Positions 1 to 50,084 of a stretch of 50,084 nt of DNA are shown piece by piece. Both the position numbers and the translations under genes were made by a program. The stretch comes from Patescibacteria group bacterium. GTDB lineage: Bacteria > Patescibacteriota > Minisyncoccia > Phycocordibacterales > UBA918. Under the pieces are notes generated by a model. That model made no database searches. It was not told the DNA's origin and saw only the letters and a program-made list of their open reading frames with translations. The stretch lies in assembly GCA_018608435.1 (NCBI GenBank), contig JABAZV010000008.1:1-50084 (forward strand). The letters are read 5' to 3'. Every line of letters begins with the position of its first letter. Position 1 is the first letter of the stretch.

Positions 1-1
1 C

Positions 2-595
2 GCGGCAACTCCTGTCGCAAGGGAAAAGTCAGAAATCACCATCGTTGCTTTTGGCGATAGTCTTACGGCTGGGTATGGAGTTAATTTAAGCGACTCTTAT
101 CCAGCGCAATTGGAAAATTCTTTGCGTGAACGTGGATATCACGTTTCGGTTATTAATTCTGGTGTAAGTGGCGAAACTACTCGAGGAAACCTCGAGCGAG
201 CGAGCTTTATTCGCTCACAGAATCCAGATATAGTTATTTTGGGAATTGGTGGCAATGACGCCCTTCGTTCCTTACCGCTAGAAAACGTTAAGTCTAATAT
301 GGTGGCGACTATAAACATCCTCAAAGGTGGATCCAATCCGCCTGAGATTATTTTACTAAAAATGCAGGCGCCACTTAATTCTGGCTTTCAGTATAAAAGA
401 GGTTTTGACTCTATATACGAAGAAATACAAGCCGAGGAAAATGTTTTGCTGGTGCCTTTTATCACCGAGGAAATCTTTTTGGATGAAAGCAAAAAACTCT
501 CAGATGGAATTCACTACAACAAAGAAGGCTACAAAGAAGTTTTGGATAAGCATCTTCTGCCAGCGGTGGAGAATGTGTTATTGAATTTATTTTAA
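2..595 (+). CDS. GDSL/SGNH-family esterase, 5' end missing
   Basis: Frame 2 is open from the window edge to a TAA stop, so the N-terminus (possibly a signal peptide) lies outside. The SGNH-hydrolase blocks are all visible. Block I is FGDSLTAGYG with the nucleophile Ser at codon 59-61, block III is GIGGNDALR, and the catalytic Asp-His pair is DGIHYN near 503-517. This arrangement matches TesA/arylesterase-type lysophospholipases, which hydrolyse acyl esters, usually in the envelope. Substrate cannot be told from sequence. An internal TTG at 110 would skip block I and is not the start. Confidence 0.85.
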   Translation, partial: AATPVAREKSEITIVAFGDSLTAGYGVNLSDSYPAQLENSLRERGYHVSVINSGVSGETTRGNLERASFIRSQNPDIVILGIGGNDALRSLPLENVKSNMVATINILKGGSNPPEIILLKMQAPLNSGFQYKRGFDSIYEEIQAEENVLLVPFITEEIFLDESKKLSDGIHYNKEGYKEVLDKHLLPAVENVLLNLF

Positions 596-869
596 AAGAG
601 CTGTGAATTTTGTTCAGCAAATCTTCTTTGGCTAGTTGTATTTAAATTTTAAACACACTATGCAAGACAAGCGCTTGTAGTCGCAAAGAAAATTAGAGAT
701 TAGACCACCAGCAAACCAAAGCATGGCAGACTGAATGTGATGGGTGTGGACCACAGCGACCAAGCCACCAGATCGAGGCAGGTCAACAAAATAAATACGC
801 ACTTTGGCTGAAAGGATTGTTATATTGGTCATGAGGTTGATTGAGTAAAATTGGGGGAGGTGGTAGTCT
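596..869. other. 274-nt gap, no convincing gene
   Basis: This stretch separates the esterase from the MazG-like gene. The minus strand is open for 98 codons (632-928), but that frame overlaps the start of the MazG-like gene, has no recognisable motif and no clear promoter, so I do not call it. The only signal I trust is the purine-rich GGGAGGT at about 855-861, a plausible ribosome-binding site for the next gene. Confidence 0.4.
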
Positions 870-1220
870 GTGTTGATGACTGAAGACAACCTCAATGCCT
901 TACAGGCTCGAATAAATAAGTTTTGCACTGAGCGCGATTGGAGCCAGTTTCATGACCCAAAAAACTTAGCTATATCGCTGCAGCTTGAAGCTGCTGAAGT
1001 GTTGGAGTTGTTTCAGTGGACTAAAGATAATCAGGCTAAAGAGACCAGAGTGGATAAGATGCCAGCCGAGTTAGCTGACGTATTCTACTGGACACTGCTG
1101 ATGGCTAATTACTACGACATAGATTTAGTTTCAGCTCTCAACACCAAAATGGATAAGAACGAAGAAAAATATCCTATAGAAAAAGCAGTAGGCAAGTCAG
1201 ATAAGTATACAGAGCTGTAG
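870..1220 (+). CDS. MazG-like nucleotide pyrophosphohydrolase (RS21-C6/dCTPase type)
   Basis: This 116-aa protein has the all-alpha NTP-PPase signature. LQLEAAEVLELFQW carries the EExxE-like metal site and ELADVFYW the second acidic pair (ExxD). This short single-domain form is typical of the RS21-C6/iMazG group, which hydrolyse non-canonical or excess (d)NTPs to the monophosphate. GTG at 870 is preferred because GGGAGGT lies about 8 nt upstream; ATG at 876 is the alternative. The stop is 1 nt before the next ATG, so it is probably co-transcribed with the GIY-YIG/helicase/S24 gene. In that setting a nucleotide-pool or signal-clearing role in a defence operon is possible (inference). Confidence 0.85.
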   Translation: MLMTEDNLNALQARINKFCTERDWSQFHDPKNLAISLQLEAAEVLELFQWTKDNQAKETRVDKMPAELADVFYWTLLMANYYDIDLVSALNTKMDKNEEKYPIEKAVGKSDKYTEL

Positions 1221-1221
1221 T

Positions 1222-3207
1222 ATGTCTGAAATTGAAACGTTTCCTTTTTCACAAGAAGGTATAGGAAAAATAAAATCATACAAATACGGCAAGAATTGGC
1301 CGGTTGTGTATTTGCTTGAGAATGGAAAAGAAATGTATGTTGGTGAAACAGTTAGGGCACATAGTCGCGCCAAGCAGCATATGGATAACAAAGATCGGCA
1401 ACGCCTGCACACAATTCATCTTATTTCTGATGATGAATTCAATAAGTCCGCTGCACTCGATATTGAATCATCATTGATAGAATTTATGGTTGCCGATCAA
1501 AAGTTTAAAATTCAGAACGGTAATGGAGGTTTACAAAATCACGACTATTACGATCGTGCGCTGTACCAGAGTAAGTTTGAAGTATTGTGGGAGGAACTGC
1601 GTGAAATGGGTCTTGTTAACCGAGAGTGGAGTGATATTAAAAACTCAGACTTATTTAAATATTCTCCATACAAAACGTTGACGGATGACCAGTATTTGAT
1701 AGTGCAAGATTTATTAGAGGAAATAAAAACAAATGGTGACAAGAACTTTGTGGTGTCTGGTGGTCCAGGTACTGGAAAGACTATCGTTGCGACTTTTTTA
1801 CTAAAACAGCTAGTAGATCAGGGCATAAAAAATGTCGCGCTTGTTATAGCAATGACAGCTTTGAGAAATACGCTAAAAAAAGTTTTCCGGAGTATTCCTG
1901 GGTTGTCGGCAAAGATGGTGGTTGGTCCGTCAGAGGCTGCTGTAAATTCATACGAAGTCTTATTGGTAGACGAAGCGCACCGACTACGTCGTCGTAAGAA
2001 TATTCCGAACTATGGTACACACGATACTATAAACAAAAAACTTGGACTAGATAAAGAGGGGGACGAGTTGGACTGGTTGGTTCAATCTACAAAGAAACTA
2101 ATTTTATTTTACGATGCTAAGCAATCCGTCAGACCGTCAGATGTTTTGCCTAAAAAAATACATCTCCTAGATGCAAAAAAGTTTGCCTTGCAGACGCAGA
2201 TGCGAGTTGCCGGAGGTCAGAAATATATAGATCATATTGACAGCCTTTTGGAAGGCGATAATTCTCAAAAATATAAAGCAAAAGAATATGATTTTAAAAT
2301 CTTTGATAATTTCACGAGATTTATTGCTGCAGTAAAACATCAAGAAAAACAACACACGCTTAGCAGGATGGTCGCTGGGTATGCTTGGGAGTGGGCTTCT
2401 AAAAAAGATGTGACTAAGCACGATATCGAGATTGAAGGGCATAAGCTTTTCTGGAACTCACGTCTGACTGATTGGGTGAATTCACCAAATGCTCCCGAAG
2501 AAGTTGGTTGTATTCATACCATTCAAGGATATGACTTAAATTATGCGGGGGTGATAATTGGTCCAGAGCTTTCGTATGATCCAGTCAAGCAAAAGTTAGT
2601 TGTTTATAAAGATAAATACAAAGACACTAATGGTCACAGAGGAGTGAATGATCCAGAAGAATTAAAACGATATGTAATTAATATCTATAAAACACTTTTG
2701 ACCCGAGGTGTTCTTGGAACTTACGTATATATTGTTGATCAAAATCTTAGAGATTATTTTGCTGGTGAGGTTCGTATTGCAGAAAATGATTCAAAAAAAA
2801 TTTTACATTCACCATATCAAGAATATGTTGAAGTACCTTTGTACGATTCTATTGGGTGTGGCGAGGCAATGATGGCTGAAACAATCGCGAACGAAACTGT
2901 TGAAGTGCAAAAAGAATTTATCAAACCAGGAGCAAAATATTTCGCACTTCGTACAAGGGGAGATTCAATGAATAAAATTGGTATCAAGGACGGAGACACT
3001 ATTTTGTGTCAGAAGAACTACCAGGCTTCAGACGGAAGCATTGCTGTTGTGATGATGGGGGATAGTGCCACTTTAAAAAAGATTAAATATCAGAGAGACG
3101 GATTACTTTTAATTCCTCAATCTACAAACCCAGAGCACAAAGAGAGTCTCTTGGGTGAAGACGATGATTTCAAGGTTCTTGGGACTTTTATTAGAGTGGT
3201 GGACTAA
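1222..3207 (+). CDS. GIY-YIG nuclease - DUF2075 helicase - S24 (LexA/UmuD-like) autopeptidase fusion
   Basis: Three modules lie in one 661-aa protein. Residues ~25-110 are a GIY-YIG-type nuclease (VVYLL...MYVGET, distal acidic E82). Residues ~150-510 are a DUF2075/Schlafen-group-3-like SF1 helicase: Walker A GGPGTGKT at 180-187, Walker B VDEAH at 249-253, TIQGYD at 433-438 and LLTRGVLGTYVY with R495. Residues ~533-661 are an S24 peptidase with Ser582 (RGDSM), Lys619 (ATLKKI) and a Cys546-Gly547 candidate cleavage site. Cleavage-to-Ser (36) and Ser-to-Lys (37) spacings equal those of UmuD. GIY-YIG plus DUF2075 occurs in known proteins; the S24 tail suggests RecA-filament-triggered self-cleavage switching the nuclease-helicase on or off (inference). 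Stand-alone transcription factor roles are unlikely because no HTH is visible. Confidence 0.88.
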   Translation: MSEIETFPFSQEGIGKIKSYKYGKNWPVVYLLENGKEMYVGETVRAHSRAKQHMDNKDRQRLHTIHLISDDEFNKSAALDIESSLIEFMVADQKFKIQNGNGGLQNHDYYDRALYQSKFEVLWEELREMGLVNREWSDIKNSDLFKYSPYKTLTDDQYLIVQDLLEEIKTNGDKNFVVSGGPGTGKTIVATFLLKQLVDQGIKNVALVIAMTALRNTLKKVFRSIPGLSAKMVVGPSEAAVNSYEVLLVDEAHRLRRRKNIPNYGTHDTINKKLGLDKEGDELDWLVQSTKKLILFYDAKQSVRPSDVLPKKIHLLDAKKFALQTQMRVAGGQKYIDHIDSLLEGDNSQKYKAKEYDFKIFDNFTRFIAAVKHQEKQHTLSRMVAGYAWEWASKKDVTKHDIEIEGHKLFWNSRLTDWVNSPNAPEEVGCIHTIQGYDLNYAGVIIGPELSYDPVKQKLVVYKDKYKDTNGHRGVNDPEELKRYVINIYKTLLTRGVLGTYVYIVDQNLRDYFAGEVRIAENDSKKILHSPYQEYVEVPLYDSIGCGEAMMAETIANETVEVQKEFIKPGAKYFALRTRGDSMNKIGIKDGDTILCQKNYQASDGSIAVVMMGDSATLKKIKYQRDGLLLIPQSTNPEHKESLLGEDDDFKVLGTFIRVVD

Positions 3208-3224
3208 TTTTTCTAAAACTTAGA

Positions 3225-3269
3225 TGTAATTGTTTACAAAAATACTTGTAATGTTTTACATTGTATTAT
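3225..3269 (+). promoter_or_regulatory. Twin palindromic operators and -10 box of the antitoxin gene
   Basis: Two 14-bp copies of TGTAA-N4-TTACA lie at 3225-3238 and 3247-3260. Their starts are 22 bp apart, about two helical turns, so bound dimers would sit on the same DNA face. A TGTATTAT extended -10 follows (hexamer 3264-3269), and a further TGTAA half-site (3279-3283) touches the start codon. This is the layout expected for an autoregulating Xre-type antitoxin. Confidence 0.75.
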
Positions 3270-3282
3270 ACAGTCAGATGTA

Positions 3283-4008
3283 ATGGATTCGATTATATCT
3301 ATGGCTAAAAAAATAAATACTCGTCGTAAAGATCTTGGTGTATCGCAGGAAGAACTAGCGTCGCGCCTCGGTGTATCGCGCCCAACGCTAGTTAAGATAG
3401 AAAAAGGCGTTCGGTCGCTTACGACGGTTGAGCAAGAAAAACTCGAAGAGATATTCCTTTCACTCGAAGGTCATGTAATATCGTCTGATGTACGCATTGC
3501 AGTGCCACAGCAAAACATCGCTAAGTTTCAAGCGGTCATATTGTATCTGTTGGATAAAGTGGGGGCGAAGCCGAACGTTGGTTTGACGGTGATATACAAA
3601 CTACTTTATTTTATAGATTTTGATTATTACGAAAAATATGAACAACAGTTGATGGGGCTGACGTACATTAAAAATACCCACGGTCCCACACCACGTGAAT
3701 TTACATCAATCATTAGACTGATGGAGAAACAGGGAGATATTGAGCCAATACGTTCAAGTCATTTTAAATATGAGCAAAAGAAGTATTTGCCTCGGCGCTC
3801 ACCAGACCTTTCTCTGCTTTCTGGACAAGAGCTTGAACTAATTGATGATGTCCTCACTCGCTATGCAGATAAGTCTGCTGCCACTTTGTCTGATATGAGT
3901 CATCGCGATACTCCTTGGAAAGCGACTGAAGACGGTAAAGATATAGATTATGAGCTGGCCTTCTATCGACCAGATGAGTTTTCTGTTCGTGACTACGGAG
4001 AGCTTTAG
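3283..4008 (+). CDS. Xre HTH - Panacea (DUF4065/SocA-like) antitoxin
   Basis: Of 241 aa, residues ~7-60 form an Xre/Cro HTH (RRKDLGVSQEELASRLGVSR). Residues ~85-235 match the Panacea domain, with the core IYKLLYFIDFDYY...GLTYIKNTHGPTPREF. Panacea proteins are antitoxins paired with very diverse toxins, the Panacea domain neutralising the toxin and the HTH repressing the operon. The next gene is a RelE-like toxin, 9 nt downstream, supporting the antitoxin role. ATG 3283 is only about 14 nt after the -10 hexamer; ATG 3301 (MAKKINTRR) is an equally reasonable start. Repression through the twin TGTAA-N4-TTACA sites is inferred. Confidence 0.85.
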   Translation: MDSIISMAKKINTRRKDLGVSQEELASRLGVSRPTLVKIEKGVRSLTTVEQEKLEEIFLSLEGHVISSDVRIAVPQQNIAKFQAVILYLLDKVGAKPNVGLTVIYKLLYFIDFDYYEKYEQQLMGLTYIKNTHGPTPREFTSIIRLMEKQGDIEPIRSSHFKYEQKKYLPRRSPDLSLLSGQELELIDDVLTRYADKSAATLSDMSHRDTPWKATEDGKDIDYELAFYRPDEFSVRDYGEL

Positions 4009-4017
4009 TAGGTAACT

Positions 4018-4386
4018 ATGGATTTTTCTGAAACTTATGAGTTCAAGAAAGAATACAAGAAACTGCTAAAGAAGTATCGATCTTTAGCAGAAGACTTGGA
4101 GGTAGTAAAAAAAGCGATCAAGGCTAATCCGGCAGGAAATGAAACAAAGCATTAGGATATTTTAAAAACTGATGGAGCAGGTAGATTTGTGCTGAAAATG
4201 CGAATGATGTGCCGATCAGTAAAAGGTTCGCAATTTAGAATCACATATTTTTACAACGGAAAAAGCATTGAGGTTTTGATGATAGAGATTTATTTTAAAG
4301 GCAATAAGGAGCGGGAAGATAAAAACAGAATTGATTCTTTGATCAAGTCTTTAGTCAAAGAGAATAGGTGGGGTGAAGATAATTAA
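4018..4386 (+). pseudogene. RelE/HigB-type toxin gene interrupted by in-frame TAG
   Basis: One reading frame runs from ATG 4018 to TAA 4384-4386 with a single amber codon at 4153-4155. The first 45 residues have the RelE-like start EFKKEYKKLLKKYRSLAEDL. The part after the stop continues the fold with GRFVLKMRM and then beta strands (FRITYFYNGKSIEVLMIEIY) and a helical tail. Total length is ~122 codons, normal for this ribosome-dependent mRNA interferase superfamily. Since the core beta sheet lies after the stop, the 45-aa product should be inactive unless the amber is read through. It lies directly behind the Panacea antitoxin, so this is the toxin half of a type II pair that seems to have lost its toxin. 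Confidence 0.78.
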
Positions 4387-4416
4387 AATATGTATACTTT
4401 ATAATCAGTAATCTTT

Positions 4417-4683
4417 ATGAAAAAACTCTTCTACATCTTATCTTTCGGTTTCCTTGGATTCATCGTCGCTACACTTATTCACGGGGTGGTTGAAATTGTT
4501 TTGCTTGATTTGGTTTTTGGTGACGCTGGGAATGCATTGTCTTTGTGGTGGAGGGAATGGGAGCTGATCCATGCGGTTGGCGGAGCGGCGCTTTGGACGG
4601 GCGGAATTTTTGCTGGACTTTATGCAGGCAATAAATGGTGGGATGAGTACGGGAACAAACCGAGCGCGTTTGGTTGGAAGTAA
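4417..4683 (+). CDS. Small two-TM membrane protein, unknown function
   Basis: An 88-aa protein with two hydrophobic helices, roughly residues 5-32 and 52-72, a tryptophan-rich loop between them (LWWREWE) and a charged C-terminus. TATAAT at 4400-4405 lies 11 nt before the ATG, giving a leader of only a few bases. I do not recognise a family; such small paired-helix proteins are common in this lineage. It starts a run of three short same-strand genes. Confidence 0.6.
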   Translation: MKKLFYILSFGFLGFIVATLIHGVVEIVLLDLVFGDAGNALSLWWREWELIHAVGGAALWTGGIFAGLYAGNKWWDEYGNKPSAFGWK

Positions 4684-4695
4684 TATTTGCCCGCT

Positions 4696-4881
4696 ATGTC
4701 TAAATCAGTTTCACATCTGGACTTGCGCGACATCGCCAAAAACGGGCGAGTGATAACAACAACGCTTGATAAACTCTTTGTAGAAGAAGAACAAAAGCGC
4801 GTGCATAAAGCAGAAATAATTACCGGTAAAGATGGTGAGCAACTGATGAAAAGAGTGCAGAAATATTTGGATCAAAAATAA
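4696..4881 (+). CDS. Short charged hypothetical protein
   Basis: A 61-aa highly charged, probably alpha-helical protein (MSKSVSHLDLRDIAKNG...). I start it at ATG 4696 instead of the TTG at 4687. It begins 12 nt after the membrane protein stop and ends 13 nt before the next gene, so it probably belongs to the same transcript. No motif is recognised. The strand and spacing support it as real, but this is a weak call. Confidence 0.45.
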   Translation: MSKSVSHLDLRDIAKNGRVITTTLDKLFVEEEQKRVHKAEIITGKDGEQLMKRVQKYLDQK

Positions 4882-4894
4882 ATTAAATACATGT

Positions 4895-5284
4895 ATGCAA
4901 TCCCCGATAAACGAACTCGTAGAAAAACAGGTGGCGTTGCTAAACGAAGGTAAGGTCCTTGAAGCATTTGATGAATTTTATGCAAATGATTGTTTGATGT
5001 ATCACAACGACACGCTGTTTTCTAGTAACAAACAAGAGTCACGAAAAAAACAAGAACCATTTATTTCGCCTTGTACGTCTATACGAGGTAACATTTCAAA
5101 ACATGTTGTAAGGAATAAAAATATTTCTGTCCTGCACAATGAAACGTCTTTTACTCATCCGGAGTATGGTGATAATAAAATTAACGGCGTGAGTGTGCAG
5201 CACTGGGAAGATGGTTTGATCGTGAAAGAATATTATTATCAAGATGAGATGTTGGAAGAAAAATTGACCGAATGGTTTGGTTAG
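4895..5284 (+). CDS. NTF2/SnoaL-like fold protein
   Basis: A 129-aa protein with the layout of SnoaL-like NTF2-fold proteins: an N-terminal helix pair with the phrase LNEGKVLEAFDEFYANDCLMYHN, then curved beta strands ending in VSVQHWEDGLIVKEYYYQ. These cone-shaped proteins bind or isomerise small molecules; no catalytic residue set is evident, so the ligand is unknown. It ends just before a strong bidirectional terminator shared with msrA. Confidence 0.65.
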   Translation: MQSPINELVEKQVALLNEGKVLEAFDEFYANDCLMYHNDTLFSSNKQESRKKQEPFISPCTSIRGNISKHVVRNKNISVLHNETSFTHPEYGDNKINGVSVQHWEDGLIVKEYYYQDEMLEEKLTEWFG

Positions 5285-5316
5285 AGAATAAGGATTGAAT
5301 GATGATTCAGTACAAA

Positions 5317-5351
5317 AAGTACCAACCCAGCCACAGGCTGGGTTGGTACTT
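5317..5351. terminator. Bidirectional hairpin terminator
   Basis: A perfect 16-bp stem (arms 5317-5332 and 5336-5351) with the 3-nt loop ACA lies between the convergent SnoaL-like gene and msrA. The arms begin AAGT and end ACTT, so neither side has a long T-run, but the stem is very stable. Confidence 0.8.
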
Positions 5352-5361
5352 TGCTGGGTAA

Positions 5362-5871
5362 TTAGGTTGTTTCTTCGGGTAAGTAACTGTCAAAGTAAAT
5401 TGCATGACAAGTATATCCGCCGGGGTTCTTTACCAAATAATCTTGGTGATAGTCTTCTGCTGCCCAAAACCGAACCTGCGGTTCAAGGGTTGTGACTACG
5501 GGGTCAGCCCACCGTTCCGACTCATCAACAATATTAATCATCTCCTTTGCCGTTGCTTGTTCTTCATCGTTAGCGTAAAAGATGGTGCTGCGGTATGCGC
5601 TACCTTGGTCATTGCCTTGCTGGTTCAGGGTAGTGGGGTTGTGAATCTGAAAGAAGAAGTCGAGCAATTTCTTGTAAGTGGTTTTCTCGGGATCGTACGT
5701 AATCTCAACTGCTTCAGCATGGCCGGGGTGACTTTGATAGGTTGGATTTTCATTTTCTCCACCAGTGTATCCTGCTTCGGTGGCAATGACACCGGGTTGA
5801 GAACGAATCAAGTCCTCCAAACCCCAGAAACATCCTCCTGCTAAAATAGCCTTTTTAACTTCTTGTTCCAT
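5362..5871 (-). CDS. msrA: Peptide-methionine (S)-S-oxide reductase MsrA
   Basis: A 169-aa protein of normal MsrA length. The catalytic motif GGCFWG is near residue 13, followed by the family blocks [13 protein letters not shown] and [25 protein letters not shown] and a C-terminal [10 protein letters not shown] provide the conserved His/Asp region and a likely resolving cysteine. It reduces the S epimer of methionine sulfoxide in oxidised proteins using thioredoxin. It lies 25 nt downstream of msrB on the same strand, so both epimers are handled by one operon. Confidence 0.97.
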
Positions 5872-5896
5872 AGTGGTTTAGGTTAATTCCTCGTAA

Positions 5897-6301
5897 TTAA
5901 TTGGCTTGCTGGTCAAGGCAGATACCGTTGATGCAGTAACGATCATGACGACCAAAGTCTTTTTCTCCGCCGCCTGTACGTTCTGGTCCATCAGGAAAAA
6001 CATGACCGAGGTGCGCTTCGCAACTAGCGCATTGCACTTCAGTGCGACGCATGCCGTGACTATCGTCGTTTATTAACTTAACCGCGTCTTTGCTCATAGG
6101 GTCAGTAAATGACGGCCAGCCGGTGCCGGAGTCAAATTTTGCATCGCCACTAAAAAGTGCAGCGTTACAAACCGCGCATCGAAATACACCTTCTTTATCG
6201 GTATGCAATAAGTCACTTGAGCCAGCCACTTCAGTGCCGCCTTCTCGAGCTACTTTGTAGAGTTCGGGATTTTCTTCCCTGAGTTGTTTGTCTGTTTTCA
6301 T
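5897..6301 (-). CDS. msrB: Peptide-methionine (R)-S-oxide reductase MsrB
   Basis: A 134-aa SelR-domain protein. Two CxxC pairs (CAVC, CASC) form the structural zinc site, and GTGWPSF, HLGHVFPDGP and RYCING mark the substrate pocket and the catalytic Cys. It reduces the R epimer of methionine sulfoxide. It is first in the msrB-msrA operon. Upstream on this strand, GATATAATG places a TATAAT -10 about 40 nt before the start, leaving a real 5' leader, unlike many genes here. Confidence 0.97.
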   Translation of the reverse strand: MKTDKQLREENPELYKVAREGGTEVAGSSDLLHTDKEGVFRCAVCNAALFSGDAKFDSGTGWPSFTDPMSKDAVKLINDDSHGMRRTEVQCASCEAHLGHVFPDGPERTGGGEKDFGRHDRYCINGICLDQQAN

Positions 6302-6443
6302 AACTCTGAATTTTTATTTCCTAATACTTACATTATATCAAAGCTGTTAAGTGCAGCGCCGTTTGGCATGCAAGTTCGAGTGCCTCATCAAGGTATCCAG
6401 AAAACTCATATAAAATATTACTAAAAATGCTGGACGTTTAATG

Positions 6444-6509
6444 CCTATGGGGTGAAACCAGTTTGAGGAGAGGGATGATGCGACAATTTGTCTTCCGTCT
6501 TTTGCGTGA
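6444..6509 (+). repeat. C-terminal-tail repeat, copy a (degenerate)
   Basis: The reading frame gives MG-stop-NQFEERDDATICLPSFA-stop. It matches the GWNQFE start of copy j (with the Trp codon TGG changed to TGA) and the FEERNDVTLNIP end of copy i. It is a remnant of the same gene-end family, on the same strand as the others, in the msrB/SPFH intergenic region (6302-6577). Confidence 0.6.
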
Positions 6510-6577
6510 TCCTTGACGTGGATTTTTGCTGATGGTACGTTTCAGTAAATATCAAACTACACATAACCACCAATATC

Positions 6578-7378
6578 ATGTTTAACAACAACAATATTTC
6601 AACATCATTAATTAAAAAAGCTGGACTCACTCTTATCGTTCTGGTCCTCTTAGTATCTTCATTTGTAATAATTGATGCTGGAGAACGAGGAGTTGTATTG
6701 CGTTTAGGAGAAATAAATCGAGTAGTGCAGCCGGGTATCGCGTTTAGGATTCCACTAGTTGATCAGGTGGTAAAGATGGAAGTGCGAACAACCAAAGAAG
6801 AAGTAGAAGCTTCAGCAGCATCGAACGATCTCCAGATTGTAACTTCGAACGTTGCGATTCAGTACAATATAATTCCTGGTGATGTCGGACTCTTATATGA
6901 AGAAGTTGGAACGTCGTTCCGAGAAAGAATCATTAGTCCTGCTATTCAGGATGCAATTAAGGCTACAACAGCAAACTTTAATGCTGAAGAGTTGATTACT
7001 AAACGTAATGAGGTAAGTGAGCAAATGGAAGATGTTCTAAGAGCTCGTTTGCTTGAGGCTCATATTAGTGTCACAAATGTTGATGTAATTGATTTCAACT
7101 TCTCGTCCTCATTTAATGCAGCTATTGAAGCGAAAGTGACGGCTGAACAAGATGCATTGCGTGAAGAGAACCGTCTGCGTCAAATTGAGTTTGAGGCCTT
7201 GCAGATAATTGAAACAGCTACGGCTGAAGCTGAATCCATTCGAATTCAAGCTCAGGCTATCCAGCAGCAGGGAGGTAAGGACTATGTGCAGCTGAAAGCA
7301 GTAGAGAAATGGGACGGGAAATTACCGCAACAGTTTATCCCGGGCAGCACAATTCCATTCTTAAACTTAGTGCAGTAG
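6578..7378 (+). CDS. SPFH/prohibitin-family membrane protein
   Basis: A 266-aa protein with one N-terminal TM helix (residues ~12-30), then an SPFH/band-7 domain (GERGVVLRLGEINRVVQPGIAFRIPLVDQVVKME) and a long C-terminal coiled coil rich in E, A and Q (~175-235). The order matches the prohibitin/HflC group, which forms oligomeric rings at the cytoplasmic membrane and modulates proteases such as FtsH. No partner HflK is adjacent. It is followed by a hairpin terminator. The gene is intact although it lies at the edge of the repeat-rich island. Confidence 0.9.
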   Translation: MFNNNNISTSLIKKAGLTLIVLVLLVSSFVIIDAGERGVVLRLGEINRVVQPGIAFRIPLVDQVVKMEVRTTKEEVEASAASNDLQIVTSNVAIQYNIIPGDVGLLYEEVGTSFRERIISPAIQDAIKATTANFNAEELITKRNEVSEQMEDVLRARLLEAHISVTNVDVIDFNFSSSFNAAIEAKVTAEQDALREENRLRQIEFEALQIIETATAEAESIRIQAQAIQQQGGKDYVQLKAVEKWDGKLPQQFIPGSTIPFLNLVQ

Positions 7379-7420
7379 CATCAAAGTATTTAGGTCTCTG
7401 GAAAATGGTTTCGTGTATAC

Positions 7421-7448
7421 AAAAAATCCCCAAGAAAGGGATTTTTTT
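7421..7448. terminator. Hairpin terminator after the SPFH gene
   Basis: The 10-bp stem AAAAAATCCC / GGGATTTTTT with a 7-nt loop is followed by a T-run (to 7448). It serves the SPFH gene, 42 nt after its stop. Confidence 0.8.
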
Positions 7449-7449
7449 G

Positions 7450-7479
7450 CGCCTACTGTTCCTTGAGTGGAATGATTAG
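7450..7479 (+). repeat. C-terminal-tail repeat, copy b (short)
   Basis: The frame reads LLFLEWND-stop from 7453. It aligns with LLSLGWN in copies g and j, both as DNA (CCTACTGT-CC) and as peptide. It is a short decayed remnant directly after the SPFH terminator. Confidence 0.45.
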
Positions 7480-7504
7480 AAGAGATTTGCGTAGATTGAC
7501 CGTA

Positions 7505-7882
7505 TCAAGCAAGAGTCGTCTTTGTCTGATTTTTCATTAGTAACTTACCGTAAGCTGACAGCAAGACAATACTAACGACAGCTGGAATAGCGGCAGCAAG
7601 TGGGTCTCCTCCGCTTATGTGACTGTACATTGCGCCAAACATAATCACGAGTAAACCAGCTATAGCTAGCTTGGGAAGTTTTGGGTGAACGTGTTGACCA
7701 AAAGCAATTCCAAGCGCTCCCAACACTTCACAGGCACCAATAAAATACATGAAGCTAGTTGAGTAACCAAAGCCAGTAAAAACCTCTATCATTGCAGCTT
7801 GACCGGTAAGTTTCATTATTCCAGGAGCGATAAAGAACAATACGAGTAGCCACTTCAGAGCTGGTTTAAGATATTTTTTCAT
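7505..7882 (-). CDS. DoxX-like integral membrane protein
   Basis: A 125-aa protein with four hydrophobic helices (about residues 8-25, 45-62, 72-88 and 95-115), in the DoxX/DoxD-like pattern with PGIMKLTG after helix 1 and GACEVLGALGIAFG. DoxX-family proteins are linked to redox and thiol homeostasis, but the biochemical role is usually unknown. A TATAAT -10 (minus strand, 7889-7894) lies exactly 6 nt before the ATG, implying a leaderless transcript. Confidence 0.8.
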   Translation of the reverse strand: MKKYLKPALKWLLVLFFIAPGIMKLTGQAAMIEVFTGFGYSTSFMYFIGACEVLGALGIAFGQHVHPKLPKLAIAGLLVIMFGAMYSHISGGDPLAAAIPAVVSIVLLSAYGKLLMKNQTKTTLA

Positions 7883-7897
7883 AAGTTCATTATATCA

Positions 7898-7989
7898 GGT
7901 TACATTACAGACAGTAGGCGCTAAAATACCTTCAACATCTGGGCAAAGTCGTAGAGGATGTTCGAAGATTTTTTAAGACAGATTACTAG
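7898..7989 (+). repeat. Composite repeat with tail copy c
   Basis: The left half (GGTTACA...GACAGTAGGCGC, then an A-rich spacer) matches those of units h and k. The right half reads KYLQHLGKVVEDVRRFFKTDY-stop, the conserved tail of the family. There is no open frame upstream, because a TAG lies in the left half. It sits in the region between two divergent-looking minus-strand genes. Confidence 0.65.
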
Positions 7990-8017
7990 TCACGAAAGAA
8001 AATTGGCACTACAATGC

Positions 8018-8374
8018 CTAGCCAAAATCTTCGAGACTCAGGTCTCTTGAACTGAGATAAACAGACAGTGCCTGAATGTCCGAATCTGCACTGATGATAC
8101 CTTGGTCTGAAATATAGAAAAATGCTTTATCAATCGAAAAGCGTTGCAGCCGAACAGAAATACTCGTTACCACATATTGCTGAGTAAATAATTTACCCGA
8201 GTTAGTGACCCCAGAAAAATTACCCAGCTCATCTCTGGTAAAGCTTTGTGGCTCATCTTGATAGCTATCAAAAAAGTTACTGTTCGTGTATGTCTCGGGC
8301 ACAGTAAAAGCACTGGCTGAAACCGGTAAAAAACAAAACAAAATAAGCGCTACTTGTCTAAACAAACGACTCAT
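8018..8374 (-). CDS. Secreted hypothetical protein
   Basis: A 118-aa protein with a clear signal peptide: MSRLFRQ, then a hydrophobic run and the Ala-x-Ala type site SASAF near residue 23. The mature part is polar and probably beta-rich (YVVTSISVRLQRFSIDKAFFYIS). No family is recognised. It is a single gene between composite repeat c and the clpP-like remnant, with no visible operon partner. Confidence 0.55.
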   Translation of the reverse strand: MSRLFRQVALILFCFLPVSASAFTVPETYTNSNFFDSYQDEPQSFTRDELGNFSGVTNSGKLFTQQYVVTSISVRLQRFSIDKAFFYISDQGIISADSDIQALSVYLSSRDLSLEDFG

Positions 8375-8413
8375 TACGCAACTATCTACCTGTTTAAAAA
8401 AATGTCAAGATAT

Positions 8414-8734
8414 TTATAACAATCTCGAACAAGGTGTGCTAATAAGCTCGTTGCAATAAAGCATGGCAAATGTAGCAACTGAAACGCAAGAACAGAGAGC
8501 AATGCCTCGAACAGGTGTTGTCATCACGGTGGGTATGAGGTCGCACAGGCGTAGTGCCGCATCCATGCTCGCGCCACCACTGTCGATGACAAGATTAATT
8601 CGGGCGAGGGAGCGGACCTTTAGCGCAATCAGACGCTGACTCACTTCGCCAGAGAGAATCACTTTCCTGTGAGCTATAATATTCGTAAAGACATGGTTAC
8701 TGCCTTCTTCATTCTGTTTGGACATGTGTCCCAT
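8414..8734 (-). pseudogene. ClpP-like protease fragment, C-terminus missing
   Basis: 106 aa aligning with the first half of ClpP. KVILSGEVSQRLIAL matches the ClpP strand RIIFLGGEV, INLVIDSGGASMDAALRLCDLI matches YINSPGGSVxAGLAIYDTM, and VATFAMLYCNELISTPCSRLL matches ASMGAFLLAAG...LPNSRIMIHQ. The frame stops where the catalytic His (IHQP) should follow. The Ser motif is altered (CVSVATFAML). So the Ser-His-Asp triad cannot be complete. It may be a true remnant or a divergent ClpP-fold relative lacking peptidase activity. The gene starts 9 nt from tail copy d on the opposite strand. Confidence 0.55.
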
Positions 8735-8742
8735 GTCTATAC

Positions 8743-8838
8743 TCGGGTGAGGTCATAGAGGATGTTAGGGCTGTGTTTGAGAGATTTAATGACATTACTC
8801 TCTATATTCCTGAGCTCAAATACATCTATTGTGAATAA
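8743..8838 (+). repeat. C-terminal-tail repeat, copy d
   Basis: It encodes GEVIEDVRAVFERFND followed by ITLYIPELKYIYCE and a TAA stop. The end matches copy i (NDVTLNIPVLL). The Arg codon is AGG here and CGA in other copies, and other changes are conservative, which points to past selection on protein sequence. Upstream codons read CLYS with no start codon in frame nearby. Confidence 0.65.
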
Positions 8839-8887
8839 ACCCATCCCTTAATAACACTATATTTACTTGTGTAGATAATGTCGAATG

Positions 8888-10771
8888 TTATGACTCTAAG
8901 CCCAACTTTCTGATTATCTGCCCAACAGCTTCTGGGTTGGATAGGGTTGAAGTGTCACCAAATCCAGATATGTTCCCATTACTAATTTCTCTTATGATTC
9001 TTCTCATGATTTTACCTGACCTGGTCTTGGGTAGACTTTCTACACAATAAATTTTGTCTGGTTTTGCGTATGACCCTATTTCTCGTGACACTATATCCAC
9101 CAATTCTTCTTTCAGTCTAGGTTTTTCCTCAGTGCCATTATTCAGAGTGACAAAGGAGCTTATTGACCATCCTTTTACGGGGTGGGAGGTTGCAACAGCG
9201 GCCGCTTCAGAAACATCTTTGTGAAGTATGAGAGCACTTTCAATCTCAGCTGTACCTAGAAGTCGTCCAGATATATTTAATGTATCATCAATCCTCCCTG
9301 TTATGGCCAGGGCCCCATCACTGTCACGTTTTACTCCGTCTCCTGTTAAGTAATAGCCGGGGTATTTATTCAGATAAGTTTCTGCAAAACGTTCCTTGTC
9401 ATTATATAAACTTCGTAATTGACCCGGCCAAGAACCTTTAAGTACTAAGATACCTTCAGTTTCTCCAAATAATTCTTCACCTTCCTCATTTATAATTACG
9501 GGAGTAATTCCAAAAAATGGCTGAGTAGCAAAACCAGGTTTTAGATTGGAAGAGCAGGGCAGTGGAGAAATGGCTATTCCTCCTGTTTCAGTTTGCCACC
9601 ATGTGTCCATTATAGGGCATGTGTTTCTTCCAATGACCTTTGAGTACCATCTCCAGGCTTCGGGGTTGATTGGTTCACCTACAGACCCTAAGATACGAAG
9701 AGATTTTCTTGAGGTACTTTGAACATACTCATCTCCCTGTGCCATGAGAGAGCGGATGGTAGTTGGTGTACTGTATATTATATTAACTTCGTGTTTATCA
9801 ACTATTTCCCAGTATCGTGCAGGGGTAGGGAATGTAGGCACTCCTTCAAAGACAAGAGTCGTGGCCCCATTAGCTAACGGACCATAAACAACGTAACTAT
9901 GCCCCGTTATCCAGCCAATGTCTGCTGTGCACCAATACACTTCGTTTGTGTGGTAGTCAAATATATATTTATGTGTAATAGAAGCATATAGAATGTAACC
10001 TCCAGTCGTGTGCAAAACTCCTTTTGGTTTACCCGTTGATCCGGATGTGTAGAGAATGAATAAGGGGTCCTCAGAATTCATGGGTAAAGGTTCACAAATG
10101 TCACTCATTAGAATTACTGCAGTATTGTAGTCAATATCGTATTTTGTGGTTTGAGAAAACTCAGTGTAAGTACTAACTGTAATAATGGTACTCACTGTCG
10201 GGCACTTCTCTATAGCTTCGTCAACTTTTTTCTTGAGTGGTATCGTTTTATTCCCTCGTTTTATAACATCAGCTGTGATGATTGCAACACACTCAGAGTC
10301 TAAAATTCTTGATACTAATGCTTCTGAGGAAAAGCCACCAAATACAACAGTGTGCACAGCTCCAATGCGAGCACATGCAAGCATGGCATAAATAGCTTCA
10401 GGTATCATTGGCATGTAAATGCACACTTTTTCACCTTTTTTAATACCTTGTGCTTTTAACAGGTTTGAAAATTTAGAAACATTAATTAATAGCTCATCAT
10501 AGGTAATAGTTAATGAATTTTCATCGTTACCTTCCCAGATGATTGCATTGTGGTTACCTCGTCCATTATTTACGTGCCTATCTATACAATTGTAACTGAC
10601 GTTAAGTTTGCCATCAGAAAACCAACTATAATTTCTTTCAGACATAGAACCCTCTTGTCCTATTGTTGGTTCTTCAGACCAAGAGATGAATTCTTTTGCT
10701 TTTTCTAGCCAAAAATCATCAGAATCACTAATCGAATAATTGTACCAGTCAGAGTATGTTTTTTCATTCAT
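8888..10771 (-). CDS. acs: Acetyl-CoA synthetase (AMP-forming)
   Basis: A 627-aa protein of the usual Acs length. Motifs in order: VHTVVFGGFSSEAL, the AMP-binding P-loop LYTSGSTGKPKGVLHTTGGY, WCTADIGWITGHSY, DTWWQTETGG, YLTGDGVKRD and ITGRIDD. Near the C-terminus PKTRSGKIMRR carries the acetylatable Lys. It converts acetate, ATP and CoA to acetyl-CoA, AMP and PPi. The usual SGHRLGT after the hinge reads SGRLLGT here. The gene is 59 nt downstream of the OafA-like gene. A complete acetate-activating enzyme is unusual for a CPR genome and, with its place among repeats, suggests acquisition (inference). Confidence 0.96.
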   Translation of the reverse strand: MNEKTYSDWYNYSISDSDDFWLEKAKEFISWSEEPTIGQEGSMSERNYSWFSDGKLNVSYNCIDRHVNNGRGNHNAIIWEGNDENSLTITYDELLINVSKFSNLLKAQGIKKGEKVCIYMPMIPEAIYAMLACARIGAVHTVVFGGFSSEALVSRILDSECVAIITADVIKRGNKTIPLKKKVDEAIEKCPTVSTIITVSTYTEFSQTTKYDIDYNTAVILMSDICEPLPMNSEDPLFILYTSGSTGKPKGVLHTTGGYILYASITHKYIFDYHTNEVYWCTADIGWITGHSYVVYGPLANGATTLVFEGVPTFPTPARYWEIVDKHEVNIIYSTPTTIRSLMAQGDEYVQSTSRKSLRILGSVGEPINPEAWRWYSKVIGRNTCPIMDTWWQTETGGIAISPLPCSSNLKPGFATQPFFGITPVIINEEGEELFGETEGILVLKGSWPGQLRSLYNDKERFAETYLNKYPGYYLTGDGVKRDSDGALAITGRIDDTLNISGRLLGTAEIESALILHKDVSEAAAVATSHPVKGWSISSFVTLNNGTEEKPRLKEELVDIVSREIGSYAKPDKIYCVESLPKTRSGKIMRRIIREISNGNISGFGDTSTLSNPEAVGQIIRKLGLES

Positions 10772-10830
10772 ATATGTATTTTATAAAGTATAGTTTGCAT
10801 ATTGATAAAAATTTGTGTCTCATCCGCTCA

Positions 10831-12852
10831 TTACTTAAGTGAATCTATATAATCTTCAAATAAGGGTTCTAGCTCTTTTGCGCCTGTGTAATTTAAATGG
10901 TCAGCGTCTCTGTATAATATCTTATTGTTGAGTTCAAATAAGCATCCTTCTTTATCGCTACAGAAAAATTGCTCTGGGTTAATAATTTCTACACCATAAT
11001 CACGTTCCAGTTTTTTAAAAATTTTGTCAGTAAAATCATTGTAGTTTCTGTGGTCTGACATAGACACTCTGTCGAATTTTGGAGGAGTCCTTTCACGGAT
11101 TGCTTTGTAGAATACATCTCTAGGATTAAAATTTGTATGTTCTGGAACTTGGCTCATAATAGTGATGTGTACCCCTTGCTTGTTAAGCATCTCAACCATC
11201 TCAATTAGATTTTGTTCAAAAACCACCCGAGATTCTTCTTTCGAAAAAATACGAGTATCGGCGTCTCCAATGAACCCAGCATCGTTCGATCCTGTGTAAT
11301 AATTCCATCTTGCTACAAGTAAAATGTTTTTTATATTGTTATTGGTTAGGTAGTTAATGGCAATATTCTTAGTTTGATAACATTCATTACCGGGTATTTT
11401 TCTGGAAACGTTGGGTATTGGAACGCATTCAGAAGAATAAAATAAACTTCCTGTTACCTCATTTTGTTTTGCTAGATTGTCTATTACATGGAATATTTCT
11501 CCAGAATGACTATCTCCAAGTATTATAAAATCATCCCTTGTTTCAACAAGTGGTTGGCCGAGAAGGCAAGGTCCGTCATTTTCTAAAGTCTCCAAATTTT
11601 TGTTTAAAATACACTCGGCATACCTCGGACCTCTGTCGTCTCTGGCAGCAAAGAGATTTTGAGTATATTGGGGTAGATGAACATTTGTATTGATGTATTT
11701 CATGCAGTATCCAAAGGTTCCTAAAACAATGAATGATAAGATTCCGACAAACATCATTGTATTTTTGTTATATAAAAATCTTCTTTTTATAAATGGAGTC
11801 TCTATAAGAATGTATGTTATCCATGCCAATGAGGCTGACAATAATATCATTGCCAAATAATCAATTGTATCGGGCTGAGATAAAATAATTTTCCCAAATA
11901 CAAGAACTGGCCAATGCCATAAATATAGAGAATAAGAAATCAATCCAACCCAAACCAACAATGAAGATGATAGAAATTTCCCCACGTATGTTTTTGTATT
12001 AACATTAGAAATTATGATTGCTGCACTACCTAATACAGGTAACATAGCTGCAAAACCAGGAAATCTTGTATTTGCATCAAACTGAGTTATAGAATAAATA
12101 ATTGCACCGATACCTATAGCACTTACAATCTCCGCATAGCTCTTTGATTTTATTGAGAGGGCTGTGATGGCAATAACTGAGCCTACAAGTAATTCCCATG
12201 CCCTTGAAGGTAAGATGTAGAAACCTGCAGTCAAATTGAGACTTCTTCCCCACAAATCTGGAATCAGTGGAATAGTGAAAGTATTTCCTGGGTTAAAATT
12301 TACAAGATAAATACTCAAAGCAAAAGAGAGGATTAGAAGTGTTGATACTATTGGTAAGAGTTTCTTTTTAAAAAAAGCGAAGACAGTAAATAGAATGACT
12401 GGAAACAGTAAATAAAACTGCTCTTCGACAGAGAGAGTCCACAGATGTAGCAATGGTTGTGTTTCTGCCAGTTGGTCAAAATAACCTGTCTTTCTCATGA
12501 AAAAGATATTAGATAAGAAAATACTTTGAGAAAAGATTGATTTTCCAAGCCCTTCTAAGTCGTCAGGATAAAGAAAATAAAAGTACCCAAAAATACTAGT
12601 CATGGAAATAACTACAAAAAGTGCAGGGAAAATCCTTCGTATTCTACGTTGAAAGAAGTTTGAAAAAGAGAATGTTCCTTTTCTTAGGTCGCGTAATATA
12701 ATTGATGTTATTAGGAAACCAGAAATTGCAAAAAAAATGTCTACACCTATATACCCCCCTGAGAATCCGAGTATGTTGGCATGATACAGAACGACTGGAA
12801 TGATAGCCAGAGCCCTTAATCCATCGATTTCTTTTCTGTATATAAAAGACAT
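10831..12852 (-). CDS. OafA/YrhL-type acyltransferase with C-terminal SGNH domain
   Basis: 674 aa. The N-terminal ~360 residues form the ten-helix acyltransferase-3 domain: EIDGLRALAIIPVVLYHA, GGYIGVDIFFAISGFLIT and FFQRRIRRIFPALF, with the conserved His and Arg. After TM helices, residues ~420-674 form an extracytoplasmic SGNH domain with DDFIILGDSHSGEIF and DADHLNYTG as the Ser and Asp-His blocks. Such fusions O-acetylate cell-surface glycans. I start at ATG 12852 (MSFIYRKEIDG), not the TTG five codons upstream; TATAAT lies 3 nt before it. The neighbouring acs could supply acetyl-CoA, making a functional pair (inference). Confidence 0.93.
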   Translation of the reverse strand: MSFIYRKEIDGLRALAIIPVVLYHANILGFSGGYIGVDIFFAISGFLITSIILRDLRKGTFSFSNFFQRRIRRIFPALFVVISMTSIFGYFYFLYPDDLEGLGKSIFSQSIFLSNIFFMRKTGYFDQLAETQPLLHLWTLSVEEQFYLLFPVILFTVFAFFKKKLLPIVSTLLILSFALSIYLVNFNPGNTFTIPLIPDLWGRSLNLTAGFYILPSRAWELLVGSVIAITALSIKSKSYAEIVSAIGIGAIIYSITQFDANTRFPGFAAMLPVLGSAAIIISNVNTKTYVGKFLSSSLLVWVGLISYSLYLWHWPVLVFGKIILSQPDTIDYLAMILLSASLAWITYILIETPFIKRRFLYNKNTMMFVGILSFIVLGTFGYCMKYINTNVHLPQYTQNLFAARDDRGPRYAECILNKNLETLENDGPCLLGQPLVETRDDFIILGDSHSGEIFHVIDNLAKQNEVTGSLFYSSECVPIPNVSRKIPGNECYQTKNIAINYLTNNNIKNILLVARWNYYTGSNDAGFIGDADTRIFSKEESRVVFEQNLIEMVEMLNKQGVHITIMSQVPEHTNFNPRDVFYKAIRERTPPKFDRVSMSDHRNYNDFTDKIFKKLERDYGVEIINPEQFFCSDKEGCLFELNNKILYRDADHLNYTGAKELEPLFEDYIDSLK

Positions 12853-12942
12853 ATTATTATAATGCAAACGTACCGTATAAATATAGTCATGACAAGAAGA
12901 ATTGACCCAGATTAACTACCGTGCAGGAGTTTTTATCAACTT

Positions 12943-13313
12943 TTAGTGCACGTTAGAAGAATAATCTTTACTTGTATTCTGGCCAAACGTTCTGATAAAG
13001 CCTCCAATAAGTGGTTCATCAAACTTGTTCCCATAATCAGAAGCACCGTTGCTATCCTCAATAAGGATAGTGATTGGTGTCGCTTCACTCCGAAGATCTT
13101 CATCACCGACGACTTCGCTAGGGATCATGTAATCAGGAAGAAACTAATTACCGACGTTATAGCCGAAGAGGCTAGTACCAATCAAAGACCCACGTCCAGT
13201 TGCCCTTGTATCACGAAGCCTTCCGCCTGAGCCGGTTTCGGCGCCAGGGAAAGGATGGATAAGCGTTGGGTGATTACGGGTTTCAGCTGTGGCAGTAATG
13301 TGCCAGGTACAAA
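12943..13313 (-). pseudogene. purL: purL (FGAM synthase) fragment with in-frame TAG
   Basis: The minus strand reads HITATAETRNHPTLIHPFPG, then AETGSGGRLRDTRATGRGS, then LFGYNVGN, a TAG at 13144-13146, and FLPDYMIPSEVV, ending in IEDSNGASDYGNKFDEP and LIGGFIRTFGQ. These are the phosphoribosylformylglycinamidine synthase blocks ETHNHPT..PFPGA.TGSGG.IRD..ATGRG and SNGASDYGNKFGEP, which I associate with large single-chain PurL. About 110 residues of a >1200-residue enzyme remain. Both ends are lost, the upstream end at composite repeat e. It cannot be functional. Confidence 0.85.
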
Positions 13314-13467
13314 CAGTGGCACTAAAAACACCCTTAAAATAAGTTACTAAAAATATCTTAAAAATCTGGGTGAGGTCATAGAGGATGTTAGGGCTGTGTT
13401 TGAGAGATTGGGTGACGAAACAGTCTTTGTTTCAAAGTTCGATTTCAGTAGAAAAATAGAAAAGTAG
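13303..13467 (+). repeat. Composite repeat with tail copy e
   Basis: The left part (CAGTGGCAC, then A-rich spacer ACACCC-TTAAAATAAGTTACTAAA) resembles unit h. From 13348 the frame reads KYLKNLGEVIEDVRAVFERL followed by GDETVFVSKFDFSRKIEK and TAG. A TAA immediately precedes it in frame. It joins the purL fragment on the left and the 252-aa gene on the right. Confidence 0.65.
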
Positions 13468-13491
13468 TGATGAATAAATGCAGATAAATTG

Positions 13492-13497
13492 TATAAT
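13492..13497 (+). promoter_or_regulatory. TATAAT -10 box 6 nt before ATG 13504
   Basis: Perfect consensus hexamer. The expected +1 coincides with the A of the start codon, so the transcript should have no 5' leader. Confidence 0.65.
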
Positions 13498-13503
13498 GGA
13501 GTT

Positions 13504-14262
13504 ATGACTGAATCATTCCAAAGTAGTGTCGAGTCACCAGAGAAGACGTTGCTACCCAAAGAGCTTTTTACACTGCAGGTACAATTTGCAACTGAGGTTG
13601 CTCGTCAAAAAGGATCTTCTCTTTCCGAGACCTTACTTCAATATACCTCAGCGCACATTAGGTTATTTCATCATCCTGGCAAAGGAGTGGCAGAAGGGTG
13701 GGTCGATTTTGTTGAGAAACTATCCGACAATTCCGAATCTATTGTGGATAGTATTTATGATGCTTATGTTATTAAAGAAGAAGCAATGCAGAATGAACCG
13801 ACTGAAGGTGTGGAAGCATTTGGATGTTTCTCACATGAATACAAAGAAATTGGTAACACATTTGTTCTGCACTTTGATAATAAGGATTCTGCAGGAAATC
13901 TTGGACGTGACCGTATTGATGCACGTCAAGAGGATTTGCAGAAACTCACTAAGTCAGTCGCCTCACAGCATCGACAAGATGCACAAATACAAATAACATC
14001 ATGGCTTTTATGTGTCGACGCTTTCAATCGATTATTACCACCAGAGTTTGTTGAATCAATTCAAGATGTTGAAATGGACGCTGCACAAGAAAATAGTTTA
14101 TGGGGACAGTTCTTAGATAAGAGTGGGGAGGTGAAGATTGATTTGGCTGAACAGTTGCTTGCTAATATTAAGAATGGAGAATTGCCAGTGACGGATTGTT
14201 TTCCAAACAGGTTAAAAACCGCAAAGGTCCCACAAGAAGTATTCTTCACACAATACCTATAA
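13504..14262 (+). CDS. Hypothetical cytoplasmic protein (252 aa)
   Basis: The start is ATG 13504 (MTESFQSSV), directly behind a consensus -10; the upstream TTG frame extension would run through the promoter. The protein is acidic, without TM segments or signal peptide. Distinct phrases are GCFSHEYKEIGNTFVLHFDN and LGRDRIDARQEDLQKLTKSV, followed by a helical C-terminal half ending LKTAKVPQEVFFTQYL. I do not recognise the family. It stands alone between repeat copies e and f, like a cassette gene. Confidence 0.7.
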   Translation: MTESFQSSVESPEKTLLPKELFTLQVQFATEVARQKGSSLSETLLQYTSAHIRLFHHPGKGVAEGWVDFVEKLSDNSESIVDSIYDAYVIKEEAMQNEPTEGVEAFGCFSHEYKEIGNTFVLHFDNKDSAGNLGRDRIDARQEDLQKLTKSVASQHRQDAQIQITSWLLCVDAFNRLLPPEFVESIQDVEMDAAQENSLWGQFLDKSGEVKIDLAEQLLANIKNGELPVTDCFPNRLKTAKVPQEVFFTQYL

Positions 14263-14312
14263 CCTAGTTGGTCAGAACTGAAACTGTGTTGTATATCTTC
14301 ATGCAGTGAGGA

Positions 14313-14435
14313 TATTTTTCGCTGGGCGATGTCGTAGAGGATGTTCGAGCTATGTTTGATAGATTGCAGGATGAGGCTGTTTTCATTCCTGTGTTAGGAA
14401 GTCCTGAATTGTGGTGTATGTCTGTTGAGTTGTAA
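14313..14435 (+). repeat. C-terminal-tail repeat, copy f
   Basis: The frame, closed by TGA upstream, reads GYFSLGDVVEDVRAMFDRLQ, then DEAVFIPVLGSPELWCMSVEL and TAA. It overlaps the 3' end of the minus-strand hydrolase gene by about 50 nt. The preceding GAACTGAAACTGTGTTGTAT (14277-14296) recurs almost unchanged before copy g at 15208. Confidence 0.65.
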
Positions 14436-15159
14436 ACAAATCATTGTGACCCGCTCCTGCAATGGTAATAAAGTCTTTTTCTGAAGGAATACTTTCAAAT
14501 AGTCTCTGACCTAGTTTGTGGGGAATGATTGAGTCTTCATCGCCGTGGATAATGGTAACTTCACCGCCATAGTTTTTCAGGGCCTCAACATTATCAAGAG
14601 CATTGTCTACCAGCAGTGAGGTTGGATAGAACCAGAAACGTTCTTTTGCCATAGCGGACAAATTAGTGAATGGGGAAATGAGCAGTAATCTTTCTGGAGG
14701 AGCTAGACTTGCATGATAGGCAGCAAATCCTGAGCCAATACTTTCTCCGGCAACGATAACCTTTTCAATATTTTCGCTTTTCAGGTAAGAAATTACATTT
14801 TTCACATCTTGTTTTATAAGTTCGTGACTCGGTTCTTGTGAGTCATTGCTAAATCCTGTGTATTCAACAATTATGTAATTGTACCCAGCTTGGGTAAATT
14901 GGTTTGCATAGAAATCACGGTCACAGGCTGAGCCAGCGTTTCCGTGGTAGAGAACAACAATTGGTCCAGTTGTTGTGCTTACGTACATACGAGTTCCTTG
15001 ATAGGTAACTTTTTCTGCTTCTACAAGATTTGTACAGGATTGAAAGTCTTGAGGAAAAGGATGATAAACGACCTTTTCTTGATTGAGAGTAAGGAAAATG
15101 CCAAAAGAAATATAAAAAATAGCAAAAATACTTAAAGCAATGATATTTCTCTTTTTCAT
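14383..15159 (-). CDS. Membrane-anchored alpha/beta hydrolase (ABHD/FrsA-like)
   Basis: 258 aa. An N-terminal TM anchor (residues ~5-24) precedes an alpha/beta hydrolase fold. The oxyanion motif is VVLYHGNAGS, the nucleophile elbow GESIGSG, the acid HGDEDSIIP and the base GAGHNDL, so the Ser-Asp-His triad is complete. This matches the ABHD13/17-like group of serine hydrolases, probably acting on an ester or thioester at the outer membrane face; the substrate is unknown. The start at 15159 (MKKRNIIALS) is set by a TATACT -10 exactly 6 nt upstream. The longer frame to 15339 has no support. Confidence 0.88.
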   Translation of the reverse strand: MKKRNIIALSIFAIFYISFGIFLTLNQEKVVYHPFPQDFQSCTNLVEAEKVTYQGTRMYVSTTTGPIVVLYHGNAGSACDRDFYANQFTQAGYNYIIVEYTGFSNDSQEPSHELIKQDVKNVISYLKSENIEKVIVAGESIGSGFAAYHASLAPPERLLLISPFTNLSAMAKERFWFYPTSLLVDNALDNVEALKNYGGEVTIIHGDEDSIIPHKLGQRLFESIPSEKDFITIAGAGHNDLFTTQQTYTTIQDFLTQE

Positions 15160-15210
15160 TACAAAAGTATACCAGTTCCCAATTCTCATTAAGGGTATGA
15201 AATATCGGAA

Positions 15211-15352
15211 CTGAAACTGTGTTGTATGTCTTCTTATTTTAAATAAATTTCTCGCTGGGCACCTACTGTCCCTCGGGTGGAACCGGTTTGAGGAAGTTTG
15301 TTTAGACTGGTTAATGGAAAGTAGGGTGGTATTTAACATGCTACAATTTTAA
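15211..15352 (+). repeat. C-terminal-tail repeat, copy g
   Basis: From a TGA the frame reads NCVVCLLILNKFLAGHLLSL, then GWNRFEEVCLDWLMESRVVF, then NMLQF and TAA. It aligns with copy j over LLSLGWN-x-FE and the following WL-E-(S/A)-(R/K)-V-x-F. It fills the gap between the hydrolase and the next plus-strand gene, whose likely -10 (TACAAT, 15343-15348) is inside the tail. Confidence 0.6.
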
Positions 15353-15359
15353 TTAAGAT

Positions 15360-15707
15360 ATGAATAAACAGGAAACTCTAGTCATTCTCATTTCAGGAAT
15401 AGAGCCGCAAATTTTTTATATATCTCCTAGTTATGTTTGGGTGAGTGTTGGTGCAAACGCTTACTACAGTGGGAGTGTTCAACGGATAGAAAAACAAAAC
15501 CTAAGTGTCAAAATATGGGATGTGGAGAGTTTTGCTAGCGATAGTGAAATTCCGAATTTAAGATTAGATGCTCGGGCTCATGAAGAAGAGGGAGAAATGT
15601 TCGTATTTGAGGATAAGCGACGCTATAAATTTCTAGAATCAACAGATAAGTGGGGCCTTATTGATGAAGTAGATTGGAATCCAAAGACTCTTGAAAAAAA
15701 GTATTGA
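15360..15707 (+). CDS. Hypothetical protein, probably 5' part of a frameshifted gene
   Basis: 115 aa with alternating hydrophobic and polar residues suggesting beta structure (FYISPSYVWVSVGANAYYSG). It ends in TLEKKY at a run of seven adenines (15694-15700), where the next frame takes over. The C-terminal phrase YKFLESTDKWGLIDEVDWNP continues sensibly into SIDLNDVGSHLTYFDVEVLD of the following frame if one base is gained or lost. I therefore read 15360-16560 as one gene of about 400 codons with a -1/+1 event. No family is recognised. Confidence 0.5.
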   Translation: MNKQETLVILISGIEPQIFYISPSYVWVSVGANAYYSGSVQRIEKQNLSVKIWDVESFASDSEIPNLRLDARAHEEEGEMFVFEDKRRYKFLESTDKWGLIDEVDWNPKTLEKKY

Positions 15708-16560
15708 TCTTAACGACGTCGGGTCTCATCTGACATATTTTGATGTAGAAGTTTTAGATTTGTCGGGAGATGAGGTAATGATAAGACATGATAAAGGTTT
15801 AGATGTATATAATTTTGTGTTAGGGGAAAGAAAGAGTTTGCCTCCTTACGATAAGTTTGCAGAACTTTCAGGAAGGATACTTCCTAATCATTACGTTGTA
15901 CACGATGCTGATTATTGTGAGGGTATGGGATGTAGTGGTTTTTACACATCAACCACGTCAGTTTATAGACGAGATAGTGAAGAGTTAGTTTCCAGAGCAA
16001 TTTATTCAACCTCTACTTCGAATGTACAGTTTTTAGTTGATGAAGGAGTAGAAGATATATATCTGACAGAAAAAAAATATCCAGAAGAAAAAACATTTTC
16101 CTCCTTACTAAACTTGAAAGAAAATAAATATTTCACTACAGATAAAAGTATTGAGTATGTAAATAGATATCTAGGAGAAAGCGAAACTTTAGAATTAGAG
16201 GGGTCTTTGTCAGGAGCGAAAGTTAAGTTTGCAGGTACTGCAAACCATTTAACTTTTAATGTCTATATTGAAGGTGATACTGAAACGAAAGGATTATCTG
16301 TAAAGTTGTTAAAAACAGTCGGACAATACGATAACTACAGAGTTCATGATGTGGCCGTCTATGACCAAAAAGTGTTTTTTGCAACAAGTCATGGTTTAGT
16401 GGTTCTCGATTCGGAAAATCAAACCCTTGAAGTATTAGGTGTTGATGATGGCCTGTATTCTAATCTTGTAACAAAAGTCATCCTTTCAAAAGAACATATT
16501 GTTTTAGCTCATTCAAGGTCACATTCTCATGAAGAGGTAGTTATCTACAAGAGACCTTAA
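15691..16560 (+). CDS. Hypothetical beta-propeller-like protein, probably 3' part of the same gene
   Basis: 289 codons from TTG 15691 to TAA. There is no good start codon or RBS, which supports its being the continuation of 15360-15707. The C-terminal third looks like propeller repeats of sensor proteins: VHDVAVYDQKVFFATSHGLV, VLDSENQTLEVLGVDDGL and VTKVILSKEHIVLAHS. There is no signal peptide or TM helix in this half. It may be a periplasmic or cytoplasmic sensing domain, but the function is unknown. Composite repeat h follows 5 nt after the stop. Confidence 0.55.
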   Translation: MKKSIDLNDVGSHLTYFDVEVLDLSGDEVMIRHDKGLDVYNFVLGERKSLPPYDKFAELSGRILPNHYVVHDADYCEGMGCSGFYTSTTSVYRRDSEELVSRAIYSTSTSNVQFLVDEGVEDIYLTEKKYPEEKTFSSLLNLKENKYFTTDKSIEYVNRYLGESETLELEGSLSGAKVKFAGTANHLTFNVYIEGDTETKGLSVKLLKTVGQYDNYRVHDVAVYDQKVFFATSHGLVVLDSENQTLEVLGVDDGLYSNLVTKVILSKEHIVLAHSRSHSHEEVVIYKRP

Positions 16561-16565
16561 TTTTC

Positions 16566-16701
16566 GGTTCCATTAAGGACAGTAGGCACAAAAAACACCC
16601 CCAAAATACGTTGCTAAATAAGCCTTCAAAATCTGGGCGACGTCGTAGATGACGTTCGAACTGTGTTTGGGGGAAGGAGAGATGCAGACATTTCACTATA
16701 A
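16566..16701 (+). repeat. Composite repeat with tail copy h
   Basis: Left half GGTTCCATTAAGGACAGTAGG, then a 45-nt A-rich spacer, then the tail LGDVVDDVRTVFGGRRDADI ending SL and TAA. On the minus strand the left half reads LLSLMEPKIKVSCR-stop, resembling LLSLGWN of copies g and j, so the unit seems to hold two divergent gene ends. The 26 bases at 16616-16641 are identical to 23586-23611 next to tRNA-His. Confidence 0.7.
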
Positions 16702-16717
16702 GTATATAATTAAGTCT

Positions 16718-17089
16718 ATGAAAAAAATTCTGATTGTTGAAGATGAGAAGAGTATAAGAAATATTATGTCAGAGACACTGTCAAAAAATTTTGAAGTGCT
16801 CAAAGCTCCTGATGGCCAAATAGGAATTAAAATGGCATTGGAGCATAAGCCAGAAATTATATTACTTGACCTACTTATGCCTAAAATGGGCGGGCAAGAA
16901 ATGCTGAGCATGTTGCGTAAGAATAAGTGGGGAAAGACTGTACCAGTGGTAGTGCTAACTAATCAAGATGACATTGAAAGTATAGCCTTTGCACACGAAG
17001 AAAAACTGACTGACTACATTATTAAATCAAATGTCACACTAGATGATCTAGTGGCAAAAGTAAGGACGGCTGTGCTATCTGCAGTCTAG
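16718..17089 (+). CDS. CheY-like single-domain response regulator
   Basis: 123-aa receiver domain only. The acidic pair is E8-D9, the phosphoacceptor D51 (LLDLLMP), with T81 in VVLTNQD and the conserved K103 (IIKSN). There is no output domain. TATAAT at 16705-16710 lies 7 nt before ATG 16718, fixing the start and making the upstream frame extension (from 16649) unlikely. It is followed 27 nt later by a second regulator and faces the CHASE histidine kinase convergently; the three probably form one phosphorelay set. Confidence 0.9.
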   Translation: MKKILIVEDEKSIRNIMSETLSKNFEVLKAPDGQIGIKMALEHKPEIILLDLLMPKMGGQEMLSMLRKNKWGKTVPVVVLTNQDDIESIAFAHEEKLTDYIIKSNVTLDDLVAKVRTAVLSAV

Positions 17090-17116
17090 ATACCGGATGT
17101 GTAAAATTATTTAAAT

Positions 17117-17488
17117 ATGAAAAATATTCTTATAGCAGAAGATGAGCGAGCGCTACGGAACGTGTTAAGAGATGAGTTGGCTAGTGATAAGTTCAATATA
17201 TTTGAAGCAAAGGATGGGGTGGAAGCGTTGAAAGTATTAAAAAATTCAAAAATAGATCTGATTATACTCGATGTAATGATGCCTGGTGTTAGTGGTACAA
17301 AAGTAGCTGAAACTATAAAGAGCTCTGATGAAATAGCCCATAAGCCAGAGATTATTATTCTCTCAAATAAAGATGATACTGAAACCGTAACCGATGCCTT
17401 ATCTGCAAAAGCATTTACGTATTTGGTTAAATCGAATACTCCAATTGATAAGATAGTCGAAATTGTAAATGAAAAATTTCCGGAATAG
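17117..17488 (+). CDS. CheY-like single-domain response regulator (second)
   Basis: 123-aa receiver with the acidic pair E8-D9, D52 (ILDVMMPG), S83 in IILSNKDD and K105 (LVKSN). It is paralogous to the preceding regulator, with similar length and the same KSN ending, suggesting a tandem duplication. It lacks an output domain, so it must act by protein contact or as a phosphate sink. It ends 9 nt from the stop of the convergent kinase. Confidence 0.9.
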   Translation: MKNILIAEDERALRNVLRDELASDKFNIFEAKDGVEALKVLKNSKIDLIILDVMMPGVSGTKVAETIKSSDEIAHKPEIIILSNKDDTETVTDALSAKAFTYLVKSNTPIDKIVEIVNEKFPE

Positions 17489-17497
17489 GCTCAGGGC

Positions 17498-19474
17498 TTA
17501 TTTGAATCTTGTTGAGCCTGTTTTCCGTAACATTGTAATTGGCAGCACAATAGTGAATGTAGTACCTTTATCAACCTCTGAAATGAAGCTTACTCCACCA
17601 CCAACAGTCTCAACTAAAGACTTAACCATATAAAGACCAAGGCCTGTGCCTACGGTGTCTTTTGAAACTACATTATCAGCACGAAACATTTTTTTGAATA
17701 TTTCGTTTTGTTGATTTTCTGGTATACCGAAACCGTAGTCCTCGATCTCTACAGTAAAATTTCTAGCCGTACTCTTCTTTGCTCTTATTTTTATTTTTGA
17801 TCCTGTGGGTGAATATTTAATAGCGTTTGAAATAAGGTTATCAAAAATAAGATCCAAGATTGTTTTGTCGGTGGTGATTTCAGACAAATCCGCGCTCACT
17901 GATAGAGAAAGGCTGATTTTTTTTGAAGACGTTTGTTTCTCGAAATCTTTTTTGGTATTTTGCAGAAAACTTTTAAGGTTTACCTTTTCAGGTTCTATTA
18001 AGAAAGTCCCTAGCTCATATCGGGTTACATTAAGTAACGCATTAACAAGTTCCGTCATCCGCTGCGCTCCAATCGATATTTCTTCAATGTAGTTTTTACC
18101 TTTTTTATCTATTTTTGCATTCTTACTTTTTTGTAAAGCCTGGGTGTACCAATTAATAATTGAAAGCGGGGTTCTAAGTTGGTGTGATGCTAGAGAAACA
18201 AATTCAGTCTTTGCCTGATCTACTCTCTTTTCTTGAGTAACGTTTCTAAAATACAAATTTGTATAGGTTTCTCCTTCTGGTTTTCTGAAACTAATTAGAT
18301 AAATATCACTCCCTTCCTCCCATTCTATAGAGCCAATATTTTTCTTTGCAACCTCAGCCTTAAATTTTTTGCTAAATTCTTTAGGCGGTTCGCAACTTTC
18401 ATCTTTACAAAAACTTTTAAGTAAATGCTTGCCGGAGTCATTTATGTAGGATATTTTGTAATTGTGATCTATTCGCAAAACAGGGTCTGGATTTTCAGAC
18501 GGAAATTTTGCTAAATCTCTGATTTCTTCAGTTTTTTCACTTACAATACCATTCAGTTTTCTTGGTTCGTAAAGTAAAAAAAGTATGAGTATATTCAAAA
18601 CAACAAGCAGACTGGCAGCGAGCCATGTCACCCTTTCTTTAAGGGGTTCAATCTGGTACCATCCATTTTTTGGAAAAGCAATAATTTGCCACGATCCAGT
18701 TGGGAGCCGGACAGAGGTTTCTATGTAATCTTCTAAGAACAATGAATCGTCTCCATAAAAAATGTCACCTTCTTTTCCTAAGCCGTGTTTGCCACGAATA
18801 GCTATGTCGATGTTATTTTCTTCAGATGCTTTTTGTACGATATTCGTTATGCTCTCTGTGTCTATTAAGACTGTCGCAAAGCCCCAGAAGGTATCCAAGT
18901 CTTTCCTTTGTGCCGTAAGAGCTGAAGTGGTTGATTGTTTATATATTGGTAATCTAGCTATGAGAGCGTCACCACCCTGAAGGAGGGAAACTGGACCTGT
19001 TACGATGTATTGATTGTTGTTTATCGACCGTAGCACTTCGTTCGATCGAGCACTGTCAGTCAGTAAGTTATGCCCAAGAGATTTTTCGTTCCCTTTCAGT
19101 GGGTATACATTGCTCACAATTGCGCTGGGGGCTAGCTGCAAGCTGCGTAAATCAGGAGTTGACTCGTAGATTGATTTTGCAAATAACTCAAACATTTCAG
19201 CTTCTGCTGTTACATCAGCGACTTTATATCTATGAGCTTCTACAAAAGCTTTGAGCCCATCTGCGGCAAATAACCTTTCCTCTAACAAAAATTCAAGTTC
19301 ACTTTTTAAGTTTGCCGCAGCGAGTTGTACCTTGCTCTTCTGATCAGTCAATCTAATCTCTTCTTCACTATCAAGATTAAAAACTAAAGATGAAATGCCC
19401 ATAAAGTTAATAGTAACCAGTATAGCCAGGGAGAAAAAAATGTAGGCACTGCGTTTAAATATTTTTCTTATCAT
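17498..19474 (-). CDS. CHASE-domain sensor histidine kinase
   Basis: 658 aa. TM1 ~10-32; extracytoplasmic CHASE domain ~75-230 (TPDLRSLQLAPSAIVSNVYP, KSLGHNLL, GPVSLLQGGDALIARLPIY); TM2 ~285-306; a PAS-like segment ~325-425 (DPVLRIDHNYKISYINDSG); HisKA with the phospho-His in SLASHQLRTPLSIINW; HATPase_c with N box DNLISNAIKYSP, G1 DYGFGIP and G2 GTGLGLYMV. All catalytic boxes are intact. CHASE domains bind small extracellular ligands such as cytokinin-like or peptide signals; the ligand is unknown here. Two stand-alone receivers converge on it. Confidence 0.93.
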   Translation of the reverse strand: MIRKIFKRSAYIFFSLAILVTINFMGISSLVFNLDSEEEIRLTDQKSKVQLAAANLKSELEFLLEERLFAADGLKAFVEAHRYKVADVTAEAEMFELFAKSIYESTPDLRSLQLAPSAIVSNVYPLKGNEKSLGHNLLTDSARSNEVLRSINNNQYIVTGPVSLLQGGDALIARLPIYKQSTTSALTAQRKDLDTFWGFATVLIDTESITNIVQKASEENNIDIAIRGKHGLGKEGDIFYGDDSLFLEDYIETSVRLPTGSWQIIAFPKNGWYQIEPLKERVTWLAASLLVVLNILILFLLYEPRKLNGIVSEKTEEIRDLAKFPSENPDPVLRIDHNYKISYINDSGKHLLKSFCKDESCEPPKEFSKKFKAEVAKKNIGSIEWEEGSDIYLISFRKPEGETYTNLYFRNVTQEKRVDQAKTEFVSLASHQLRTPLSIINWYTQALQKSKNAKIDKKGKNYIEEISIGAQRMTELVNALLNVTRYELGTFLIEPEKVNLKSFLQNTKKDFEKQTSSKKISLSLSVSADLSEITTDKTILDLIFDNLISNAIKYSPTGSKIKIRAKKSTARNFTVEIEDYGFGIPENQQNEIFKKMFRADNVVSKDTVGTGLGLYMVKSLVETVGGGVSFISEVDKGTTFTIVLPITMLRKTGSTRFK

Positions 19475-19621
19475 ATTGTAGCTAGTATTTATTTTAACAG
19501 ACCTGACTGCAGTTTTATTCCAGTTTAAACAGTTGCTTTTGAATAAACTTCAATACTCTTCAGGTGCGCGACTAGTGCTGTTTAAAAATGAGCTGGGAAA
19601 TATATTGAGTCACTATAAAAA

Positions 19622-19915
19622 GTGGCGGTGACATTTTCTGCAATTGGTCAGAACTACGTTTTGAAAGACAAAAAAGTGAGTATTGAAGCCAATGAATGGC
19701 TGGTCCCCATAGAAAAAGCCTACCCAGCTTTAGAAGCCAAATTTAAACGTCTTGAACTGGATAAAAACCTTGATATAGCTTCACGAAATGCTCAATATGC
19801 TGAGCTCATTCTATCTTGGGGCGACGTCGTAGAGGATGTTCGAACTGTGTTTGAGGAGAGGAATGACGTGACGTTAAATATTCCCGTGTTATTAACTGCT
19901 GAAGATGAGTGCTAG
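19622..19915 (+). CDS. Hypothetical protein carrying the repeated C-terminal tail (copy i)
   Basis: A 97-aa frame from GTG 19622, just after TATAAA at 19614-19619 and an in-frame TAA. The first half is helical and charged (EANEWLVPIEKAYPALEAKF). From ~residue 65 it carries the tail LSWGDVVEDVRTVFEERNDV followed by TLNIPVLLTAEDEC. This is the longest open frame attached to any of the tail copies and may be the least decayed member. The function is unknown, and its small size may mean it too is truncated. Its last 24 nt overlap the convergent peptidase gene. Confidence 0.5.
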   Translation: MAVTFSAIGQNYVLKDKKVSIEANEWLVPIEKAYPALEAKFKRLELDKNLDIASRNAQYAELILSWGDVVEDVRTVFEERNDVTLNIPVLLTAEDEC

Positions 19916-20542
19916 GTTTTCAAATATATCTGTCACCGACAACCCTTTTTCACGTAGTTTGAGGATTTTAGTTCTCATATCTTGATGTTGGGGGTATCCG
20001 TTATCAATCGAATCTCCCATAAGTTCTTTAAACTCTGTATTTAAAAGCACTGTGAGTGACTCCTTAATGTCGTTGTATTGCATTGGAGTAAGACCAAGTT
20101 CGTCTGTACGTTCGGCAAATGCTTCCAAGGTATAGAAATGTAATAACTCGTGCATGATTAACTTAACTGCAGATTTGGTTCGCACACTCAGAAAGAAGTA
20201 ACCACCTTCCGTGTTGTACGTACAACGGTTATTTAAGGTAACGTAAGCAGTGACGTCTTCAAGAGGATAGACTACTCCAAATAATTCATCGCATCCTTTA
20301 AGGAATTTGTCTTCGACTAGGCTCCACTGTTTTGAGAATGTTTTAATTACAGTGGGAATGCCGTAATCTTCTTCTTTTGTATACTCATCAATAAAAGAGG
20401 AAAGGTTTGTTTCGTTGAAATCACCAAAGCGGTCAATAAAAGTAGACTCTACTTCAGTTGGAGTTGGTCTATTGACCGCTCACTGTCCATTCATAAAATT
20501 CTCGACATCCTTTTCTTTTGTGTATGTTATTTGTAGTTTCAT
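19892..20542 (-). pseudogene. HELLH putative zinc peptidase, in-frame TGA at codon 21
   Basis: One frame runs from ATG 20542 to TAG 19892-19894 (~216 codons), broken only by TGA at 20480-20482. After the stop come a domain with EDKFLKGCDELFGVVYPLED and YNTEGGYFFLSVRTKSAVKL, then the zinc motif IMHELLHFY (His131, His135) and a downstream Glu in NDIKESLTVLL that could be the third ligand. The peptidase class is unrecognised. The ATG is 2 nt from the preceding stop, a translationally coupled pair. A Trp codon TGG changed to TGA would explain the break. Without readthrough no internal start before HELLH looks good. Confidence 0.65.
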
Positions 20543-20544
20543 AA

Positions 20545-20958
20545 TTAAACAAGCGTGATTTGACCTCCCGTTTTTTCCATCGCTTCATTTACACTTCCAA
20601 AATATTCACAATCAATTGGCTTAATTTCTTCAAGAGAGTGATAGGTAAGCCCTGTTTCTTCTTCAGATGTGGGTACAAATGTATCGTCTGGGAGGGTGTA
20701 GATACAGACTTCTTGCTCAAGCACTGCTTGTTTATCAGTTGGCACGACAATTGTTACTAGGCCGTCTTCAGTAGTAATATCAATTCCGTCTTCTGACGAC
20801 CAAGGAAAGCTATGCGCGACAGCGAAAGCTGGTTCGTAACTAGCATAAATACGTGCTGGGATAGAATCAGCCACATCCTTACCACCAGGTGTATATCGTT
20901 TGAAAGGTCTAATGATATCTAATCCCTTTTTGGTCGTACCGTGATATATGGGTTTCAT
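20545..20958 (-). CDS. Hypothetical YHGT-motif protein (possibly ADP-ribosyltransferase-like)
   Basis: 137 aa starting MKPIYHGTTKKGLDIIRPFK, then IPARIYASYEPAFAVAHSFP. The order Y-H-G-T near the N-terminus followed by (V/I)YA..D/E-AFA is reminiscent of small ART-fold proteins whose NAD pocket begins with a similar H-G motif, but a catalytic Glu is not certain. The start at 20958 is chosen because TATACT lies 8 nt upstream; the longer frame to 21012 crosses that promoter. It is the first gene of a two-gene unit with the HELLH peptidase. Confidence 0.6.
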   Translation of the reverse strand: MKPIYHGTTKKGLDIIRPFKRYTPGGKDVADSIPARIYASYEPAFAVAHSFPWSSEDGIDITTEDGLVTIVVPTDKQAVLEQEVCIYTLPDDTFVPTSEEETGLTYHSLEEIKPIDCEYFGSVNEAMEKTGGQITLV

Positions 20959-21062
20959 ACTGCTTGAGTATAGCAAACGTACTCCACCCTTGAATACACT
21001 ATTTTGTATCAAAAGCTAGTTTGGCTCGAACTGAAATCCTCAAGAAAGACAACCTAGAATAG

Positions 21063-21194
21063 GTGTCATTCCAACTAGGGCACCTACTGTCCCTAGGGTG
21101 GAACCAGTTTGAGGACATGGCGGTGGGGTGGTTAGAAGAAGCCAAGGTTTGTTTCGATCAGCTAACTATAGACAAAGCTTGTTTTTCGTGTTAA
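21063..21194 (+). repeat. C-terminal-tail repeat, copy j (fullest tail)
   Basis: After a TAG, the frame reads VSFQLGHLLSLGWNQFEDMA, then VGWLEEAKVCFDQLTIDKAC, then FSC and TAA. WLEEAKVCFDQLTIDKACF aligns with VVEDVRAMFDRLQDEAVF of copy f, which links the GWN-type and GDVVEDV-type tails as one family. It occupies most of the 283-nt gap 20959-21241, with a Shine-Dalgarno site for the next gene at its end. Confidence 0.65.
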
Positions 21195-21241
21195 TAAGAT
21201 AACAGAAAGCTGAACATAACCTAACGAGAAGGAGAAAACAT

Positions 21242-22282
21242 ATGGCTAAACAGCATATTTTAATGCTTGTTGATTATCGTGGTACTTTCTACTCCTCAAC
21301 AAAGAGAGTGGCAGGAAGTATGGATGTGCCAAAATTGATACAGTTGTTTGAAAATTACGACTTTATTGTAAAGGTCGAGTCGTTTGCAGATGTAGATTTT
21401 CGGTCAGATAAGTATCGAAGTGTATATGTGTTATATCAATCTTCGGAAGACCCAGGCTTACATTATAAAGATTACATTGAAGATGTGCTTCTAGGACTTG
21501 AGTTGATGGGTGCAATCCTTGTTCCGGATTTTCTCAAGTTCAGGGCGCATCACAATAAAGTCTTTATGGAAATTCTTCGCGATACGAGCAAGAACGGATT
21601 GGTGTAATCTATTAAAGCTCAGTCATTTGGCACGCTGGATGATTGTTTAGCAAGAACCGACAAAATTCATTTGCCTGCAATTGTAAAGCCGTCATGCGGA
21701 TCAAGAAGTCAGGGTGTAGGCTTGGCTTCAACTCAGCATAAACTTGTTCAGATAACCCGAGCGATCAGCAAGACGTTTTCGTTTATTAACACGCGGAGAA
21801 TGTTGAAAGGGTTCATTAATGGTAGGGGATATAAGCCAATATCAAATTATAGGAAGAAATTTTTGTTGCAAGAGTTTGTTGAAGGATTGTCCTGTGACTA
21901 TAAAGTTGTTGTATATAAAGACAAATTCTACTTCTTTCAGCGACAGATTAAACCCGGTGACTTTAGAGCAAGTGGAACTCCGGATTTCAAATTCCCTTCG
22001 GAGGCACCAAAAGGTTTATTGGATTATGCTGAGAAGGTATTCGAATTGTTCGATGTTCCATTTGCTTCATTCGATATCGCAATAAAAAACGAAGTATTTT
22101 ACTTACTTGAATTTCAATTTGTTAGTTTTGGTCAACGAGCTATTGAGCGGTCTGAAATGTACTTTACAAGACAAGGCGGAAGTTGGCGTTCAGTAAAGTG
22201 TTCTTCAGATCTTGAAGAAAACTTCGCGGAATCTATTGTGTGGTATATATCTAAACAAAAGAGAGGTAAAGAAAATGCTTAA
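21242..22282 (+). pseudogene. ATP-grasp family gene with one in-frame TAA
   Basis: One frame of ~347 codons with a TAA at 21605-21607. Before the stop: HILMLVDYRGTFYSSTKR and a Rossmann-like first domain. After it, the ATP-grasp core: AIVKPSCGSRSQGVGLA (P-loop lysine and glycine loop), LLQEFVEGLSCDYKVVVYKD, FASFDIAIKNEVFYLLEFQF. This is a RimK/D-Ala-D-Ala-ligase-like arrangement, which joins a carboxylate to an amine or thiol. The start is fixed by a good Shine-Dalgarno AAGGAG (21229-21234, 7-nt spacing), rare in this window. The stop codon overlaps the downstream phosphatase ATG by 8 nt. A single base change (for example AAA or CAA to TAA) would account for the break. Confidence 0.75.
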
Positions 22283-22913
22283 ACAAATGATTCTAGTTCG
22301 CCATGCTGAATCAGAAGAAGATGTTAACCCAACAATAAGGAGTCATATTTTGGACAGCCGAATAGCACTAACTTCGGCTGGTAAAAAGCAAGTTGCAGAA
22401 CTAGCAAAAAATCTTTGTCCACTAATTGAACCATACAAAAACGTTCGTCTGGTTGCCTCCATAACAAACAGGGCAAAACAAACGACGCAGTTGTTTTCTA
22501 AACAATTTCCAGATCGTAAGTTTGAAGTCGTGTATGAAGATAGAGTACGGAGTCTTAACTGGGGCAGTGTTGATGAAACAAATATACGCAGGGTTGAAAG
22601 TGAGAGATATCAGGTTGGTGTACTGTACTTCAGGTTTCCAGAAGGAGATGACACGAACGTATTTGTTAAAGAAATAGAGAGCTTCGTTAAGGAATTAAAA
22701 GAGGCCGGAAAAGAAGCGTCGCATCCAGAGTGTGTAGTTGTATTTACCCACGGTTTCGCTCTGCGAGTTATTGTAAAAGCAGCGATTGGTATGTCTGACG
22801 ATGAATTTCGCTACTTGGCCAATCCGTCCAATTGTCACGTGGTGTCCTTAGGCTTTAGAGAAGATGTTTTTTCGTTAAAAGATCCTTTGCAAAGAATAAA
22901 CTTTGAGATCTAA
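22275..22913 (+). CDS. Histidine-phosphatase superfamily (PGAM-like) protein
   Basis: 212 aa. The RHG motif ILVRHAESEED has His near residue 10, LTSAGKKQ follows, ASITNRAKQTTQLF is the second Arg block, and VVVFTHGFALRVIV supplies the second catalytic His. The mechanism is phosphoryl transfer through a phospho-His; the substrate is not predictable. The start ATGCTTAA overlaps the ATP-grasp stop, so translation is coupled and the two enzymes probably act in one small pathway. An intrinsic terminator follows. Confidence 0.88.
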   Translation: MLKQMILVRHAESEEDVNPTIRSHILDSRIALTSAGKKQVAELAKNLCPLIEPYKNVRLVASITNRAKQTTQLFSKQFPDRKFEVVYEDRVRSLNWGSVDETNIRRVESERYQVGVLYFRFPEGDDTNVFVKEIESFVKELKEAGKEASHPECVVVFTHGFALRVIVKAAIGMSDDEFRYLANPSNCHVVSLGFREDVFSLKDPLQRINFEI

Positions 22914-22924
22914 ATGAGTACCCC

Positions 22925-22953
22925 CCCCATGCATTGTTTTGCATGGGGTTTTT
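22925..22953 (+). terminator. Intrinsic terminator after the phosphatase gene
   Basis: The 9-bp stem CCCCATGCA / TGCATGGGG with a 6-nt loop is followed by TTTTT (22949-22953). The next promoter (TACAAT, 22958-22963) starts five bases later. Confidence 0.9.
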
Positions 22954-22969
22954 ATTGTACAATTCAATT

Positions 22970-23515
22970 ATGTCGTATCTAAGCACAATCACTGACGAAG
23001 ACGTATTCTCAAATCCTTCGTTTAAAAAGCCAGATTATTTTAATCCTAGAGTGACTGTAAAGGCTATTGTGAAAAATAAAGAAGGAAAAATCGCATTGGT
23101 CACAAATGATGTGCATGGAATATACTCATTACCAGGAGGGGGAGCGGAATCAGAGGATTTGGAGAAAGAGATAAAGCGTGAATGTGCAGAAGAAATTGGG
23201 TGTTTAATTGAGCTGGTTGGTAGAGTTGGTCAGACACACGAGTTTCGTAACAGAGAAGCAAAAGAATATACGACCACCTGCTTTGTCGCTGAAGCAAAAA
23301 GTAAACTAGAGAAAGACACAAGAACTCCAGATGAACAAGATAATGGTTTGCGGGCAGAATGGATTGAGATGGGAGCTGCAATAAGTATTTTTTCTAAACA
23401 AAAAGAGGCGGTAAGAAACGATGATGTGAAGTTTTACAATACTGCATTTAATATCTTGCGTGACGGACTGTTTATTGAGACGTATCTTGCTGAAAGAAAG
23501 CATGGTTGTAGATAA
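22970..23515 (+). CDS. Nudix hydrolase
   Basis: 181 aa starting MSYLSTITDEDVF. The Nudix box is complete: LPGGGAESEDLEKEIKRECA followed by EEIGC, that is G-x5-E-x7-RE-x2-EE-x-G. Flanking strands fit the fold (VTVKAIVKNKEGKIALVTND, TTCFVAEAKS). It hydrolyses a nucleoside diphosphate linked to some moiety; the substrate is unknown. ATG 22970 is used because TACAAT lies exactly 6 nt upstream, and the frame from 22934 would begin inside the terminator. It is a single-gene unit. Confidence 0.92.
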   Translation: MSYLSTITDEDVFSNPSFKKPDYFNPRVTVKAIVKNKEGKIALVTNDVHGIYSLPGGGAESEDLEKEIKRECAEEIGCLIELVGRVGQTHEFRNREAKEYTTTCFVAEAKSKLEKDTRTPDEQDNGLRAEWIEMGAAISIFSKQKEAVRNDDVKFYNTAFNILRDGLFIETYLAERKHGCR

Positions 23516-23536
23516 TAGACGTTTAAATATCTGCAG

Positions 23537-23613
23537 GTTCCACTATGGACAGTAGGCACGAAAAAATAACCTAAAACACGTTGTCAAATAAGCCTTCAAA
23601 ATCTGGGCGACTA
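23537..23613 (+). repeat. Composite repeat k abutting tRNA-His
   Basis: GGTTCCACTATGGACAGTAGG, then an A-rich spacer, then 26 bases (23586-23611) identical to 16616-16641, ending GGGCGAC. In unit h this continues as the tail-coding sequence; here it continues as the 3' acceptor end of tRNA-His. The minus strand reads LLSIVEPADI-stop. Confidence 0.7.
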
Positions 23614-23678
23614 CCGGGAATCGAACCCGAACTGCCGGTACCACAAACCGGTGCACTAACCGTTATACTATAGTCGCC
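23606..23678 (-). tRNA. tRNA-His (anticodon GTG)
   Basis: Folds as a full cloverleaf: acceptor GCGACTA/TAGTCGC, with the extra G at -1 opposite C73 that is diagnostic of tRNA-His; D-arm GTAT...GTGC; anticodon stem CCGGT/ACCGG with loop TTGTGGT (anticodon complement at 23642-23644); T-arm TCGGG-TTCGATT-CCCGG. CCA is not fully encoded. The 3' end adjoins composite repeat k, a typical place for integration events. Confidence 0.95.
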
Positions 23679-23784
23679 ATAAATTGTTTGCTCGCTGCGT
23701 TGTTTCTACACGATACGTGGTTTTTTTGTGTAGGAGTGCAGGTCGGGAATACCTAGATTGAAATCAGGCGCAGCGAGCGGTGGG

Positions 23785-23828
23785 GCGGTGGGATTTTGTG
23801 CAGGCTTGCCTGCACAAAATCCCACCGC
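23785..23828. repeat. 44-nt perfect palindrome
   Basis: Two 21-nt arms (23785-23805, 23808-23828) are exact reverse complements around a TT centre. It is flanked by a second inverted pair, GCTCGCTGCG (23690-23699) and CGCAGCGAGC (23769-23778). No T-run follows, so it is not a usual terminator. The surrounding 23681-24023 holds no convincing gene; a 94-codon plus-strand frame through it is composed of palindrome and low-information sequence. Confidence 0.75.
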
Positions 23829-24023
23829 AGTGGCACAGTTATACCTATTTTTGAAGCAAAAGTCGAGCTTTGGTTTGCATGTTTTGTGTATTGCACAGAA
23901 ACAAGACTTAAAATATCAAGGCTGTAAAAGACGTTCTGCTGCCAAAGGTGTTTCTTTAATGAAGTGCAGGTTGTACAAAGAGTTGCGGGTGGATATACTG
24001 CATACATATATAAGAACTATTTT

Positions 24024-24113
24024 ATGGACGACACAACTTTAATTACAGCTTTGTTTTTTACTTTTATTATTGGAGTTAGTCTTGGTTTTTACGCTGCGAA
24101 AATTATCTTCTAG
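24024..24113 (+). CDS. Very small single-TM protein (29 aa)
   Basis: ATG 24024 to TAG, reading MDDTTLITALFFTFIIGVSL followed by GFYAAKIIF: an acidic N-terminus, then one continuous TM helix. It is too short for statistics, but the composition is far from random and it is bounded by a start and stop with AT-rich promoter-like sequence (TATATAAGA) upstream. Function unknown. It stands 192 nt before mscL. Confidence 0.35.
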   Translation: MDDTTLITALFFTFIIGVSLGFYAAKIIF

Positions 24114-24305
24114 TAAATTTGTTTTATTAATGCCGGTATAAGCTTTTTTAGCTTTTCGAAGCTGGAGTTGTGTCTGGGCTGTAGTAGATTACAGCTCCAG
24201 TCGGTGAATAGGAATGCTGTACAGCTGTATTTTTATGGTCTTTAATTATAAACAAGTCTGTTGATGCGCTATGATTGTAGTACTTTATTTATATAAAATA
24301 TTTTT

Positions 24306-24695
24306 ATGAAAGGATTCATGGATGAGTTCAAAGCATTTGCCATGAAGGGCAATGTTGTAGACTTGGCAGTAGCTGTCGTTATTGGTGCCGCATTTGGTAA
24401 GATCGTGTCTTCTTTGGTAGATAACATTATTACTCCAATTATCGGTGTTATTGCTGGCGGAGTAGATTTCTCTGGCCTGTCGTACACAATTGGCGACGCT
24501 CAGATTACATACGGTGTATTTATTCAGTCAATCATCGACTTCCTGATTGTTGCACTTGTTATCTTCGTGGTAGTGAAAGGGATCAACAGGGTCCAAGGAG
24601 GGGACAAAAAGGAGGAAGAAGCACCAGCTGAAAAAATTGAACCATCTGATGAAGTTAAGTTGCTCACAGAAATTCGCGACAGTCTGAAGCGATAG
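24306..24695 (+). CDS. mscL: Large-conductance mechanosensitive channel MscL
   Basis: 129 aa, normal for MscL. The amphipathic N-terminal helix FMDEFKAFAMKGNVVDLAVA leads into TM1 with VVIGAAFGKIVSSLV and DNIITPIIG. A short periplasmic loop, TM2 (IDFLIVALVIFVVVKGIN) and a charged cytoplasmic helix (EVKLLTEIRDSLKR) complete it. It forms a homopentameric tension-gated pore releasing solutes on hypoosmotic shock. TATAAA lies 8 nt before the ATG. The stop codon is inside the terminator stem. Confidence 0.97.
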   Translation: MKGFMDEFKAFAMKGNVVDLAVAVVIGAAFGKIVSSLVDNIITPIIGVIAGGVDFSGLSYTIGDAQITYGVFIQSIIDFLIVALVIFVVVKGINRVQGGDKKEEEAPAEKIEPSDEVKLLTEIRDSLKR

Positions 24696-24747
24696 AAAAT
24701 ACAAAAAACAGCGAGCCAACCCACTCGCTGTTTTTTGTATTTTCTAT
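24692..24747. terminator. Long bidirectional terminator after mscL
   Basis: A perfect 24-bp stem (24692-24715 and 24724-24747) with 8-nt loop and an internal run of six T on the plus strand and six on the minus strand, so it can stop transcription from both sides. Confidence 0.9.
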
Positions 24748-24754
24748 TGCCAGT

Positions 24755-24979
24755 TTAATTAAAGTCAAATTTTTTTACGATAGTAAAATAAAAAAGGTGA
24801 CATGTATATATTGGCAAAGTACATTTCGTGATACCTATTTTTCTTGTGCAGTTCTTATCCACAGAATTACAGCATTGGTGGCAAAAAACATAAGGTTTTC
24901 CGTAGAGCGGTGCGAAACGCGTTTGCTTGGAAGTGTTACTATGATAGCAACACACGAAACATCGTGTAGCAGCAAACAC
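24755..24979 (-). CDS. Possible cysteine-rich zinc-ribbon protein
   Basis: A 74-codon frame from GTG. It contains CFVC near residue 7 and CHQC near residue 33, with RFAPLYGKPYVFCHQC between them. This resembles the F-x-P-x2-G-K-P-V-x-C-x2-C half of the small CxxC-x17-CxxC zinc-binding proteins frequent in CPR genomes, though the spacing is about five residues longer and the C-terminus looks random. The rest of the 416-nt gap (24748-25163) holds a DnaA-box-like TTATCCACA at 24855-24863 and nothing else I can assign. Confidence 0.3.
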   Translation of the reverse strand: MFAATRCFVCCYHSNTSKQTRFAPLYGKPYVFCHQCCNSVDKNCTRKIGITKCTLPIYTCHLFYFTIVKKFDFN

Positions 24980-25163
24980 AAACTTACATCGCGCTAATTA
25001 TTTTCTGCCTCGGACGTGTTTTGAAACAGCTCATAAATTGCACCTAGACCTAACCGATTACTCGGCGCTCCGCCGCAGTATAATCTTCCACCGATTACGT
25101 CTGAGTCACAATTTCGAGCTGCCTTATAAATTAGATAATTGAATCAATCATTTTAGACTGTCT

Positions 25164-26477
25164 ATGGAAATAGAAAAAATTCGTAAGCGCGATGGTTCAC
25201 AACAACCGTTCGATATAGAAAAAATTGAAAGCGCCATAGCTAAAGCCTTGGCTGAAACAGGGGAAGGTGACAGAAAAGACGCAAAAAAAGTGGCTGAATT
25301 GTCCCACCAAAAAGTTGTCGCTATGTGCGTACAGGCCGGCACTGCTGAGTCCGGAACAGAACTGGCTAAAAAATGTGTTGACGGAAATCCTGCAGTAGAA
25401 GAAATTCAAGACTTGGTAGAGCAGGCTCTAATGGAGTTAGATTTCTTCGATACGGCCAAAGCTTATATTATTTATCGAAATGCGCGCAAGAAAATGCGCG
25501 AGCGTGATATTTTTGCCAAGCGCCAAAATCTTAAGCCTTACGAGTATCCTGAATTGTATGAATACGTTGATGCTGTTCGTCATTCTTACTGGGTACATAC
25601 CGAGTTTAACTACACTTCAGACGTGCAAGACTTTAAGATAAATGTGACCGAGTCAGAGCGCAATGCGATAAAGAATACGATGCTTGCCATTGCCCAGATT
25701 GAAGTAGCTGTTAAAACTTTTTGGGGAGATTTGTACAAAAAAATGCCCAAGCCAGAAATTGGAGCAGTTGGTGCAACTTTTGCTGAATCTGAAGTTAGGC
25801 ATACTGATGCTTACTCGCACTTGCTTGAAACTCTTGGCTTGAATGAAGAGTTTGCCAAGATCAAAGATATTCCGGTGATGAAGCAGCGCATGGATTATCT
25901 TGATAAGGTGATAGACCTTTCGCGTACAACAGAAGATCGCGAATATTCTCATTCCATTCTACTTTTCTCTTTGTTTGTAGAACATGTTTCTTTGTTCTCT
26001 CAGTTCCTCATCATGATGAGCTTTAACAAGCATAAAAATATCTTTAAAGGAATTTCAAATGCGGTTGAAGCTACCTCAAAAGAAGAACAAATTCACGGCA
26101 TGTTTGGTATTGATGTCATAAACATAATCAAGAAAGAACATCCAGAATGGTTTGATAAAGAATGTCACGAACTTATCATCCAGTCTTGCCGGGAGGCTTA
26201 TGAATCAGAAAGCAAGATTGTAGACTGGATCTACGAGGCGGGCGAGCTAGATTTCATGCCGTCTGCAAACGTAAAGGAGTTTATCAAAAATCGCTTTAAT
26301 AACTCATTGGTCTCAATTGGACTTCCGCGCATCTTTGAGGTAAACGCTGTTCTTTTGGAAGAGACTGATTGGTTTGATAACGAAGTTATCGCAACAAAGC
26401 ACGTAGATTTCTTTTACAAACGATCAATCAATTACAGCAAAAAGACTAAAAGTGTTGAAAGTAACGACTTGTTTTAA
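25164..26477 (+). CDS. nrdB: Ribonucleotide reductase beta subunit with N-terminal ATP-cone
   Basis: 437 aa. Residues 1-~100 are an ATP-cone (IRKRDGSQQPFDIEKIESAI ... EIQDLVEQALMELDFFDTAKAYIIYRNARKK). Residues ~130-420 are a ferritin-like NrdB: ligands E in QIEVAVK, E and H in AESEVRHTDAYSHLL (radical Tyr four residues after the His), E in FVEHVSLF, E and H in KEEQIHGMFG. It generates the radical for class I RNR. ATP-cones normally sit on NrdA; here the allosteric activity switch is on the beta subunit, a rare arrangement known from a few bacteria. nrdA follows after 3 nt. Confidence 0.95.
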   Translation: MEIEKIRKRDGSQQPFDIEKIESAIAKALAETGEGDRKDAKKVAELSHQKVVAMCVQAGTAESGTELAKKCVDGNPAVEEIQDLVEQALMELDFFDTAKAYIIYRNARKKMRERDIFAKRQNLKPYEYPELYEYVDAVRHSYWVHTEFNYTSDVQDFKINVTESERNAIKNTMLAIAQIEVAVKTFWGDLYKKMPKPEIGAVGATFAESEVRHTDAYSHLLETLGLNEEFAKIKDIPVMKQRMDYLDKVIDLSRTTEDREYSHSILLFSLFVEHVSLFSQFLIMMSFNKHKNIFKGISNAVEATSKEEQIHGMFGIDVINIIKKEHPEWFDKECHELIIQSCREAYESESKIVDWIYEAGELDFMPSANVKEFIKNRFNNSLVSIGLPRIFEVNAVLLEETDWFDNEVIATKHVDFFYKRSINYSKKTKSVESNDLF

Positions 26478-26480
26478 ATT

Positions 26481-28175
26481 ATGAATTATTCAGAACCGTG
26501 GTACTGGTTGAATGAAAACTCGCGTGCATTTCTTGCTCGTGGTTATCTATCAGAAGGACAGACAGCAGAAGAAAGGATTCGAGTTATTGCAGATAGGGCA
26601 GAAGAGATTCTGGGTCAAAAGGGTTTCTCTGACAAGTTTTACGACTACATGAGCCGTGGTTGGATTTCATTGTCTTCACCCGTGTGGTCAAATTTTGGTA
26701 GCGAAAAGGGTTTGCCTATTAGTTGTTTTGGTTCTTATGTTGACGACAACATGGGCAGTATTCTCTACACTCATGCTGAGGTAGGGATGATGACAAAATA
26801 CGGCGGCGGTACATCAGGTTACTTTGGTGAATTGCGTGGACGAGGGGCAGAGATTTCAGAGAATGGGCACTCTTCAGGATCGGTGCACTTCATGCAATTG
26901 TTTGATTCTTTGATTGATATCGTCAGCCAAGGCTCAGTAAGGCGCGGAACATTTGCCGCTTACTTGCCAATTGAGCACGACGATATTATGGAGTTCCTCG
27001 ATATAAATACCGAAGGACATCCTATTCAAGGAATAAATTACGCTGTAACAGTTACTTCAAAATGGATGGAAGAAATGCGGGACGGTGATGAAGGGAAGCG
27101 AAAAACTTGGGCTCGCGTGTTGCAAAGGAGAGGAGAGATTGGCTTCCCTTACATCATGTTTATCGATAACGCTAACGAAGGACGTCCGCAAGTGTACAAA
27201 GATAAAAATCTTCCAATTTACGCCAGTAACGTGTGTAGTGAAATAATGTTACCAAGTAATGATAAGTGGTCTTTTGTTTGTTGCTTGTCCTCAGTGAACA
27301 TGTTGTTCTATGAAGACTGGAAAGACACAGACTTGGTAGAAACCATGATCTACTTCCTTGATGCGGTAATGGAAGAATTTATTCAAAAGCTTGAAGCTTT
27401 GCGTGATCATGAAGAGCATGAAAAAAGGCGAGCTTTTAATTTCATGGAACGTTCGTACAACTTCGCCAAAGAGAATAGAGCTCTCGGTCTTGGTGTGCTT
27501 GGATATCACACTCTTCTCCAGTCTAAAAATATCCCGTTTGATAGCGAAGAAGCTTCTTCTTTGAATAAAGAAGCGTTTAAAAGCATTCGTGAACAAGCAG
27601 ATGCTGCTACTGAAAAACTAGCAAAAGAATTTGGTGAGCCAGAAGTTCTTAAAGGTTACGGCCGGCGCAACACTACTACGCTGGCTGTAGCTCCGACAAC
27701 TTCTTCAGGATTCATTCTTGGTCAAGTGTCTCAGGGAATTGAACCAATTTGGTCAAACTGCTATACAAAAGATATGGCAAAGTTAAAAGTGACAATCAAG
27801 AATCCTATCCTCAAAGATTACCTGGCAAAGAAAGATGCAGACACTAAAGAAATTTGGGATAGCATCAGAGATAACGACGGTTCAGTGCAGCATTTAAGTT
27901 GTCTTGATGATAAGGAAAAAGAAATTTTCCGTACTTATGCGGAACTAGACCAAAGCGTTATTATTACACAAGCAGCTGACCGGCAGAAGTTCATTGATCA
28001 GGGTCAGTCACTTAATGTGGTGGTGCCGCCTGACATGGAGGTGAAAGACATCAACAAGCTTTACATGCAAGCTTGGAAGCAAGGAGTTAAAGCATTGTAT
28101 TATCAACACAGCATGAACGCAGCCCAGCAAATGGTGCGGAAGAAGCTGGCAGAAGGGGAAGAGAATAAAGGATAA
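26481..28175 (+). CDS. nrdA: Ribonucleotide reductase alpha subunit lacking ATP-cone
   Basis: 564 aa, short for NrdA. The catalytic barrel has all three active-site cysteines: SCFGSYVDDN, the thiyl-radical Cys in NVCSEIMLP and FVCCLSSVNM. Nucleotide-site blocks SVRRGTFAAYLPIEHDDIM and APTTSSGFILGQVSQGIEPI are present. There is no N-terminal ATP-cone, which is on NrdB. The C-terminus (LYYQHSMNAAQQMVRKKLAE) ends without the cysteine pair that normally re-reduces the active-site disulfide. It forms an operon with nrdB and ends at an intrinsic terminator overlapping its stop. Confidence 0.95.
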   Translation: MNYSEPWYWLNENSRAFLARGYLSEGQTAEERIRVIADRAEEILGQKGFSDKFYDYMSRGWISLSSPVWSNFGSEKGLPISCFGSYVDDNMGSILYTHAEVGMMTKYGGGTSGYFGELRGRGAEISENGHSSGSVHFMQLFDSLIDIVSQGSVRRGTFAAYLPIEHDDIMEFLDINTEGHPIQGINYAVTVTSKWMEEMRDGDEGKRKTWARVLQRRGEIGFPYIMFIDNANEGRPQVYKDKNLPIYASNVCSEIMLPSNDKWSFVCCLSSVNMLFYEDWKDTDLVETMIYFLDAVMEEFIQKLEALRDHEEHEKRRAFNFMERSYNFAKENRALGLGVLGYHTLLQSKNIPFDSEEASSLNKEAFKSIREQADAATEKLAKEFGEPEVLKGYGRRNTTTLAVAPTTSSGFILGQVSQGIEPIWSNCYTKDMAKLKVTIKNPILKDYLAKKDADTKEIWDSIRDNDGSVQHLSCLDDKEKEIFRTYAELDQSVIITQAADRQKFIDQGQSLNVVVPPDMEVKDINKLYMQAWKQGVKALYYQHSMNAAQQMVRKKLAEGEENKG

Positions 28176-28204
28176 CAAAAAGAGCGCGCAGGCGCTCTTT
28201 TTGT
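28175..28204 (+). terminator. Intrinsic terminator of the nrd operon
   Basis: 13-bp stem ACAAAAAGAGCGC / GCGCTCTTTTTGT with GCAG loop and a T-run in the descending arm. Confidence 0.9.
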
Positions 28205-28417
28205 TTATACTAAGTAAGTTTTTTACTGTGTTTTCTTGCTGATCGTCTTTGATTAATTCTTTTGCTGTAGATTAATGTTGAGTAAAACTTTTCTAAGTCT
28301 TGATTAAAAATGTTGTTTGTCAAAAATAAAATTATTTAATGAGTAAAGAAATAAAAAGCTTTACTTTTAGCTACCTTTCACTTGTGAATAGCGCTCCACA
28401 TGATCGTTGAAAGTGCG

Positions 28418-28552
28418 GTACAATCAATGTACGTAAGGGCCTGCTGCTCTTGCGAACATGTTTCTATTTGTAGGTTAAATCCTACCAATCGACACCCAAC
28501 AGGGACTACGTATCGCGACTACGCAGTCCCCGCTGGGTGTCGTTTGTTTTTT
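28418..28552 (+). ncRNA. Candidate structured small RNA ending in a terminator
   Basis: In the 495-nt gap between nrdA and the next gene. A TACAAT -10 (28419-28424) is followed by a small hairpin GTAGG-loop-CCTAC (28470-28485), then a large two-part hairpin: outer stem CGACACCCA / TGGGTGTCG (28490-28498, 28534-28542) and inner stem GGGACT / AGTCCC, then TTTGTTTTTT. No reading frame fits. It could be an independent small RNA or a leader/attenuator for the downstream gene; no known RNA family is recognised. The rest of the gap is AT-rich without features. Confidence 0.4.
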
Positions 28553-28670
28553 ATAAGTGCTACTCCTTTGTAAATAAAGACGGTAAAAAGAAAAAAGCAG
28601 AGCTCGCTGCATCAATGGAGTGTCTAAGTCATTTCTAGTTTAATTGACGTCACTCCTTGGATGTGATTAC

Positions 28671-29630
28671 ATGATATTTTATATGCGAAGTCCGTACTTC
28701 ATCTTGTTAACAGTCACCCTTTTATTTTTTGCTGGCAGTACGTGGTACAGAACTACTGCTAATGAATGTCCGGTGCCGCTATCTTATCGATTGGAGAGAA
28801 TCGATCTTGAGTTTTCTTTGTCTAGAGAACAGGCTTTGTCGTATATTTCTTCTGCGGAAGCTGTTTGGGAAAAGCAGGCTGGTCGCGATTTATTTGTTTA
28901 CGACGAAGAGGCTGATTTTACAATTAATTTTGTTTACGACGAGCGGCAAGAAACAGCCGATGCAGAAGAAACAAAACGAATAGAGTTAGATGATGAGAAA
29001 GACAGGAATGAAGTCATACAAGCAGAATTGGCAAATCTACAAGACGAGTATGAAAAACTATCGATATCTTACCAAAATAGAGTCTCTACTTATGAAGCTC
29101 GTTTGTCAGACTACAATAAAGAAGTACAAACCTACAATGACCGCGGAGGCGCGCCAGCAGATGTTTATGGAGATTTAGAAGCTGAAGCTTCTTCTCTTGA
29201 GGCAGAGGCCTCATCTTTGACAAGGTCCGCTGAGAATTTAAATTCACTAGCAACAGAAATAAACCAACTTGCAGAGAAGGGGAATAGCTTGGTTAAGCAG
29301 TACAATCGGCGTGTTAGTACATATAACTCTGAATTTGGTTTTTCACGTGAATTTACACAAGGTGACTACGAAGGAGGCAGTATAAATATATATAAATTTT
29401 CAGACGAAGCTGAAGTGATTACTGTCCTTGCTCACGAGTTTGGACACGCTCTTGGCATTAATCATGTCGAAGGAACTTCATCTCTAATGTACTACTTGCT
29501 AGAAAATACGAGCGAATCACCAGAACTTTCGAGTAATGATAAAAGTGTTTACTTTGAGGTTTGTGGAGAAAGTGTTACTTGGCAGCAGCACGTGCGAGCT
29601 TATATTAGAGCCTTCTTACAAAAAATATAA
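28671..29630 (+). CDS. Secreted matrixin-like metalloprotease with coiled coil
   Basis: 319 aa from ATG 28671 (MIFYMRSPYF; ATG 28683 also possible). A signal anchor covers residues ~8-25. A long coiled coil (~105-225, with EKLSISYQNRVSTYEARLSD and EAEASSLEAEASSL repeats) is inserted before the metzincin zinc motif VLAHEFGHALGINHVEG (HExxHxxGxxH) and a Met-turn in SSLMYYLLENT. The N-terminal strand TINFVYDER also fits a matrixin fold. It is an extracytoplasmic endopeptidase, substrate unknown. The coiled coil splitting the catalytic domain is distinctive. Confidence 0.85.
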   Translation: MIFYMRSPYFILLTVTLLFFAGSTWYRTTANECPVPLSYRLERIDLEFSLSREQALSYISSAEAVWEKQAGRDLFVYDEEADFTINFVYDERQETADAEETKRIELDDEKDRNEVIQAELANLQDEYEKLSISYQNRVSTYEARLSDYNKEVQTYNDRGGAPADVYGDLEAEASSLEAEASSLTRSAENLNSLATEINQLAEKGNSLVKQYNRRVSTYNSEFGFSREFTQGDYEGGSINIYKFSDEAEVITVLAHEFGHALGINHVEGTSSLMYYLLENTSESPELSSNDKSVYFEVCGESVTWQQHVRAYIRAFLQKI

Positions 29631-29676
29631 ATAGTCAATTAGTATATAATTAACTCTTATCTAATATAATAAAATT

Positions 29677-30465
29677 ATGAAACCTTTCTTTGAAACCCCA
29701 GCTAACAAATTGCTGTACAGTTTGTCTTTGCTTATGTTGTTGTTTGCGCTTGCTTCATACGCGATTTTAAATTTCACTAAAGTGCAGTACGTGAATGAAT
29801 CTCCGGCAACAATTTCAGTAACCGGTAGTGGTGAAGTTGTGGCGGTTCCTGATGTTGGACAGTTTTCTTTCTCGGTTACTGCTGAGGCAGAAACCGCTGA
29901 GCTTGCTCAAGAACAATCGGGCACAGCAATAAATGATATTTTGTCTTACTTAGAAGAAGAGGGAATTAACGAGAAGGATATTAAAACTCAAAACTATAAT
30001 TTAAACCCACGCTATAAGTACGTGGCTGGTGATTGTCCGGCTGGATCGATTAGGTTCTGTCCAGAAGAACGAGTGCTTGATGGATTTGCTGTGTCGCAGA
30101 CTATTACAGTAAAGGTGCGCAGTACTGATGAGGCCCCTGGCATTATTGCTGGTGTGGGTTCTAGAGGGGCGACAAATATTAGTGGGCTAGATTTTACTAT
30201 TGATGATGTAGAGCTTTTGCAAGCCGAAGCGCGAGCAAAAGCGATTACTGATGCTAAGGAGAAAGCTATGGTATTGGCTGCGCAGCTTGGTGTCAATGTG
30301 GTGCGACTTGATTCTTACTCCGAAGGAAGCGGTGGTGTAGTTTATCAAAGCAGAACAATGGCCTTTAGTGCAGATGAAGAAATGGCTGGTTTTGGCGGAG
30401 CAGAATTGCCGGTGGGAGAAGAAAGCACAACTGTTAATGTGGTTGTTACTTATGTAGTGGAGTAA
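29677..30465 (+). CDS. SIMPL-domain (DUF541) envelope protein
   Basis: 262 aa: an N-terminal TM/signal segment (~13-33), then the SIMPL domain starting ATISVTGSGEVVAVPDVGQF, followed by EEGINEKDIKTQNYNLNPRY and the C-terminal phrase AITDAKEKAMVLAAQLGVNV. SIMPL proteins (BP26/YggE type) are periplasmic or secreted oligomers of unclear role, linked to oxidative stress in some species. TATAAT at 29665-29670 sits exactly 6 nt before the ATG, suggesting a leaderless message. A strong hairpin follows. Confidence 0.92.
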   Translation: MKPFFETPANKLLYSLSLLMLLFALASYAILNFTKVQYVNESPATISVTGSGEVVAVPDVGQFSFSVTAEAETAELAQEQSGTAINDILSYLEEEGINEKDIKTQNYNLNPRYKYVAGDCPAGSIRFCPEERVLDGFAVSQTITVKVRSTDEAPGIIAGVGSRGATNISGLDFTIDDVELLQAEARAKAITDAKEKAMVLAAQLGVNVVRLDSYSEGSGGVVYQSRTMAFSADEEMAGFGGAELPVGEESTTVNVVVTYVVE

Positions 30466-30472
30466 TGGATTT

Positions 30473-30515
30473 GATTTAAAAAGACGGCGCCTTTTAGGCG
30501 CCGTCTTTTTAAATC
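30473..30515. terminator. Hairpin terminator after the SIMPL gene
   Basis: 19-bp perfect stem with GGCGCC at the top and T5 in the descending arm; 5-nt loop at 30492-30496. Confidence 0.9.
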
Positions 30516-30630
30516 ATTTGTAACAAACACAACCACCTTGCTTTTTTCTATAACCGGCGTATGATGTAAGTACATTGCCGCCGCAGGGGCGGTTTTAAAA
30601 ATGCTGTATTTCTAGTATTATTACCTCATT

Positions 30631-30819
30631 ATGAATCGAATTATCAACTATGTTCGCGCTACCGGAGCCGAACTGAAACAAGTCAATTGGCCGACACAAA
30701 ACCAAGCCATGCTATATACCGCTTTGGTGATTGCAATTTCCATAATCGTATCTTTGTTTGTGGGAGCATTTGATTATGCTTTTCTTCAACTGATGACAGC
30801 ACTTATTGAACGCGTTTAA
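30631..30819 (+). CDS. secE: Preprotein translocase subunit SecE
   Basis: 62 aa with the single-helix bacterial SecE layout: amphipathic RATGAELKQVNWPTQNQAM (the V-x-WP-x motif) then one TM helix (~28-50). It clamps SecY in the membrane. It lies 12 nt upstream of nusG in the universal secE-nusG order. A TATTAT box lies 10 nt before the ATG. Confidence 0.96.
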   Translation: MNRIINYVRATGAELKQVNWPTQNQAMLYTALVIAISIIVSLFVGAFDYAFLQLMTALIERV

Positions 30820-30831
30820 TTTATTTAAAGT

Positions 30832-31377
30832 ATGGCAAAACAAGAAAGCACAGGGGAGCGTCACTGGTACGCTATACACACTTACTCAGGTTACGAAAAT
30901 GCCGTGGCTAGAAACCTGAAACAAAGAATCGAATCGCTTAACATGAGCGACAAGATTTTCGATGTAGTTGTGCCAACTGAAAAAAAGATTCGCGTCAAAG
31001 GAGGGAAGCGAGTGACCGAAGAAGAGCGAGTTTACCCAGGTTATGTTCTGGTGGAAATGGTGGTTGATGACACTTCTTGGTTTGTGGTTCGAAACACACC
31101 TAGAGTGACTGGATTTGTTGGAAGTGGAACTCAGCCTGTTCCTTTGACTCAAGTCGAGCTTGAAGCTCTCATGAAGCGCATGAAGAGCGACGTTGTGAAG
31201 CATGCTGTAGACTTGGGTGTTGGTGACATCATTACTATCGCCGACGGTCCATTTAAAGACTTGGAAGGAAAGGTTGCAAAAGTAGATGAAGCAAGCGGAA
31301 AAGTAAAAGTGATGGTGAGTATGTTTGGTCGCGAAACTCCTGTCGAGCTAGATTTCTTGCAAGTGAAGAAGGTTTAG
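30832..31377 (+). CDS. nusG: Transcription termination/antitermination factor NusG
   Basis: 181 aa. The NGN domain is WYAIHTYSGYENAVARNLKQ...EERVYPGYVLVEM and ...TPRVTGFVGSG. The C-terminal KOW domain holds GDIITIADGPFKDLEGKVAK. It binds RNA polymerase beta' and couples transcription to Rho or ribosomal S10. It is in an operon with secE and followed by its own terminator before rplK. Confidence 0.97.
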   Translation: MAKQESTGERHWYAIHTYSGYENAVARNLKQRIESLNMSDKIFDVVVPTEKKIRVKGGKRVTEEERVYPGYVLVEMVVDDTSWFVVRNTPRVTGFVGSGTQPVPLTQVELEALMKRMKSDVVKHAVDLGVGDIITIADGPFKDLEGKVAKVDEASGKVKVMVSMFGRETPVELDFLQVKKV

Positions 31378-31396
31378 TGGCGAAAGATAGTTTTTG

Positions 31397-31437
31397 TATA
31401 AAAAAGCACGCACACAATGATTGCGTGCTTTTTTATA
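31397..31437. terminator. Hairpin between nusG and rplK
   Basis: 16-bp stem (31397-31412, 31422-31437) with a T6 run; separates secE-nusG from rplK, which are often one unit elsewhere. Confidence 0.85.
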
Positions 31438-31543
31438 TTAAGTTGCTTGCAAAAAAGTCTTTTTCTTTGTAGGATACGCAGGCTTCTTAATGTTGGTGCG
31501 GATATGGAACGCACTCGCATGACTACAGTATTAATGTATAAAC

Positions 31544-31972
31544 ATGGCAAAAAAACTAATCAAACAAGTTAAAGTACAAGCAATTGGCGGCAAAGCAACA
31601 CCAGCGCCACCACTTGGTCCTGTGCTTGGACAAGCTGGTATCAATATTGGTGAATTCGTCAATCAATTCAACGAAAAAACACGCGAAAACCAAATGGGAG
31701 ATGTGGTTCCTGTTGTAATCAGGGTTTATGATGATCGTAGTTTTGACTTCATAACTAAAGTTTCTCCAATGTCTCGTTTGATATTGAAGAAGATTGGCCT
31801 AAAAAAAGGTTCAAGCAAAAACCTGGTTTCTCAAGCAGGATCAATCACTAAAGCTCAAGTAAAAGAAGTGGCGGAAGAAAAAATGCCCGACCTAAACGCT
31901 GGCTCAATCGAAGCAGCAATGAAGATTGTCGAAGGAACTTGTTTCTCAATGGGGATCAAAGTAACTGACTAA
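31544..31972 (+). CDS. rplK: 50S ribosomal protein L11
   Basis: 142 aa of standard length. It begins AKKLIKQVKVQAIGGKATPA and has the P-x2-GP-x-LGQ-G-x-N block (PPLGPVLGQAGINIGEFVNQ). The C-terminal RNA-binding domain covers VSQAGSITKAQVKEVAEEKM. L11 forms the GTPase-associated stalk base with 23S rRNA. TGTATAAA lies just before the ATG. It ends at a strong terminator; rplA, which usually follows, is not here. Confidence 0.98.
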   Translation: MAKKLIKQVKVQAIGGKATPAPPLGPVLGQAGINIGEFVNQFNEKTRENQMGDVVPVVIRVYDDRSFDFITKVSPMSRLILKKIGLKKGSSKNLVSQAGSITKAQVKEVAEEKMPDLNAGSIEAAMKIVEGTCFSMGIKVTD

Positions 31973-31988
31973 CATCATTTGAATTAAA

Positions 31989-32029
31989 TACAAAAAGAAC
32001 GGCGCCTTAAAGGCGCCGTTCTTTTTGTA
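31989..32029. terminator. Bidirectional terminator between rplK and folA
   Basis: 18-bp stem with GGCGCC top (31989-32006, 32012-32029), T5 on both strands; serves convergent rplK and folA. It is nearly the same sequence as the 30473-30515 terminator. Confidence 0.9.
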
Positions 32030-32035
32030 ATCCTG

Positions 32036-32545
32036 CTAATCTATACGTTCATAGTCAACCCACTTAAATTTTATTCCGTCGTGCTCTTGTGTTGGTTGTT
32101 CATCAGTAATTTTAAACTCGTTTTCAAACTCCGGGAAAAATGTATCAGCTTCTTTTTGTCCTTCAAACCATGTGATGTGCAGGCGTGTGCATAGAGGAAG
32201 AAACTGACGATACAATTCACTCCCGCCTCCGATATGAATTTCTGTCGGATTTTCTGTTTTTGCAATACGCAATGCTTCTTCTTTTGAGTGAGCAATTTTA
32301 ACTCCTTTGTAAGTGTAATTTTTGTCTCTGGTTAGTATTATGTTGGTGCGGTCTGGAAGCGGTCTACCAATCATGCTGACGATAGATTCAAAAGTCTTTT
32401 TTCCGATAATTATCGGGTGACCTAATGTTAGTTTTTTAAAACGTTTTAGATCTTCCGGTGCATGCCAAAGAAGATTGTTTTTATAGCCGATTCCGCGATC
32501 ATTTCGGCTCAGGCCCGCGACGATTACGAGTTGTGGAGAGTGCAT
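32036..32545 (-). CDS. folA: Dihydrofolate reductase
   Basis: 169 aa: IVAGLSRNDRGIGYKNNLLWHAPEDLKRF holds the Met20-like loop and substrate-binding Asp/Glu region (here PEDLKRF). HPIIIGKKTFESI and GRPLPDRTNIILTR are the NADPH-site blocks, and EIHIGGGSELYRQFL is the conserved GG loop. It regenerates tetrahydrofolate from the dihydrofolate made by ThyA. It lies 26 nt downstream of thyA on the same strand, a classic pair. Confidence 0.97.
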   Translation of the reverse strand: MHSPQLVIVAGLSRNDRGIGYKNNLLWHAPEDLKRFKKLTLGHPIIIGKKTFESIVSMIGRPLPDRTNIILTRDKNYTYKGVKIAHSKEEALRIAKTENPTEIHIGGGSELYRQFLPLCTRLHITWFEGQKEADTFFPEFENEFKITDEQPTQEHDGIKFKWVDYERID

Positions 32546-32571
32546 AGTAATTTCTTAATCTGTTCCATTTC

Positions 32572-33402
32572 TTATACAGACATCTCGGCTTTTATTGTTT
32601 CGTCGTGCGTGTAGTTATTGAGCTTAATGTCATGCATAGTGAAATTATTGATAGTTTTAACTTTTGGATTAAGCCAGAGTGAAGGCGGCTTGTGAGGTTT
32701 GCGAGCCAGTTGTTGTTCCACTGCTTTAAAGTGATCATGATAAATGTGAGCGTCTCCGAGCGTAAGGACACATTCGTGTGGGGTTAAATCAGTGACTTGC
32801 GACACCATAGAAAGAAGGAGAGAATAAGATGCAATATTGAATGGTACACCAAGAAACATGTCACAACTACGTTGGTACATGTGGAGTGACAGCTTGCCGT
32901 TAGCCACGAAAAACTGAAACATCATGTGACAGGGAGGTAAAGCCATTTGATCTAGCTCGCCAGGATTCCAAGCAGAAACAATCAGTCTTCGGTCGTAAGG
33001 ATCACTTTTGATACGTTCAATCACGTCCTTGAGCTGGTCTACTTTAGTGTTTCCATCTGGCTTTTGCCATCCTCGCCACTGCACACCGTACACACGTCCT
33101 AGGTCACCAGCGAATTTTGCTTTTGGTTTCCAGTAATCAGCTTCTGCGTTAGCGGTCCAGATAGTTTTGTTGGTTCCGTTGATTTCTTGGAGTCGGTTAT
33201 CGTCGCCTGAGCCTTCGATAAACCAAAGAAGTTCGCTGGCAACTGCTTTGAAGGCTAGTTTCTTTGTTGTTACTGCCGGGAAGCCTTCTTCCAGATCGAA
33301 GCGCATTTGTAGTGCAAATAATTTTCGAACACTACCATTACGACCTTCAACGTCAGTTCCGTTTTTGTATATGTTTTTTAGAGTTTCTAAATACTGTTTC
33401 AT
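32572..33402 (-). CDS. thyA: Thymidylate synthase
   Basis: 276 aa, E. coli-like length. The catalytic Cys is in ALPPCHMMFQFFV, after the RRLIVSAWNPGELDQM phosphate-binding Arg block. YQRSCDMFLGVPFNIASYSL and HDIKLNNYTHDETIK complete the site. It methylates dUMP to dTMP using methylene-tetrahydrofolate. It is divergent from tmk with an 85-nt shared promoter region (33403-33487) and is the first gene of thyA-folA. Confidence 0.98.
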   Translation of the reverse strand: MKQYLETLKNIYKNGTDVEGRNGSVRKLFALQMRFDLEEGFPAVTTKKLAFKAVASELLWFIEGSGDDNRLQEINGTNKTIWTANAEADYWKPKAKFAGDLGRVYGVQWRGWQKPDGNTKVDQLKDVIERIKSDPYDRRLIVSAWNPGELDQMALPPCHMMFQFFVANGKLSLHMYQRSCDMFLGVPFNIASYSLLLSMVSQVTDLTPHECVLTLGDAHIYHDHFKAVEQQLARKPHKPPSLWLNPKVKTINNFTMHDIKLNNYTHDETIKAEMSV

Positions 33403-33474
33403 AATGATGAACTAAGTCTTATATTGCAATATTAGTATAGCAAAATATAATCTGTGCAATTTTGTGCTGTGTGG

Positions 33475-33480
33475 TACGAT
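33475..33480 (+). promoter_or_regulatory. TACGAT -10 box 7 nt before tmk ATG
   Basis: A weak-consensus hexamer whose predicted +1 falls at the start codon, matching the leaderless spacing seen at eight other genes in this window. Confidence 0.4.
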
Positions 33481-33487
33481 ATTGCTA

Positions 33488-34153
33488 ATGAAAGGAAAGT
33501 TAATCGTAATCGACGGCGCTGATGGAGCTGGTAAGGCAACTCAGCTAAAATTATTGCATGACAAACTTAAGTCAGATGGAATGTCCGTTGAAACTATTGA
33601 TTTTCCACGTTACACAGACAACCATTTTGGAAAGTTGTTGCGTGAATGTCTTGATGGTAAGCGTGGTGATTTTATGAAGCTTGATCCAAGAGTAGCTTCG
33701 GTATTGTTTGCGGCAGATCGTTTTGAGTCTTCACGACATATTATCGAGTGGATAGAGACTGGGAGTGTCGTTTTAGCTGATCGTTATGTGAGTGCTAATA
33801 TGTTGCATCAAGGAGCAAAACTACATGATGAAAATGAGAGAACGGAATTCATTGCTTGGCTCGATAGAATGGAGCATGAGGTTTTTGCTTTACCTCGTCC
33901 TGATGCGATTGTTTATTTGGATGTGCCTTATTCAATACGATGTCGTATGTTGAATCAAGATAACTCTCGTCAATCGCTAGATGTTGCCGAAGTCGATGAG
34001 TCGCATCAGATTGATACAGAGCGTTCAGCTCAAACATTAGTAGCTGCGGGTAACAATTGGCACGCTATCACCTGTGTGTCTGAAGATGTCTTACGGGATC
34101 GCGATGATATTCATAAAGATATTCATGCAGTAGTTCAGAAAATTTTAGTATAA
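33488..34153 (+). CDS. tmk: dTMP kinase (first copy)
   Basis: 221 aa. P-loop KLIVIDGADGAGKATQLKLL; DFPRYTDNHFGKLLRECLDG with the base-binding FPRY; LDPRVASVLFAADRFE; the DR-(Y) motif LADRYVSANMLHQGAKL. It phosphorylates dTMP to dTDP. The start is ATG 33488 (MKGKLIVIDG), not the upstream TTG. dut follows 11 nt later. A paralogue lies at 35225. Confidence 0.94.
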   Translation: MKGKLIVIDGADGAGKATQLKLLHDKLKSDGMSVETIDFPRYTDNHFGKLLRECLDGKRGDFMKLDPRVASVLFAADRFESSRHIIEWIETGSVVLADRYVSANMLHQGAKLHDENERTEFIAWLDRMEHEVFALPRPDAIVYLDVPYSIRCRMLNQDNSRQSLDVAEVDESHQIDTERSAQTLVAAGNNWHAITCVSEDVLRDRDDIHKDIHAVVQKILV

Positions 34154-34164
34154 GTAAAAAATGT

Positions 34165-34587
34165 ATGGAACTTAGAATAAAAAAACTTACTGAAACAGCA
34201 GTTATTCCTTTATTAGCTTATGATACAGATGCAGGATTTGACCTTTGTACTGATGAAGACTTCGCTGTTTTGCCTGGTGAACAAGCGGTAGTGTCAACTG
34301 GAATTGCTGTGGCGATTCCTGTCGGTTATGTCGGTCTTGTGTGGGACAAGAGTGGAATAGCGACCAAGCGTCTTGTTAAAACAATGGCAGGAGTAATTGA
34401 CGCGGGTTATCGTGGTGAAGTAAAAGTAGCTTTGATTAATATGGGTGCTGAAACTCAAGTATTCAAACAAGGAGAAAAAATCGCCCAGATGCTAATTCAG
34501 CCGGTGGCACATCCGGCAACTCTTGAGGTTGAAGATTTGGACGGAACGGATCGTGGAGAAAAAGGTTTTGGTAGTACTGGAAAATGA
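34165..34587 (+). CDS. dut: dUTP diphosphatase (first, intact copy)
   Basis: 140 aa with all five dUTPase motifs: I DAGFDL, II DKSGIA, III GVIDAGYRGEV, IV QGEKIAQML, V RGEKGFGSTGK. Motif II reads DKSG where RSG is usual. It hydrolyses dUTP to dUMP, keeping uracil out of DNA and feeding ThyA. It ends in TGA, showing that TGA is a stop in this genome. Confidence 0.95.
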   Translation: MELRIKKLTETAVIPLLAYDTDAGFDLCTDEDFAVLPGEQAVVSTGIAVAIPVGYVGLVWDKSGIATKRLVKTMAGVIDAGYRGEVKVALINMGAETQVFKQGEKIAQMLIQPVAHPATLEVEDLDGTDRGEKGFGSTGK

Positions 34588-34656
34588 ATAAAATAATACT
34601 TTAACACGGCTCCAATTGTGAAAAGTAAAACAATTTTTATTTAGATAAAAATAATT

Positions 34657-35067
34657 ATGGATATAGTAAAAAACACGATTGAGTGGAATAAAAAAAACGG
34701 AACTGCAGAATTGCCTTTTAATTACAAGAAGGAAATGTCTTTTGTCCTAGAGGAGTTATTAGAGAGCACTGGTAATTACGATAGTTTCACTGCTCGGGAA
34801 AAAGCTTTGGCAATGGCAGAAGAGATTGCTGGTGATGCAACAAAAGTTAATGAAGAGGGAGTTATTGATGCTTGGGCTGATATCATTGTGTTCGCGATTG
34901 GTGCGATGATTAAGTTAGGATATGATCCAGAAAAAGTGTTGGATGAAGTGTGCAGACAAATCAACACCAGAACAGGTTCCGTTGTTAATGGAAAGTTTGT
35001 CAGAGATCCTGACATTAATCCATACGAAGCTGATTTTAGTATTTGTAAAATGTCAGATGAAAAATAG
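34657..35067 (+). CDS. All-alpha NTP pyrophosphohydrolase (MazG-like)
   Basis: 136 aa, helical. Acidic sites are MSFVLEELLESTGNYDSF, then LAMAEEIAGDATKVNEEGVI and DAWADIIVFAIGAMIKLGYD (the E-x2-E and A-D-I/V metal pairs). The C-terminal CRQINTRTGSVVNGKFVRDP resembles the SK-like tail of this superfamily. It probably hydrolyses a (d)NTP. It lies between the two tmk-dut pairs and is followed by a terminator-like hairpin, so it closes the first half-operon. Confidence 0.8.
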   Translation: MDIVKNTIEWNKKNGTAELPFNYKKEMSFVLEELLESTGNYDSFTAREKALAMAEEIAGDATKVNEEGVIDAWADIIVFAIGAMIKLGYDPEKVLDEVCRQINTRTGSVVNGKFVRDPDINPYEADFSICKMSDEK

Positions 35068-35137
35068 GTGAAAATATTTTGTTGTTTAAGATTAGGGTTG
35101 CAAGAAATAAATTTTATCAGCACTCGCAGGTGAACTG

Positions 35138-35171
35138 TAAATGCAAGAGCTTCGCTCTCGCATTTAGTTTT
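35138..35171 (+). terminator. Terminator-like hairpin before the second tmk
   Basis: Stem TAAATGCAAGAGC / GCTCTCGCATTTA with one mismatch and a TTC loop, then GTTTTTC. It lies in the 157-nt gap 35068-35224. Confidence 0.65.
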
Positions 35172-35224
35172 TCACCATATCAGTACCATGATAAACTAAG
35201 TGTAGTCTTAGAATAAATAAAGTT

Positions 35225-35887
35225 ATGTCAGGAAAATTAATTGTTATTGAGGGGGCAGACGGGGCAGGTAAAGCGACTCAGGTTAAGCTTCTGATTGAGC
35301 GTCTTCGAGCAGAAGAAATGGAGATTGAAACCTTTGAGTTTCCGCGGTACGAAGATTCTTTTTTTGGGGCGTATGTTAAAGAATGGTTAGATGAAGTTCA
35401 TGGAAGCTTTGTTGATCTTGATCCTAGACTAGCCTCAGTGCTTTTTGCTGGTGATCGTTTTGAGGCAAGAGAGCAGATGGTGGGTTGGCTGGAGGAAGGA
35501 AAGCATGTGATAGTTGATCGCTTTGTTACCGCCAGCATGTTGCACCAAGGAGCAAAAATAAAAGATGTAGAAAAGCGTGGTGCATTTCTTTTGTGGTTGC
35601 AGCGCTTGGAGTACAATGTGTTTAAGATGCCTCGACCTGACATGGTGGTTTATCTCGATGTTCCAGCTCAAATGCGACACGCGCTACTTACTACAGATGA
35701 ACGCAAATCAAAACTTGGTCACACAGAAACTGACTCGGACTACCAAGCCTCAGTGCAGAACACTGCTTCGCACATAGCTGCCTTAGAGAAATGGCAAATT
35801 GTTTCTTGTATTATGAATGATAAATTGCGCAGTAAAGATAATATTAATACCGAGCTATACGGTTTGGTTAGGCCTTTGTTGAATTAA
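35225..35887 (+). CDS. dTMP kinase paralogue (second copy)
   Basis: 220 aa, collinear with the first tmk. P-loop KLIVIEGADGAGKATQVKLL, FEFPRYEDSFFGAYVKEWLD, LDPRLASVLFAGDRFE, VDRFVTASMLHQGAKI (Tyr of DRY replaced by Phe). The LID region (TTDERKSKLGHTETDSDYQA) differs strongly from copy one. The key phosphate-binding residues remain, so a kinase activity on dTMP or a related nucleotide is likely. It is 16 nt upstream of the degenerate second dut. Confidence 0.88.
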   Translation: MSGKLIVIEGADGAGKATQVKLLIERLRAEEMEIETFEFPRYEDSFFGAYVKEWLDEVHGSFVDLDPRLASVLFAGDRFEAREQMVGWLEEGKHVIVDRFVTASMLHQGAKIKDVEKRGAFLLWLQRLEYNVFKMPRPDMVVYLDVPAQMRHALLTTDERKSKLGHTETDSDYQASVQNTASHIAALEKWQIVSCIMNDKLRSKDNINTELYGLVRPLLN

Positions 35888-35903
35888 TACTTAGTTAAAT
35901 TTT

Positions 35904-36299
35904 ATGGAAATTTTAATAAAAAGATTGTCTGCAGAAAATAAGATGCCAGCCTATGCTAGCCTTGCTAGCGCCGGTATTGAGCTTTACTCATTAGCTGGAG
36001 GAGAGGTAAGGCCGGGTGAGAAAGTGTGTGTGTCGACAGGAATTGCTTTTGCTATGCCGGTTGGGTTTGTCGGATTGTTGCGTGGAAGATATGGAGTATC
36101 GTCTTCTGACAGTATTAAAGTGTCGGCTGGCTTTATTGATTCTAGCTATCGTAAAGAGGTAAAAATTGAACTGAAAAATACTGGTGATGAAACATACACT
36201 TATGAGAGAGGAGACACTGTGGCTCAATTGTTGATTCAAGAAGTACATCGCGCAAACCTGATTGAAGCTGAAGATTTGAGCGGTTTTAATTCAGTGTAA
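35904..36299 (+). CDS. Degenerate dUTPase-fold paralogue
   Basis: 131 aa aligning end to end with the first dut but altered at catalytic motifs. I SAGIEL (Asp lost), II GRYGVSS (Ser of RSG lost), III GFIDSSYRKEV (Asp kept, Gly lost), IV RGDTVAQLL; motif V (the P-loop-like RG..GFGSTG) is missing. It should not hydrolyse dUTP in the normal way. It may be a regulatory trimer partner, a binding protein or a decaying duplicate. The frame is clean with no stops, which argues for retained function. Confidence 0.85.
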   Translation: MEILIKRLSAENKMPAYASLASAGIELYSLAGGEVRPGEKVCVSTGIAFAMPVGFVGLLRGRYGVSSSDSIKVSAGFIDSSYRKEVKIELKNTGDETYTYERGDTVAQLLIQEVHRANLIEAEDLSGFNSV

Positions 36300-36382
36300 T
36301 AAAAGGTAAAGAAAAAATTATTTATCATTAATAATAATTAAATTAGCAGAGCTGTGGAATAGTTTACTTAATTAAATCTTGT

Positions 36383-37651
36383 ATGTCAGACTATCAATTT
36401 ATAAAATCTCAAGATGAGAAAGTATACGAAGCATTGGCTGGAGAAGTCTTGCGTCAGCAAACAGGAGTAGAGCTTATCCCAAGTGAGAACTATGCCAGTA
36501 GAGCCGTTAGGGAGGCGAACGGCTCAATCTTAACCAACAAATACTCCGAGGGTTATCCGGGTAAGCGTTATTATGGTGGTCAGGAGTTTACTGACGTTAT
36601 TGAAACACTGGCGATTGAACGCGCGAAAGAGCTCTTTGGTTGTGGGTTTGCAAACGTACAGCCTCATGCTGGAGCGCCAGCTAATATCGCTACTTACTTT
36701 GCGCTCTTGGAGCCTGGTGACACGATTATGGGTATGGATCTTTCTCATGGTGGTCACCTGACTCACGGACATCCTGTTACTTACATTACAAAGATTTTTA
36801 ATTTTGTGCGTTACAAAATGAAAAATCCGGATACTGGAGAAATTGATTATGAAGACATGCTGAAAGTGGCGAAAGAAACTAAGCCAAAGGTAATCATGGC
36901 AGGTTTTTCAGCTTACTCAAGAGAGCTTGATTATGAGCAGTTTGTAAAGATTGGTCGTGAAGTGGGCGCTGTTGTAATTGGTGACGTTGCTCATATTGCT
37001 GGACTTATTGCTGGCGGCGCGCTTAAGAATCCTTTTGATGCTGGCTTTGACGTATTGCTTACCACTACTCACAAAACACTGCGTGGACCACGCGGAGGAA
37101 TGATTCTGACTCGAGAAGATGCAGACATTGCCAAGAAAATAAACAAAGAAGTTTTCCCTGGTTTTCAAGGTGGACCAATCATGAGTAACATTGCTGGAAA
37201 GGCCGTGGCTTTTAAAGAGGCTTTGCAGCCAAGTTTTAAAGATTATGCAACTCAGGTAATTAAAAACGCACAGGCGATGGCTCAAGTTTTTAAAGAAAAC
37301 GAAGTCAGACTTCTTTGTGGAGGAACTGACAACCATCTTGTGCTGGCTGATGTCTACGGATCGCTCGGCATTACAGGACAAGAAGCTGAAGTGTCCCTTG
37401 ACGAGGTTGGAATTACTCTTAACAAAAATATGATCGCCGACGATCCGCGGTCGCCGATGGATCCTTCGGGAATTCGCTTCGGTACGCCTGCGATGACAAC
37501 TAGAGGAATGAAAGAAGCTCAGGCAATAAAGTTGTCAGAGATTATGCTAGAAACATTGCAGAATAAAGACGACGCACAGGAGAAAGCTAAAATTAAAAGA
37601 AGGGTAGAAGAGCTATGTCTAGAGCACCCGATCCCAGAAGTTTTCAATTAG
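36383..37651 (+). CDS. glyA: Serine hydroxymethyltransferase
   Basis: 422 aa of normal length. Signature blocks: LIPSENYASRAVREANGSIL, YYGGQEFTDVIE, VQPHAGAPANIATYFALLEP, GDVAHIAGLIAGG, the PLP lysine in LLTTTTHKTLRGPRGGM, GIRFGTPAMTTRGM. It converts serine and THF to glycine and methylene-THF, the one-carbon donor for the nearby ThyA. It closes the thymidylate gene run and ends at a strong terminator. Confidence 0.98.
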   Translation: MSDYQFIKSQDEKVYEALAGEVLRQQTGVELIPSENYASRAVREANGSILTNKYSEGYPGKRYYGGQEFTDVIETLAIERAKELFGCGFANVQPHAGAPANIATYFALLEPGDTIMGMDLSHGGHLTHGHPVTYITKIFNFVRYKMKNPDTGEIDYEDMLKVAKETKPKVIMAGFSAYSRELDYEQFVKIGREVGAVVIGDVAHIAGLIAGGALKNPFDAGFDVLLTTTHKTLRGPRGGMILTREDADIAKKINKEVFPGFQGGPIMSNIAGKAVAFKEALQPSFKDYATQVIKNAQAMAQVFKENEVRLLCGGTDNHLVLADVYGSLGITGQEAEVSLDEVGITLNKNMIADDPRSPMDPSGIRFGTPAMTTRGMKEAQAIKLSEIMLETLQNKDDAQEKAKIKRRVEELCLEHPIPEVFN

Positions 37652-37661
37652 GTTTATAGCC

Positions 37662-37702
37662 ACACAAAAAGAGTGCAAGCAAAGCTTGCACTCTTTTTGT
37701 GT
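37662..37702. terminator. Intrinsic terminator after glyA
   Basis: 19-bp perfect stem with AAA loop, T5 in the descending arm. Confidence 0.9.
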
Positions 37703-37774
37703 TTCTTTTGTTTTAGTAAAACTTAAAGATATGAATTACTCGTTTACTTGCTTACAGTTTGTTAGTATAAAGTC

Positions 37775-38851
37775 ATGTCAGTTTTTCTCACTACTAAAAA
37801 GATCCTCAGACGTCATTGGCTTACGTTTACTTTCTTTCTCGGTTTTTTAACTGATGTTTTGCTGCTAAACAGAGTTGATGATGTGCTCGATAATCTCATT
37901 TTGCTTTTCTATGTACTTTTTGCTACAGCATCTTTGTTTGGTTTTTATCTTGGCATAACAGACAAATTGCCTTTTAAGTTATCATCAAAATTTGAGAGGT
38001 ACATGCCTCTTTTGATGCAGTATTCTTTCGGAGGACTCTTTTCCGGCATGCTTATTTTTTACGGCCGGAGTGGAGACTTGTTTGCAAGTGCACCGTTTTT
38101 GCTTCTCATAGTAGCGGTTATTTTAGGAAACGAATTATTTAGCAAACGCTCTGACCGGCTGGTGTATTATTTAGTTTCTTATTTTGTTGGAATTTTTTCT
38201 TACTTAGTGATGGTGATTCCGGTGCTGACTGGAAAGATGGGTCTTTGGTCTTTTGCTGCTGCTGGCTTTGTTGCACTTGGTGTAATGATTGTGGTTACTC
38301 AATTGTTGTTTAAGATTATCCCCAACTTCATGGCTCACAATATTGGAAGGATTATCTTTTCGATTGGAGTGGTTTATGTTGGGTTTAATGTTTTGTATTT
38401 GACGAACATTATTCCCCCGATCCCACTTTCGCTTACCGAGCTCTCTGTTGTGCAGTCAGTCGAGCGCACTGAATCTGGAGTCTACCGCGTGCGTTATGAA
38501 GATCAACTTTGGTTTGATAATATGGCTTTCTGGCGACCCATAATTCACCCTAACGGTTCTGTAAGTTGCTTCTCTCGTGTTTATACCCCGACTAAATTAT
38601 CTACAAAGGTGTATCATAAGTGGGAGTATAAAAATCCTTCAACCGGCGAATGGACTGAACGTTTTCGTTTAGGTTATGAAATCTCTGGTTTGAACCGAAA
38701 CGGCTATGGTGGTTACACGACTATCACTAATTACACTTCTGGACTTTGGCGTTGTGGTGTTGAAACTGAACGCGGACAGGTGTTGGGAAGAGAGGTGTTT
38801 GTAATAGATGCGACTGGAAAACGAAACAATGTCGTGACACAATTGCGATAA
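37775..38851 (+). CDS. DUF2914-domain membrane protein
   Basis: 358 aa. Seven or so TM helices occupy residues ~12-215, followed by an exported C-terminal DUF2914 domain. The tryptophan-rich core covers WFDNMAFWRPIIHPNGSVSC, YHKWEYKNPSTGEWTERFRL and YTSGLWRCGVETERGQVLGR. DUF2914 proteins are widespread in CPR; the role is unknown. A TAGTAT -10 sits 6 nt before the ATG. argS follows after 17 nt, so they may share a transcript. Confidence 0.85.
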   Translation: MSVFLTTKKILRRHWLTFTFFLGFLTDVLLLNRVDDVLDNLILLFYVLFATASLFGFYLGITDKLPFKLSSKFERYMPLLMQYSFGGLFSGMLIFYGRSGDLFASAPFLLLIVAVILGNELFSKRSDRLVYYLVSYFVGIFSYLVMVIPVLTGKMGLWSFAAAGFVALGVMIVVTQLLFKIIPNFMAHNIGRIIFSIGVVYVGFNVLYLTNIIPPIPLSLTELSVVQSVERTESGVYRVRYEDQLWFDNMAFWRPIIHPNGSVSCFSRVYTPTKLSTKVYHKWEYKNPSTGEWTERFRLGYEISGLNRNGYGGYTTITNYTSGLWRCGVETERGQVLGREVFVIDATGKRNNVVTQLR

Positions 38852-38868
38852 TTCTGTATGGTGTAGGT

Positions 38869-40569
38869 ATGAAAAAAGAGATTCGGGAACAAATTGAATT
38901 AGTGCTTTCGGAGCTAGGTTTTTCTGGTATTGATTTTGCAATTGATTTCCCGACAGACAAAAACACCGACGCTGATTATTTTTCTAATGTGGCGATGGTG
39001 GCGGCAAAGCAGGCTGGTGAAGCACCACGACAATTTGCAGAGAAAATTGTCACAGCGCTAGAAGGAAGAATATCGCAGATAGAAAAAATAGAGATCGCTG
39101 GTCCAGGTTTTATAAACTTCTATCTCCAGCGTGAATTTTTTAGAGAAAAGATATTGAACGTCCTCGACGCTAAAGAGAATTGGGGTAAAAACAATAGCTG
39201 GTCAAACAAATTGGTGATCGTTGAATATACTGACCCGAATCCGTTTAAAGAATTGCACATCGGACATCTTGTCCCAAACGCGCTCGGTGAGTCGCTTGCT
39301 AGATTGTTTATGATGGCAGGAGCAAATACAAAGAGAGTTACTTTTCAGGGTGACGTTGGTATGCATGTTGCAAAAGCTCTTTATGGTGCAAGGCAGATTG
39401 ATGTTCAGTCAGAAAGTATTACGTCCGAACAGCTTGGCAAAGCATATGCAGCTGGGTCGAGAGCGTTTGAAAGCTCCGAAGAAGTCGCGGCTGAAATTAA
39501 AGGATTAAACAAAGTTATTTATAATCGCAGTGATGAAAAATTAAATACTCTTTACGACGCTGGAAAAAAAGTATCACTCGATTATTTTGAAGAAATATAC
39601 GCAGTGCTTGGTTCAGATTTTGATCACAACTTCTTTGAGAGTGTGACTGGTCCAGTTGGTTTGGAATTGGTGCAAAAAAATATTGGGGAAGTGTTTAAGG
39701 AGAGTCGAGGAGCAGTTATTTTCGAGGGAGAAAAATACGGTTTGCACACAAGAGTGTTTGTAAACAACGAAGGTTTACCAACTTACGAAACAAAAGACGT
39801 TGGGCTTATTCAGTGTAAAGAGAACTGGAGTCAAGAGACTGTCGGAAAATCTTTTGATCATGCAATTACTGTTACGGGCACAGAGCAGTTGGAGTATTTT
39901 AAAGTTACAACAAAGGCGAGTGAGCTTATTCAGCCAGATTTAGCTGGCAAAGTGGAGTTGGTTGCTAATGGAATGTTGCGTTTGGCTGAAGGAAAAATGT
40001 CTTCACGAACTGGCGATGTTGTTAGAGCGTTGGCGCTTATAACAGATGTTAAAGAAGCAGCGTTAGAGAGAATGAAAGAGAATAATGTGATTGATTCAGA
40101 AACAGTAGCCGAACAAATCGCTGTTGCGGCAATCAAGTATTCGATTCTGCAAATTGCCGCTGGAAAAGATATTGTTTTTGATCTTAAAAAATCAATTTCC
40201 TTTGAAGGAGACTCGGGACCATATTTACAATATACGCACGCGCGAATATGCAGCGTCTTGGAAAAGGCGAAGTCTGCTGGAGTAGAGCTGAGTGTGGAAA
40301 ATATTCCAGCTGAATCTTATGCCGTTGAGAAGCTGGTGCAACAGTGGCCGGAGGTGGTTGAGGTTTCTCTCAAGGAGCGAGCGCCACACAAAGTCGTGCA
40401 TTACCTCACGGAGCTGGCTGGAGAGTTTAACTCGTTTTATGCGGCCGAGAAAATTGCCGATGAAGATGATGAATACGCTCCGTACAAAGCAGCTGTTTCT
40501 GATGCTGTGCGAATCACGCTTGAGCGCGGTTTGTGGGTTTTGGGAATTGAAGCGCCAGAGCGGATGTAA
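38869..40569 (+). CDS. argS: Arginyl-tRNA synthetase
   Basis: 566 aa. An N-terminal additional domain (~1-105) is followed by the class I catalytic core: DPNPFKELHIGHLVPNALGE (HIGH), FQGDVGMHVAKALYGARQ, GLPTYETKDVGLIQ and LAEGKMSSRTGDVV (KMSK-like). The C-terminal DALR anticodon-binding domain has SGPYLQYTHARICSVL and ends WVLGIEAPERM. It charges tRNA-Arg. Closed by a strong terminator. Confidence 0.98.
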   Translation: MKKEIREQIELVLSELGFSGIDFAIDFPTDKNTDADYFSNVAMVAAKQAGEAPRQFAEKIVTALEGRISQIEKIEIAGPGFINFYLQREFFREKILNVLDAKENWGKNNSWSNKLVIVEYTDPNPFKELHIGHLVPNALGESLARLFMMAGANTKRVTFQGDVGMHVAKALYGARQIDVQSESITSEQLGKAYAAGSRAFESSEEVAAEIKGLNKVIYNRSDEKLNTLYDAGKKVSLDYFEEIYAVLGSDFDHNFFESVTGPVGLELVQKNIGEVFKESRGAVIFEGEKYGLHTRVFVNNEGLPTYETKDVGLIQCKENWSQETVGKSFDHAITVTGTEQLEYFKVTTKASELIQPDLAGKVELVANGMLRLAEGKMSSRTGDVVRALALITDVKEAALERMKENNVIDSETVAEQIAVAAIKYSILQIAAGKDIVFDLKKSISFEGDSGPYLQYTHARICSVLEKAKSAGVELSVENIPAESYAVEKLVQQWPEVVEVSLKERAPHKVVHYLTELAGEFNSFYAAEKIADEDDEYAPYKAAVSDAVRITLERGLWVLGIEAPERM

Positions 40570-40584
40570 ATTGATGACGATGTT

Positions 40585-40631
40585 AAATGAAAAGCAAGTG
40601 ATGAGCGTAGCTCATCACTTGCTTTTCATTT
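40585..40631. terminator. Intrinsic terminator after argS
   Basis: 22-bp perfect stem with a GTA loop; T-rich descending end. Confidence 0.9.
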
Positions 40632-40731
40632 CCTGTTCCCGTGCTAACATAAAACTTGCGGCCTGATACGTCGCACTTGGAGTGTTTCATTATTAAGCAC
40701 TTCTTATGTCTGATAAGCATAATTAAATTTC

Positions 40732-43700
40732 ATGAATAACAAATCTAAAGCAGTAGAAAAAGAAGTAGAAAAAAGTGACGTCGCTAAACGTGAAGAAAAC
40801 ATTCTTGCGTTTTGGAACGAACACGACATTTTTAATAAAAGTGTGGAGCGCCCTGCGGGCGCTCCACCGAAAGACAATTACGTCTTTTACGACGGCCCGC
40901 CTTTCGCCACAGGCTTGCCACACTACGGACATCTTTTAGCAGGCACGATCAAAGACGCCGTGCCGCGTTTTTGGACTATGAACGGATACCGCGTTAAGCG
41001 TAGATGGGGATGGGATTGTCACGGTCTGCCGCTCGAAAACCTGATTGAGAAAAAACTTGGTCTGGCGACTAAGCGTGATATTGAAGATTTTGGAGTTAAG
41101 AACTTCAATGAAGCCGCACGTAATACTGTGATGGAATACGCTGATGACTGGAAAAGAATAATTCCACGCATGGGTCGTTTTGCTGACATGGAAAATGACT
41201 ACAAAACCATGGACAGCGCTTATACCGAAAGTGTTTGGTGGGTGTTTAAATCATTGCACGAAAAAGGTTTGGTGTACGAAGGTTTTAAAACCATGCATCT
41301 TTGTCCTCGTTGCGGCACTACTCTTTCTAATTTTGAAGTGAATCAGGGATACAAAGATATTAAAGACATAGCTATTACAATAAAGCTTCCACTACTTGAC
41401 GAAGCTGGTGAAAAAACTGACACATCGCTTTTGGTATGGACGACGACACCTTGGACAATGCCTGGCAACATGGCTGCGGCCGTGAATAAGGAGTTTGATT
41501 ATGTGAAAGTGGCGATTGAAACAGAAGACGGAACAGAAAACGTTATTTTAGCGAAAGGCCGTTTGGAACAACTTGGTGACCTAGAGCACAAAGTAGTAGA
41601 AGAAATTAAAGGTAGCGAGCTCGTAGGGCGGCGCTACGCGCCGCCCTTCCCGTGGCTGCAAGATCAAGACGTCGAAGGTAAGGAAAACGCGTGGACAATT
41701 TATCATGCTGACTACGTTGAGCTGGGAGAGGACGGAACGGGAGCTGTTCATATCGCTCCTGCTTACGGTGAAGACGACATGAACCTCGCCAAGGAACACG
41801 GCGTACCGATTGCGCATCATGTCGACGAAAGCGGACGATTCAAAGAGTTTGTAACAGACTTCGCTGGACAATTGGTAAAACCAAAAGACGACGACGAATC
41901 TGGCGTAATGCATCTAGATGCAGATATTGAAATCGTCAAAGTACTTAAAACAAACGGACGTCTTTTAAAAAAAGAAAACATCACTCACAGTTACCCTCAT
42001 TGTTGGCGTTGCGATACGCCGCTGCTTAATTACGCCACGACATCTTGGTTTGTGGAGGTGACAAAAATACGCGATGAGCTCGTCGCCGCCAATAATAAGG
42101 TGCGTTGGGTGCCAGAACATGTTGGAAAAAACCGCTTCGGAAAATGGCTAGAAGGTGCACGTGATTGGGCTGTTAGTAGACAGCGCTATTGGGGAGCGCC
42201 ATTGCCAATTTGGAAAAACCCAGAAACTGGAGAGCATAAAATACTTGGCAGTCTTGCAGAACTTAAAGAATACGTACCAAAGAGTGGTAACCAGTATTTT
42301 GTGATGCGACATGGAGAAAGTGAAGGTAATGTGGCGGGTGTAATTTCAGCTAACATAAATAACGATGATTCGGTTACTGAAAAAGGAAGAGGGCAGGCAC
42401 AGGCGACAGCGAGTGAGCTTGAAGAAAAAAATATTGATCTGATTATAGCTTCTCCCTTTATGCGCACGCGGCAAACAGCAGAGATCGTGAGAGTAAAATT
42501 TGGATTGCCTGAAGCGGCAGTCGTCTTTGACGACCGTATTCGTGAGCTTGATTTGGCGGATGAGCTTGAAGGGAAGCTCTGGCATGATAATTACGCAGCC
42601 AACTTTGCCAATTGGGAAGAACGTTTTACAAAAAAACTTGATGGTTCAGAAAATCGCCGCGACGTGATGAATCGAGTAGGTAAATTCCTGTACGAGCTTG
42701 AGCATAAATATCAAGGTAAAAATATTTTGATCGTTAGTCACGGTGGACCGATTGCAACTATGCGTGCAGTTGCTTCAGGCTGGAACATAGAGCAGCAAAA
42801 AGCTGATTACGATACTGGTCGGTATTTTAAAAATGCCGAATGGGAGCAGCTCGACTTTGTTCCTTTGCCGCATAACGATAATTACGAACTTGATTTTCAT
42901 CGTCCGTACATCGACGACGTTGTGCTGGAAGAAGACGGAGTAAAGCTGGAGCGTATTCCTGACGTTTTTGATTGCTGGTTTGAAAGTGGATCAATGCCTT
43001 ATGGACAGCATCATCATCCATTCAGAAATAGTAAAGCTTTTGAAAAAGAACATTTTCCAGCGAACTTTATTTCCGAAAGTGTCGATCAAACACGCGGTTG
43101 GTTCTATTCATTAATGGTGCTTGGAGTAGCTTTGTTTGGTAGGTCGCCGTTTGAGAATGCTGTGACTAACGGTTTGGTTTTGGCGGAAGACGGACGCAAA
43201 ATGAGTAAGTCATTGCAAAATTATCCAGACCCGATGGAATTGGTTGATAGACAAGGAGCAGACACGATGCGTTTCTATTTACTTTCTTCGCAGATTATAA
43301 AAGGCGAAGATTTAAACTTTTCAGAGAAAGAGGTAAACGAGTTGCAGCGTAAAAACATCGGTAGGTTACACAACGTGCTGGCTATGTACGAGATGTTTGA
43401 TGGTGCAGATGTTGTGCTTTCTGATGATTCAGACAATGTCTTAGACCAGTGGATTATTGCTCGGCTTAATCAACTAGTGAATGATTCGACCAGTGGTTAT
43501 AAAAACTATGAGCTCGATAAAGCTACTCGCCCGATTACAGACTTTATCGACGATCTTTCGGTGTGGTATTTGCGCCGCAGTCGCGATCGACTGAAGGGTG
43601 ATGATGTGGAAGATAAGAATAAAGCAATCGCAACGCTTGGTTATTCGCTACGCACTCTTTCGCTTGTGATGGCTCCGTCGATGCCGTTTTATGCAGAACA

Positions 43701-44259
43701 TCTTTGGCTAGCAGTGAAAACAAAAAGCGACGCTGAAAGCGTTCACCTTGCAGCGTGGCCAGAAGAGAAGCCGGTTGATGAAGAGGTGTTCGAAAACATG
43801 CTTAAAGTAAGAGAGGTGGTAACAGCGGCGCTCGAGGCGCGCACTAAGGCTGGTATTAAAGTGCGTCAGCCGATCGCAGCTGTTCAGGGTGTTGAATTGT
43901 CAGCAGAACTCGTGCCAATTGTTCTTAGTGAGCTCAATGCCAAAAAATACGAAGTAGCTGACGAGGTTGGAATCGAAACAAAACTCTCGCCAGAATTATT
44001 AGCAGAAGGTTCGGTGCGTGAGTTGATGCGGGCAGTGCAAGGGAAGCGTAAGGCTGATGGGCTTGAGTCTAAAGATGAAGTTGTTCTTTCTGTTAAAACT
44101 AGTGAGTTTGGAAAGTCAGCAATTGTTGCACATGAAGATTTATTGGTTAAAACAGTTGGTGCAACAGAACTTAATTTCGTTGATGATATTACGTTGGAAG
44201 AAAGTGAGGGGGTTTCTACAAACGAGATTGAATTTTTGTTTGCGCTTAAGAAAATCTAA
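40732..44259 (+). CDS. ileS: Isoleucyl-tRNA synthetase with inserted histidine-phosphatase domain
   Basis: 1175 aa. Class I core with HYGH at 64-67, an upper zinc site (CPRCGTTLSN), CP1 editing domain (GTGAVHIAPAYGEDDMNLAK), WAVSRQRYWGAPLPIW and KMSKS at 823-827. YPDP follows, as in the eukaryote-like IleS type. Between GSLAELKEYV and DFHRPYIDDV, residues ~518-715 form a full PGAM-type domain: RHGESEGN (R526, H527), VTEKGRGQAQATASELEEK, ASPFMRTRQTAEIV, VSHGGP with H670. Both catalytic histidines are present. The frame is continuous, so this is a real insertion. It charges tRNA-Ile; the phosphatase substrate is unknown. recO starts immediately after the stop. Confidence 0.97.
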   Translation: MNNKSKAVEKEVEKSDVAKREENILAFWNEHDIFNKSVERPAGAPPKDNYVFYDGPPFATGLPHYGHLLAGTIKDAVPRFWTMNGYRVKRRWGWDCHGLPLENLIEKKLGLATKRDIEDFGVKNFNEAARNTVMEYADDWKRIIPRMGRFADMENDYKTMDSAYTESVWWVFKSLHEKGLVYEGFKTMHLCPRCGTTLSNFEVNQGYKDIKDIAITIKLPLLDEAGEKTDTSLLVWTTTPWTMPGNMAAAVNKEFDYVKVAIETEDGTENVILAKGRLEQLGDLEHKVVEEIKGSELVGRRYAPPFPWLQDQDVEGKENAWTIYHADYVELGEDGTGAVHIAPAYGEDDMNLAKEHGVPIAHHVDESGRFKEFVTDFAGQLVKPKDDDESGVMHLDADIEIVKVLKTNGRLLKKENITHSYPHCWRCDTPLLNYATTSWFVEVTKIRDELVAANNKVRWVPEHVGKNRFGKWLEGARDWAVSRQRYWGAPLPIWKNPETGEHKILGSLAELKEYVPKSGNQYFVMRHGESEGNVAGVISANINNDDSVTEKGRGQAQATASELEEKNIDLIIASPFMRTRQTAEIVRVKFGLPEAAVVFDDRIRELDLADELEGKLWHDNYAANFANWEERFTKKLDGSENRRDVMNRVGKFLYELEHKYQGKNILIVSHGGPIATMRAVASGWNIEQQKADYDTGRYFKNAEWEQLDFVPLPHNDNYELDFHRPYIDDVVLEEDGVKLERIPDVFDCWFESGSMPYGQHHHPFRNSKAFEKEHFPANFISESVDQTRGWFYSLMVLGVALFGRSPFENAVTNGLVLAEDGRKMSKSLQNYPDPMELVDRQGADTMRFYLLSSQIIKGEDLNFSEKEVNELQRKNIGRLHNVLAMYEMFDGADVVLSDDSDNVLDQWIIARLNQLVNDSTSGYKNYELDKATRPITDFIDDLSVWYLRRSRDRLKGDDVEDKNKAIATLGYSLRTLSLVMAPSMPFYAEHLWLAVKTKSDAESVHLAAWPEEKPVDEEVFENMLKVREVVTAALEARTKAGIKVRQPIAAVQGVELSAELVPIVLSELNAKKYEVADEVGIETKLSPELLAEGSVRELMRAVQGKRKADGLESKDEVVLSVKTSEFGKSAIVAHEDLLVKTVGATELNFVDDITLEESEGVSTNEIEFLFALKKI

Positions 44260-44838
44260 ATGTCTTACAAGACTTACACTACCGATGCGCTTGTGTGTCG
44301 TGCGAGTGATCACAATACAGACGATCGTTCGTTTCTGCTTTTTACTCGAGAGCTGGGTATGCTGTTTGCTTCTGCACGCAGTGTGCGGAAAGAGAGTTCT
44401 CGCCAGCGTTACGCGCTGCAAGAATTTTCGCGAGTGCGTGTATCGCTAGTAAAAGGAAAGGCTGGCTGGCGCATCGGCAGCATAGAATCACAAAAAAATT
44501 ACTATCATGCAGCGGTAGACAAGGCAGCGCGGGGAAGTGCTGTGAGCTTGTTTCGTTTACTGCAAAGATTTTTGCATGGTGAAGAAGCACAGGTTCATTT
44601 GTTTGATTACACTGAAGAAGCTTTGGAGGCTGTTTCTTCTGCTCTAAAGGAACGTTCGTTCGTTGATACTGCTGTGGCAGTGCGCGTGCTTGGTGAACTT
44701 GGGTATGTTGATGGGAAGATGGTTCCTGAGGTTTTGGTTTCTCTGTCCCCTAAAGAGCTAGATAATGAATATAACGACGAAGTCAATTTAGTTATTTCTA
44801 AGCTTTACGCGCAAGCGGTGACAGCTAGTCACTTGTAG
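44260..44838 (+). CDS. recO: DNA repair protein RecO (short form)
   Basis: 192 aa, shorter than the ~240 typical. The N-terminal OB-fold is recognisable: YTTDALVCRASDHNTDDRSF, LFTRELGMLFASARSVRKES and SRQRYALQEFSRVRVSLVKG. A helical part follows, but the C-terminal zinc cysteines of many RecO proteins are absent. RecO loads RecA on SSB-coated DNA in RecFOR repair. ATG abuts the ileS stop (TAA-ATG), so it is translated from the same message. Confidence 0.78.
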   Translation: MSYKTYTTDALVCRASDHNTDDRSFLLFTRELGMLFASARSVRKESSRQRYALQEFSRVRVSLVKGKAGWRIGSIESQKNYYHAAVDKAARGSAVSLFRLLQRFLHGEEAQVHLFDYTEEALEAVSSALKERSFVDTAVAVRVLGELGYVDGKMVPEVLVSLSPKELDNEYNDEVNLVISKLYAQAVTASHL

Positions 44839-44883
44839 TAATCTTTGGGTGTTATAATAATTTGCAATAAGCAGAGATTTACT

Positions 44884-46908
44884 ATGCCAAAAAAGCAACT
44901 ATATTCAGATTCAAAGATGAGAGAAATGCGCCAGCGCTTGTATCAACGCGGGGCAATGTCAGAAGAAGTGGTTCGTCACGGTCTTTCAGATGAAAAAGTT
45001 GACGTGACTCGCAACTGGCAACAGCCAGCAGTGCAGCCGACTAGCGCTTCAAACGGAGTGCCTGTTGGTGGTGTGGAGGCTTTGCGGCAGCCGGTTCCTT
45101 CTGTAGCCGCAAAGCCTCCAGCAGTAAATTCTCAAGAGCAGCAATCACAGCCACCAACAACCACACCAAATGATTTCACTAATCCACCTAAGCCCCGCCG
45201 TCGTTATCGCGTAGTTATACTTGCAATTAGTTTTCTTATCTTTGTAGCTATCGCGGCTCTTTCTAGTACTTATCTTTTTTATGGAGGGAATCAGGTGTCC
45301 AGTGGAAATATACAAATTACTTTGCAGGCCCCGCCGCTCGTAGGTGGTGGAGAAGAAGTTTCTTTGGAAGCTATCGTAACCAATAAAAATTCGGTTGCTA
45401 TAGAAGCTGCTACTTTGATATTGAGATATCCTGCTGGCACAAGATCTGTTGGCGATTCGCCACGCAATCTCTTTGAGGAACGTATACAGCTCAATGACAT
45501 CGCTTCCGGTGAAGTGCAAAATATACCAGTGCGAGTTGCTATTTTTGGAGAGGAGAGTGAAGAGAAAGAAATTAAGGCAACGGTGGAATATCGCATTGGC
45601 GGAGCAAACGGAACTTTTTACAAAGATGCTGCTCCATTAACTGTTCAGATAAGTTCATCACCACTAGTTCTTCGGATCGACAATATTGAAAAGGTTTCTT
45701 CAGGTCAGCAAGTAGAATTTACAATCGTGGCTGATTCAAATAGTTCACAACCACTGTCAAACATTTTGATTAGCGCTTCTTACCCGAATGGTTTTTCATT
45801 TGAAAGCTCAGATCCTCAGCCCGTATATGGCCGTAACGTTTGGAAGATCGACGAAATTTCTTCTGGTAATTCAAAAGAAATAAAAGTCCGTGGTAATGTG
45901 ACTGGTCTCTCTGACGAGACATTTAGAATCAACTTCGAAGCTGGCTCATCCGATACTGATAACCAGTACATTGTCAGTTCGACTTTGGCGGAGGCTTACG
46001 CAGATTTTTCTATAGAGAAGCCGTTTATTGATGTTAAAGTTTCTATCGACGGAAAAACTACAGCACCTGTTGTCATTAAGCAAGGAGATATTTCTCAAGT
46101 AAAAATTGATATAACTAATACTATCGATGAAACAATTTACGACATGAAAGTAGAAGTGGCTCCAACCGGAAGTGCTATTAGTCCGTCATCTATTGTAAGC
46201 AATAATGGATTTTACGATTCTAACGACGGTACTGTTAGCTGGGAAGTGTCCAACCAAAAGTCCTTTGATAAAGTGTTGTCAGGAGATTCGCGTTCAATTG
46301 GTTTCTCTGTTAAGCCAAATGATAATTATTCTTCAGCCTCTTATGGAATGAAAGTGAATGTCTACGCTAGAAGAATAGGAGAAACAAGTGCGCAAGAAAC
46401 CTTACTTGGTTCTGTTGACCTCTCGGCTAAATATGAATCAGAGGTTTTGTTGGGAGCACAAGCTTCTCGCAATAATGCTGGTTTTTCTGACATTGGACCG
46501 ATACCGCCGCAAGTAGGAGAAACTACTTCATACACACTAACCTTAATAGCTGAAGCGGGAGCAAACAGCTTAGATGATGCCGTTGTCAAAACCAGCTTAC
46601 CAATACACGTAAAATGGCTAGACAAATATGATGTAGACGGAACATTAGAATACAATGCAGTTTCTAAAGAAATAACATGGCAAGCAGGAAGCATTCCGGC
46701 TGGAGTAAGAAAGCAGCTTGAAATGCAATTGAGCATAACTCCGAGTGTTTCCCAGTTAAAATCAGCCCCAGTTTTACTAAAAGAACAATATATAACTGCA
46801 ACCGATAAATTTACCGATACTGAAATTTCAGATAGCGCAAATTTCATTACCACAGAGCTTTCTACTGAGATGGGATATCAACAAAGAAATGGATCGGTGG
46901 TAGATTAA
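44884..46908 (+). CDS. Large membrane-anchored surface protein with Ig-like/DUF11-type repeats
   Basis: 674 aa from ATG 44884 (TATAAT at 44856-44861). A cytosolic Pro/Gln/Ser-rich N-terminus (~40-105), a basic KPRRRYR stop-transfer edge, TM 109-131, then ~540 extracytoplasmic residues of repeating beta-sandwich domains. Typical phrases are VSLEAIVTNKNSVAIEAATL, VEFTIVADSNSSQPLSNILI, VKIDITNTIDETIYDMKVEV and TSYTLTLIAEAGANSLDDAV. Such CARDB/DUF11-like stacks are found in cell-surface adhesins and pilus-like proteins; the exact role is unknown. Confidence 0.8.
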   Translation: MPKKQLYSDSKMREMRQRLYQRGAMSEEVVRHGLSDEKVDVTRNWQQPAVQPTSASNGVPVGGVEALRQPVPSVAAKPPAVNSQEQQSQPPTTTPNDFTNPPKPRRRYRVVILAISFLIFVAIAALSSTYLFYGGNQVSSGNIQITLQAPPLVGGGEEVSLEAIVTNKNSVAIEAATLILRYPAGTRSVGDSPRNLFEERIQLNDIASGEVQNIPVRVAIFGEESEEKEIKATVEYRIGGANGTFYKDAAPLTVQISSSPLVLRIDNIEKVSSGQQVEFTIVADSNSSQPLSNILISASYPNGFSFESSDPQPVYGRNVWKIDEISSGNSKEIKVRGNVTGLSDETFRINFEAGSSDTDNQYIVSSTLAEAYADFSIEKPFIDVKVSIDGKTTAPVVIKQGDISQVKIDITNTIDETIYDMKVEVAPTGSAISPSSIVSNNGFYDSNDGTVSWEVSNQKSFDKVLSGDSRSIGFSVKPNDNYSSASYGMKVNVYARRIGETSAQETLLGSVDLSAKYESEVLLGAQASRNNAGFSDIGPIPPQVGETTSYTLTLIAEAGANSLDDAVVKTSLPIHVKWLDKYDVDGTLEYNAVSKEITWQAGSIPAGVRKQLEMQLSITPSVSQLKSAPVLLKEQYITATDKFTDTEISDSANFITTELSTEMGYQQRNGSVVD

Positions 46909-47016
46909 TTTTTTGGGTTGTTACTAATATTTGCATTTTTGGTGTAGTCAGCTTAAGCTATGTAAAGCTAAATTAGATTTATTTAAGAATGTTGGTTGAC
47001 TAAAAAATTTACCGCT

Positions 47017-48420
47017 ATGAAAGAGCAGAATGACAATAATATAAAGACTTTAGAAAAAATTTCAGCGTTTGCAAAGCGCCGCGGGTTTGTGTTTGCTGGT
47101 AGCGAAATATACGGTGGTTTTGTTGGCTCGTTTGATTATGGTCCGTACGGAGTTGAGCTGGCAAATAATATTAAGAAAGTCTGGTGGGAAGCGATGGTGA
47201 ACCGCGAGGTAAACATTGTCGGGCTGGATTCTGCGATTGTTACTAACCCTAAAGTCTGGGAAGCTTCAGGACACGTAGGAGGATTTTCTGATCCTCTCGT
47301 AGAATGTAAAGAATGTAACACTCGCTCACGCGCCGATCATTTGCTTGAAGAGATAGAAGTACTTGCTGATGAGAAAATGACAGTCGAAGAAATCAACCAA
47401 ATCTTTGATGAGAATAGACAAAAATTAGTTTGTCCCAAATGTGGGCAAAAAGATTTTGGTGCAGTTTCTCAGTTTAATCTTTTAGCTCAAACCAACCTTG
47501 GTAATTTTAAAGATGACTGGGCGTCAGACCCGGCTTATTTGCGCGGTGAGACTTGTCAGGGTATTTTTATAAATTTCAAAAACGTAGTTGACAGCACGCG
47601 GGTAAAAGTTCCTTTCGGAATTGCGCAAATCGGCAAGGCTTTTCGCAACGAAATTGCACCACGGCAGTATATTTTCCGTAAACGAGAATTCGAGCAAATG
47701 GAAATGCAGATGTTTGTCGAACCTAGTAAAGATATGGAGGTTTACAAGGATTGGAAAGAAAAACGCATGCAGTATTATCTCGATCTCGGTTTTAAAGCCG
47801 AAAATCTCCGTTGGCATGAACACGAGAATTTGGTGTTTTATGCAAAGGCTGCCTTTGATATTGAGTACAAGTTTCCTTTTGGTTTTAAAGAACTTGAAGG
47901 TGTGCACGCTCGCGGTGATTATGATTTGTCTCAACACCAAAAACATTCTGGTGTGTCGATGGAATATCTTGATCCTTACACCAACGAAAAGTATGTGCCG
48001 CACGTAGTAGAAACTTCTGTTGGCGTCGATCGTACATTCCTCGCAGTTTTGACAGAGTTTTATGATGAAGATGACTTGGGCGGAGACAAGCGCGTGGTTC
48101 TGCGTTTCCCAAAGAAACTGGCGCCAATTAAAGTAGCTGTATTTCCACTGCTTAAAAACAAGCCAGCTTTGGTTGAAAAAGCTAAAGAAGTATTCGCACT
48201 TCTTTCAGAACACATGCGCACTGAGTTTGATGACAACGGAAATGTTGGTAAGCGCTACCGCAGGCAAGACGAAATCGGTACGCCACACTGTGTGACTGTC
48301 GACTTTGAAACACTGGGAGAAGAAAAACCAGAACTAAAAGATACAGTAACAGTGAGAGATCGTGATACGGGAGAGCAAGAGAGAATTGCTATTGATGATC
48401 TTTTGGAGTATTTGAGATAG
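47017..48420 (+). CDS. glyS: Glycyl-tRNA synthetase (alpha2 type)
   Basis: 467 aa from ATG 47017 (MKEQNDNNIKTLEKISAFAK); the TTG 21 nt upstream is less likely. Class II core: motif 1 region GSEIYGGFVGSFDYGPYGVE, a CxxC zinc pair (CKEC, CPKCG), motif 2 KAFRNEIAPRQYIFRKREFE and motif 3 GVDRTFLAVLTEF. The anticodon domain is KLAPIKVAVFPLLKNKPALV. This is the dimeric single-chain form, not the alpha/beta form. It charges tRNA-Gly. Confidence 0.98.
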   Translation: MKEQNDNNIKTLEKISAFAKRRGFVFAGSEIYGGFVGSFDYGPYGVELANNIKKVWWEAMVNREVNIVGLDSAIVTNPKVWEASGHVGGFSDPLVECKECNTRSRADHLLEEIEVLADEKMTVEEINQIFDENRQKLVCPKCGQKDFGAVSQFNLLAQTNLGNFKDDWASDPAYLRGETCQGIFINFKNVVDSTRVKVPFGIAQIGKAFRNEIAPRQYIFRKREFEQMEMQMFVEPSKDMEVYKDWKEKRMQYYLDLGFKAENLRWHEHENLVFYAKAAFDIEYKFPFGFKELEGVHARGDYDLSQHQKHSGVSMEYLDPYTNEKYVPHVVETSVGVDRTFLAVLTEFYDEDDLGGDKRVVLRFPKKLAPIKVAVFPLLKNKPALVEKAKEVFALLSEHMRTEFDDNGNVGKRYRRQDEIGTPHCVTVDFETLGEEKPELKDTVTVRDRDTGEQERIAIDDLLEYLR

Positions 48421-48432
48421 AAAGGGTTTAGG

Positions 48433-48483
48433 GTGAAAAATAAACTGACGGTGCCTACAGGCGTCGTCAGTTTATTTTTTCAC
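48433..48483. terminator. Hairpin terminator after glyS
   Basis: 18-bp stem (48433-48450 with 48465-48483, one bulged T) and a T6 run, with a secondary GCCT-TAC-AGGC stem at the top. Confidence 0.85.
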
Positions 48484-48507
48484 ACACTGTGTTAAAGTAA
48501 TTTCACT

Positions 48508-49947
48508 ATGAAAGATAAAACTCCAAAATACATTACTACAACTTTACCGTACGCAAATGCATCTCCACACATGGGTCATGCTCTTGAGTTTGTGCAGGCG
48601 GATGCGCTAACGCGTTTTGCTCGACTGATGGGAGAGGAAGTTTTCTCTAATTCTGGAGCAGACGAACACGGGCAGAAAGTAGCAAGAAAGGCAGACGAAG
48701 CAGGAGTTGATCGCCAAGAGTATGTCGATAAGTATGCCGACGAATTAAATAAGCTGAAAGAAGCTCTTAATCTTTCTTACGACAGCTTCATTCGCACAAC
48801 TGATCCATTACACAAAAAAGCAGCCCAAGAAATGTGGCGACTTTGTGATGAGGCTGGAGATATCTATAAGAAGAAATACAAAGGCTTATATTGTGTTGGC
48901 TGCGAGTCTTTTAAAACCGATTCAGACCTGATTGATGGCAAATGCCCAGACCATCTTGTTGCACCCGAAGAAGTAGAAGAAGAAAACTATTTCTTTAAAC
49001 TTTCTAATTACCAAGAGTATTTGGAAGAATGTCTTTCTAAAGAAGGTAGCGTTGTGCCAGATTTTCGTAGACTAGAAGCTTTGAAGTTTGTTCAAGGTGG
49101 TCTAGAAGATTTGAGTATTTCGCGCGAAAAATCTCGTATGGACTGGGGAATAGATGTGCCTGGTGACGAAGAGCATGTAATGTATGTTTGGTTTGACGCT
49201 CTCACCAATTACATTTCTTGTCTTGGCTGGCCAGAAGATGCTGAGGAAAAGTTTGATAAGTTTTGGGTTAAGGGCGAAACGCTGCAGCTGGCAGGAAAAG
49301 ATCAAGTGCGTTTCCAGTCAGTCATTTGGCAAGCGATGCTTAAGAGTGCTGGAATAAAAGGAACAGACACAATCTTTTATCATGGCTTCATCAACAGTGG
49401 CGGACACAAAATGAGTAAATCAATCGGTAATGTTATCGATCCTTACGCTCTGGTCGAGCGGTACGGTACAGACGCAGCGCGTTATATAATGCTTAGGCAC
49501 GTGCACCCAACCGATGATTCTGACCTAACTTGGGAAAAAATGGATGAGTACTACACTGCCAACTTGGTGAATGGTTTGGGTAACTTAACAGCCAGAATTA
49601 TGAAAATGGCCGAGACGCATTTAGATGCTCCGATTGAGAGACCGGAAGTAAATGGTTTTGATAAGGACTTTACAAATGCTCTCGACAACTATGATTTCAT
49701 GACAGCGACAGATGTCGTTTGGAAAAAAGTGCAACAGCTCGATGAAAAGATCACCGAGACAGAACCATTTAGATTGGTAAAAGAAGACAAAGAAGCCGCG
49801 GTTGTGATCATAAAAGAATTGCTACACGACTTGTATATCGTTGGCAGAATGTTACATCCGCTTTTACCTGAAGCCAACGTGGTTATAAAGCAGGCTGTGC
49901 TGGAGAACAAAAAACCAGAAAACATGTTTTCTAGGCTAGAGTCATAA
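48508..49947 (+). CDS. metG: Methionyl-tRNA synthetase
   Basis: 479 aa. YITTTLPYANASPHMGHALE holds the HMGH form of HIGH; GADEHGQKVARKADEAG; a small zinc knuckle (CVGCESF and CPDH); WFDALTNYISCLGWP; HKMSKSIGNVIDPYAL holds KMSKS; then the helical anticodon-binding domain. The C-terminal tRNA-binding (Trbp111) extension is absent. It charges initiator and elongator tRNA-Met. tatD begins 35 nt later, a common neighbour order. Confidence 0.98.
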   Translation: MKDKTPKYITTTLPYANASPHMGHALEFVQADALTRFARLMGEEVFSNSGADEHGQKVARKADEAGVDRQEYVDKYADELNKLKEALNLSYDSFIRTTDPLHKKAAQEMWRLCDEAGDIYKKKYKGLYCVGCESFKTDSDLIDGKCPDHLVAPEEVEEENYFFKLSNYQEYLEECLSKEGSVVPDFRRLEALKFVQGGLEDLSISREKSRMDWGIDVPGDEEHVMYVWFDALTNYISCLGWPEDAEEKFDKFWVKGETLQLAGKDQVRFQSVIWQAMLKSAGIKGTDTIFYHGFINSGGHKMSKSIGNVIDPYALVERYGTDAARYIMLRHVHPTDDSDLTWEKMDEYYTANLVNGLGNLTARIMKMAETHLDAPIERPEVNGFDKDFTNALDNYDFMTATDVVWKKVQQLDEKITETEPFRLVKEDKEAAVVIIKELLHDLYIVGRMLHPLLPEANVVIKQAVLENKKPENMFSRLES

Positions 49948-49981
49948 TGACAAAACTTTTTTCGTAGAACATTGATACCTC

Positions 49982-50084
49982 ATGATTAATAAGTACATTG
50001 ATACCCATGCTCATTTAAACCTCGCAACGTTTGCCGAGGATGTTTTAGTGGTGGCTAAAAAATGTGCCGACGAAGGAGTGGCGG
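49982..50084 (+). CDS. tatD: TatD-family metal-dependent hydrolase, 3' end missing
   Basis: First 34 codons only. MINKYIDTHAHLNLATFAED has the HxH metal motif at the N-terminus typical of TatD DNases, with A-x-E-G-V-A later as in the family. The frame is open to the window edge. TatD enzymes are 3'-5' nucleases in DNA repair and turnover. Confidence 0.85.
   Translation, partial: MINKYIDTHAHLNLATFAEDVLVVAKKCADEGVA

Follow-up and report, generated by a model that had tools for sequence, protein, structure and literature searches.

Why an isoleucyl-tRNA synthetase should carry a phosphatase within its chain is the question raised by one gene of the window, the 50,084-nucleotide stretch of Patescibacteria DNA that was analysed here. 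Few enzymes have been studied as much as the aminoacyl-tRNA synthetases, and a phosphatase was unexpected as a partner for them. No description of a phosphatase within IleRS or ValRS was found in the openly licensed papers that we searched; the architecture may be visible on database domain-architecture pages, which were left unchecked, without having been discussed. Enzyme domains in synthetases are as such already known, for example from the NCBIfam family ileS_w_GNAT.

The gene, ileS, occupies positions 40732-44259 of the forward strand and encodes a eukaryote-like or type 2-like isoleucyl-tRNA synthetase with an inserted phosphatase. Its product scored 878.8 bits against TIGR00392 (ileS), above the curated cut-off of 621.4, and this match splits into two stretches, one on either side of the insert. 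The synthetase motifs HYGH (residues 64-67) and KMSKS (residues 823-827) are intact, as is the CP1 editing region, with TTTPWT and GTGAVHIAPAYGEDD found in the translation. The full-length protein was modelled by AlphaFold2 with a pLDDT of 90.3 and a pTM of 0.84, and the model gave VIA-align Z scores of 39-44 to the yeast, Priestia type 2 and Thermus IleRS. The synthetase part is nearest to the eukaryotic and type 2 bacterial enzymes. Thus, the open reading frame is an isoleucyl-tRNA synthetase; that it charges tRNA-Ile with isoleucine is inferred, with no assay data. Its neighbours are conserved, as judged from gene order over the loci: argS lies upstream (38869-40569, forward strand), and a recO-like gene (44260-44838, forward strand; RecO_N, PF11967, E 1.4e-9) lies downstream, the order argS-ileS-recO being found in many loci.

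The inserted domain, of the PGAM type, covers residues ~514-722 (42271-42897, forward strand), a position that we call site A, and its assignment rests on PF00300, AlphaFold2 and structure matches. The sequence-only reading had described a complete, non-decayed phosphatase in an unbroken frame within an otherwise complete IleS, and our results support that description: the frame is open for all 1175 residues, the synthetase passes its family cut-off, the catalytic residues are kept (see below), and Pfam His_Phos_1 (PF00300) matched residues 523-688 with an E-value of 5e-31 and 108.3 bits, above the gathering threshold of 21.7. This match is flanked by tRNA-synt_1 (residues 24-513) and by the C-terminal half of the synthetase. 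In an alignment to yeast IleRS, query residue 514 corresponded to residue 491 and query residue 720 to residue 498, so that the insert displaces only ~6 residues. By published definitions, CP2 is the connective peptide that joins the two halves of the Rossmann (HUP) fold (PMC10485003). The insertion site is CP2, directly ahead of the second half of the catalytic fold; an earlier placement in the catalytic core was therefore correct in that the insert separates the synthetase halves, but not in that it would interrupt the catalytic fold itself. When the domain was modelled alone, AlphaFold2 folded it with a pLDDT of 96.1, and the nearest solved structures were phosphatases, with Z scores of 22.3 for PspA (4ij6; rmsd 2.4 over 184 residues), 21.3 for PhoE and 21.2 for GpgP. 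The insert is a complete branch-1 histidine phosphatase domain, for which metal-independent phosphomonoesterase activity is predicted from sequence and model in the absence of assay data.

In the histidine phosphatase family, the phosphate pocket is formed by the residues R, H, N, R, E and H (PMC12051542), and the window insert fills this set with R526, H527, N533, R578, E605 and H670. R526, H527 and H670 had been named previously and are located as proposed, and R578 and E605 fill the expected remaining places. For conservation, we used 127 distinct IleS-borne domains, one of which is cut by the end of its locus at the second histidine. The RHG motif (42307-42315, forward strand), which contains the phospho-acceptor H527, has its R and H in 127 of 127 domains and, in its third position (G528), G in 116 and A in 11. 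R578 (42463-42465, forward strand), the pocket arginine, was likewise found in 127 of 127, and H670 (42739-42741, forward strand), the second catalytic histidine, in all 126 that reach its column. The general acid/base E605 (42544-42546, forward strand) is E in 121 of the 127 and D in 6, and N533 (42328-42330, forward strand), whose role in the pocket is assigned by homology (PMC12051542), is N in 125 of 135 domains in large frames. Loss of the catalytic histidines among homologues would have favoured a structural remnant; instead, both histidines and both arginines are kept among the 127 IleS-borne domains, and this conservation excludes a decayed remnant. It does not reflect a lack of divergence, because the insert evolves faster than the protein that holds it (49% identity to L002, vs 66% for the whole protein). 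In ValS-borne domains, changes of the acid or of a histidine do occur, and the second histidine is lost in L096. One site A insert (L008) has ~30 residues deleted after the acid residue and keeps all catalytic residues. At 22212-22913 and 22934-23515, the window contains another histidine phosphatase gene beside a NUDIX gene; this second phosphatase is highly divergent and has Ser where the acid residue normally stands.

The comparison of CPR IleS sequences and the structure prediction that the sequence-only reading had suggested as checks both came out in its favour, the insert being class-wide with conserved histidines and the fold being confidently predicted. Beyond that reading, we observed the breadth of this distribution, a separate orthologue abutting ileS in relatives, and similar domains at other IleS sites and in ValS. 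Distribution was assessed by running a profile, built from the insert and its flanks, against 384 sampled genomes of the class, with E<1e-60 taken as a strong match. Strong matches were found in roughly 235 of the 384 genomes (about 60%), including 35 of 41 from the window's order, and nearly every genome of the class matched to some degree. A His_Phos_1 match in a frame of at least 1100 residues was present in 36 of 42 sampled genomes of the order, and 13 genomes of the order, each with a completeness of 93% or more, have no His_Phos_1 match apart from the IleS domain. In the rest of the phylum, the insert with its flanks was matched in about 14 of 142 sampled genomes, and the sampled outgroup IleS, from Spirochaetota, Kiritimatiellota and Lentisphaerota, have no insert. 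An assembly or frameshift artefact is excluded, since dozens of genomes that were assembled independently share this architecture.

Relatives without the insert often have a free phosphatase gene adjoining ileS, with profile E-values of 1e-43 to 1e-57. When such class genomes were re-examined, the match in most of them was a free phosphatase, ~190-230 residues long, whose gene immediately precedes an insert-less ileS on the same strand; these genomes had been preselected for a strong free phosphatase match without a full insert, so the frequency of the pairing is biased. At ten overlapping or abutting loci (L253, L254, L257-L261, L263, L064 and L070), the phosphatase ends close to the nearest upstream Met of ileS, its stop falling anywhere from 9 nt beyond that Met to 6 nt short of it. 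The gene order there is argS, phosphatase, ileS, with the recO-like gene downstream in some loci, and in insert carriers it is argS, ileS with its insert, recO. Two IleS from adjacent-gene loci were confirmed by TIGR00392. The adjacent genes form one clade (SH-aLRT 97), in which one genome no longer has its copy beside ileS, and this clade is nested in a larger group (97) that holds the site A inserts of the class. The domain is fused in many Patescibacteria and encoded by an abutting gene in close relatives, and therefore the synthetase and phosphatase activities are probably linked, in a manner not yet described. Some relatives show a third state, in which argS-ileS-recO is kept and the phosphatase is absent both as an insert and as a neighbour. 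The phosphatase function is dispensable or replaceable, because such relatives exist and one genome, G307, has no His_Phos_1 match at all.

Similar domains recur at other positions. In Peregrinibacteria/Peribacteria, a second domain lies ~15 residues downstream (site B), where it replaces a small zinc-ribbon loop. Site B domains form a separate clade, and a single clade of sites A and B was rejected (p 0.025); a single origin of site A was neither shown nor rejected (p 0.12). In the tree of synthetase cores, L030, which has both sites, was entered as A, and the B label of L142 is unverified. Four inserts, those of L028, L023, L101 and L110, group together in one clade (100/99), whereas their IleS cores reject one clade (p 1.5e-10). 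This conflict between insert and core trees suggests that the phosphatase module moves between ileS genes. A third position (site C), in the anticodon-binding region, is occupied in a 1451-residue IleS (L094, 2638-6990, reverse strand) that also has a GNAT insert at residues ~666-764; the same genome encodes a ValS with tandem phosphatases (L093). A further IleS (L147, 103-3621) has three His_Phos_1 stretches in a 1572-residue frame. In ValS, the phosphatases sit between the SRQIxWG and D(T)WFSSG blocks (L093, in tandem, L095, L096, L139, L141, L145 and L158), and two of these proteins (L141, 1-2892, and L145, 1-2943) each hold two inserted enzymes, a serine hydrolase (PF06821) and a histidine phosphatase. 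PGAM-like domains were also seen fused to a pyruvate kinase (L100), a 2-hydroxyacid dehydrogenase (L098) and a DedA-like membrane protein (L099), with the partners judged from sequence only, and their mutase clade also contains L097, a frame of 552 residues.

These observations leave us with a preferred reading, to which we assign a probability of about 0.55: the insert is a catalytically competent branch-1 phosphatase in CP2 that is functionally tied to IleRS. Fold, catalytic residues and their conservation, class-wide distribution, fused or adjacent pairing and recurrence are observed, as is the failure to detect enolase and iPGM in the window's genome; the activity of the domain, the functional meaning of the pairing and the nature of the substrate are inferred. 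The main rival is incidental hitchhiking, in which an active phosphatase with an unrelated housekeeping substrate occupies a tolerant loop of an essential gene, and co-expression is incidental or serves dosage only, uncoupled from aminoacylation. It is the main rival because the synthetases of this phylum take up other enzyme domains and because phosphatases of this family fuse to unrelated enzymes: CPR synthetases hold a GNAT in one IleS and a serine hydrolase in two ValS, and CPR phosphatase domains are joined to what, by their sequences, are an unrelated pyruvate kinase, 2-hydroxyacid dehydrogenase and DedA-like protein. CP2 loops tolerate insertion, and the conflict between insert and IleS phylogenies is as for a mobile module. 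However, it is the same pair of related synthetases, IleRS and ValRS, that acquired the domain on more than one occasion, and in relatives the orthologous free gene is translationally coupled to ileS, neither of which fits a mere passenger well. We consider this explanation possible, although we do not favour it.

The remaining explanations carry less weight. The domain might confer built-in immunity to Trojan-horse antibiotics, synthetase inhibitors of the adenylate or nucleotide type, by destroying them or blocking their binding. Histidine phosphatases of the SixA type cleave P-N bonds, which would suit such a role, and the GNAT of another CPR IleS could be a second detoxifying type. There is a precedent of principle in the histidine-triad hydrolases that inactivate microcin C-type aspartamide-adenylate; the homologues tested in that work included a standalone one from a single Parcubacteria strain (PMC7157772). 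Class-wide retention, however, resembles housekeeping, whereas resistance would be patchy, and the known family members act on phosphomonoesters, while adenylates are phosphodiesters or mixed anhydrides; we regard the proposal as doubtful. A purely structural or tRNA-positioning role, with catalysis irrelevant, could be argued from the CP2 position near the catalytic fold and from the faster divergence of the insert, but it is very improbable when the catalytic residues of IleS-borne domains are all invariant or conservatively replaced and the homologous domain is a separate protein in relatives. Least credible is a role for the domain as the cofactor-dependent phosphoglycerate mutase of the cell. 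Among NCBIfam models, the lone domain does match dPGM_arch best (84 bits), and three relatives that have enolase and lack iPGM or any other His_Phos_1 match stay ambiguous; yet the lone domain falls under the curated cut-offs (84 vs 225 bits for dPGM_arch, 21.9 vs 81.7 for pgm_1), and the nearest folds are phosphatases. Targeted searches of the window's genome, which is 97.9% complete, gave no match to enolase or iPGM, and neither was found in most of the tested genomes whose only such domain is the IleS-borne one. A glycolytic mutase role was rejected for the window's genome on the absence of both matches, and for the insert in general a glycolytic role is unlikely. Compensation for an absent pyrophosphatase is unsupported as an explanation, as a PF00719 gene is present in the window's genome.

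Under the preferred reading, a phosphatase tied to IleRS, the enzyme would be supplied one-to-one with the synthetase, in cis as the insert or in trans from its own gene, whose end meets the start codon of ileS. Because the domain belongs to the histidine phosphatase family, it should work like PhoE or PspA: H527 would accept the phosphate to form a phospho-histidine intermediate, R526, R578 and H670 would hold the phosphate, E605 would give a proton, and water would free Pi, with no metal involved. A role tied to IleRS and ValRS is favoured because of the fused or adjacent pairing and the recurrence in both synthetases. The most likely such role would be the removal of a small phosphorylated compound made at, or inhibiting, a branched-chain synthetase, presumably a nucleotide or an adenylate-type by-product or inhibitor rather than the substrate of a central-metabolism step. 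The sequence-only reading had put forward adenylate by-products, AMP or a stress nucleotide as possible substrates. More tentatively, Patescibacteria might possess a system in which a phosphatase dedicated to the branched-chain synthetases clears a phosphorylated product or inhibitor of aminoacylation or editing, through repeated insertion or a translationally coupled gene. The domain is kept in genomes of 0.5-1 Mb that are stripped of most metabolism, where it is often the sole detected member of its superfamily, and the IleS-borne copies retain their catalytic residues. The pairing, fused or adjacent, offers a direct, testable handle on function. Confirmation of the coupling would uncover a so far unknown step or hazard of isoleucylation, and would add a further level of quality control or immunity to the synthetases of a large bacterial branch.

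Among known systems, the insert shares its fold (Z 20-22 over ~184 residues) and the R, H, N, R, E, H phosphate pocket (PMC12051542) with PspA of Hydrogenobacter, PhoE of Geobacillus, GpgP (Rv2419c) and the Aquifex ARAPDP phosphatase. In contrast to the insert, to which they are 24-28% identical, these are free proteins with metabolic substrates, outside any synthetase. The microcin C resistance protein MccH, of the histidine-triad type, is likewise a histidine-based hydrolase and acts on a synthetase-inhibiting adenylate (PMC7157772), but its fold is unrelated to that of the insert and it is encoded by a separate gene. NF040702 (ileS_w_GNAT) also describes an enzyme domain within IleS; that domain is a GNAT and not a phosphatase, and the window IleS, at 324.6 bits against a cut-off of 1999, is not a member. 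The IleRS2 of Priestia megaterium and the IleRS of yeast and Thermus thermophilus resemble the window IleS in whole fold, motifs, CP1 editing region and C-terminal domain, but have ~6 residues where the window IleS has a 200-residue phosphatase.
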